In this document: piece after piece, positions 1 to 35,530 of the stretch
Numbering within the stretch: position 1 is the stretch's first letter
How the letters are laid out: the number at the start of each line of letters is the position of its first letter
NCBI RefSeq assembly: GCF_002159735.1
Contig: NZ_NFJF01000010.1
Location: 1-35,530, forward strand
DNA length: 35,530 bases
Direction of reading: 5' to 3'
Source: Olsenella sp. An270
GTDB taxonomy: Bacteria > Actinomycetota > Coriobacteriia > Coriobacteriales > Atopobiaceae
The notes under the pieces: generated by a model
The model's database searches: none
The model's input: the letters and a program-made list of their open reading frames with translations, nothing else
What the model was told of the DNA's origin: nothing
Made by a program: the position numbers and the translations under genes

Positions 1-1
1 C

Positions 2-64
2 GCCACCCCCGCCCCCAGCGCCTGGGACATGGACGACGTCCCGCGCCCGCACCTCGTTCGTTAA
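2..64 (+). CDS. C-terminal tail of an upstream gene (partial)
   Basis: An open frame enters from the left edge and ends at TAA 62-64, giving about 20 residues ending in WDMDDVPRPHLVR. Codon choice is GC-rich like the next genes. The piece is too short to identify a family. A small GCGCG/CGCGC hairpin (66-80) follows the stop but has no T-run. It could also be a chance open frame. Confidence 0.4.
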   Translation, partial: ATPAPSAWDMDDVPRPHLVR

Positions 65-109
65 AGCGCGCCTCCCGCGCAGACAAGCCCTCATCGACAG
101 GAGGTTCCA

Positions 110-556
110 ATGAGCAAGAAGACCGTCGGCTTCATCCTCGGAAGCATCGTCGGCGCGGCCGCTGGCGTCGTTGCCGGTGTCATGCTCGCCCCGCGCTCCG
201 GCGCCGAGAGCCGTGCCATGGCCGCCGACGCCATGAACGACGCGTGGGATTCCGCCGTCGACACCTACGAGCGCGGCGCCAGCGTCGTGAACGACAAGCT
301 CAACGCCGTGCGTCCCACCGTCGACGCCAAGACCGACGAGCTCCGCGCCAAGGTCGACCTCGCCCGCGAGCGCATGGACCAGCTCCGCGACTCCCTCTCC
401 GAGGCCGTCGCCACCGCGTCCGACCAGGTCAAGGACGCCGCCTCCGCCGTCGCCGACCGCGTCTCCGCGATGACCGACGCCGCCCCGGCCGAGGCCCCCG
501 CCGAGGCCGTCCACGTCGAGGTCGTCGAGGCCGACGAAGAGACCCCCGAGGCCTAG
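110..556 (+). CDS. YtxH-like small membrane protein
   Basis: This 148-residue protein opens with a glycine/alanine-rich hydrophobic segment (about residues 6-27), followed directly by the APRSG motif typical of YtxH/gas-vesicle-like proteins. Residues 45-115 are charged, Ala-rich and probably helical or coiled-coil, and the tail is acidic and Pro/Ala-rich. The family is usually a single-pass membrane protein of unclear, often stress-related, role. The start is well supported: AGGAGG at 99-104 lies 5 nt before the ATG. The PRC-barrel gene starts 3 nt after its stop, so the two are probably co-transcribed. The family call is fairly sure; the function is not known. Confidence 0.75.
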   Translation: MSKKTVGFILGSIVGAAAGVVAGVMLAPRSGAESRAMAADAMNDAWDSAVDTYERGASVVNDKLNAVRPTVDAKTDELRAKVDLARERMDQLRDSLSEAVATASDQVKDAASAVADRVSAMTDAAPAEAPAEAVHVEVVEADEETPEA

Positions 557-559
557 CGC

Positions 560-1573
560 GTGCTCAGAATCAGTTCTCTCACGGGCCAGCGCGTCCTTCT
601 CTTCAAGAAGACGACCAAGGCCAAGGACGGCACCGTCACGGACAAGTACCAGAAGTTCGGTCGCGTGCGCGCCGCGGTCTTCTCGCCTGACGGGAAGCAC
701 GTCGCTGGCTTTGTGATCAAGCGCCCTGACGTCGCGGGCATGGTCAAGCGCGCCGACGCCTTCGTGGCGTGGGACGCCCTCAAGCGCATGGACGAGAAGA
801 ACCTCCTCGTGTCCCGTCCCGAGGACGGCCTGGACGACGCCGCGCTGCGTCGCCTGGAGCTGGACTGGGATCGCTGCATCATGTGGTCGGGCATGGACGC
901 CAAGACCACGGAGGGCAAGTCGCTCGGCTACGTGTCCGACGCGGAGTACGACGAGAGGACCGGCGAGGTCACGCGCTTCTTCACCGCCGACGGCGGGATG
1001 GCGCGCGCCCTTATCGGCTCCTTCGTGATCACGCCCGACATGGTGCGCGGCTATCGCGACGGCTTCATGATCGTGGACGCGCGCGACAAGAACGTCTCGC
1101 TCGACGGCGGCCTGGCCGGCGCGGCCGGCGAGGGCTACGCGCGCGCCAAGGCCGGTGCGTCCGAGGTGGGCAAGAAGGTCGGCGCCGCGGCCGGAGAGGC
1201 CGTGGACAAGGGCTCGTTCGCGCTGGGCCGCGCCCTCGGCAAAGCCAAGCGCGCCATCGCCGACGCCGCCGCGCCCGAGGACGAGCCACCCGCCGTCCCG
1301 GAGGTGCCCGCCGCCGACGTCCGCGTGGAGAAGCCCGCGCAGCGCATCGCCGAGAAGAGCGTCGCCCCCGCTTCCGCCAAGAAACCGCAGCCCAAGACCT
1401 ACGCGCCCGCGGCAAAGCCCGCCGCCGGCGCCAAGAAGCCGGCGCCCAAGAAGAAGCCGGCCCCCTCGACGGGCGACAAGGTCGCCCGCGCCGCCGGCAG
1501 ACAGCTCAGCGGCTTTGGCAAGATGTTCGGCTCCTTCAAGGACGAGTTCGACAAGGCCAGCAAGGGCAAGTAG
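560..1573 (+). CDS. PRC-barrel domain protein with Ala/Lys/Pro-rich tail
   Basis: The 337-residue product begins with a PRC-barrel-like beta domain (about residues 1-80, 'SLTGQRVLLF' then 'KFGRVRAAVFSPDGKHVAGF'). A second similar unit (about 110-185) contains 'GKSLGYVSDAEYDERTGEV'. PRC barrels occur in RNA-processing, photosynthetic and sporulation-related proteins and often mediate protein-protein contacts. From about residue 190 the chain is low-complexity and rich in Ala, Lys and Pro, possibly disordered or envelope/DNA-associated. The start is GTG, 3 nt after the ytxH-like stop, with GAGG at 548-551 as a weak ribosome site. The coupling suggests both proteins serve one envelope-linked task. 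No catalytic motif is visible. Confidence 0.65.
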   Translation: MLRISSLTGQRVLLFKKTTKAKDGTVTDKYQKFGRVRAAVFSPDGKHVAGFVIKRPDVAGMVKRADAFVAWDALKRMDEKNLLVSRPEDGLDDAALRRLELDWDRCIMWSGMDAKTTEGKSLGYVSDAEYDERTGEVTRFFTADGGMARALIGSFVITPDMVRGYRDGFMIVDARDKNVSLDGGLAGAAGEGYARAKAGASEVGKKVGAAAGEAVDKGSFALGRALGKAKRAIADAAAPEDEPPAVPEVPAADVRVEKPAQRIAEKSVAPASAKKPQPKTYAPAAKPAAGAKKPAPKKKPAPSTGDKVARAAGRQLSGFGKMFGSFKDEFDKASKGK

Positions 1574-1595
1574 GGCCAACGCGGTGCCAGCCCGC

Positions 1596-1679
1596 ATTCC
1601 AAAGCATTCCGCACACATTCCGAATGTATTCCGAATACTTGGAATGTATTCCGATACATTCGGAATGCATTCGGAAATG
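1596..1679 (+). repeat. Helically phased ATTCC/GGAAT palindromic repeat array
   Basis: ATTCC or ATTCGG cores begin at 1596, 1606, 1617, 1628, 1648, 1658 and 1669, and a GGAAT at 1641 fills the gap. The spacing is 10-11 bp, about one helical turn. Several units are palindromic (ATTCCGAAT, ATTCGGAAT), and the left and right halves are inverted copies, so the block could fold into a long imperfect hairpin. It lies after the PRC-barrel gene and about 160 bp before the AlbA_2 gene. It may be a terminator-like structure or a cooperative protein-binding array. Confidence 0.75.
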
Positions 1680-1766
1680 ACCTGTTCAAATCTGCTGCGT
1701 GACCGCTGGTGACGGCACGTTCTTGGCACGCCCAAAACAATTCGCCGATATTCCTCAAAATTTTGC

Positions 1767-1817
1767 ATACAAAGTGGAAAACTTTGTATATAAAGAGCAA
1801 ACTTTGTAGAATACAAA
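1767..1817 (+). promoter_or_regulatory. Promoter with TTTGTA/TACAAA dyads (likely operators)
   Basis: A perfect inverted repeat ATACAAAG (1767-1774) / CTTTGTAT (1782-1789) is followed by a second dyad TTTGTA (1803-1808) - gaa - TACAAA (1812-1817). The ACTTTGTA copies at 1781 and 1801 are exactly 20 bp apart. A plausible promoter overlaps them: TTTGTA (1783-1788), an 18-bp spacer and TAGAAT (1807-1812). Repressor binding here would block the promoter of the AlbA_2 gene at 1839. The downstream protein has a C-terminal winged-helix-like region, so autoregulation is possible but is only inferred. Confidence 0.6.
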
Positions 1818-1838
1818 CATGCAAAGAACGGAGGCCGT

Positions 1839-3269
1839 ATGGATGCAAAAGAGCTTGTGGAAAGAGTCGTTCACCAAAAGGCGGAGGGTCAGACCGTCGA
1901 GGTGAAGGCTGCTAAGAGCGGCGCTCCGAAGGTCTACGACACCCTTTCGAGTTTTTCCAACCAACAGGATGGCGGCGATATCGTCTTTGGCATGGACGAG
2001 CGCGACAACTTCAAGGTGGTTGGTGTCTACGATGTCCAGGCGCTACAACGCGAAATCGTAGACCAAGGCAAAGAGATGACGCCTGAAGTTCATCCCACTT
2101 TCGAAACGTATGAAGCTCCGGCAGGTACTGTTGTGGTTGCCCACGTCTCGGGGATGCCGATGGGACGCCGTCCTGTTTATCGCACCACGTCGGGCATAAC
2201 AAAAGGTGCCTACGTGCGCAGCGGCGACCAAGACTTGCACATGGGACCGGCCGAGCTCTACGAGATCGAGGCTTTCAAGGATGGCCTGAGAGACGACGTG
2301 AGCGTCCCGTCTATTTCAGAGAGGGATATGCTCGACCCGGACAAGGTTGCCGACTTTGTAATTAGAGCGAAAGATGATCGACCAAACCTCGCGCGGCGAG
2401 ATGCCGAGAAGGTCCTGGACCTGCTGGGGGTCCAGAGGGACGGGAAACCTACGTTGGCGGGCCTCATGACGCTGGCCGACTACCCGCAGCAGGCGCTTCC
2501 AAATCTCTGCGTAACCGCCATTGCTGTTTCGGGAACAAGAATCGGTCAAGACGACTCGGGGGAGAGGTTCATCGATAACAAGCGCTTCGAGGGAACCATA
2601 GAGGAGATGGTCGAGGCGGCGATCGCGTTCATAAAAAGGAACACGCGGACAAGGTCGGTCATCCGGGGCATGCGTCGAGAGGATATCCCAGAGTATCCAG
2701 AGAAGGCCGTGCGTGAGATTGTGGTCAATTCGCTGATGCACCGAGACTATGGCCCATATAGCAACGGCACGCCCACCAGGCTGGTCATCTTCTCCAACCG
2801 CCTGGAGTGCTGGAACCCAGGGGGAATCTACGGCGGGCAGAGCATCGACAACCTCGGATACGTGAACATACAGACGAGGAACCCGACCCTTGTCTCAATT
2901 CTGGAGATCCAGGGAGTTGCCGAGAATCGCCACTCAGGGATTCCGCTCATCAGGGAGGAGATGAGAAGGGCAGGCCTGCGCCCCCCTGTGTTCGTCGACA
3001 GGAGAGGGTCGTTCTCTGTCACCCTTTACAACGAGCCCGAGGTCAAGAGCGCGAGGAACAGGGGCGGTAGGCGCAAAGTTTCCGAGGAGGAGCTTCTGGA
3101 ATTCTGCTCCGTTCCAAGAAGCAGGGGCGAGATTGCCTCGCACTTTGGGATAAACACCGCCTACGCCTCGAGACACTACATCAACCCGTTGGTTGGGCGC
3201 GAGCTTCTGCTCATGACGATGCCCGAGAAGCCACAGAGCAAAGACCAGCGCTTTGTGACTGCACGCTAG
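1839..3269 (+). CDS. AlbA_2/Schlafen-type ATP-binding protein with C-terminal winged helix
   Basis: The 476-residue protein starts with an AlbA_2 (Schlafen AAA_4-type) domain, about residues 15-120, with EVKAAKSG and the SSFSNQQDGGDIVFGMDE turn. The middle region carries a GHKL/HATPase_c_4-type signature at about 285-375 (AVREIVVNSLMHRDYG, then NPGGIYGG and SGIPLIREEMRRAGL). The last 75 residues look like a winged-helix DNA-binding domain (SRGEIASHFGINTAYASRHY). Such proteins are annotated as putative transcriptional regulators or ATP-dependent helicase-like proteins; some belong to defence loci. GGAGG at 1830-1834 supports the ATG. The operator-like dyads upstream fit self-regulation. It is a single-gene unit ending convergently 34 nt from the EEP gene. 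The function is not established. Confidence 0.8.
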   Translation: MDAKELVERVVHQKAEGQTVEVKAAKSGAPKVYDTLSSFSNQQDGGDIVFGMDERDNFKVVGVYDVQALQREIVDQGKEMTPEVHPTFETYEAPAGTVVVAHVSGMPMGRRPVYRTTSGITKGAYVRSGDQDLHMGPAELYEIEAFKDGLRDDVSVPSISERDMLDPDKVADFVIRAKDDRPNLARRDAEKVLDLLGVQRDGKPTLAGLMTLADYPQQALPNLCVTAIAVSGTRIGQDDSGERFIDNKRFEGTIEEMVEAAIAFIKRNTRTRSVIRGMRREDIPEYPEKAVREIVVNSLMHRDYGPYSNGTPTRLVIFSNRLECWNPGGIYGGQSIDNLGYVNIQTRNPTLVSILEIQGVAENRHSGIPLIREEMRRAGLRPPVFVDRRGSFSVTLYNEPEVKSARNRGGRRKVSEEELLEFCSVPRSRGEIASHFGINTAYASRHYINPLVGRELLLMTMPEKPQSKDQRFVTAR

Positions 3270-3303
3270 GCGGGTCCCCGCGACGCCGCCTAGACCTCGC
3301 GCC

Positions 3304-4620
3304 CTAGACCTCCAGCACGCCCAGCAGCGCGCGGTGGTCCGTTCCGCTCACCACCGCCGTCTCGAGGTTGCTCACCTGGACCCCGGAGCCGCGCCAGTAG
3401 ACGATGTGGTCGATCTCTACCAGCGACGGCAGCTTCCCGGAGGGGTACGTCATGTGGAACCCCTCGCCGGCCTCCGCGCCCGCGTCCACAAAGTCGACGC
3501 CCAGCAGGTCGCGGAACTGCGCGTGGTCCCACGTGGAGTTGAAGTCGCCCATGATGAGGTAGCTGTGGTTGTAGCCGGAGAGCTGCCCGATCACGTCCAG
3601 CCCCTCGTCCCACAGGTCCTGCGCCCCGCGCACCGGCGAATTGGGGTGCACGCTCACCACGCGCACGGCCAGCCCGCCAATCTGGACGGTGCCTGCGGGC
3701 ATCGAGCTCGTCTCGATGGGCAGCAGGTTGCCCGAGACGTCGCTCATCGGCGCCAGGGTCCAGATGCCGTTGCGCCCGCCGTTGCTGATTGCGGATGCCT
3801 CGTCGGAGATCACGTAGTAGGGGAGCAGGTCGTAGAGGCCGGCGGCGGCAAGCTCGTTCAGGAAGCTGTCGGTCAGCTCCTGCATGCAGAGCACCTCGAC
3901 GTGCTTGTCGCGCACCAGCGCAACCACCTCCTCGGCGGAGGCGCCGCCGTTGGCGGTGTTGAGCGTCATGACGCGAGCCACGTTGTCGGAGGGGTCGGAG
4001 ACGGTCTGCGCCGCGGTCACGGCTGCGTCAGAGACGCCCGCCCGCGGCAGCAGGAACCCGGCGTGCCACCAGAGCATCGTCGCCAGCGCGAGGACGCTCA
4101 CCACAAAGAGCCCCAGGCGTCGCCACAGCAGCGCCAGCACCAGGCACAGGATGATCGGCGCAAAGAGCCACGGCACAAACGAGATTAGCTCGGGCAAGGC
4201 GCGGCCGCTCGCCAGCTCGGCCGGCAGGCAGCGTAGCGCCATCTGGGCCAGTACCCCCAGCATGACCAGCCAGAGCAACGCGGAGAGGCAGCCGTGTCGC
4301 GGGCCCTTCCGGACTCGCGGCGCACGCGGCGGGCGAGAAGGACCGTCGGGTGCGGCGGGCGCGTCGGCCCCGCGCGGCGTCGGCGCCGCCACGCGCGGAC
4401 CCGGCGCGGTGTCGCCCGTCGCGCGGGCGGGGCGCGCGGCCTCCACAGGCGTGCGGCGCACCACGGTCGCGGCGGGCTCCAGCCATTCGTCGACCTCGCG
4501 CCCGGCCTCGGTGTCCGAGCCCGGCTCAAGGTTGGCGGTCAGCGCGTCCCACTCCTCGTCCGACAGGGGTTCCCAGCGGGCGTCTGTGTCCTCGGCGTTG
4601 TCAAGGAAGTGGTTGGCCAT
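3304..4620 (-). CDS. Membrane-anchored endonuclease/exonuclease/phosphatase family protein
   Basis: The protein has 438 residues. About 105 N-terminal residues are Ala/Pro/Arg-rich and probably cytosolic. Three membrane helices follow (about 110-130, 143-165, 168-192), then an extracytoplasmic EEP domain from about 213. The EEP metal and catalytic motifs are present: MTLNTANGG, CMQELTDS, VSVHPNSP, MGDFNSTWDH, VEIDHIVYW and GTDHRALLG. The family cleaves phosphodiesters in nucleic acids or phospholipids; the outward-facing membrane-tethered form is common in actinobacteria and resembles secreted nucleases or sphingomyelinase-like enzymes. The substrate cannot be told. AGAGGAA just upstream supports the ATG. 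It is monocistronic and convergent with the AlbA_2 gene. Confidence 0.85.
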   Translation of the reverse strand: MANHFLDNAEDTDARWEPLSDEEWDALTANLEPGSDTEAGREVDEWLEPAATVVRRTPVEAARPARATGDTAPGPRVAAPTPRGADAPAAPDGPSRPPRAPRVRKGPRHGCLSALLWLVMLGVLAQMALRCLPAELASGRALPELISFVPWLFAPIILCLVLALLWRRLGLFVVSVLALATMLWWHAGFLLPRAGVSDAAVTAAQTVSDPSDNVARVMTLNTANGGASAEEVVALVRDKHVEVLCMQELTDSFLNELAAAGLYDLLPYYVISDEASAISNGGRNGIWTLAPMSDVSGNLLPIETSSMPAGTVQIGGLAVRVVSVHPNSPVRGAQDLWDEGLDVIGQLSGYNHSYLIMGDFNSTWDHAQFRDLLGVDFVDAGAEAGEGFHMTYPSGKLPSLVEIDHIVYWRGSGVQVSNLETAVVSGTDHRALLGVLEV

Positions 4621-4700
4621 GCGTTCCTCTCGTTAGCTACGAGTCAATCGTACCCGCCTGAGCGCGGTGGGCGACAAACCTCACAAGACATCTGGCAAAC

Positions 4701-4738
4701 GAGAAGGGCCGCTAGCCAGTGAACTAGCGACCCTCTCT
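4701..4738 (-). terminator. Hairpin terminator, better paired on the minus strand
   Basis: The arms 4706-4715 and 4724-4733 pair over 10 bp with an 8-base loop. The single mismatch on + (C/A) becomes a G-T wobble in the minus-strand transcript, so it suits the small operon at 4783-5393. Flanking GAGA/TCTC bases extend the stem. Only a short T-rich tract follows. Confidence 0.6.
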
Positions 4739-4782
4739 CCACTCAATTTGGATATGCTTCGCGTCTGATTGCGAGGGTCCCA

Positions 4783-4983
4783 TCAAAGCTCAGTCCAAGT
4801 GAGCGGGTGCGACTGCGCCGCGTTCCACCCGTCCGCAACCGTTCGCATATATGCAAGCACGTTGGGGTTTTCATCGAGGTAGGCTGACCAGTCTTCGGTC
4901 AGGCGGTAGCGACCGTTTTCCTTCCCGGGGCTGCCGTTGAACATCATTCGTCCCAACACAAAGAGACCGTCATTATTACTCAC
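4783..4983 (-). CDS. Small hypothetical protein
   Basis: The 66-residue protein has no hydrophobic segment. It is rich in aromatic and polar residues (GRYRLTEDWSAYLDENPNVL, then WNAAQSHPLTW). I do not recognise a family. Its GTG start overlaps the TGA of the preceding small membrane protein (shared GTGA at 4980-4983), which indicates translational coupling and supports it as a real gene. A hairpin terminator lies 45 nt beyond the stop. It may be a soluble partner of the upstream membrane protein, but nothing in the sequence states a role. Confidence 0.55.
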   Translation of the reverse strand: MSNNDGLFVLGRMMFNGSPGKENGRYRLTEDWSAYLDENPNVLAYMRTVADGWNAAQSHPLTWTEL

Positions 4984-5393
4984 GGATTCTCGGACGGCCT
5001 TTTCATGAATCCCCCCAGCTCTGTTTCGAAACTGCTGCTGTCAAAGTCAGCAACTACGGCGGCTATTACATCATGGCGCAGGCTCCTGACGGCTGCTGAA
5101 TTGCGACAGACCTTACCGTTGGCTGTCCTGATTTGCTCGTGTGCGAGGCCATCGCCTGGATCAGACGATTGATCGCTGAGCCGCCTCTCCAGGGGTGCAA
5201 CCCGTCTCCATTTGCATAGATGCCAGCCGGCAAAACCTGCGAGTAGCGTTGTCGCAAGAAATCCAAGCACGTGCAATGCTGAGAGCAGCGGTGCCGTCGT
5301 CTCCGGGTAATCCATAACAAAAGCCCACCAAGTGGGTACCCCGAACAGTATTGTGAGGGCGATGCCGATATAGGAGAGCGTCTTGTCGTTCAT
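4980..5393 (-). CDS. Small two-helix membrane protein, unknown function
   Basis: The product has 137 residues. Two hydrophobic helices at about 8-27 and 36-60 (IGIALTILFGVPTWWAF; ALHVLGFLATTLLAGFAGWH) are followed by a positively charged stretch and a polar cytosolic tail containing a Cys and an 'IAAVVADFDSSSFETELGGF' segment. AAGGAA lies 6 nt before the ATG. It is the first gene of a two-gene operon read away from the sugar genes. The AT-rich divergent region 5394-5724 supplies its promoter. No family is recognised. Its GC content is lower than that of the EEP gene, which suggests an accessory origin. Confidence 0.6.
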   Translation of the reverse strand: MNDKTLSYIGIALTILFGVPTWWAFVMDYPETTAPLLSALHVLGFLATTLLAGFAGWHLCKWRRVAPLERRLSDQSSDPGDGLAHEQIRTANGKVCRNSAAVRSLRHDVIAAVVADFDSSSFETELGGFMKRPSENP

Positions 5394-5724
5394 TGTGATT
5401 CCTTTCCTGCTGGGTCAATAGACGGACGGGCCGCGCCCGCTCGGCACGTATGACACGCATGTGTTTCAAAGAGATAAAGTATAATACAAATTATATAGTT
5501 ACAACAGTTTACTGTACTAATTAGAACGAGTATCCAAATCTGATTTGTGGGTTCGAGGCTTGCCTGTGAGAAACATGTTACTTAAAGCAAAAAAGTTGTG
5601 TGAACATACGACAGGCGGTCTTCAGCTGCTGGTCATTCGCCGTGGTCGCGCTATCATATGGATGTTCGTAATCGAACGGAGGGGGGTTCTCACCTCGCCT
5701 CCGTGGCGGCACGGGAGGCGAGTG
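5394..5724 (+). promoter_or_regulatory. AT-rich divergent promoter and leader of the sugar operon
   Basis: This 330-bp gap is much more AT-rich than its surroundings, most of all 5465-5520. TATAAT at 5480-5485 is a consensus -10 box on the + strand; a convincing -35 at 17 bp is not seen. On the minus strand TTGTAA and TATACT lie about 15-16 bp apart in the same stretch, facing the small operon. A leader of over 200 nt precedes rfbF and contains no clear terminator or antiterminator element that I can identify. Confidence 0.45.
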
Positions 5725-6516
5725 GTGAAGGTCGTCATACTTGCAGGCGGATTTGGCTCCCGCATCTCCGAGGAGAGCCACCTGCGGCCCAAGCCCATGA
5801 TCGAGATCGGCGGCCGGCCGATTCTCTGGCACATCATGAAGGGGTTCTCCCACTACGGCTTCAATGACTTCGTGATCTGCGCGGGGTACCGTCAGCAGGT
5901 CATCAAGACGTACTTCAACGATTACTTCCTCGAGATGTCCGACGTTACGTTCGACTTCCGCGACGGCAGCAAGGACGTGGAAGTTCACAGCACCGTTGCA
6001 GAGCCTTGGCGCGTGACCGTTGCGGACACCGGTTACGACACCTTCACCGCTGGCCGCATCAAGCGCATCCAGAAGTACGTGGGAGACGAGCCCTTCCTGC
6101 TCACCTACGGCGACGGCGTCTCCGACGTCGATCCTAACGACATCATTGCCCACCATAAGAAGGTTGGCGGGCTCGTCACCCTGACCGGCGTCATTCTCAA
6201 CCAGCGCTTCGGCGTTCTGGATATTGATGAAAGCGACCACGTCTTCTCGTTCCGCGAGAAGCGCGAGGCGGACGACGCCTTCATCAATGGCGGCTACATG
6301 GTCGTGGAGCCCGAGGTCTTCGACGTCATCGGCGCAAGCGGCGTGCCGGCGGAGCGGGAGGACTTCTCCGGCGTGACGATGGAGCGTCTCGCACGTGAGG
6401 GCCAGCTCACCGTCTACCCCTACACGGGCTTCTGGCGCTGCATGGACACCCAGCGCGACAAGCAACAGCTCGAGGAGCTCTGGGAGTCCGGCAACGCGCC
6501 TTGGAAGGTGTGGTAG
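5725..6516 (+). CDS. rfbF: Glucose-1-phosphate cytidylyltransferase
   Basis: The enzyme makes CDP-glucose from CTP and glucose-1-phosphate, the first step to CDP-3,6-dideoxyhexoses. With the start used here it has 263 residues, near the family's ~257. The nucleotide-binding loop LAGGFGSRISEES and the sugar-phosphate motif RPKPMIEIGGRPILWHIM are at residues 6-40. LTYGDGVSDVD (near 130) holds the metal-binding aspartates, and FWRCMDTQRD is near the end. An open frame runs upstream from 5545, but GTG 5725 is preferred because GGGAGG (5713-5718) is 6 nt before it and homology begins at MKVVILAGG. GTG 5722 is the alternative. It is the first gene of the long operon; rfbG starts 4 nt after the stop. 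Confidence 0.95.
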   Translation: MKVVILAGGFGSRISEESHLRPKPMIEIGGRPILWHIMKGFSHYGFNDFVICAGYRQQVIKTYFNDYFLEMSDVTFDFRDGSKDVEVHSTVAEPWRVTVADTGYDTFTAGRIKRIQKYVGDEPFLLTYGDGVSDVDPNDIIAHHKKVGGLVTLTGVILNQRFGVLDIDESDHVFSFREKREADDAFINGGYMVVEPEVFDVIGASGVPAEREDFSGVTMERLAREGQLTVYPYTGFWRCMDTQRDKQQLEELWESGNAPWKVW

Positions 6517-6520
6517 CGCC

Positions 6521-7621
6521 ATGGCAACCGTGGACACCCTGCGATCCTTCTACGAGGGAAGGCGCGTCCTGGTCACGGGATCGACCGGATTCAAGGGCAG
6601 CTGGCTCTGCGGGCTGCTGCAGAGCCTCGGTGCCGAGGTCTACGGTTACGCGCTCGAGCCTTCCACCAACCCGAGCCTCTGGGACATCGTCGGCTTGGGC
6701 GAGAAGGTTGCTCACTCGACGGCCGACGTTCGCGACCTTGAGACGCTTTCTGATGCCTTCATGTCGTTCCGCCCCCAAGCGGTTTTCCACCTCGCTGCGC
6801 AGCCGCTCGTAATCGATGGCTATGAACGTCCCCGCTATACCTACGAGACCAACGTCATGGGCACCGTCAACGTGCTCGAGTGCGTTCGCACGTGTGACAG
6901 CGTGACGTCCTTCCTCAACGTCACCACGGACAAGGTCTACGAGAACCTCGAGCGTCCCGGCTACGGCTACCGGGAGGATGACAAGCTCGACGGCTTTGAC
7001 CCCTACTCCAACTCAAAGAGCTGCTCGGAGATCGTGACGCACTGCTACCAGAAGAGCTTCTTCGCCGAGGGGTCAACCGGAGACGCGGCCGGCCGCTGCG
7101 CCATTTCCACGGCTCGCGCCGGCAACGTCATCGGCGGCGGCGACTTCTCCGCCAACCGCATCGTTCCCGACTGCGTGCGCGCCGTGCAGGCCGGTGAGCC
7201 CATCGTCATCCGCAACCCCAGCTCGGTGCGCCCCTACCAGCACGTGATGGAGCCGCTCGTGGCCTACCTGCGTATCGCGGCGGGTCAGGAGGCAGACCGC
7301 TCGCTTGCCGGCTGGTACAACATCGGCCCGGACGACAAGGACTGCGTGACCACCGGTGAGATCGTGCGCCTGTTTGCCAAGAGCTGGGGCGACGGCTTCT
7401 CCTTCGAGGAGGGTCACGTGGACGGTCCGCACGAGGCCAACTTCCTCAAGCTGGACAACACAAAGGCCAAGCAGGCGCTTGGCTGGCAGCCCGCGTGGGG
7501 CGTGGCGGAGGCCGTCTCCCGCACGGCGGACTGGACACGGGCGTGGCTCACCGGCGGCGACGCTGCGGCGACAGCCTGCATGAACGAGCAGATCAACGAC
7601 TATCTTGGAGCTCTGATTTAG
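6521..7621 (+). CDS. rfbG: CDP-glucose 4,6-dehydratase
   Basis: This short-chain dehydrogenase-type enzyme (366 residues) converts CDP-glucose to CDP-4-keto-6-deoxyglucose with bound NAD. The Rossmann loop VTGSTGFKGSWL lies at about 20-31. TTDKVYEN supplies the catalytic Thr/Asp/Lys region, DPYSNSKS is the YxxxK active site, and RPYQHVMEPL is characteristic of this subfamily rather than the dTDP enzyme. The upstream extension of the frame overlaps rfbF and is rejected; ATG 6521 gives the normal N-terminus. The stop TAG abuts the ATG of rfbH. Its GC-rich codon use matches rfbF and rfbH. Confidence 0.95.
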   Translation: MATVDTLRSFYEGRRVLVTGSTGFKGSWLCGLLQSLGAEVYGYALEPSTNPSLWDIVGLGEKVAHSTADVRDLETLSDAFMSFRPQAVFHLAAQPLVIDGYERPRYTYETNVMGTVNVLECVRTCDSVTSFLNVTTDKVYENLERPGYGYREDDKLDGFDPYSNSKSCSEIVTHCYQKSFFAEGSTGDAAGRCAISTARAGNVIGGGDFSANRIVPDCVRAVQAGEPIVIRNPSSVRPYQHVMEPLVAYLRIAAGQEADRSLAGWYNIGPDDKDCVTTGEIVRLFAKSWGDGFSFEEGHVDGPHEANFLKLDNTKAKQALGWQPAWGVAEAVSRTADWTRAWLTGGDAAATACMNEQINDYLGALI

Positions 7622-8956
7622 ATGGCTTTTGAGGGCAAGACCGAGCAGGAGGCGCGCGAGGAGATCTTGGCGCTCGTGGCCGAGTACACGAAGGCCTACA
7701 AGATGCCCAAACCCTGGCAGCCGGGGGAGCGCATCAGCTATGCCGGTCGCGTGTTTGACGAGCGCGAGATCGTTGACCTAGTGGACTCCTCGCTGGATTT
7801 CTGGCTCACCGCTGGTCGCTATACCGAGAAGTTCGAGAGCGAGTTCGCCAAGTACGTCGGCGTCAAGTATGCTGCCGTTACTAATTCCGGGTCCTCAGCC
7901 AACCTGCTGGCCTTCTCGGCTCTGACGGCTCAGGAGCTCGGCGACCGCGCCATCCGCCCGGGCGACGAGGTTATCACCGTGGCCGCTGGCTTCCCCACTA
8001 CGGTATCGCCCATCATCCAGTTCGGCGCGGTTCCCGTCTTTGTGGACGTGACCATCCCCCAGTACAACATTGACGTCACTAAGCTTGAGGAGGCCGTCTC
8101 GCCCAAGACAAAGGCGGTCATCATCGCGCACACGCTTGGCAACCCGTTTGACCTCGCTGCGGTAAAGAGCTTCTGCGACAAGCACAATCTCTGGCTTGTA
8201 GAGGACTCCTGCGACGCCCTGGGCTCCAGGGCCCTCGTCGACGGCGAGCTGCGCATGTGCGGTACCGTCGGCGACATCGGAACGGCGAGCTTCTATCCCG
8301 CTCACCACATGACGATGGGCGAGGGCGGTGCCGTCTTCACCAACAACCCGCTGCTCTCGCGCCTGGTTCGCTCGTTCCGCGACTGGGGCCGCGACTGCGT
8401 GTGCCGTGGTGGCGAGGACAACCGTTGCGGCCACCGCTTTGACGGACAGTATGGCGAGCTCCCACGCGGCTATGATCACAAGTACGTCTACTCGCACTTT
8501 GGCTACAACCTCAAGGTTACGGACATGCAGGCCGCTATCGGCTGTGCGCAGCTTGAAAAGATCGCTGACTTCGTTGAGGCCCGCAAGAAGAACTGGGCGT
8601 ATCTGCGCGACGCGCTTGCCGGTACGGAGGACAAGCTCATTCTTCCGGAGCCGCTGGCCGACTCCGATCCCAGCTGGTTCGGCTTTGTCATCACCTCCAT
8701 GGAAGGTGTGGACGGCGGCGAGGTCGCGCGGCACGTGGAGGCGGAAGGCGTTCAGACGAGGCGCCTCTTTGCGGGCAACCTCTTGCGTCACCCGTGCTTC
8801 GATCCCATCCGCAACACTGACCGCTATCGCGTGGTGGGCTCCCTCGACCAGACCGACCGAATCATGCACGATACCTTCTGGATCGGCGTCTACCCAGGCA
8901 TGACGGACGAGAAGCTTGAGTACATGGCCAACTCCGTCAGACGGGCAATCAGCTGA
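7622..8956 (+). CDS. rfbH: CDP-4-keto-6-deoxyglucose 3-dehydrase (E1)
   Basis: RfbH (DdhC, E1) is a PMP-dependent [2Fe-2S] enzyme that removes the 3-hydroxyl of CDP-4-keto-6-deoxyglucose. The 444-residue protein has the aminotransferase fold, but the PLP lysine is replaced by His (SFYPAHHMTMGEGG), the hallmark of this dehydrase. The iron-sulfur ligands appear as C-x-C-x7-C (CVCRGGEDNRC, about residue 260). A fourth cysteine in EDSCDALGS lies about 61 residues earlier, close to the 57 known for E1. Its start abuts the rfbG stop. The usual electron donor, the RfbI/DdhD ferredoxin-type reductase, is not in the window. Confidence 0.95.
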   Translation: MAFEGKTEQEAREEILALVAEYTKAYKMPKPWQPGERISYAGRVFDEREIVDLVDSSLDFWLTAGRYTEKFESEFAKYVGVKYAAVTNSGSSANLLAFSALTAQELGDRAIRPGDEVITVAAGFPTTVSPIIQFGAVPVFVDVTIPQYNIDVTKLEEAVSPKTKAVIIAHTLGNPFDLAAVKSFCDKHNLWLVEDSCDALGSRALVDGELRMCGTVGDIGTASFYPAHHMTMGEGGAVFTNNPLLSRLVRSFRDWGRDCVCRGGEDNRCGHRFDGQYGELPRGYDHKYVYSHFGYNLKVTDMQAAIGCAQLEKIADFVEARKKNWAYLRDALAGTEDKLILPEPLADSDPSWFGFVITSMEGVDGGEVARHVEAEGVQTRRLFAGNLLRHPCFDPIRNTDRYRVVGSLDQTDRIMHDTFWIGVYPGMTDEKLEYMANSVRRAIS

Positions 8957-9035
8957 GACTATTCAGCTTTGAGCGGGGCAGTGCGATCAGGCGCCTTGGT
9001 CGAGGCGCTGGCATGAGAGACAAGGACAGACGTCG

Positions 9036-10778
9036 ATGAAGCTTTCTGATTACGTGTTCAGCTACCTGAGCAGTATAGGAACCGAGGATGCCTTCATGCT
9101 TCCTGGTGGGGGGGCAATGCACCTGGTGGACTCTCTTGGTCGCTCTGACATCAGGTATACGTGTTTTCTCCATGAGCAGGCAGCGGCAATCGCCTCGGAG
9201 GCATATGCCCAGAATTCGAACAAGCTCTCGGTCACGCTGGTTACCTCGGGCCCAGGGGGCACGAACACGCTAACTGCGGTTGCTGCTGGATGGATTGACT
9301 CGACGCCAATGCTGATTATCTCCGGTCAGGCCAAGCGGTCCGATTTGGTGGGGGATACTGGTGTCCGGCAAATCGGCTCTCAAGAGGTGCAGATTGTCGA
9401 GGTAGTTGCCCCTATAACAAAGTATGCGGTCCAGATTCTGGACCCCAATACTATTGCCTATCATCTGGAGCGTGCCGTATTTGAGGCAACTCATGGACGT
9501 CCGGGCCCTGTTTGGCTGGACATTCCGCTTGACGTTCAGGCTGCCGAGATTGACGAGAGTGTGCTGGAGCACTTTGATTCAGCGGTTTATAACGTTCCGG
9601 TGGCGAGTGACGACTTTATTGAAGGAGCGGTCGAGCTCATCTGCCAGGCAAAGCGCCCCCTGGTTCTTGCGGGCAATGGCATTAAGCTGGCGGGTTCGAC
9701 CTTGGCGTTTCGTAAGCTCGCGCGGTTGCTTGGGGCTCCCGTTCAGACGACCTGGAAGACCATTGACATGTTTGGCGAAGATGACCCGCTCTATCTTGGT
9801 CATCCTGGGACTATGGGAGATCGAGGTGCAAACCTTGTGCTCCAGGAGGCGGATCTTCTGCTATCAATTGGCAGCCGTATAGATACGAGTTTGACTGCGT
9901 TCAACGAGATTGACTTTGCCCGTAATGCCGAGAAGATTATCGTCGACATTGATCAGCACGAGCTCGATAGAATGGAGATACCGAGGAGTCACAAGGCCTG
10001 TGCCGATGCTGCTGGGTTTATCCGAGCCCTCTCCGAGGCTATTTCGTCAGTCGATTTGCCTGATTGGTCTCAGTGGCTCAATCACTGCAAGGAAGTGCGT
10101 GCTACCCACCCTGTCGTGACGGATGAGCATAAGAGGAAGCGGGGCGCGGTCAGCTGCTATTACTTTGTCGATAAGCTGAGCGACCTCCTTACGGAGGACG
10201 ACGTTATCGTTCCCGAAAGCTCCGGGGGTGCTGCAGAGATTACCTGCCAGGCGTTTCGCCCCAAGTTCGGTCAGAGCATGAAGCACGCTGCCGGACTGGG
10301 CTCCATGGGCTTCGGCCTGCCCTATGCCATTGGCTCGTGCCTGTCCCTGGGGAAGCGGCGTACGGTGCTGATTAATGGTGACGGCGCATTCCAGATGAAT
10401 ATTCAGGAGCTCCAGACGGTTGCTCGACTCAATCTCCCAATTAAGATTTTCGTGTGGGAGAACGATGGTTATGCGTCCATCAGGAACATGCAGCGAAACA
10501 ACTTTGGGGGGTTCTACGTTGCTAGTGGGTCTACGAGCGGTCTCGTGATGCCGGACATCGCGGCCGTTGCTGCCTCCTATGGGCTCCTAACGTTCCAAAT
10601 GTCTTCAAATGAAGATGTTGATGCGATGCTTGAAAGCATTTTGGTGAAGCAGGGGCCGACGCTTTGCGTCGTGCATGTTGACCAGAACGAGACGGTTAGC
10701 CCGAAGTGCATGGCGAAGCGCCTTCCAGACGGATCCATGCGGTCGATGCCGCTCGACAAGATGTGGCCGTACCTTTAA
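9036..10778 (+). CDS. ThDP-dependent acetolactate synthase-like enzyme (possibly YerE-type)
   Basis: This 580-residue protein has the three-domain ThDP fold of acetolactate synthase. FLHEQAAAIASEAYA (about 45) carries the activating Glu, TSGPGGTN is near 70, and the ThDP/Mg motif starts at NGDGAFQMN and ends at WENDGYASI (about 450-485). Placed right after rfbFGH, it could act like YerE of the yersiniose pathway, which adds a two-carbon unit from pyruvate to C4 of a CDP-4-keto-dideoxyhexose. That role is inference from context; a decarboxylase or plain ALS-like role is possible. A 79-nt gap with a small hairpin (8991-9008) separates it from rfbH, and AT content rises from here on, so the gene may come from another source. 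Confidence 0.8.
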   Translation: MKLSDYVFSYLSSIGTEDAFMLPGGGAMHLVDSLGRSDIRYTCFLHEQAAAIASEAYAQNSNKLSVTLVTSGPGGTNTLTAVAAGWIDSTPMLIISGQAKRSDLVGDTGVRQIGSQEVQIVEVVAPITKYAVQILDPNTIAYHLERAVFEATHGRPGPVWLDIPLDVQAAEIDESVLEHFDSAVYNVPVASDDFIEGAVELICQAKRPLVLAGNGIKLAGSTLAFRKLARLLGAPVQTTWKTIDMFGEDDPLYLGHPGTMGDRGANLVLQEADLLLSIGSRIDTSLTAFNEIDFARNAEKIIVDIDQHELDRMEIPRSHKACADAAGFIRALSEAISSVDLPDWSQWLNHCKEVRATHPVVTDEHKRKRGAVSCYYFVDKLSDLLTEDDVIVPESSGGAAEITCQAFRPKFGQSMKHAAGLGSMGFGLPYAIGSCLSLGKRRTVLINGDGAFQMNIQELQTVARLNLPIKIFVWENDGYASIRNMQRNNFGGFYVASGSTSGLVMPDIAAVAASYGLLTFQMSSNEDVDAMLESILVKQGPTLCVVHVDQNETVSPKCMAKRLPDGSMRSMPLDKMWPYL

Positions 10779-10841
10779 CCGCCTTGTCCGAGATCGGTAC
10801 TTGCCCGTACATGACTTTGTACTGTGATTGAGAGGGACACA

Positions 10842-11711
10842 ATGTTTGAGAAGCCGTTTGTGATCGCAGAGGCCGGTTGCAACCACAAGGGGGACATGGA
10901 GATTGCAAAGCAGCTCATCTATGTAGCGGCCTATTACTGCCACGCTGATTCAATCAAGTTCCAGAAGCGCAACAACCGCGAACTACTGTCACCGGAGCAG
11001 TACAACGCCCCCCACCCCAATCCGGCCAATTCCTACGGAAAGACATATGGGGAGCATCGGGAGTACCTTGAGTTTGATGTGGAGCAGCACAAGCAGCTCA
11101 AGGAATGGTGCGATGACGCTGGTATCGTCTACGCGACATCGGTGTGGGACATGACCTCCGCGAAGGAGATTGCCTCGATTAGCCCTGTCTATATCAAGAT
11201 TCCCTCGGCGTGTAACAACAACTTCGAGATGCTTCAATGGCTGTGCGACAACTATGGCGGCGAAGTTCAGATTTCCTTTGGGATGACAACCCATGCTGAG
11301 GAGGAACAGGTCGTTCAGCTGTTTGAGAAGAATGGTCGCAACAAAGATCTTGTCGTATTTGCATGCACCTCGGGCTATCCGGTTCCTTATGAGGACGTCT
11401 GTCTACTCGAACTCAAGAGGCTGCAGGAGTCCTATGGCAGTGAGGTGAAGGCTATCGGCTTCTCCGGCCATCATCTCGGCACGGCGGTCGATGTTGCTGC
11501 GTATGCGTTGGGTGCCCGCTATATCGAGAGGCATTACACTCTCGACAAGACCTGGAAGGGTACGGACCATGCTGCCTCTTTGGAGCCGGATGAGCTTAAG
11601 GGCCTTATCGACGATCTTAGGAACGTGTCTCTAGCCATGAGGAGGAAGTCCGAAGAGATGCTGCCCATTGAGCTTGTCCAGCGGGATAAGCTCAAGTATC
11701 GCAAGCACTAG
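10842..11711 (+). CDS. NeuB/SpsE-family ulosonic acid synthase lacking the SAF domain
   Basis: The 289-residue protein is a TIM-barrel of the N-acetylneuraminate synthase family, which condenses phosphoenolpyruvate with a sugar to give a 3-deoxy-ulosonic acid. Seen are IAEAGCNHKGDMEIAKQLI (residues 8-26), DSIKFQKRN, YIKIPSACNNN, SFGMTT, CTSGYPVP, IGFSGHHLG and IERHYTLDKTWKGTDHAASL, all typical. Most family members have about 340 residues with a C-terminal antifreeze-like SAF domain; this one stops after the barrel. ATG 10842 is chosen over an upstream GTG because of AGGG at 10833-10836. The adjacent KdsC-like phosphatase suggests a phosphorylated product, as in Kdn-9-phosphate synthesis. No cytidylyltransferase is nearby. 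Confidence 0.85.
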   Translation: MFEKPFVIAEAGCNHKGDMEIAKQLIYVAAYYCHADSIKFQKRNNRELLSPEQYNAPHPNPANSYGKTYGEHREYLEFDVEQHKQLKEWCDDAGIVYATSVWDMTSAKEIASISPVYIKIPSACNNNFEMLQWLCDNYGGEVQISFGMTTHAEEEQVVQLFEKNGRNKDLVVFACTSGYPVPYEDVCLLELKRLQESYGSEVKAIGFSGHHLGTAVDVAAYALGARYIERHYTLDKTWKGTDHAASLEPDELKGLIDDLRNVSLAMRRKSEEMLPIELVQRDKLKYRKH

Positions 11712-11740
11712 AGAGTTCAAACGTTATGGAAGGATGCCAC

Positions 11741-12241
11741 ATGGATGCCCTCCTGACGCTCCCCCGCATCCGCATGGTGCTGACCGATTGCGACGGTTGC
11801 CTCACTGACGGCGGAATGTATTACACCGAATTCGGTGACGAGATGAAGAAGTTCAACACGCGCGATGGCATGGGCTTTTCGCTGCTTCGTTCGAAGGGAA
11901 TCGTTACTGGAATAGTCACGAGTGAAGGCGTCAAGCTCAACGAGCGACGGGCGCAGAAGATGGGGGTCGATATTCTTGAGAGTGGTGTGAGGGACAAGCT
12001 GCCCGTTGTCCAACGTCTGTCTCAGGAACGAGGAATTCCTCTAGACGCAGTCGCCTATATCGGGGATGACATAAATGACCTTGAAGTCATCAGGGCGGTG
12101 GGGCTTGGATGTAGCCCGGCCGACGGTATACCATCGGTGCGTGCGGCAGCGCGCTATGTGACAAACGCATGTGGGGGCCATGGTGTGTTCAGGGAGGTTG
12201 CGGACCTCATACTTAGCAGCTTGGAAGGCGCGGACGAGTAA
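11741..12241 (+). CDS. KdsC-like HAD phosphatase
   Basis: The protein has 166 residues and belongs to the HAD C0 subfamily. The catalytic motif I is LTDCDGCLTDGG (about residues 14-25), motif II is IVTSE, and motif III/IV is YIGDDINDLEV; the family tail GGHGVFREVADLIL is also present. KdsC and the Kdn-9-phosphate phosphatases remove phosphate from ulosonic acid phosphates, and this gene lies directly after the NeuB-like synthase, so it probably acts on that product. ATG 11741 has GGAAGGA 6 nt before it; ATG 11726 is possible but lacks a site. It could also be the regulatory HAD domain often fused to CMP-sialate synthetases. Confidence 0.85.
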   Translation: MDALLTLPRIRMVLTDCDGCLTDGGMYYTEFGDEMKKFNTRDGMGFSLLRSKGIVTGIVTSEGVKLNERRAQKMGVDILESGVRDKLPVVQRLSQERGIPLDAVAYIGDDINDLEVIRAVGLGCSPADGIPSVRAAARYVTNACGGHGVFREVADLILSSLEGADE

Positions 12242-12251
12242 GGACTGACAG

Positions 12252-13538
12252 GTGAAGTTCGGAATCATCCAGTTTGATGGAACTGACACGGACAAGTTTG
12301 ACAAGGTCATCATTAACATTGGTGATGCTGCGCAGCTCATGGCGATTGAGAACATCTATGCGCAGATGGGCGTTTCTCCCGAGGAGATTGTCTACATCGA
12401 TTACTACGACCTGGAAACCTATGATGGCGACTATGCCGTAGTGCCGGTCAACCTGCTGATTATCCATGACCCGGGAAACAAGAGGTTCCTTCGCTTCTCA
12501 CCGAGAATCGTTCCGGTCTTTCTGGGGGTGTCGTTCTCCGACCCTACTCTTGGTCAACATGAGCTGGATGTTCTTAGGAAGTACGAGCCAATTGGATGTC
12601 GCGATCAACGCAGTATGGACCTGTTGCGAAGCCATGGAATTGAGGCCTATGTCAATGGGTGCCTGGCCCTCACGCTTCCTCGCAGCAAAAGCGAGCACCA
12701 TGGCGAGAAGGTAATCTTTGCGGACGTTCCGACGTCGGTGTTGCCATATGTCCCCAAAGAGCTTTACAAGGACATCGAATTCGTCGACCAAGAGGTGTTC
12801 GACAGCCTTGACTCACTCCCGAATGGTTCGCTGAAGGACTTTACCAAGCGGGTCATAGAGAAGTACGAGACCGACGCTCGTTTGATAGTGACCTCTCGCT
12901 TCCACGGCGCGGTTCTGGGCATGGCACTTGGCATCCCAGTCATCGTTACTCTCGAGCAGTACACCTATAGATTCAGTTGGATAAAGAAACTCGTGCCCTT
13001 CTATACGGAGGGTAGCTTCGACTCAATCGACTGGAGCCCCTCGGCATCGGACCTCGAGCCTATGAAGCAGCGTATGATTCGCATAGCAATCGATAGAATC
13101 GAGGCAGCCTATCGTGCGCACAACCTCATATGTGACCAGAGTGCGTTCCTCGAATGCGGCGACACTGGTGATGACCTCGGTCAGATTCCGTGCTATGCAG
13201 GCGCGTTGGGGTTCATTAGGGAGCGATGGAAGCAGGACGACGTATTCAGGTACTCGATTTGGGGCATCAACAAGAACGCTGAGGATATTTATCAGTTCAT
13301 CCGGAGCAACTATCCGAACGCAGTTCTTGCTCATGCGTACGACATGTTTAATGAGAAGCTCTTTCACGGAGTTCGTACTGAGTATCCTTCCGACTTTGAG
13401 AAGGACGAGTTTGTCTTTGTTGCGGCCTACCTCGCTTCGCAAATGGCGCCGGGTTATTTTGCTGAGCACGGAGTGAATGAGGACCGCTACTACCTATGCA
13501 AGAGGTCTTTCATCGGGGAGGCTGATATTCGTGGCTGA
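12252..13538 (+). CDS. Polysaccharide pyruvyltransferase-like protein with extra C-terminal domain
   Basis: The first ~280 of 428 residues resemble the CsaB/WcaK polysaccharide pyruvyltransferase fold: NIGDAAQLMAIENIY near the start, FLGVSFSD, PIGCRDQRSMDLLRSHGIEAYVNGCLALTL, and TSRFHGAVLGMALGIPVIV. The family adds ketal pyruvate from PEP to glycan sugars. The last ~100 residues form an apparent second, Rossmann-like unit (YSIWGINKNAEDIYQFIRSN then DEFVFVAAYLASQM), similar to regulatory or nucleotide-sugar-binding modules found in glycan loci. The start is GTG with AAGGA 7 nt before. The stop overlaps the GT2 start by 8 nt. The acceptor is unknown; a non-pyruvyl role is possible. Confidence 0.7.
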   Translation: MKFGIIQFDGTDTDKFDKVIINIGDAAQLMAIENIYAQMGVSPEEIVYIDYYDLETYDGDYAVVPVNLLIIHDPGNKRFLRFSPRIVPVFLGVSFSDPTLGQHELDVLRKYEPIGCRDQRSMDLLRSHGIEAYVNGCLALTLPRSKSEHHGEKVIFADVPTSVLPYVPKELYKDIEFVDQEVFDSLDSLPNGSLKDFTKRVIEKYETDARLIVTSRFHGAVLGMALGIPVIVTLEQYTYRFSWIKKLVPFYTEGSFDSIDWSPSASDLEPMKQRMIRIAIDRIEAAYRAHNLICDQSAFLECGDTGDDLGQIPCYAGALGFIRERWKQDDVFRYSIWGINKNAEDIYQFIRSNYPNAVLAHAYDMFNEKLFHGVRTEYPSDFEKDEFVFVAAYLASQMAPGYFAEHGVNEDRYYLCKRSFIGEADIRG

Positions 13539-14487
13539 TTACCAGAAGACAATCAGCTTCCTGATTCCATGCCGTAACGAGGAGTCCAATATCTGTGAGA
13601 TAGCGGCGGGTATTACCGACCTCTTTAGCGGGCCGCTTGCCGGATATAATTACGAGATTGTGTTCGCGGATAACTGCTCCGAGGATTCAACGAGGGAAAA
13701 GATTCGATCTCTGTGCACCGAGAATCCAAGGATAAGGGCAGTGTTCAACTCTGTGAACTCCAGGTATTCGGTTGCGAACGCACTCTCCCATGTGTCGGGT
13801 GATGCATGCGTCTACATGGCTTGCGACTTTCAAGACCCTATTGAGGTCGTCCCAAAGCTGGTAAGCGAATGGGAGAATGGACACGAGGTCGTTTGTGCCG
13901 TCAAGACTCAGAGTGACGAGAGAAGCTCGATGTACCACGCACGAGGCGTCTTCTACCACCTCATGCGCTGGCTTACAAGCATCGAGCCCTATTCGGTTGA
14001 CTACTTGGACCAGTTTACTGGGTTCGGGCTCTATAGCCATAAGATGGTGCAAGAGTATGTGAAGGTGTGCGACGCCAACACGACGCTCAGAGGCTTTGTT
14101 GCCGAGTATGGCTACAAAGTCGGCATGGTGTCATTCGTTCAGCCTAAAAGGAAAAAGGGCAAGAGTAAGCTCAATCTGTACTCCCTGTATGACTTGGCGA
14201 TGTTGAACATCACCTCTTACTCAAAGGTCTTGATCAGATCATCCACTTGGGTGGGAATTGGTCTGTTCATCATTGGAGCGCTGGTAGGGATCTTTTCACT
14301 CATGTCGTGGGCGCTCCAAATTGTCGCCATTGATGCGGTCTATTCCCTCATCCTCTGTTTGGCTGGCCTTGTGCTCGGATATGTTGGGGTGTTGGGCGAG
14401 TACGTCCTCAACATCAATTCCAGGATCTCCAAGATGAACAAGCCGCTGTTGTTCGAGGAGGAGCTGATTAACTTTGACGATGAGTAG
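13531..14487 (+). CDS. GtrB/DPM1-like polyprenyl-phosphate glycosyltransferase
   Basis: This GT2 enzyme (318 residues) has the GT-A domain IPCRNEESNICEIA, ADNCSEDSTREKI, ACDFQDP (DxD region) and YLDQFTGFGLYS, followed by KRKKGKSKLN and two C-terminal membrane helices (about 247-270 and 281-303). This architecture is that of GtrB/dolichol-phosphate-mannose synthase-like enzymes, which charge undecaprenyl phosphate with one sugar. GTG 13531 is chosen because GGGGAGG at 13515-13521 lies 9 nt upstream. It overlaps both neighbours. Together with the GT-C-like protein two genes later it could form a periplasm-facing side-branch glycosylation pair. No GtrA flippase is seen. Confidence 0.85.
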   Translation: MADYQKTISFLIPCRNEESNICEIAAGITDLFSGPLAGYNYEIVFADNCSEDSTREKIRSLCTENPRIRAVFNSVNSRYSVANALSHVSGDACVYMACDFQDPIEVVPKLVSEWENGHEVVCAVKTQSDERSSMYHARGVFYHLMRWLTSIEPYSVDYLDQFTGFGLYSHKMVQEYVKVCDANTTLRGFVAEYGYKVGMVSFVQPKRKKGKSKLNLYSLYDLAMLNITSYSKVLIRSSTWVGIGLFIIGALVGIFSLMSWALQIVAIDAVYSLILCLAGLVLGYVGVLGEYVLNINSRISKMNKPLLFEEELINFDDE

Positions 14488-15535
14488 TGTCCTGCGAGCG
14501 GACTTCTCCGAGATCCTCCAGGAAACTGATGAAGCACAAATCGCCGGCAAAACCTTCTTGATTACCGGTGCTTGCGGCTTTATCGCCAGCTATCTCGTGC
14601 GCTTTCTCATGTATTTCAACGAGAGCCATAAGGGGAAGGAGGCTACGGTAGTTGCTCTTTGTCGGAACAAGGCTAAGGCTCAAACGACATTGGCTGACGT
14701 GCTTTCGTCCGAATACCTACGATTTCTGGTGGATGATGTGCTCGACGCAGATATATCGGGCTATGAGATTAACTATCTTATCCATGCCGCCGGCATCTCC
14801 ACGAGTGATGGGCACAGGAAATATCCCATAGAAACGCTTTCGGCCAACATGGTTGGGACCTACAATCTCTTGAAGCAGTGTGCAGAGATGCCCTGCTTCG
14901 AGAGGTTTGTGTATTTCAGCAGTGGCGCCGTATATGGCGATATTGGTGCATCAGGGGAAGGCGTTATCACGGAGAGTGCCTTTGCGCCGATTGACCCACT
15001 TAGCCCGGACGCGTGCTATGCGACTGCCAAGAGGTCGGGCGAGGCGCTTTGCGGGGCTTTTGCCGCTGAGCAAGGGGTGCCATGTACGATTGTCAGGATT
15101 AGTCACACCTACGGTCCCGGAATAGACCTCAATGACGGACATGTCTACTCCGACTTTGCGAAATCGCTGCTCAACGAGACGTCGCTTGTCATCCGGGGGG
15201 ACGGCTCCGCTACGAGGCCATTTTGCTATGTCTCGGATGCTGTGACGGGGGTCTTCTGTGCCATGAAGGTGGGAGGGTCCGTGGAGGCGTTCAACATGGC
15301 GAACGAGGACGCATACTATTCAATCAATGGACTTGCCCAGTTGTTGTCGAAGAGCTATAAGCCGGGAACGGAAATACCGATTGTGCATCTTGTCCCATCC
15401 GTTGAGGGTGACTGTGCAGCGCGGGTGTGCGCCCAGAAACTGCGCGCGAGTGGATGGCAGCCTAGGGTAGATCCGGTTGAGGGATTCCGGAGGACCGTTG
15501 AGTATTGCCGTGAGAGGGGAATGTATGAGCGGTGA
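14480..15535 (+). CDS. NAD-dependent epimerase/dehydratase (extended SDR)
   Basis: The 351-residue protein is an extended SDR: Rossmann loop LITGACGFIASYLVRFL (about residues 26-42), LIHAAGIST, YFSSGAVYGD, active-site YATAKRSGEALC, and IVRISHTYGPG. Members act on nucleotide sugars as epimerases, dehydratases or C4/keto-reductases. Since rfbFGH make a CDP-4-keto sugar, this may be the reductase/epimerase that finishes it (YerF- or RfbJ-like role), which is inference. ATG 14480 overlaps the preceding stop; TTG 14474 is an alternative and is better spaced from GAGGAGGAG (14455-14463). Its stop overlaps the next gene's start. Confidence 0.85.
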   Translation: MSSVLRADFSEILQETDEAQIAGKTFLITGACGFIASYLVRFLMYFNESHKGKEATVVALCRNKAKAQTTLADVLSSEYLRFLVDDVLDADISGYEINYLIHAAGISTSDGHRKYPIETLSANMVGTYNLLKQCAEMPCFERFVYFSSGAVYGDIGASGEGVITESAFAPIDPLSPDACYATAKRSGEALCGAFAAEQGVPCTIVRISHTYGPGIDLNDGHVYSDFAKSLLNETSLVIRGDGSATRPFCYVSDAVTGVFCAMKVGGSVEAFNMANEDAYYSINGLAQLLSKSYKPGTEIPIVHLVPSVEGDCAARVCAQKLRASGWQPRVDPVEGFRRTVEYCRERGMYER

Positions 15536-17576
15536 GGCAAGGCTTGCCCTTACTGGAGCTTCAAGGAGGGCTCAGAAGGTAGCTGCCTTGTTGCTCTTCC
15601 TCGCCCTGATAGGCCTCTCTATGGTCTTTGCACGAGTTGCGACCATTGAGATGAGCATGCTCGCTCAGTTCTTCGCCCTGCTCCTAGCGGGCGCTGCATG
15701 CATTTACTTTTCTCATAGCTGCATGCTTTCCAAGAGAGAATATGTTGAGCTACTGATTCTTGCCCTTTTTGGGCTGCTGTTTACTGGAACCGCCGTTCTT
15801 TGCAACGGAGAGAGGGTTTACGAGCGTATAGCGCTTGCGTGGGGTCTCCTAAGTCTTGTGGTCACTGTCTTATCGGCCCATGGGCTTCAGGTCAATAGCT
15901 CGAAACCGTCTGGGGCCAGTATCGTCGCATGGCTTAAGGTGCGTTGGCCCGTAATGATAATTGCCGCAATCTACGTTGTGGCATACATCCCTAATTTTGA
16001 CCTATGGGTTAAGGGGGATTCTGCAACATACTATCGGCTGATGCGCGAGCTGCCTAACTGGAACTTGTCGTTTGATAGCACATTGGGCTATGCGCAGCTT
16101 GGCGGCCATTATGCCTACGGGTTTGCGGTGCTTAACTACCCGATCTCCCTTCTGTTCGGTGGGTCACTTTTCGGCCTCAGGTTCGGTCATCTTGTGATGA
16201 GCTGTTTGGCAATCACGATGATTCCAGCTCTGCTAAGGAAGCTCTTCCCAACCCTGCGAGAGGTCTACGTATACGGCTGTACTGCGCTGCTTGCGTTCTC
16301 GCCGCTCGTGTTCGGCCTATCTGCAGAGTTTACCGTTGATGCATACAGCCTATATTTACTGGTCTTGATTTCCTTCTTCCACATAAGCAGAGCGAGAATA
16401 CTGCTCGGCGCCGCGTGCCTCGCCTTCATCTTCACGAAAGAAGTAAACGCTATCGTGCTGTGTCTCTATGCAGTCTTTGCCCTGGCATATGAAATCAGAA
16501 AATCATCGGTTTCAGAATTCGTGCATAACGGAGGGTTAGCTGACGCATTGATGTTTCTGATTGCAGGCGGCTTCTTCGTTCTTGTGGCATATATGCAGAA
16601 GTCAAGTGCATGGACGACCTCGCAATACGTCAGTGGCATGAATGGGCTGGGCATCAACGGGCTATACATTGTGACCAAGGTCAAAGAAATGCTCTTCATG
16701 AATGGCCATTGGCTGCTGCTTGCTATTAGTGTGCTGACGGTTGCCGTCTGGGGCAGACATGGGGTGACGGGCAGTCGCCTTCATTTGGATAACGAAGGGT
16801 ATGTAGAAATAGGTAGGGGGGCTTGCCGGGCGGGGATGGCTGGCGCATTCGTTGGCTTTGTCCTCTATAGCCTCTTCTTTGTCACCTATGTGACTTATCG
16901 CTATATCCAGCCCTTGATTCTTTTTTTGGTGATCGGGATCGCGGCGATCTGCAGCCGAAGCAGGCGGTCACGATGCATGGATTGCCTTCTTATGGGTGCA
17001 TTCGTGTTCTATGTAGGATGCAATTTCTTCACGGACCCTGTGACCCAGCTCCTCTTCAAGAATCTTGATGCGGGTAATGGGCGAGTAATCACTACGCGTA
17101 CCTTCATCGAGGTGAATAATGAGGCCTCGACGAACGAAAGGGACCTGAAGAATTACCTCATTTCAAATGCAGTGGTATACAACAGGCAGTACCTTGGAAT
17201 CGAGCGCTGCATCGAGAGTCTTATTGCGGACGTGGACAATGGGGATATGATTACGGTTCTCGTTCCAGCGGTATTTGGTGACCAGACGATACGCTCGACC
17301 TTTGGCTCTGCACTGGATACAGAGACATACTATTGGGATGCGAAAACTGGCAACATCGTTGTTGACGCGGAAGGACAAGGTCTGCCCGAACTCCATCTCG
17401 TGGAATTTGACAAAGGAGAGAAACCCCCCATTACTTCGATGGAGGACACCTACGTGCTCATCATGCCTTTCGAGGATGTCTCGGGATACCTGGAGTGCTT
17501 TGATGTAGTAGATACGGTATATGAATCGAGTGGTGTCTGGCGGTTTGGCCTGGCGAAGGTGTCTGGAGAGCGGTGA
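15525..17576 (+). CDS. Polytopic GT-C-like membrane glycosyltransferase, unassigned
   Basis: The product has 683 residues with about eleven or twelve hydrophobic helices in the first ~510, then a soluble C-terminal part of about 170 residues. An acidic motif (LWVKGDSATYYRLMREL) follows the first helices, as in GT-C transferases that use lipid-phosphate sugars. The C-terminal part includes TRTFIEVNNEAS and VLIMPFEDVSGYLECF. No family is recognised with certainty; an O-antigen/teichoic decoration transferase (GtrC-like) is the best guess given the GtrB-like gene nearby. ATG 15525 has AGGGGA 4 nt upstream and overlaps the preceding gene by 11 nt. Codon use is AT-richer than in rfbFGH. Confidence 0.6.
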   Translation: MSGEARLALTGASRRAQKVAALLLFLALIGLSMVFARVATIEMSMLAQFFALLLAGAACIYFSHSCMLSKREYVELLILALFGLLFTGTAVLCNGERVYERIALAWGLLSLVVTVLSAHGLQVNSSKPSGASIVAWLKVRWPVMIIAAIYVVAYIPNFDLWVKGDSATYYRLMRELPNWNLSFDSTLGYAQLGGHYAYGFAVLNYPISLLFGGSLFGLRFGHLVMSCLAITMIPALLRKLFPTLREVYVYGCTALLAFSPLVFGLSAEFTVDAYSLYLLVLISFFHISRARILLGAACLAFIFTKEVNAIVLCLYAVFALAYEIRKSSVSEFVHNGGLADALMFLIAGGFFVLVAYMQKSSAWTTSQYVSGMNGLGINGLYIVTKVKEMLFMNGHWLLLAISVLTVAVWGRHGVTGSRLHLDNEGYVEIGRGACRAGMAGAFVGFVLYSLFFVTYVTYRYIQPLILFLVIGIAAICSRSRRSRCMDCLLMGAFVFYVGCNFFTDPVTQLLFKNLDAGNGRVITTRTFIEVNNEASTNERDLKNYLISNAVVYNRQYLGIERCIESLIADVDNGDMITVLVPAVFGDQTIRSTFGSALDTETYYWDAKTGNIVVDAEGQGLPELHLVEFDKGEKPPITSMEDTYVLIMPFEDVSGYLECFDVVDTVYESSGVWRFGLAKVSGER

Positions 17577-18688
17577 AGACCGAGGCGATGGTGGTGGGGA
17601 ATAGCGGGGCCTCTTCGGGACAGGGGTCTTTGGTGCTCCAAGGGCGCCTGGCAGTTTTGGACATAATGAAGGCTCTATGCATCCTGCTGGTAGTCTGGGG
17701 ACATCTGCTGGAGACGTCCTTTGACCACACGTTTGTGTGGAACCTTATCTACATGTGTCACATGCCCTGCTTCTTTCTGATTAGCGGCTATCTCATGTAT
17801 GGGGCGATGGGACGGCATGGCCCGGGGTTGCTGATCAAGAAGAGAGTAAGTGGCTTGCTGACTCCATTCGTCATCTGGTCACTGCTTGCAGTTGCGGCCA
17901 ATACGGTATCTGGAGTTATGCGAGGCGGTTCCTGGTTGGAGTGCTTGGGCGAGAGCGTGATGTCGAGTTTTTTGTATGCAAACTCTGTCTGGTTTTTCCT
18001 CGCACTGTTTCTAACTGAGTGCTGGTTCATAGTCCTACATGAGGTGCATGCATTCCTCTCCCGCCGTGGCATTGCCCTAAAGATGTGGGCGGTGCTACTC
18101 GCTGGATGGGTCTGTGCCGGACTCCTCTCGACAGAATTGTTTAAAATTAACAAAGTAGCAGTATACTTTCCATTTTTTGTAATGGGCTACTGGCTGGCAT
18201 CACGCAAGAGCGTAGATTGCTGCCGGGGAAGTATTCTGACTGTCGGCAAGCTGGCCTCTGGCTTCCTGATCTGTGGTCTTGTCTATGGGGTCCTCGTCAG
18301 CGCCTATAGCGATAACCCGGTTCCATTTGATACTTTTACGAACTGGATGTATCGGCCGTCTTTGGGCTCGACAATGATGTTGCGGGCGTTTGCTCTATAC
18401 GGTGTCGCTTTGGTTGGCTGTGCAGCAATTTACTTTGCCTCGAGAGTTATCGAGACTACAGGGGCAAGTGCTTTATGCTGCTCAATCGGCGTGCAAACCG
18501 CCATCATTTATCCTGTGCATATCATGCTCACACGAGCGGTTTTAGCTTTAGTCCCAACGCCGGAAACAGTCTTAGGAGCGTCCATGCTCTATCTGATTAC
18601 GAGTTGCATGCTTGTCGCGGCAATTATGCTTGGCGTGCGGATGCTTGGAGTTCTGCGGGACGCCCTTACCACACGGACTGCAAGGTAG
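17573..18688 (+). CDS. Acyltransferase family 3 membrane protein
   Basis: The 371-residue protein shows the acyltransferase-3 pattern: RLAVLDIMKALCILLVVWGH at the first helix with the conserved His, then HMPCFFLISGYLMY, KKRVSGLLTPFVIW, and about ten membrane helices. The family O-acetylates or otherwise acylates surface glycans (OafA, WecH-like). GTG 17573 overlaps the stop of the GT-C-like gene (GTGA) with GGAGAG upstream; ATG 17588 is an alternative. It is the last intact gene of the long operon; only an IS scar follows. Its likely job is acylating the glycan made here. Confidence 0.85.
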   Translation: MKTEAMVVGNSGASSGQGSLVLQGRLAVLDIMKALCILLVVWGHLLETSFDHTFVWNLIYMCHMPCFFLISGYLMYGAMGRHGPGLLIKKRVSGLLTPFVIWSLLAVAANTVSGVMRGGSWLECLGESVMSSFLYANSVWFFLALFLTECWFIVLHEVHAFLSRRGIALKMWAVLLAGWVCAGLLSTELFKINKVAVYFPFFVMGYWLASRKSVDCCRGSILTVGKLASGFLICGLVYGVLVSAYSDNPVPFDTFTNWMYRPSLGSTMMLRAFALYGVALVGCAAIYFASRVIETTGASALCCSIGVQTAIIYPVHIMLTRAVLALVPTPETVLGASMLYLITSCMLVAAIMLGVRMLGVLRDALTTRTAR

Positions 18689-18702
18689 GTCTAGGTCTAA
18701 CG

Positions 18703-18839
18703 CTAGAGCGTCATCGAATCCCTTATAATTTGATATACCGCAATCTCGTCGTTGATGTCGTCGACATGCTTCAGGCTCACTGAGGGACCGTAGCGCTCCC
18801 GGAGGTAGGCGAGTAGCTCCTGACAAGTCTGATTAGACG
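18703..18839 (-). pseudogene. 3' remnant of an unknown gene cut by the IS256-type insertion
   Basis: The minus strand from about 18839 to TAG 18703-18705 encodes about 45 residues with protein-like composition (CQELLAYLRERYGPSVSL, then DDINDEIAVYQIIRDSMTL). The frame continues only into the IS end, so the 5' part appears to be lost. It converges on the acyltransferase gene. I do not recognise the family, and a chance open frame cannot be excluded. Confidence 0.35.
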
Positions 18840-20177
18840 GGTAACGTACAATTTCTTGCGCACTTTGACAGCGGCATAGCGTCCAGATAGGAAGGAGGGC
18901 ACGGCCCGCCCCGGTATGATTCGAGTTGTCGAGACAAGAAACATGCTGGAGGTAGACCATGCCCGAGCCCATCGTAACATTGAACGAGGAGTCCCTGAGG
19001 TCCGACCTGCGCGAGCTGGTGAGGAGGACGGTCGAGGAGATGCTCAACGGCCTTCTGGACGGGGAGGTCGGAGACCTCGTGGGCGCCGAGCGCCACGAGC
19101 GCACCGCCGACCGCGAGGCCTACCGCGCGGGCCACTACGAGCGGAAGCTCGCGACGACGTCCGGCGAGGTGACGATCCGCATGCCCAAGCTCAAGGGGAT
19201 GAGGTTCACCACGGCGATCATCGAGCGCTGCCGGCGCCGGGAGACGAGCGTCGAGGAGGCCATGATCGAGACGTGCCTCGCCGGGGTCTCGACCCGCAGG
19301 ATAGAGGACGTCTCCGAGATCCTCTGGGGCTCCAGCGTCTCGGCCGCCACCGTCTCGAGCCTCAGCGAGAAGGCGTTCGCGTCGGTCGAGGAGTGGAGGA
19401 ACAGGCCCCTCGACCGGGCCTGCCCCTACGTCTACGTGGACGGCATCTACCTTAAGAGATCATGGGGAGGCTCATACGAGAACGTCGCCGTGATGGTCGC
19501 CATCGGCGTGAACGACGACGGCTACCGCGAGGTCGTCGGCGCCGCCGAGGGCCACACCGAGTCCTCGGAGTGCTGGCGGGAGTTCCTCTCGTGGCTGAGG
19601 TCGCGCGGGCTGCGCGGCGTGCGCATGTCCGCCGGCGACAAGGCCGCCGGGATGGTCGGCTCGATCGCCGAGGTGTTCCCGGGGGCGGCGCACCAGAGGC
19701 GCGCCGCCCGCTTCTACCGCAACGTGCTGGCCAGGGTGCCCAAGTCCAAGCGGCCGAGGGTCGCCGCGATGCCGAGGGCCGTCCACGCCATGGAGTCGCG
19801 CGGGGCGGCCGAGGCCAAGGCGCTCGAGGTCGCGTCCGAGCTGGAGGCCTCGAGGCCCAGGGAGGCCGCCAAGGTGGTGCGCGAGGGCTTCGCCGAGACC
19901 CTGACCTACACGCGCTTCCCCCCGCGAGCACTGGCGGCGCATGCGCACCAACAACGCCATCGAGCGCCTCAACCGGGAGATCCGACGCAGGACGAGGGTG
20001 GTGGGGACGTTCCCCGACGGGAACTCCGCCCTCATGCTCGTGACCGCGAGGCTCAAGTACGTCGCCGAGAGCGAGTGGGGCTCCCGCCGCTACCTGGACG
20101 TGACGCTGCTGGAGGAGGCGCACCGGGAGGCGGGCATATAGGGCTGTCCGAAAGTGCGCAAGAATCTTGACGGTACC
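18840..20177 (+). mobile_element. IS256-family insertion sequence, probably inactive
   Basis: Imperfect terminal inverted repeats of about 27 bp bound the element: the left from 18840 (GGTAACGTACA, then TTCTTGCGCACTTT) and the right ending at 20177 (AAAGTGCGCAAGAA, then GACGGTACC). About 22 of 27 positions match. The length of about 1.34 kb and the single transposase fit IS256. The right terminal sequence is repeated in tandem to 20203. I see no 8-9 bp target duplication, so flanking DNA has probably been rearranged. Confidence 0.8.
18959..20141 (+). pseudogene. IS256-family transposase, frameshifted near the 3' end
   Basis: The reading frame encodes a mutator/IS256 transposase: CPYVYVDGIYLK carries the first Asp (about residue 161) and MSAGDKAAGMVGSI the second (about 226). 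The third acidic residue, in NNAIERLNREIRRRTRVVGTF, lies in a different frame. One extra base near 19917-19926 (a run of C before GCGAG) shifts the frame after TYTRFPP; the true C-terminus continues in another frame to 20141. Also, the family's Cys-x2-His segment after the second Asp reads QRRAARFYRN, lacking both residues. GGAGG (18948-18952) precedes the ATG. A sequencing error could explain the shift but not the lost residues. Confidence 0.85.
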
Positions 20178-20203
20178 AAGTGCGCAAGAATCTTGACGGT
20201 ACC
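20152..20203 (+). repeat. Two tandem 26-bp copies of the IS256-type right end
   Basis: The unit starting AAGTGCGCAAGAATC and ending GACGGTACC occurs at 20152-20177 and, identically, at 20178-20203. It corresponds to the outer part of the right inverted repeat. The second copy abuts the truncated IS30-type gene. Confidence 0.9.
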
Positions 20204-20619
20204 TGGTTGGCACCGACGGGGAGACCTGCCTCGTGACGCTCGTCGAGCGCTCGTTGCGCTTCCTGCTGTGCTCGAGGCTCGCCGACATGGTCTCGTCGCT
20301 GCCGGAGGCCCTGAGGCGCACCCTCGCGTGGGACCGGGGCTGCGAGATGACGCGCTGGAGGGGCTTCGCCGACGCCACGGGCTTCGAGGTCTACTTCTGC
20401 GACCCGAGGAGCCCCTGGCAGCGCGGCACCAACGAGAACACCAGCGGCCTGCTCAGGCAGTTCTTCCCCAAGGGGACGGACTTCTCGCGGGTGGGGGACG
20501 GCGAGGCCGCGAGGGCGCGGGACCTGCTCAACGGCAGGCCGCGCAAGACGCTGGGATGGAGGACGCCGGCGGAGGAGCTGGCGCGCATGCTGACGGAGAG
20601 TGGTGCAACGGCTGTGTGA
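20203..20619 (+). pseudogene. IS30-family transposase, N-terminally truncated
   Basis: The frame starts abruptly at the IS256 end with LVGTDGETCLVTLVERSLRF and continues with AWDRGCEMTRW, FCDPRSPWQRGTNENTSG, LLRQFFPKGTDF and LNGRPRKTLGWRTPAEEL. This is the C-terminal half of the IS30-type DDE catalytic core, including the final Glu in NENTSG. The helix-turn-helix N-terminus and the first catalytic Asp region are missing and are not found on the other side of the IS256 copy. It is a dead remnant. Confidence 0.88.
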
Positions 20620-20650
20620 ATCCGTCGGGCTAGATATCCAATACGAGAAG

Positions 20651-22183
20651 CTATTGTGCGAAAAGCCGGAAGAAGGCTGTATCCTGGTAGTCAAACGCCT
20701 CGAAGTTGATGGAGGGCTCTAGAGTCGCTATCGAGTAGGCTCCGTCATCGGCAAGAAGAATCGTGTGCTCAGTGACAACATGATAGAAGCCTCGGTAAAT
20801 CTCAACGAGGGGCGTGACGCAGCCGATGGCAAGGCACACGATTAGCAGAACCCGTCGCAGACGGCTGGGACGGTACACATCCCTTCTGTCAGCCAGCACG
20901 GCCTGTGCGCACATGAGCATCAGTATGAAGATGGCGGGTATCGACACCCTCATGGTGAAGTCGTAGCCTCCGCCCACGCGGATGAAGGGACAGGCAAGTA
21001 AGAGTCCGCACACGGCGTAGAACAATGGCTCCCTTCGATGCTCCCTCCAGATCAATATCAGATATGCACCAGCATCCAAGAAGAGCAAGGCGGCAATCAG
21101 CTTGAGGGAGGGGCCGCCGTCTGCGGCGGCAGTTGAGTGAGCCCCACCAGCAAAGGCGGCGTTGCTCACGAAGTAAGTAATAACGATGGGGCACCAGCCC
21201 AGGAGGGTCAGGAGGTTTTGGGGGCTGAGGGCGTGCTCTCGGAAGTACCGCGCGGAGCACCAGAGGGGATGGCCTGCGTGCTCGCGCGTCATCACGGATT
21301 GAACAAGGTCTGCGACGAACTTTATCAGCATGAGAATGGTGAGGCCCAATGCGGGGAAGGGGCCGAATAGGAGGGTCGTGGAGACGATGGGAACGTAGTT
21401 GCGGGCGTCCTTCTCCTGAACGAAGCACATGGTCGCTATCCATGGTGCAACGGCCTGGTTGAAGACCCAGTAGAGGCACGTCGTTATGGAGCTGAATTGA
21501 AGGGCGCCATACGCCCACCATTCCAGATGGAGGGTCTCCGGCGCCAGCGACTGACCGAGAGTGCCCTTCAGGAAGGCCCCGACAACGTCCATGCCAGAGA
21601 AGAAGATGAAGATGGCCACAAGTGCCGGGAGCCTCTTCATGCTGTCAGAACCGAAGTGGACGTACATCAGCAGCACGACCAGCGTGAGCCCGAGCGTAGT
21701 CCAGAGCCAGAGCAGCACGTTGCCAATCGCCCAGGCAACACCCAGTCCGACGACCTTATATACCCCTTTTGCCAGCATAGCGGGCACAAGCCAGTGACCG
21801 ATGTAGTAGGAGAGCGCCGTGCCCTTCTCGGCGTAGATGACGGGCCAGGGTCGGGTGATGAGGTCTCTGAAGATGGCATTTCGTATCGTCCAGTCGTGCG
21901 TCTGGAACCAGAGGTTGCCCTGCCCGCCCAGAAAGGACCAAAGCAGCATAACCGCAACGATTCCAACGAGGGCCTTGATCGAGAGGGGGACGGCCCTTTC
22001 GTCGCTTGAGACGCCGTTCCCTCCCGAATGTTTGAATGCCGTCAGGTAGACTGCCGCGAGAAGCATGACAGCGCATGGCAGAGCGATATAGAGCCGGACG
22101 AACGTCAGCAGGAAGACAAGGCAGGGAAGTGCCATGTACACAAACGCAAGGCGGCGGAGTTTCGTGTAGGTTAGCTCTAGCAT
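20651..22183 (-). CDS. Polytopic GT-C-like membrane protein
   Basis: The 510-residue protein has about eleven hydrophobic helices. After the second or third helix comes a loop with THDWTIRNAIFRDLI, then WPVIYAEKGTALSYYIGHWLVPAML. That arrangement of an outward loop with an acidic His-Asp pair followed by a YYIG(H/Y)W helix recurs in GT-C-like proteins of glycan loci. Catalysis is not proven; a polymerase or a transporter are other options. ATG 22183 is preferred over the further upstream 22222 because GGGGAG lies 4 nt before it. It is read opposite to the main operons and starts near the second AlbA_2 gene, sharing a divergent promoter region with it. Confidence 0.6.
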   Translation of the reverse strand: MLELTYTKLRRLAFVYMALPCLVFLLTFVRLYIALPCAVMLLAAVYLTAFKHSGGNGVSSDERAVPLSIKALVGIVAVMLLWSFLGGQGNLWFQTHDWTIRNAIFRDLITRPWPVIYAEKGTALSYYIGHWLVPAMLAKGVYKVVGLGVAWAIGNVLLWLWTTLGLTLVVLLMYVHFGSDSMKRLPALVAIFIFFSGMDVVGAFLKGTLGQSLAPETLHLEWWAYGALQFSSITTCLYWVFNQAVAPWIATMCFVQEKDARNYVPIVSTTLLFGPFPALGLTILMLIKFVADLVQSVMTREHAGHPLWCSARYFREHALSPQNLLTLLGWCPIVITYFVSNAAFAGGAHSTAAADGGPSLKLIAALLFLDAGAYLILIWREHRREPLFYAVCGLLLACPFIRVGGGYDFTMRVSIPAIFILMLMCAQAVLADRRDVYRPSRLRRVLLIVCLAIGCVTPLVEIYRGFYHVVTEHTILLADDGAYSIATLEPSINFEAFDYQDTAFFRLFAQ

Positions 22184-22341
22184 AGAACTCCCCAACGAGG
22201 GCAGGAGAATCACGTTCTGCAATCGTACACCAGGAGCGCCCGGAGAGCCCTGACGATGGCGCTCCAGTGCGTCGCACCCTATGTCTGACGGGGCGATACA
22301 ATAAGGCTGCGTGCTGACCGCTCAATGGAATGGAGCTTGCG

Positions 22342-23802
22342 ATGTCTTTTAAAAACGGAGACTACAAGCTTGAGGAGTCCCAGCGCCTTGAGTTCAAAGA
22401 GGCTGCCGCTGGGCTACCGGATGACCTTTGGGAGTCATATTCTGCTTTTGCGAATACAGAGGGTGGGGAAATAGTCCTTGGAGTTCATGAGGACAAGGCC
22501 AGTCACGAGTATTCCTCAGTGGGCGTATCCGAGGCGGCCAAGCTGGTAGATGCGATTTGGTCGATCGCCAGAGATCCTAGGCGCGTCAGTCAGGATATCC
22601 TGCTCGCAGATGGCGTCAGCGTCATTTCAAGGGATGGCTTGGACTTCGTTGTTATTGATGTCCCAAGAGCGGACAGAAGTGAAAAGCCGATTGAAGTATA
22701 CGAGAAAAGACAGAAGAAGTTCGTTGCCTATGTTAGGCGAGGCAGCGGCGACCATAGGGCTACAGCATACGACATTGATGGAATGAGGTACGACAAGACT
22801 CCCAAAGCCGACAGGAGCCCTCTCGAGGAGTTCTCCCTGGAGGCATTGTGCCAAGAGACTATCCAGAAATATCGGCGCGTCTTTTCCGCTGTCAAGCAGA
22901 ACAGTCCATGGAACTCGGATAGTGACGAGGACTTCCTCTATCACATTGGCGCTGTTGCCAAGGGTCATGACGGGATGCTCCATCCCACAAGGGCCGGGCT
23001 GCTTGCATTTGGATTTGAATATGAAATTACCAGCTACATTCCCCAGTTCCTCCTGGATTATCGCGAAGAGACCTCAGAGGACATTCGTTGGGAAGACCGA
23101 GTTTGCTCCGAAAGCGGGGACTGGAGCGGAAATATCATCGACTTTTATTTTCTAGTTTCAGAGAGGCTGATTCGTCACTTCAAGTCCCCCTTCTTCACGA
23201 ACGAAATGGGCACGAGGCATGGGTCCAAGAATCCGGTTACTGAAGCGCTCAATGAGGGCGTGGCTAACGCAGTCATACATGCGCACTATGGAACGGCGGC
23301 AAGTGTCAAAGTGATACTTGGCTCGGAGCAGCTCGAGATAACGAATACCGGCGGGTTTCTGATTGATCGAGACGTCGCGATTGCCGGGGGCTTTTCTGAA
23401 GCAAGAAATCCCACTTTAATGAGAATGATGAACTTCATCGGCGCTTCAGACCGTGCCGGAAGTGGCCTGCAGGATATCTGGAGTACTTGGTCGGACGCGT
23501 TCGGTTGTGAACCCGTCCTGACCGAGAGCTACCATCCCTCTATGGTGAAGCTGGTCCTTCCGGTTTTCTCTGGTATGGGTGGTCCGGCGGCCCGATATGT
23601 GCCCGGGAAATATGACGAGGCCATTTTGGGTCTCTCGGAACAATCTCAGGGCGGCGTAACCATTGAGCAGGTTAGCGGCCGGCTCGATATATCCGAGAGG
23701 GTTGCTCAGAAGAGTCTAAAGAGGCTTTTCGAAGCGAAGAAGCTTAACCGCTTCCGTGATGGTCACCGGTTTAGGTACGTGCCGTACGACACCAGAGCCT
23801 AG
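22342..23802 (+). CDS. Second AlbA_2/Schlafen-type putative ATP-binding protein
   Basis: This 486-residue protein has an AlbA_2 domain (residues ~10-135): ESQRLEFKEAAAGLPDDLWE, then SAFANTEGGEIVLGVHED and FVAYVRRGSGDHRAT. A GHKL/HATPase_c_4-like segment follows at about 315-400 (VTEALNEGVANAVIHAHYG, EITNTGGFLI, RNPTLMRMMNFIG, RAGSGLQDIW). The tail has a winged-helix-like region (GGVTIEQVSGRLDISERVAQKSLKRL). It shares architecture with, but is clearly diverged from, the protein at 1839. GGAG (22332-22335) favours ATG 22342 over ATG 22330. It stands alone among oppositely read membrane genes and ends 5 bp before a palindromic repeat array. Its function is unknown; regulation or phage defence are candidates. 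Confidence 0.8.
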   Translation: MSFKNGDYKLEESQRLEFKEAAAGLPDDLWESYSAFANTEGGEIVLGVHEDKASHEYSSVGVSEAAKLVDAIWSIARDPRRVSQDILLADGVSVISRDGLDFVVIDVPRADRSEKPIEVYEKRQKKFVAYVRRGSGDHRATAYDIDGMRYDKTPKADRSPLEEFSLEALCQETIQKYRRVFSAVKQNSPWNSDSDEDFLYHIGAVAKGHDGMLHPTRAGLLAFGFEYEITSYIPQFLLDYREETSEDIRWEDRVCSESGDWSGNIIDFYFLVSERLIRHFKSPFFTNEMGTRHGSKNPVTEALNEGVANAVIHAHYGTAASVKVILGSEQLEITNTGGFLIDRDVAIAGGFSEARNPTLMRMMNFIGASDRAGSGLQDIWSTWSDAFGCEPVLTESYHPSMVKLVLPVFSGMGGPAARYVPGKYDEAILGLSEQSQGGVTIEQVSGRLDISERVAQKSLKRLFEAKKLNRFRDGHRFRYVPYDTRA

Positions 23803-23806
23803 GCCC

Positions 23807-23923
23807 GCGAACGTTCGGGAACCAACGCGAACGTTCGGGAACCAACGCGAACGTTCGGGAACCAACGCGAACGTTCGGGAACCAACGCGAACGTTCGGGA
23901 ACCAACGCGAACGTTCGGGAACC
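23807..23923 (+). repeat. Six tandem 20-bp repeats with a CGAACGTTCG palindrome
   Basis: The unit GCGAACGTTCGGGAACCAAC begins at 23807, 23827, 23847, 23867, 23887 and 23907. The first five are complete and identical; the last breaks off after GGAACC at the stop codon of the flippase gene. Each has a perfect 10-bp palindrome. The array fills the whole gap between two convergent genes. It is unlike CRISPR, as there are no unique spacers. Confidence 0.97.
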
Positions 23924-25236
23924 TATGCCCTCTTGATGCCCAACGCGAAGACAATGCCGAACCATGCCGTAAGCAACGCCATAAGAGCAAGGTAGACCCA
24001 CGATGCCCCATCGATACCGGCGGCGCCGACGACCATGGGTGAAGAAACGAGAGCGAGGAGGGCGACGACCACGTATCCGAGCGTCAGCTTGCTCTGCCAG
24101 CGAATGATGGTGATGCCCGTGGTGAAGAGCGTCGCCATGGCGAGGAAGCCTCCCCCCACGAGAAGTACGACCAGATCGATCTTGTATGGTTCGAGCTCGG
24201 CGTTGTACAGGAGGCTGAGCACGGGAACGCCCAACAGCCATGCGCCGGCGATGCAGGCGAGCGTGATGATTGCGATAACGAGCACCTGAACCGCAAAGCG
24301 ACGGGCAAATACATCGTGCTTTCCCTCCGCCCAGTTCTCCGCTAGGGACGCGATGATGGGGTTGTAGATGAAGCCGGCGAGCAGGCCGACCACGAAGACC
24401 GGCATGGCGATGAATCCGTAGTAGGCCTGCGCCGTGTCGTCCATTGCGACGTCGATGGCGTACTTGGGGGCGTTTCCAATGTAGAAGAGCAGGAAGGTGG
24501 CAAGAAACACCGGAAAGCTCTCGCGCAGCAGCTCTCCCGCGTGATGCAGCGCTGCGCGTCCATGTTTGATTTGAGCGCTCCCGCTAGTTGGAAGGCCAAA
24601 ACGCCTGCGCGCCCAGAGCGTCTCGGCCACAAAGAAGATTCCCGTGAACACGGTTGTGGCAGTCAGGGAGAGCAGCAGGCTGCGTGTTGCCACAATGAGT
24701 CCCGCGTAGAGCACGATCATGGTCAGCATGCGCAGCGTGAGCACCTTTGCGCCCACGTCCAGCCTGCCGTGCTGCTGATAATTGCCGTGAAAGACGTCCT
24801 CCAATGCATCGATGGCCTTAAAGATGAGCATCATGAGCACCGTGAGGGTCTTCTCGAGGGAGTAACCCACCGTGATTGCCGACCACGCGAGCCACGCGCA
24901 GCCCCCAACGATCATTGCGGCGACGGAGATGACCCGGGCAACGAGGTACGAGCGGAAGTCGTACTTCTCGTCCACGTCAGAGACCTGGAAGTTGCGGATG
25001 CCGTACTTTCCTACGTTGAGGAATAGGTTTGCGTTTGCGTAGGCAAGGGTGAAGACACCGGCGGTCACCATGTCGCATACATGCGTGAGCACGGTGAGCA
25101 TGATGACGGATTGGAAGGCATTGAGCAGGCCAGACGCCGTGTTCCAGAGGTAGGCGGAGCGCTCTATTGTGGCGTCGTCCTGCTGACCGGAATCGTTGTG
25201 TCGAACAGCCCTATGCATGTCTGCCTCGCTCGTCAT
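23923..25236 (-). CDS. wzx: Wzx-type oligosaccharide flippase
   Basis: The 437-residue protein has 12 or so hydrophobic helices and the layout of polysaccharide flippases in the MOP superfamily. The N-terminus 'YLWNTASGLLNAFQSVIML' matches the usual first helix, AYANANLFLNVGKYGIRNFQVSDV follows, and FLLFYIGNAPKYAIDVAMDD marks the seventh-helix region. It would move lipid-linked repeat units across the membrane. It is read away from the sugar-transferase operon, with the start 127 bp from it. Its stop overlaps the last 20-bp repeat. A second flippase lies at 30031, so two different glycans may be exported. Confidence 0.88.
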   Translation of the reverse strand: MTSEADMHRAVRHNDSGQQDDATIERSAYLWNTASGLLNAFQSVIMLTVLTHVCDMVTAGVFTLAYANANLFLNVGKYGIRNFQVSDVDEKYDFRSYLVARVISVAAMIVGGCAWLAWSAITVGYSLEKTLTVLMMLIFKAIDALEDVFHGNYQQHGRLDVGAKVLTLRMLTMIVLYAGLIVATRSLLLSLTATTVFTGIFFVAETLWARRRFGLPTSGSAQIKHGRAALHHAGELLRESFPVFLATFLLFYIGNAPKYAIDVAMDDTAQAYYGFIAMPVFVVGLLAGFIYNPIIASLAENWAEGKHDVFARRFAVQVLVIAIITLACIAGAWLLGVPVLSLLYNAELEPYKIDLVVLLVGGGFLAMATLFTTGITIIRWQSKLTLGYVVVALLALVSSPMVVGAAGIDGASWVYLALMALLTAWFGIVFALGIKRA

Positions 25237-25315
25237 AGCTCCAACAGCTCCCTATGGTATAGCAAGCGGCGTTATGTTCACGGAGGTGGGCCCACATTCA
25301 GGAAATATGTGACTT

Positions 25316-25342
25316 TTGACACAGGGGAGTCTGCGGTATCAA
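25316..25342 (+). promoter_or_regulatory. Possible promoter of the sugar-transferase operon
   Basis: A consensus TTGACA at 25316-25321 is followed by TATCAA at 25337-25342. The spacing of 15 bp is shorter than ideal, so the -10 is uncertain. It sits in the 127-bp divergent gap just upstream of the initiating transferase gene. Confidence 0.4.
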
Positions 25343-25363
25343 TGAATTGCTCAATGCGATAGC

Positions 25364-26095
25364 ATGATAACGCTGGACGAGTGTGCAGAACGAAGGAAGG
25401 GCTTGGACGATAGGGACGACATAGGACCCGACGTGAGCTTCGTGGCCCCGGAGCCCGACCCCAGCGTCCCCGCCCCCAACCGCGGCGGGGTAGGGTATCG
25501 CTTTGTCAAGCGAGCCTTCGACCTCGTCTTCTCCGGGGTTGCCTGTGCTGCGGGCCTGATTCCTGGAGCCCTTCTCTGTGTGGTCATTTGCCTGGACTCA
25601 CCGGGTAGTCCCATCTTTAGGCAGGGGCGCGTGGGCAAGGACGGCAGGCCCATCCGCATCTTCAAGTTTCGATCCATGTACGCGGATGCCCATGACCATC
25701 CCGAGCGCTACCTCGACGAGGCCCAGCTTGCCCAGTGGAAGCGCGAGCAGAAGGTTGACGGCGACCCTCGCGTGACGCGCGTTGGGCGGCTTCTTCGCCG
25801 CACCTCACTTGACGAGTTTCCTCAGTTCCTGAACGTCCTCAAGGGAGACCTCTCCGTGATCGGGCCCCGTCCCGTCACCGAGCAGGAGACCTACGAGTTT
25901 GGGGACGCCCGCGACGAGTTCCTCTCCTGCAAGCCCGGCATCACTGGGTGGTGGCAGGTCACGGAGAGAAACAACGCCACCTGGGAGAACCACGAGCGCC
26001 AGCTTCTCGAGCTCTTCTATGTTCGTCACGCGAGCGTTCCGCTTGACCTTCGCATTTTCTTCCGCACCTTCAAGGCAATGGGGCGAGGGCAGTGA
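25364..26095 (+). CDS. Initiating phosphoglycosyltransferase (bacterial sugar transferase)
   Basis: The 243-residue monotopic enzyme transfers a sugar-1-phosphate to undecaprenyl phosphate to begin repeat-unit assembly. After about 45 polar residues comes KRAFDLVFSGVACAAGLIPGAL, the single membrane-embedded helix. The catalytic domain has FRQGRVGKDGRPIRIFKFRSM, RRTSLDEFPQFLNVLKGDLS with the catalytic Asp-Glu, IGPRPV and KPGITGWWQV. It is the short WbaP/CpsE-core type. ATG 25364 has a weak ribosome site; GTG 25433, preceded by AGGA, is an alternative. Its stop overlaps the GTG of the next gene. Which sugar it takes cannot be told. Confidence 0.93.
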   Translation: MITLDECAERRKGLDDRDDIGPDVSFVAPEPDPSVPAPNRGGVGYRFVKRAFDLVFSGVACAAGLIPGALLCVVICLDSPGSPIFRQGRVGKDGRPIRIFKFRSMYADAHDHPERYLDEAQLAQWKREQKVDGDPRVTRVGRLLRRTSLDEFPQFLNVLKGDLSVIGPRPVTEQETYEFGDARDEFLSCKPGITGWWQVTERNNATWENHERQLLELFYVRHASVPLDLRIFFRTFKAMGRGQ

Positions 26096-26883
26096 GCGAA
26101 AGCCGCGTCGTGGTAGCGGTCGCCGCTCATAAGGCATATCGCATGCCGGAGGATTCTTGCTACCTGCCTCTTCACGTTGGTGCAGCCCTTCATCCGGAGC
26201 TCGACCTCGGATTCCAGCGTGACAGCGAGGGCGACAACATCTCCGAGAAGAACCCGTACTACTGTGAGCTTACGGGCCTCTATTGGCTCTGGAAGAACGT
26301 CGAGGCCGACTACAAGGGCCTCGTTCACTACCGTCGCCTGCTGGGCTCTCCGGAGCGTAGCGGCAAGGACCCGTATGATTGCGTGGTCACCGGTGACGAG
26401 CTGCTCCCGCTTCTCCAGAAGCACGGCATTGTCCTTGCGAAGAGGCGGAACTACTACATCGAGACGGTGTACGACCACTATGCTCACACGTTCGATGCCG
26501 CGCAGTTCGATACCTGCAGAGAAGTGCTCAAGGAGCGTTGTCCGGAGTATGTGCGTGCTTGGGACCGCCTCATGAGCTCACGCGGGGCGCACATCTTCAA
26601 CATGTTTGTCATGCGCTCTAATCTGTTTGACAACTACTGCTCATGGCTGTTCCCAATCCTTTCCGACCTTGAGGAGAGGATTGGGTTTGAGGGCATGGAC
26701 ACCTTTCAGTCTCGTTGGCCGGGCCGCGTCTCCGAGCGCCTCCTGGACCCTTGGCTCGAGACAAACGGTCTCGACTACGTTGAGCTGCCTGTCGTGAGCC
26801 CCGAACCTGTCGACTGGATTTCCAAGGGCAAGGGCTTCCTCGCGGCGAAGTTCCTGGGCAAAAAGTACGAGAGGAGCTTCTGA
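26092..26883 (+). CDS. DUF4422 glycosyltransferase-like protein
   Basis: The 263-residue protein matches DUF4422, a family found in capsule and O-antigen loci and believed to be glycosyltransferases. It has VAVAAHKAYRMPEDSCYLPL at the start, then GDNISEKNPYYCELTGLYWL and KGLVHYRRLL, and in the middle YDHYAHTFD and HIFNMFVMR. It starts at GTG overlapping the previous stop, and its TGA overlaps the ATG of the following GT2 gene. It is presumably the second enzyme of repeat-unit assembly. The linkage is not known. Confidence 0.85.
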   Translation: MSESRVVVAVAAHKAYRMPEDSCYLPLHVGAALHPELDLGFQRDSEGDNISEKNPYYCELTGLYWLWKNVEADYKGLVHYRRLLGSPERSGKDPYDCVVTGDELLPLLQKHGIVLAKRRNYYIETVYDHYAHTFDAAQFDTCREVLKERCPEYVRAWDRLMSSRGAHIFNMFVMRSNLFDNYCSWLFPILSDLEERIGFEGMDTFQSRWPGRVSERLLDPWLETNGLDYVELPVVSPEPVDWISKGKGFLAAKFLGKKYERSF

Positions 26884-27830
26884 TGGAGCGGCTTCAACAA
26901 TTGGCAAGTGCTCGTAACCTATCCGCCAAGGTTGCTGCTGTTGTTGTCACCTATAACAGAAAAGCGCTCCTTCTAGAGTGCATTGAGTGTTTGCTCGATC
27001 AGACCGTGCAAGACCAACTCGACATCATCGTCGTCGACAACGCAAGCACCGACGGAACGCGCGAGGCTCTTGCTTCCTACGAGAATGACGGCAGCTTGAT
27101 TTATCTGAATACCAGGGCAAACCTCGGTGGCGCAGGCGGGTTCTCCTTTGGCATGCGAGAGGCGGCAGAGCGCGGCTACGGTTGGGCCTGGGTCATGGAT
27201 GATGATTGCATGCCCGAACCTACGGCGCTCGAGGCCCTGTGCGCGGCAGCGGAATCTCTCGACGGGAAGTATGGCTTTCTTAGCAGCAAGGTTCTCTGGA
27301 AAGACGGTTCCATTTGCGCTATGAACGTTCAGCGCAAGACCGTCTTCAAGAATGTCGAAGATTTCTCTCCCGAGCTGGTGCCGGTTGAAATGGCCTCCTT
27401 CGTATCCTTGTTTGTGCCCTGCCAAAACATCCGGCGATTTGGCCTTCCAATTAAAGAGTTCTTTATCTGGACAGACGATTGGGAGTTCACCAGGCGTCTG
27501 TCCCGCGAGCTTCCGTGCTATCTCGTGACTTCCAGTATTGTGGTGCATAAGTCAGAGAGAAACCTCGGCGCCAATATCGCCACCTCTGAGATTGATCGCA
27601 TCGACCGGTTTGGCTACCTGTATCGCAACGATGTGGTGCTTTACAGGCGAGAGGGAGCCGCCGGCTTTGCGTACGAGGTCGTTCGACTTGCCGGCCATGT
27701 TTTGCGCGTGTTGTTCAGGGCTCCAGATCATAGGTTGACAAGGGTTCGAAAGCTTGTTTCTGGGACGGCCGCTGGACTAAAGTTCTATCCAGTAATTGAA
27801 TATCCCGGTGGTGCGTGCCCAGATGATTAG
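26883..27830 (+). CDS. GT2 glycosyltransferase, GlfT2/rhamnosyltransferase-like
   Basis: The 315-residue GT-A enzyme shows VVVTYNRKALLLECIECL, IVVDNASTDGTREAL, RANLGGAGGFSFGMREA, and WVMDDDCMPEPTALEAL with the metal-binding DDD. FFIWTDDWEFTRRL is the region that contains the catalytic Asp. The NLGGAGGF and MDDD pattern is shared with galactofuranosyl- and rhamnosyltransferases such as GlfT2. The following gene overlaps its stop. Together with the galactofuranosyltransferase-like protein three genes on, it hints at a furanose-containing repeat unit. Confidence 0.85.
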   Translation: MERLQQLASARNLSAKVAAVVVTYNRKALLLECIECLLDQTVQDQLDIIVVDNASTDGTREALASYENDGSLIYLNTRANLGGAGGFSFGMREAAERGYGWAWVMDDDCMPEPTALEALCAAAESLDGKYGFLSSKVLWKDGSICAMNVQRKTVFKNVEDFSPELVPVEMASFVSLFVPCQNIRRFGLPIKEFFIWTDDWEFTRRLSRELPCYLVTSSIVVHKSERNLGANIATSEIDRIDRFGYLYRNDVVLYRREGAAGFAYEVVRLAGHVLRVLFRAPDHRLTRVRKLVSGTAAGLKFYPVIEYPGGACPDD

Positions 27831-28947
27831 AATACTCGAAGCCTTTGGCGAGCCGCTTGCCCACGGTGGTCAGGAGTCATACGTCATGTCCCAGCTGTCC
27901 TGCATGGACAAAGAGGGGCTGCATATCGACTTTCTCACCCCCTACGGGGTTGAGAATGATAGTATTCTCGCCTCTGTTGCTTCATGGGGTGGGGATGTCT
28001 ATCACTTAGATTTGTCTTTTCACCCAGGTAAGAGTCGCGAATATCTCTCCAGACCACTCGCTGCCTTTTTTAAAGATAGGACATATGACATTGTCCACAT
28101 TCATTCGGGCAGCACGTCCGTGTTTGCCATCATGGCGTGCGCGGCCAAACAAGCTGGCAACCCTCGAGTTATCGCTCATGCGCATGCCGCCCCTAGCTGT
28201 ATGACCCTAAAGAATATGGTCGTACGACTTGTTGGGGGCTTGAGGATGTCCCGCTACGTTGACGTCTACTGCGCCTGTTCGAGGCCTGCGGGTGAGTCAA
28301 AATTCCCCCCAGGCGTTCATTCCGAGATTCGAGTTCTTCATAACGGCATTGACTGCTCGCGCCTAGTTTTTTCTCCCGAGGGACGTTCGGAAATTCGAGG
28401 CGAACTGGGTATAGCGGACGATGAGGTCGTAGTAGGTAATGTAGGCAGGCTGGTTGACTCGAAAAACCAAGGCTTTCTTATCGAGGCGTTTGGCCTGTTT
28501 AGGCGGGACTGCAGACGTTCAAGGCTTTTGATCGTTGGCGATGGTCCTGACAGGGCGAAGCTTGTGCGCCGCGCTGCCGAACTGGGGCTTAGCGAGAGAG
28601 AGGTCATTCTCGTGGGGAACCGCGATGACATTCCAAATCTCCTTTCGGCTATGGACGTGTTCTGTTTTCCCTCGAAGTTCGAGGGCTTCGGTCTCGCCGT
28701 TCTCGAGGCAGAGGCAAACGGCCTGCCGTGCATCATGTCGCCGGCCATTCCTCGAGACGTTGTGATTGATGGCTGTACGGTTAAAGTTGGCGAGGATTCT
28801 TGGAGCCCTGAGAGCTGGGCAAAGTCCCTGCTTTCGCTAGTTGGATGCCGGCGTTTTTCTGGAGCAGAACATGTTCGCGCGGCCGGCTTTGACGTCCATC
28901 AGACAAGCCAGGATCTTCTGGCGCTTTATCATGAGGCTGTGGCGTGA
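27823..28947 (+). CDS. GT4 glycosyltransferase
   Basis: The 374-residue GT-B enzyme begins MIRILEAFGEPLAHGGQESY, with the glycine-rich acceptor loop. Later come VHIHSGSTSVFAIMACAAK, LHNGIDCSRLVF, VGNVGRLVDSKNQGFLIEAF, LIVGDGPDRAKL, FPSKFEGFGLAVLEAEANGLP (EX7E nucleotide-sugar motif), and a C-terminal Rossmann half. Retaining GT4 enzymes build the repeat unit on the cytosolic face. ATG 27823, overlapping the previous stop, is chosen; the frame is open upstream to TTG 27796. The specific donor and acceptor are unknown. Confidence 0.9.
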   Translation: MIRILEAFGEPLAHGGQESYVMSQLSCMDKEGLHIDFLTPYGVENDSILASVASWGGDVYHLDLSFHPGKSREYLSRPLAAFFKDRTYDIVHIHSGSTSVFAIMACAAKQAGNPRVIAHAHAAPSCMTLKNMVVRLVGGLRMSRYVDVYCACSRPAGESKFPPGVHSEIRVLHNGIDCSRLVFSPEGRSEIRGELGIADDEVVVGNVGRLVDSKNQGFLIEAFGLFRRDCRRSRLLIVGDGPDRAKLVRRAAELGLSEREVILVGNRDDIPNLLSAMDVFCFPSKFEGFGLAVLEAEANGLPCIMSPAIPRDVVIDGCTVKVGEDSWSPESWAKSLLSLVGCRRFSGAEHVRAAGFDVHQTSQDLLALYHEAVA

Positions 28948-28986
28948 CCCTAGGTTGCGCGTGGGGTTTTGAACGATGGGTCTAAG

Positions 28987-30027
28987 ATGAATTACTTTCT
29001 TAATGAGTTTGCCAGCCAGGGATATAATGCTGCGACGAAAGCTCGGCAAGACATTGCTGATGTCCTTCTTAGTGAGGAACTCTGGACTCCCATTGCAACA
29101 GAGCGTCGGTGTGACGAGCCTGGGCTTGCTGCCAAGCTGGGGGCGCTGAGGGTTAATCTCAAAACTTGGACGGAGGCCGTGAAGTTAATCGGGGAGGGCG
29201 ACTGTCTGCTCATTCAGTTTCCCCTGGCAATCTATCCAAAAGTCGCCCTTACCTCTCTGCCATTCATTTCTGCGATTAAGAGTCACGGCGGAAAAATAGT
29301 CCTTCTCGTCCACGACCTAGATAACTTTCGGGGGGAGGAGCTGCCGTCTAGCGATGACCCGTATCTTAAAAAAGCCGACGTGATAATCGTGCATAACAAG
29401 CGAATGGAAGACCTCGTTTCAAAGGTATGCAACGCCAAGGTGATTCCATTGGGCGTATTCGATTATCTTGCCGATGGCGAACTCCCCCCTGCTGTTAGCG
29501 GTATAGACATCGCGGGCAACCTGTCCCCGATCAAAGCCGGATATGTTTATCGTGCCTCAAAGGACCTTCCTGATCTCCCACTAAATCTGTATGGAGCTAA
29601 TTATGATGGGAGGGCAGGCAGGGCTGAATGGTATCGGGGCAAGTTCCTGCCGCAGGAGCTGTCGCGGCATATGACGGGAAAGTTTGGGCTCGTGTGGGAT
29701 GGCGATTCGCTCGATACATGTTCGGGTGATTATGGGGAGTATCTAAGAATTAACAGCCCCCACAAGCTCTCCCTCTATCTTTCCCTGGGAAAACCCGTCT
29801 TCATTTGGTCTCAGGCAGCCGAAGCGCCGCTCGTAACGGAGAATGGCGTCGGCGTGCTCGTGGACAGCATTTTTGAGGTCGACGAGGCATACAGAAGCAT
29901 GTCGGAGGATGCTTATCAACTAATGAGAGCGAACGCCCTTGCGCTCGCTGAGAAAGTGAGGGGCGGCTGGTTTACCAAGGGAGCCGTTGCTGCCGCGCTT
30001 AAGGCCCTTGGCATGGAGGGCGCTTAG
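28987..30027 (+). CDS. Galactofuranosyltransferase-like protein
   Basis: With the start used the protein has 346 residues. It resembles the beta-1,6-galactofuranosyltransferase group (WbbI-like): NEFASQGYNAATKARQDI at the start, LIQFPLAIYPKVALTSLPF, KIVLLVHDLDNFRG, KKADVIIVHNKRM, GKFGLVWDGDSLDTCSGDYG and NSPHKLSLYLSLGKPVFIW. TTG 28969 is an alternative start; neither has a strong ribosome site. The 21- to 39-bp gap to the GT4 gene is the largest in this operon. A UDP-galactopyranose mutase would be needed for Galf donor supply and is not in the window. Confidence 0.8.
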   Translation: MNYFLNEFASQGYNAATKARQDIADVLLSEELWTPIATERRCDEPGLAAKLGALRVNLKTWTEAVKLIGEGDCLLIQFPLAIYPKVALTSLPFISAIKSHGGKIVLLVHDLDNFRGEELPSSDDPYLKKADVIIVHNKRMEDLVSKVCNAKVIPLGVFDYLADGELPPAVSGIDIAGNLSPIKAGYVYRASKDLPDLPLNLYGANYDGRAGRAEWYRGKFLPQELSRHMTGKFGLVWDGDSLDTCSGDYGEYLRINSPHKLSLYLSLGKPVFIWSQAAEAPLVTENGVGVLVDSIFEVDEAYRSMSEDAYQLMRANALALAEKVRGGWFTKGAVAAALKALGMEGA

Positions 30028-30030
30028 TCC

Positions 30031-31467
30031 ATGGCTGCTTCGGTTAGACGCAATTTCTTGTGGAATGCCTCGTACCAACTGCTGCTGGTCCTGGCCCCGC
30101 TCGTCACGACTCCCTACCTCTCTCGCGTACTCGGGCCCGAACAGGTGGGAGTGTACTCATATACCTACTCGATTACCAACTACTTTGTTCTCTTTGCAAC
30201 GCTTGGTATGGCGAACTATGGCGTGCGTGTGATTGCCGCTGCTGGGTCCGATAGAGCGAAGCGCTCTCGCTCCTTCTGGAGCGCGTACTTCTCGCAGGCT
30301 GTCGTTTGTATCCCGGTTACCATCCTCTATGCCGCTTATACGTTCCTCGAGCCTGAGGGTGGCCTCATCATTGCGTTGGTTTGGGGAATGTGGGTCGTCT
30401 CGGCAATATTGGATGTGTCGTGGCTCTTCTTCGGCGTCGAGGATTTTCGGTTTCCTACGGAACGCAGCTTCGCTACCAAGCTCGCGAGCGTGGTAGCGAT
30501 ATTCCTGTTTGTGAAGACGCCTGATGACCTTTGGGTTTACTGCGCGGCTATTGCGGGGAGCTTCCTCGCAAATCAAGTAATCATGTGGCCTTTTGTCGGG
30601 CGTCATGTTGACTGGGTTAGGCCAACATGGGCTGAGGTTCGCGTGCATTTTGGCCCAAATCTTCGACTCTTTGCCCCGGTCGTCGCCATCAGTCTGTACA
30701 CCTCTCTTGACAAGATTATGCTGGGGGCAATCTCCGGAATGGAGCAGGCGGGATACTACGAGTACTCAGAGAAGATCAGCAAGATGCCGATGGCGGTCAT
30801 CACGGCGCTCGGAACGGTCATGCTGCCTCGCATGACGGCGGCTCTCTCCGAGGGTAGAGTGGAGCAGGCGCGCAGTTTGCTCGGCGAGTCCATGTGGGCC
30901 ATGCAGGCGGCGGCGATGGCTATGGCGTTTGGCATCGGGGCCGTTGCGCCGGAGTTCTCGGTCGTGTTCTTTGGGCCGGGATATGATCCATGCGCGCATA
31001 TTATGCCCGTTGTTGCCGTCGTCATTCCAATTATCTCGGCGAGCAATGTTATTGGCGTTCAATACATGCTGCCGACGTTTTCCGATGGCGCGTACACGCT
31101 CTCCGTCTGCGCTGGTGCTGTGGTGAACGTATCTCTCAATCTGATTCTTCTCAAGCCCTTTGGAGCGGTGGGCGCTGCCGTTGCAACGGTATGTGCCGAG
31201 ATTGCGGTGCTGGCGTATCAGTGCTGGGTTGTCAGGAACGATCTCCCACTTTGGGCGTATCTCAAGAGCGCGCTTCCCTTTTTTGGAATAGGGTGCATCA
31301 TGGTGGCATGCGTTCGCATTGTTGCTAGCTGCCTCGGGGAACCATCTATTGGGGGACTTCTAATCGAATTTGCGGTTGGTGCCGTCTGCTACACAGCTCT
31401 GGCCGTTGCCTGGTGCGTTTCCACAGGAAAGACCGACCTAATGAGGCGTCTGTTGGGGAGGGGGTAG
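30031..31467 (+). CDS. wzx: Wzx flippase (second copy in the window)
   Basis: The protein has 478 residues and 14 or so membrane helices, typical of RfbX/CpsU-type flippases. NFLWNASYQLLLVLAPLVTT and PYLSRVLGPEQVGVYSYTYS are the classic N-terminus; LYTSLDKIMLGAISGMEQAGYY marks the central helix and FFGPGYDPCAHIM a later one. It starts 3 nt after the galactofuranosyltransferase-like gene, and the polymerase start follows its stop by 1 nt. It is the natural translocase for the repeat unit built by this operon and is distinct in sequence from the flippase at 23923. Confidence 0.95.
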   Translation: MAASVRRNFLWNASYQLLLVLAPLVTTPYLSRVLGPEQVGVYSYTYSITNYFVLFATLGMANYGVRVIAAAGSDRAKRSRSFWSAYFSQAVVCIPVTILYAAYTFLEPEGGLIIALVWGMWVVSAILDVSWLFFGVEDFRFPTERSFATKLASVVAIFLFVKTPDDLWVYCAAIAGSFLANQVIMWPFVGRHVDWVRPTWAEVRVHFGPNLRLFAPVVAISLYTSLDKIMLGAISGMEQAGYYEYSEKISKMPMAVITALGTVMLPRMTAALSEGRVEQARSLLGESMWAMQAAAMAMAFGIGAVAPEFSVVFFGPGYDPCAHIMPVVAVVIPIISASNVIGVQYMLPTFSDGAYTLSVCAGAVVNVSLNLILLKPFGAVGAAVATVCAEIAVLAYQCWVVRNDLPLWAYLKSALPFFGIGCIMVACVRIVASCLGEPSIGGLLIEFAVGAVCYTALAVAWCVSTGKTDLMRRLLGRG

Positions 31468-31468
31468 C

Positions 31469-32815
31469 TTGGCGGAGAGGAATTGTAGAGGTCTTGAGCC
31501 TAACCGTAAGACCAATGAACTTACCGATGGCTATCGTTCGGGCGGCAGAGGAGAAGCCTTGCTCTATCGTCCGCTTTTGAGTCGTGGGCTGTTCCTCGTT
31601 GGCTTCGCCTCATGGCTTGTATGGCGAGTTTTTTCCACCTCGGTGCTGACGTTTCCCGATGGGTCACTAGCGCATACTGCGATTCACTATGGATCGCTTG
31701 CTGTTCTACTGCTTGCTGCCGTCTTTGGCAGAAAGAAGCCTGTCCATGCGATTGTCGCGCTCGTGCTGTTTGCCCTCGGAGCGGTCGTGTATCTCCGGTC
31801 TGGAGATGCCATACTGGTTGATCTTGCGGTTATTCTCTACGCCTGCTCGCTCTTCCCCTTGCGCTGGGTGATGAGGATTGCAGCAATCGTTGTTGCGTTA
31901 TCGGTTGCTGTGGTTGTGGCTATGTCTCAAGTTGGCCTTGCGCGAGACTATCTTTGGCCGCGCGGGGACGGCACCGTTCGTCATGGTCTAGGCTTTCTTT
32001 ACTGTACGTATGTCAGTCACTATTACCTGAATCTCGTCCTGGTGTATCTGTATCTTCGCGAGGACAAGCTTCGGTGGATTGAATACGCCCCAATCGTAAT
32101 CATAAACTTGATTATTTACTTTCTAACGGATTCCAGGAACTCTTTCCTGCTGGTGTTACTTGCAGTTGTCCTTAGCATCGGGATTCGCTTTGAGCCAATT
32201 AAGCGGCTCGTGCGGGGAAGGGCGGTGCGCTCTGCTGTCTGCTGTGTCTTTGCCTTATGTGCAGTACTTAGCATTGTGGCAACAGTTGCCTACGACGGGA
32301 ATTCCTCCGCATGGAGGAATATGAACTCTCTTCTATCCAATCGCCTCGAGCAGACCCAGACGTCTTTTCACCGGTATGGCATCTCGCCTTTCGGCAGAGA
32401 AATAGCCTTCGTGGGAAATGGCATAACCGTTACTGAGGAAGGAATAGTTGAGGATAAGGCTGCCGGCTTATCTGGAGATCAAAACTACGTTGATTGCTCC
32501 TACATGAATGTGCTTATCCGCTTAGGGGCACTTGCGCTGTTGGCGGCGATTGCAATGTTAACGGCGGGATGCCTCCAAGCGGTCGCAGAGGACTGCCTCG
32601 TCCTCCAAATTGGCCTGGTGGTCACCGCGCTTCACTCACTCGTGGATCCCCAGCTATTGGAGTTGCCCTACGACTTCTTCCTGATTGTCTGCTTCGTTGC
32701 TCTCTGCGAGCTGATTGAGAAGCGTATCGCCCAAAGATTCGAACGAGCGAACTCATGTGAAGCACTCGTCAAACACGTCGTTGACGCAGAGATTGATGAG
32801 CTACAAGAGCCCTGA
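31469..32815 (+). CDS. wzy: Wzy-like repeat-unit polymerase
   Basis: The 448-residue protein has about ten to eleven helices, a cytosolic N-terminus of 35 residues, and a large outward loop (about 275-345) between helices, containing NSLLSNRLEQTQTSFHRYG and GNGITVTEEG. This is the Wzy/O-antigen polymerase arrangement, with LTDSRNS at about 215 corresponding to a commonly conserved motif in such proteins. Start TTG 31469 is supported by GGGGAGGGGG (31455-31464) 4 nt upstream. Wzy proteins diverge strongly, so the name rests on topology, the motif and position after wzx. It is the last gene before the IS21 element. Confidence 0.82.
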   Translation: MAERNCRGLEPNRKTNELTDGYRSGGRGEALLYRPLLSRGLFLVGFASWLVWRVFSTSVLTFPDGSLAHTAIHYGSLAVLLLAAVFGRKKPVHAIVALVLFALGAVVYLRSGDAILVDLAVILYACSLFPLRWVMRIAAIVVALSVAVVVAMSQVGLARDYLWPRGDGTVRHGLGFLYCTYVSHYYLNLVLVYLYLREDKLRWIEYAPIVIINLIIYFLTDSRNSFLLVLLAVVLSIGIRFEPIKRLVRGRAVRSAVCCVFALCAVLSIVATVAYDGNSSAWRNMNSLLSNRLEQTQTSFHRYGISPFGREIAFVGNGITVTEEGIVEDKAAGLSGDQNYVDCSYMNVLIRLGALALLAAIAMLTAGCLQAVAEDCLVLQIGLVVTALHSLVDPQLLELPYDFFLIVCFVALCELIEKRIAQRFERANSCEALVKHVVDAEIDELQEP

Positions 32816-33107
32816 TGAGGGCTGCCGCTGGGAAGGGAAGGCTGCTCCGACGTCCTCTCGGGGTGCTCGACAATGCTTTCGGCGGCTGCTCGGGGCGCTT
32901 GACAAAGAGGCCGCGGGCAGAGCCCTTCTCGATGAGACGCAGGGACTTGGCTTCTGTGGCTATGCAGCACCTGCATCCTTCGTCAGGGCGCAGCGGCTTG
33001 TCTACGCAAAGATGGCAGGGAGACAGGGGCTGTCGACAGGGGCTATCGGGCGACCCGCTTATTATGTTGATGTGCAATAAGAAATGGTCCGAATGAGCAC
33101 CGGTTTC
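32816..33107. other. Gap with no clear gene between wzy and IS21
   Basis: About 290 bp. Several short frames exist; one in the + direction ends at 33080 with a protein-like stretch (FVRAQRLVYAKMAGRQGLS), perhaps the tail of a lost gene, but it has no start outside wzy. No terminator with a T-run, tRNA or promoter is evident. A TGAGCA copy at 33094 lies outside the inferred IS end. Confidence 0.4.
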
Positions 33108-33148
33108 TGAGCAACGCGTGCACCGAAAAATGAGCAGTTTGAGCATGA

Positions 33149-33181
33149 GGGCCGCGCCCCCTTGGACCAGGGGCGCGGCCC
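33149..33181 (+). terminator. 12-bp perfect GC hairpin at the istA leader
   Basis: GGGCCGCGCCCC (33149-33160) pairs with GGGGCGCGGCCC (33170-33181) around a 9-base loop. It lies just inside the IS left end and 60 bp before istA. No T-run follows on +. It may block read-through transcription into the transposase genes or mask their translation. Confidence 0.6.
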
Positions 33182-33241
33182 CCGCCGTATGGTTGTCCCG
33201 GGCGCGTGCTTTGGCGAGACCGCCCGGGAAGGATGGAGGAG

Positions 33242-34711
33242 ATGACCGTGCCCCTGGACGTAAGGAATGATATACGCTCGATGGATGCGAAGGGGGTGCC
33301 GCGGGCCGAGATAGCCCGCAGGCTCCGGCTCAGCCGCAACACCGTCGCCAAGTACGCCGACATGGAGGACCTGTCGCCGGAGCCCCCCGCGCCCGCAGAC
33401 AGGCCGCACCCGGCGATCGACCCGCACGCCGCCTGGATCGACGGGGTGCTCGAAGCCGACCTGGGCGCCCCGCGCAAGCAGCGCCACACCGCCAAGAGAA
33501 TCTACGACAGGCTCGTCGAGGAGAGGCGCTACGAGGGCTCCTACTCCGCCGTGCAGCGCCACGTGCGCGAGTGGCGGCTCGCGCGGGCGGCGGGCGCGGG
33601 GGACGGCTACCTCGAGCTCGAGTGGGCGCCCGGCACCGCCCAGGCGGACTACGGCAACTTCGAGGCGGTGGTCTCCGGGGAGAGGCTGCACCTCAAGCTG
33701 CTCGTCGTATGCCTTCCGCACTCCAACGCGCGCTACGCCGTCGCCGGCATGTCCCAGCGCGCCGAGTGCATGTGCGCGGGGCTGGCCGGCGTCTTCGGGT
33801 GGATCGGGCGGGCGCCCCGCGAGCTCGTGCTCGACAACGCCACCGAGGCCGGGAGGCGCCTGCGCGGCGAGGTGACCGAATCCCACCTCTTCTCGCTGTT
33901 CCGCGCCCACTACCGCATGGGCAGCCGCTACTGCAACCCGTACTCTGGCAACGAGAAGGGGTCGGTGGAGAACGCGGTCGGGTTCATCCGCCGCAACCTG
34001 CTCGTCCCCGTGCCCGCGGTCGGCTCGCTCGCCGAGCTGAACGACCTGCTCAGGGACGGGTGCGACCGCTTGAACGCCGCCTCGCGGGCGCGGGACGGCC
34101 GCCCGACCCCGGAGGTGCTCGCCGAGGACCTGGCCGCCATGCTCGCGCTGCCGTCGTCGCCCTTCGACGCCGTGCGCTGGGCGAGGTGCCGCGCCGACAA
34201 GCGCGGCGTGGTGACCATCGACGGCCGGGGCTACCTCGCCGGTCCCGCCTGGCACTCCCGGGAGCTCCTCTGCGGCGTCCGGGCGGACACGGTGGAGATC
34301 CTGGCGGACCGCGGGCGGCGGGTCGCGGTGCTCGAGCGCGCGTTCGGCGACGGGCCCGCCGTGCGCAACCCGCTCTCCCTCGTGCCGGCGCTCGTGGCGC
34401 GGCCCCGCGCCTTCGGCGAGTCCGTGATCAGGCGCGACATGCCCGAGGCCCTCGTCCGGGCAATAGACTCCCTCGATGCGGCCGGCCGCCGCCGCGTGCT
34501 CAGGTCGATCGAGCGGGCGGCCGGCCCGTCCGGCTTCGACGCCGCCTGCTCCGCGGCGCAGGCGGTGATCGAGGGCGGCCGGATCCCAGACGACGCGACC
34601 GTCGACGTGCTGGCCCGCAGGATGGCGGCCGGCGGCCCGGCCGCGGAGGGCGGCGCCGACCTGTCCGTGTACGACGGCTTCCTGAGAGGGGGCGAGGCCC
34701 ATGCCTGCTAG
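33242..34711 (+). CDS. istA: IS21 transposase IstA
   Basis: The 489-residue protein begins with a helix-turn-helix (MDAKGVPRAEIARRLRLSRNTVAKYA, residues ~11-36 with this start). The rve-type DDE core follows: WAPGTAQADYGNFEAV (first Asp, about 135), PRELVLDNATEAG (second, about 200) and GNEKGSVENAVGFIRRN (Glu, about 240). All catalytic residues are present and there is no frameshift, so it may be active. ATG 33242 has GGGAAGG 9 nt upstream; ATG 33233 and an open frame from 33206 are alternatives. It overlaps istB by 11 nt. Confidence 0.93.
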   Translation: MTVPLDVRNDIRSMDAKGVPRAEIARRLRLSRNTVAKYADMEDLSPEPPAPADRPHPAIDPHAAWIDGVLEADLGAPRKQRHTAKRIYDRLVEERRYEGSYSAVQRHVREWRLARAAGAGDGYLELEWAPGTAQADYGNFEAVVSGERLHLKLLVVCLPHSNARYAVAGMSQRAECMCAGLAGVFGWIGRAPRELVLDNATEAGRRLRGEVTESHLFSLFRAHYRMGSRYCNPYSGNEKGSVENAVGFIRRNLLVPVPAVGSLAELNDLLRDGCDRLNAASRARDGRPTPEVLAEDLAAMLALPSSPFDAVRWARCRADKRGVVTIDGRGYLAGPAWHSRELLCGVRADTVEILADRGRRVAVLERAFGDGPAVRNPLSLVPALVARPRAFGESVIRRDMPEALVRAIDSLDAAGRRRVLRSIERAAGPSGFDAACSAAQAVIEGGRIPDDATVDVLARRMAAGGPAAEGGADLSVYDGFLRGGEAHAC

Positions 34712-35444
34712 CGGCGAGCTCGCGCGCAGGATCATGGAGGCGGGCAGGAGGTGCTCGCTCACGATCTCCGTGCTCGGCGAATGGGCGGCGGCGGGCAGTC
34801 CGAAGCAGGTCGAGTACCTCGCCTCGTACCTCGAGGCCGAGGCGGCGAGCCGGGACGCCTCCAAGCGCGCGTCGCTGCTCAGGCGCTGCGGACTGCCGGC
34901 GCCCAAGACCTTCGACGGCTACGACTGGTCGGCGGTGTCGTGGCCCGAGGGTCTCGGAAGAGACGACCTGCTCTCGCTCGCGTTCCTCGAGCGTCGCGAG
35001 GACCTGGTGCTGATGGGCGACGTGGGCACGGGCAAGACGCACATGGCGAGCGCGCTGTGCCAGCTCGCGTGCGACAGGCGCCTGGAGGCCCGCTTCTTCA
35101 CCGCCTCGTCGCTCGTGATGCGCCTGAGGCGCGCCCGCGAGGAGGGCAGGCTCGACCGCGAGATGTCGCAGATCGCACGGGCCCGCCTGCTCGTGATCGA
35201 CGAGCTGGGGTTCCTGCCGCTCGACGCCGACGGCGCGCGCCTCGTGTTCCAGGTGTTCGCCGACGCCTACGAGAGGCAGAGCGTCGTCATCACCACGAAC
35301 CTCGAGTTCTCCCGCTGGGGAGGGGTCTTCGGGGACGACCAGATGGCCGCCGCCGTCATCGACCGCGTCGTGCACCACGGCAGGCTGGTCCAGTTCCGCG
35401 GCGAGTCGTACCGCGTGAGGCACGCGCTCATGCAGGACGGGTAG
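34701..35444 (+). CDS. istB: IS21 helper ATPase IstB
   Basis: The 247-residue AAA+ protein regulates target choice and assists IstA. Walker A reads LMGDVGTGKTHMASAL (about residue 105), Walker B is LLVIDELGFLPLD (about 155), and the sensor-type motif VVITTNLEFSRWG follows. It is DnaC-like in its C-terminal core. The start ATG lies within the end of istA, indicating coupled translation. The protein appears intact. The right IS end lies 66 bp beyond its stop. Confidence 0.95.
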   Translation: MPASGELARRIMEAGRRCSLTISVLGEWAAAGSPKQVEYLASYLEAEAASRDASKRASLLRRCGLPAPKTFDGYDWSAVSWPEGLGRDDLLSLAFLERREDLVLMGDVGTGKTHMASALCQLACDRRLEARFFTASSLVMRLRRAREEGRLDREMSQIARARLLVIDELGFLPLDADGARLVFQVFADAYERQSVVITTNLEFSRWGGVFGDDQMAAAVIDRVVHHGRLVQFRGESYRVRHALMQDG

Positions 35445-35530
35445 GTGCTCAAAAACCACCGCTCAGGCCGCGAGCTCATACTGCTCAATTCCCGATGCAC
35501 ATTCTGCTCAAAACTACTTGACTAAACACA

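Follow-up and report, generated by a model that had tools for sequence, protein, structure and literature searches.

The second AlbA_2 gene in the 35,530-nucleotide stretch of Olsenella sp. An270 DNA that we analyzed (the window) is followed almost immediately by an array of six identical 20-bp palindromes, and pairings of this kind, with repeats spaced at the helical pitch of B-DNA, recur beside the non-core AlbA_2 genes of the genus. We consider it reasonably probable that gene and array constitute a single module, in which binding of the array by the C-terminal winged helix would retain a Schlafen-type effector at its own locus or limit it there. The features on which our analysis relied are the following:

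1606 to 1676, no strand: palindromic array of the ATTCCGAA type, the more distant of two upstream of AlbA_2 gene 1 (TRF)
1757 to 1806, no strand: array of the ACTTTGTATA type, the nearer of the two, immediately upstream of AlbA_2 gene 1 (TRF)
1839 to 3269, plus strand: AlbA_2 gene 1, of a different subfamily (cluster 1; Pfam, clustering)
20651 to 22222, minus strand: divergent neighbor ORF of 523 aa, no Pfam match (ORF list, Pfam)
22342 to 23802, plus strand: the focus gene, AlbA_2 (Schlafen), HATPase_c_4 (GHKL) and a C-terminal winged helix (Pfam PF04326 and PF13749; AlphaFold)
23614 to 23784, plus strand: segment coding for the winged helix, recognition helix SERVAQKSLKRLF (model; comparison of C-terminal segments)
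23806 to 23923, no strand: the focus array, six identical 20-bp units, palindrome CGAACGTTCG plus TTCGGGAA (TRF, pattern search)
23923 to 25236, minus strand: convergent ORF of 437 aa, no Pfam match (ORF list, Pfam)

A sequence-only reading of the window had described an AlbA_2 gene directly followed by six 20-bp palindromic repeats, and this description is fully borne out. TRF reports 5.9 copies of CGCGAACGTTCGGGAACCAA at 23806-23923 (period 20, 100% matches), starting 3 bp past the stop codon of the focus gene, and the score of 236 is the highest among the 11 TRF rows for the window. The 16-mer CGAACGTTCGGGAACC occurs exactly six times, and when up to two mismatches to it were allowed in 100 shuffles, the mean count was 0.01 and the maximum 1. 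Within the 2.01-Mb genome, these six are the only sites with at most one mismatch; the next best has two. Since the half-site GAAC recurs at 10-bp steps throughout the 118 bp (GAACGTTCGG GAACCAACGC), the focus array should be viewed as a 10-bp half-site array.

Several known types of repeats were considered for the focus array and rejected. CRISPR arrays consist of repeats with unique spacers; the focus units are identical and spacer-free. REP/RAYT systems combine palindromic units spread over the genome with a RAYT transposase; here, dispersed copies at up to one mismatch and a transposase domain in the focus protein are both lacking. A reading as a plasmid array was likewise dropped, as the search gave nothing. 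Phages as carriers of the focus motif were considered as well: two viral contigs hold the 16-mer once each, and none holds a triple of the type found in genome G092 (see below).

The open reading frame of the focus gene spans 22330-23802 on the plus strand (490 aa, counted from 22330; stop codon at 23800-23802), and the ATG at 22342 is the likelier start because it aligns with the starts of relatives. The encoded protein scores above the Pfam cut-offs for both AlbA_2 (44.3 bits; cut-off 25.3) and HATPase_c_4 (37 bits; cut-off 26), and its genome holds five AlbA_2 matches, not only the two of the window. The AlphaFold model, built from 33 input sequences (mean pLDDT 85, pTM 0.73), ends in a winged helix that was assigned from the order of secondary-structure elements in the full-length model (H-H-H-E-E at residues 429-485, numbered from 22330); ten-residue blocks across residues 431-490 have pLDDT values of 78-91. 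In an alignment of 33 sequences, E16, E21 and K23 are nearly invariant and E54 is invariant; these residues may match the active site of SLFN13, and the AlbA_2 domain is a possible RNase. The best structural matches of the model are DIP2311 of Corynebacterium diphtheriae (PDB 3lmm; E 5e-18) and the AlbA_2 domain 2kyy (E 5e-6), with long alignments at an RMSD of about 19-20, so that the domains match and not their arrangement; the rest of the structure matches listed are mostly GHKL kinases. The protein furthermore gave partial PADLOC matches to Argonaute-associated models (best 1.6e-11) and a match to PHROG 12156, annotated as 'DNA helicase' (1e-40), and an NCBIfam search with it returned no match.

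Enrichment of repeats beside AlbA_2 genes, the survey by which the pairing was to be judged, is pronounced in the genus. All 31 genus genomes contain AlbA_2 genes, 91 altogether, and these comprise 31 core genes (one per genome) and 60 non-core genes in many subfamilies, the latter taken as a set to be putative winged-helix genes. Members of the core family carry LPLGS...LVDALL near their end. Genes were scored as accompanied by repeats when an 8-mer was present three or more times, on either strand, in the 200 bp to one side or the other. This is the case for 38 of the 51 scorable non-core genes (nine were left out because the protein was short or a flank was missing, and one 1072-aa protein was kept); among control ORFs of the same regions the figure is 37 of 290 (odds ratio 20, nominal p 8e-19). 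Many loci are orthologous or near-duplicates, and the p-values consequently overstate independence. The core genes lie above the controls and well below the non-core genes (9/31; p 0.03 against the controls). The exact 8-mer criterion does not capture the loci L129 and L130 or their copies, whose arrays are recognized from degenerate copies of the repeat; the chain criterion used below also picks up L129. The repeated motif varies by subfamily, with GTACGAGCAAAA, ACTTTGTATA, TTCTAGTTGCC, ATTCCGATACATTCGGAATA, GTCGGACCTCT and AGAGCTGTAA as examples.

That the 20-bp period amounts to about two helical turns had been pointed out for the focus array, and a spacing that follows the helical pitch extends across the non-core flanks at large. 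Repeated 6-mers spaced by 11 bp are present in 32.4% of 102 non-core flanks versus 4.4% of 574 control flanks; the corresponding values are 24.5% versus 4.7% for 20 bp, 15.7% versus 2.1% for 22 bp, and 13.7% versus 6.6% for 10 bp. As these spacings correspond to the pitch of B-DNA, they favor an arrangement of proteins along a single face of the helix.

The subfamily of the focus protein allows a closer view. Relatives with at least 50% identity are present in seven of 140 family genomes (G000, G006, G012, G036, G080, G103 and G094), and a fragment is found in G092. A recognition helix of the S-x-RVAQ type occurs at seven distinct loci (the window, G006, G012, G036, G103, G094 and G092), and all seven, two of which (G103 and G094) are near-duplicates, possess a GCGAAC/GTTCGC array that starts no more than about 10 bp after the stop codon. 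The form of the array differs: the window, G006 and G012 have palindromes at 20-bp spacing, G036 mostly 9-bp direct repeats, G103 and G094 degenerate 10-bp repeats, and G092 10-bp direct repeats. The G080 gene, with a SERGVQ helix and an in-frame stop, is followed by only two GCGAAC-type words (at 19 and 32 bp past the stop), which may be the remnant of an array. Slackia piriformis, whose relative (at least 50% identity) has a SERSAQ helix, carries a different array, located upstream. The prospect that orthologues might lack any nearby array is hence not realized for the S-x-RVAQ loci, and it holds for many wider relatives.

A second winged-helix type, WHG (motif W[HR]G..DP.QYY), is represented by 12 proteins in three body clades. 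Between these clades the bodies are 23-27% identical and the winged helices 40-44%, and downstream arrays are present in all three. Ten of the 12 genes are followed by at least three copies under one or the other criterion, starting 0-72 bp past the stop codon, and the other two have two copies right at the stop. The protein L113, 35% identical to the focus protein, shares 54% body identity with one WHG clade and 22% winged-helix identity, and no array was found beside its gene. In a set of 67 rows (genus genes of at least 400 aa plus 13 hand-picked loci), the chain criterion finds downstream-only arrays at 13 of 18 WHG and RVAQ genes versus 2 of 49 others (p 3e-8), both types having been defined after the arrays had been looked at. 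It is thus the winged helix, and not the body, that array position appears to follow. When 66 bodies are placed on a tree, the upstream and downstream states of 51 labeled rows need nine changes, a raw count from labels that merge two criteria and are in part doubtful. Within subfamilies the winged helices are less conserved than the bodies (37% versus 60% in the focus group, for example), and the winged helix seems to behave like a diversifying specificity module.

Similarity of the repeat motifs gives a less sharply drawn picture. Among 40 arrays it correlates with winged-helix identity (r 0.39, p 0.0005) and at least as closely with body identity (r 0.42). With body identity controlled for, the partial correlation of motif and winged helix falls to 0.10 (p 0.005), and among 26 dereplicated arrays it disappears (r 0.03, p 0.32), so that a link between motif and winged helix beyond body similarity is not significant once near-copies are removed.

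When approached from the array side, the search led back to the same kind of gene. Two patterns of the focus type, used without reference to any protein, matched six loci in the 140 family genomes, and the reversed patterns matched none. Three of the six were known and expected (the window, G012 and G092), and three were new (G106, G009 and G099). The G106 locus (L260, G106:C58, minus strand) carries a 10-bp repeat tract inside an AlbA_2/HATPase-type gene, between ATPase and winged helix; the ATPase part surpasses its Pfam cut-off and is 51% identical to L113, and the winged helix is out of frame. A change in repeat copy number could switch the reading frame there. At the G009 locus (L250, G009:C4, reverse strand from 1397), a 28-codon ORF precedes the array; its start resembles the focus protein (MSFRDGDYSLEE; 18 residues, 61%, E 0.004) and its end resembles the wing of that protein, and it is probably the relic of a focus-type gene whose start has become joined to its last residues. 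In G099, the array directly follows an ORF with similarity to the final part of the L077 AlbA_2 protein (33%; tblastn E 8e-10, not corrected for composition) and with no more than 12.9 bits for a GHKL domain, under the Pfam cut-off; this ORF, too, is probably a relic of an AlbA_2-type gene, and this is our weakest assignment. The possibility that such arrays are equally common beside unrelated genes is therefore not supported: the array-first search ended at four clear AlbA_2-type genes and two probable relics, and no focus-type array was found beside a clearly unrelated gene in the 140 genomes, G099 being the weakest case.

Collectively, the recurrence of the pairing, its helical pitch, and the return of the array-first search to AlbA_2-type genes strongly suggest that every one of these proteins uses its winged helix to bind the array beside its gene. 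Recognition of the adjacent array by the protein, as proposed from the window, is in this sense partly supported, as a probable reading for the genes concerned and not as a general AlbA_2 trait. The model that we favor would run as follows. The winged helix would recognize a GCGAAC-type half-site repeating every 10 bp, and the protein molecules would assemble in a row on one face of the DNA just past their own stop codon. As our working hypothesis, this bound state would hold the protein at its own locus and limit its amount or activity, a self-limitation of a defense or stress effector. Private motifs may in addition prevent cross-talk among the several paralogues of one genome, an element of which we are less sure. 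Several observations sit uneasily with this single-module model: the motif is linked to the winged helix no more strongly than to the body and the link beyond body similarity is lost upon dereplication, the G106 tract lies inside a coding region, and many relatives have no array.

Autoregulation, with the protein repressing its own gene and the array serving as a multi-site operator, is a possible alternative that we nevertheless doubt. The arrays of 25 of the 66 labeled genes are upstream only and those of seven are on both sides, and in other subfamilies many sit just before the start codon. The RVAQ and WHG arrays, however, are downstream, and upstream of the focus gene, on its own contig, there is no copy of the 16-mer at up to three mismatches, so that plain promoter repression does not explain the focus array and an operator at its own promoter is not indicated for this locus. 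A downstream array could still loop to the promoter or act as a roadblock to transcription from a convergent neighbor, but the next ORF downstream occurs in either orientation among relatives; judged by this variable orientation, the focus array does not appear to be placed to drive a neighbor.

In an unlikely extension of the favored model, the array would tether a dormant Schlafen effector to a private place on the chromosome, with many promoter-distant sites holding a row of inactive protein. Damage to the array DNA, competition for it or its remodeling, for instance during phage takeover, would then free the effector, and winged helix and array would diversify together, giving each paralogue its own address.

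Quite unlikely, in our view, is that the array constitutes the recombination or mobility end of a gene cassette, insertion at the array leaving the gene bracketed by direct repeats. Such repeats do bracket 14 of 47 non-core AlbA_2 genes versus 8 of 295 control ORFs (p 2e-8), and 3 of 30 core genes, a hint at turnover of cassettes; the patchy distribution of the focus-type gene over the family and the retention of start, last residues and array in the probable G009 relic would fit as well. Yet no bracketing direct repeats were found at the focus gene or at L109 and L118, the Pfam search detected no recombinase or transposase domain in the focus protein, and ordinary recombination that duplicates genes would look alike. 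A comparison with empty sites at the convergent ORF did not yield an exact insertion site, as the far flank differs in the orthologues. At L118 and L109, gene and array adjoin genes for S-layer homology proteins and are flanked by near-identical inverted repeats of 141 and 109 bp, respectively. Another AlbA_2 gene of the genome to which the window belongs (L120, contig C14, complement 3002-4504) has 183-bp direct repeats on either side that are 95% identical and contain TTAACCTCACTTC arrays on both sides.

Very improbable is a function of the array as 3' UTR RNA that folds and binds the Schlafen domain. In type III toxin-antitoxin systems, whose repeat RNA acts in this way, the toxin gene is preceded by a conserved repeat RNA that folds; the focus array is downstream and its folding is not common to relatives of the same type, so that this assignment was rejected. 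Compared with shuffles, folding is strong for the focus array (z -5.35 on the plus and -3.17 on the minus strand), L118 (-3.81) and L228 (-5.77) and moderate for L042 (-2.55), but not good for the RVAQ-type L226 (+1.25), L128 (-1.22) and L129 (-1.25), nor for L225 (-0.50) and L036 (-0.82). The spacing at B-DNA pitch and the position before the start codon in other subfamilies also argue against an RNA, and an Rfam search of the window gave no family at threshold. That the array belongs to the convergent neighbor, or is a terminator or a neutral tandem duplication, is scarcely credible: it abuts the stop codon of this ORF (its last base, 23923, is the first base of that codon in plus-strand reading) and a single tandem duplication could be neutral, but two orthologues of the ORF (G030, 76%; G028, 75%) have neither an array nor an AlbA_2 gene within 1.5 kb, AlbA_2 relatives with other neighbors have the array, and a simple scan of 22150-24100 found no terminator.

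The reach of the pairing is circumscribed, and it does not hold as a general trait of AlbA_2 proteins. In the species-wide collection, from which a search contributed its best 80 loci, 78 of 82 loci were scored (two with open frames of 129 and 208 aa were dropped and two viral ones left out). Among these 78, arrays were found for 7 of 10 scored Actinomycetota relatives and for just 1 of 68 outside this phylum, where 11 of 136 control ORFs at the same loci score as array-bearing. Of 17 further family loci (21 loci minus L215-L218, which are the same places as L128, L127, L129 and L130), 12 showed no array, three carry one (L225, L226 and L228) and two have two copies (L224 and L233); the ORF assignment is wrong for L216 and doubtful for L221, L232 and L235. 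Viral relatives of the focus protein amount to nine loci, and no array was seen at the two inspected.

Helical-pitch repeats beside the gene for their binding protein are known from the iteron and parS-type arrays of plasmid replication and partition. The focus locus resembles these in its repeats next to the gene of a putative binding protein and differs from them in the body of this protein, which is Schlafen/GHKL and not Rep or ParB. Neighbors of array-bearing relatives, selected by hand, include AbiE pairs (L129, L077), a cytosine methylase and a relaxase (L036), an integrase (L042) and S-layer proteins (L118, L109, L077); these are variable regions that sometimes contain defense genes. 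As far as the excerpts of PMC7319586 go, AbiE is a type IV toxin-antitoxin system whose antitoxin AbiEi is tied to autoregulation through multiple inverted repeats. A DNA-binding regulator, putative in the case of the focus protein, and several inverted repeats are features shared with the focus locus, but AbiE is a two-gene pair, and the focus system consists of one protein and a downstream array.

According to the excerpted parts of PMC12839542, which cites a further study on bacterial Schlafen proteins (bioRxiv 10.1101/2025.07.24.666596), bacterial Schlafen proteins join a Schlafen RNase, a minimal histidine-kinase ATPase and a wHTH. In at least 1017 taxa they show a linkage with BREX and related loci, and several Schlafen-linked systems are described there as anti-phage modules. 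The focus protein has the identical three-part domain order. It differs from this account in the array adjoining its gene, no array being mentioned in those parts, and in its location among polysaccharide genes. Among the matches listed from the open-licence literature, we found neither a description of arrays beside such genes nor an account of what the winged helix of Schlafen-ATPase-wHTH proteins reads. The arrays now provide candidate recognition sequences for many of these proteins, which makes directly testable what they bind and what silences them, and offer a natural set of possibly orthogonal pairs of winged helix and site.

The focus locus itself holds sugar-transferase and polysaccharide genes, and the convergent ORF at 23923-25236 was judged, by eye only, to encode a flippase-like membrane protein. 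The end of a Mutator-family transposase ORF (18959-20170) falls within a perfect 26-bp tandem duplication at 20152-20203.

Both AlbA_2 genes of the window had been reported to sit beside palindromic arrays with TTCGG/CCGAA-containing cores. The pairing is indeed present for both, but gene 1 has two arrays, both upstream, and the parallel is weaker than described. The shared TTCGG core is probably a coincidence, since an array of the ATTCCGAA type is likewise found directly in front of a different subfamily's AlbA_2 gene in G030 (L046). The homologue of gene 1 in G027 (L106) carries both the ATTCCGAA-type and the ACTTTGTATA-type arrays as well. In the window (1606-1806) as well as in G030 (L046), arrays of two AlbA_2 subfamilies, the ATTCCGAA and ACTTTG types, occur jointly upstream of a single gene, and it looks as if one gene had replaced another.
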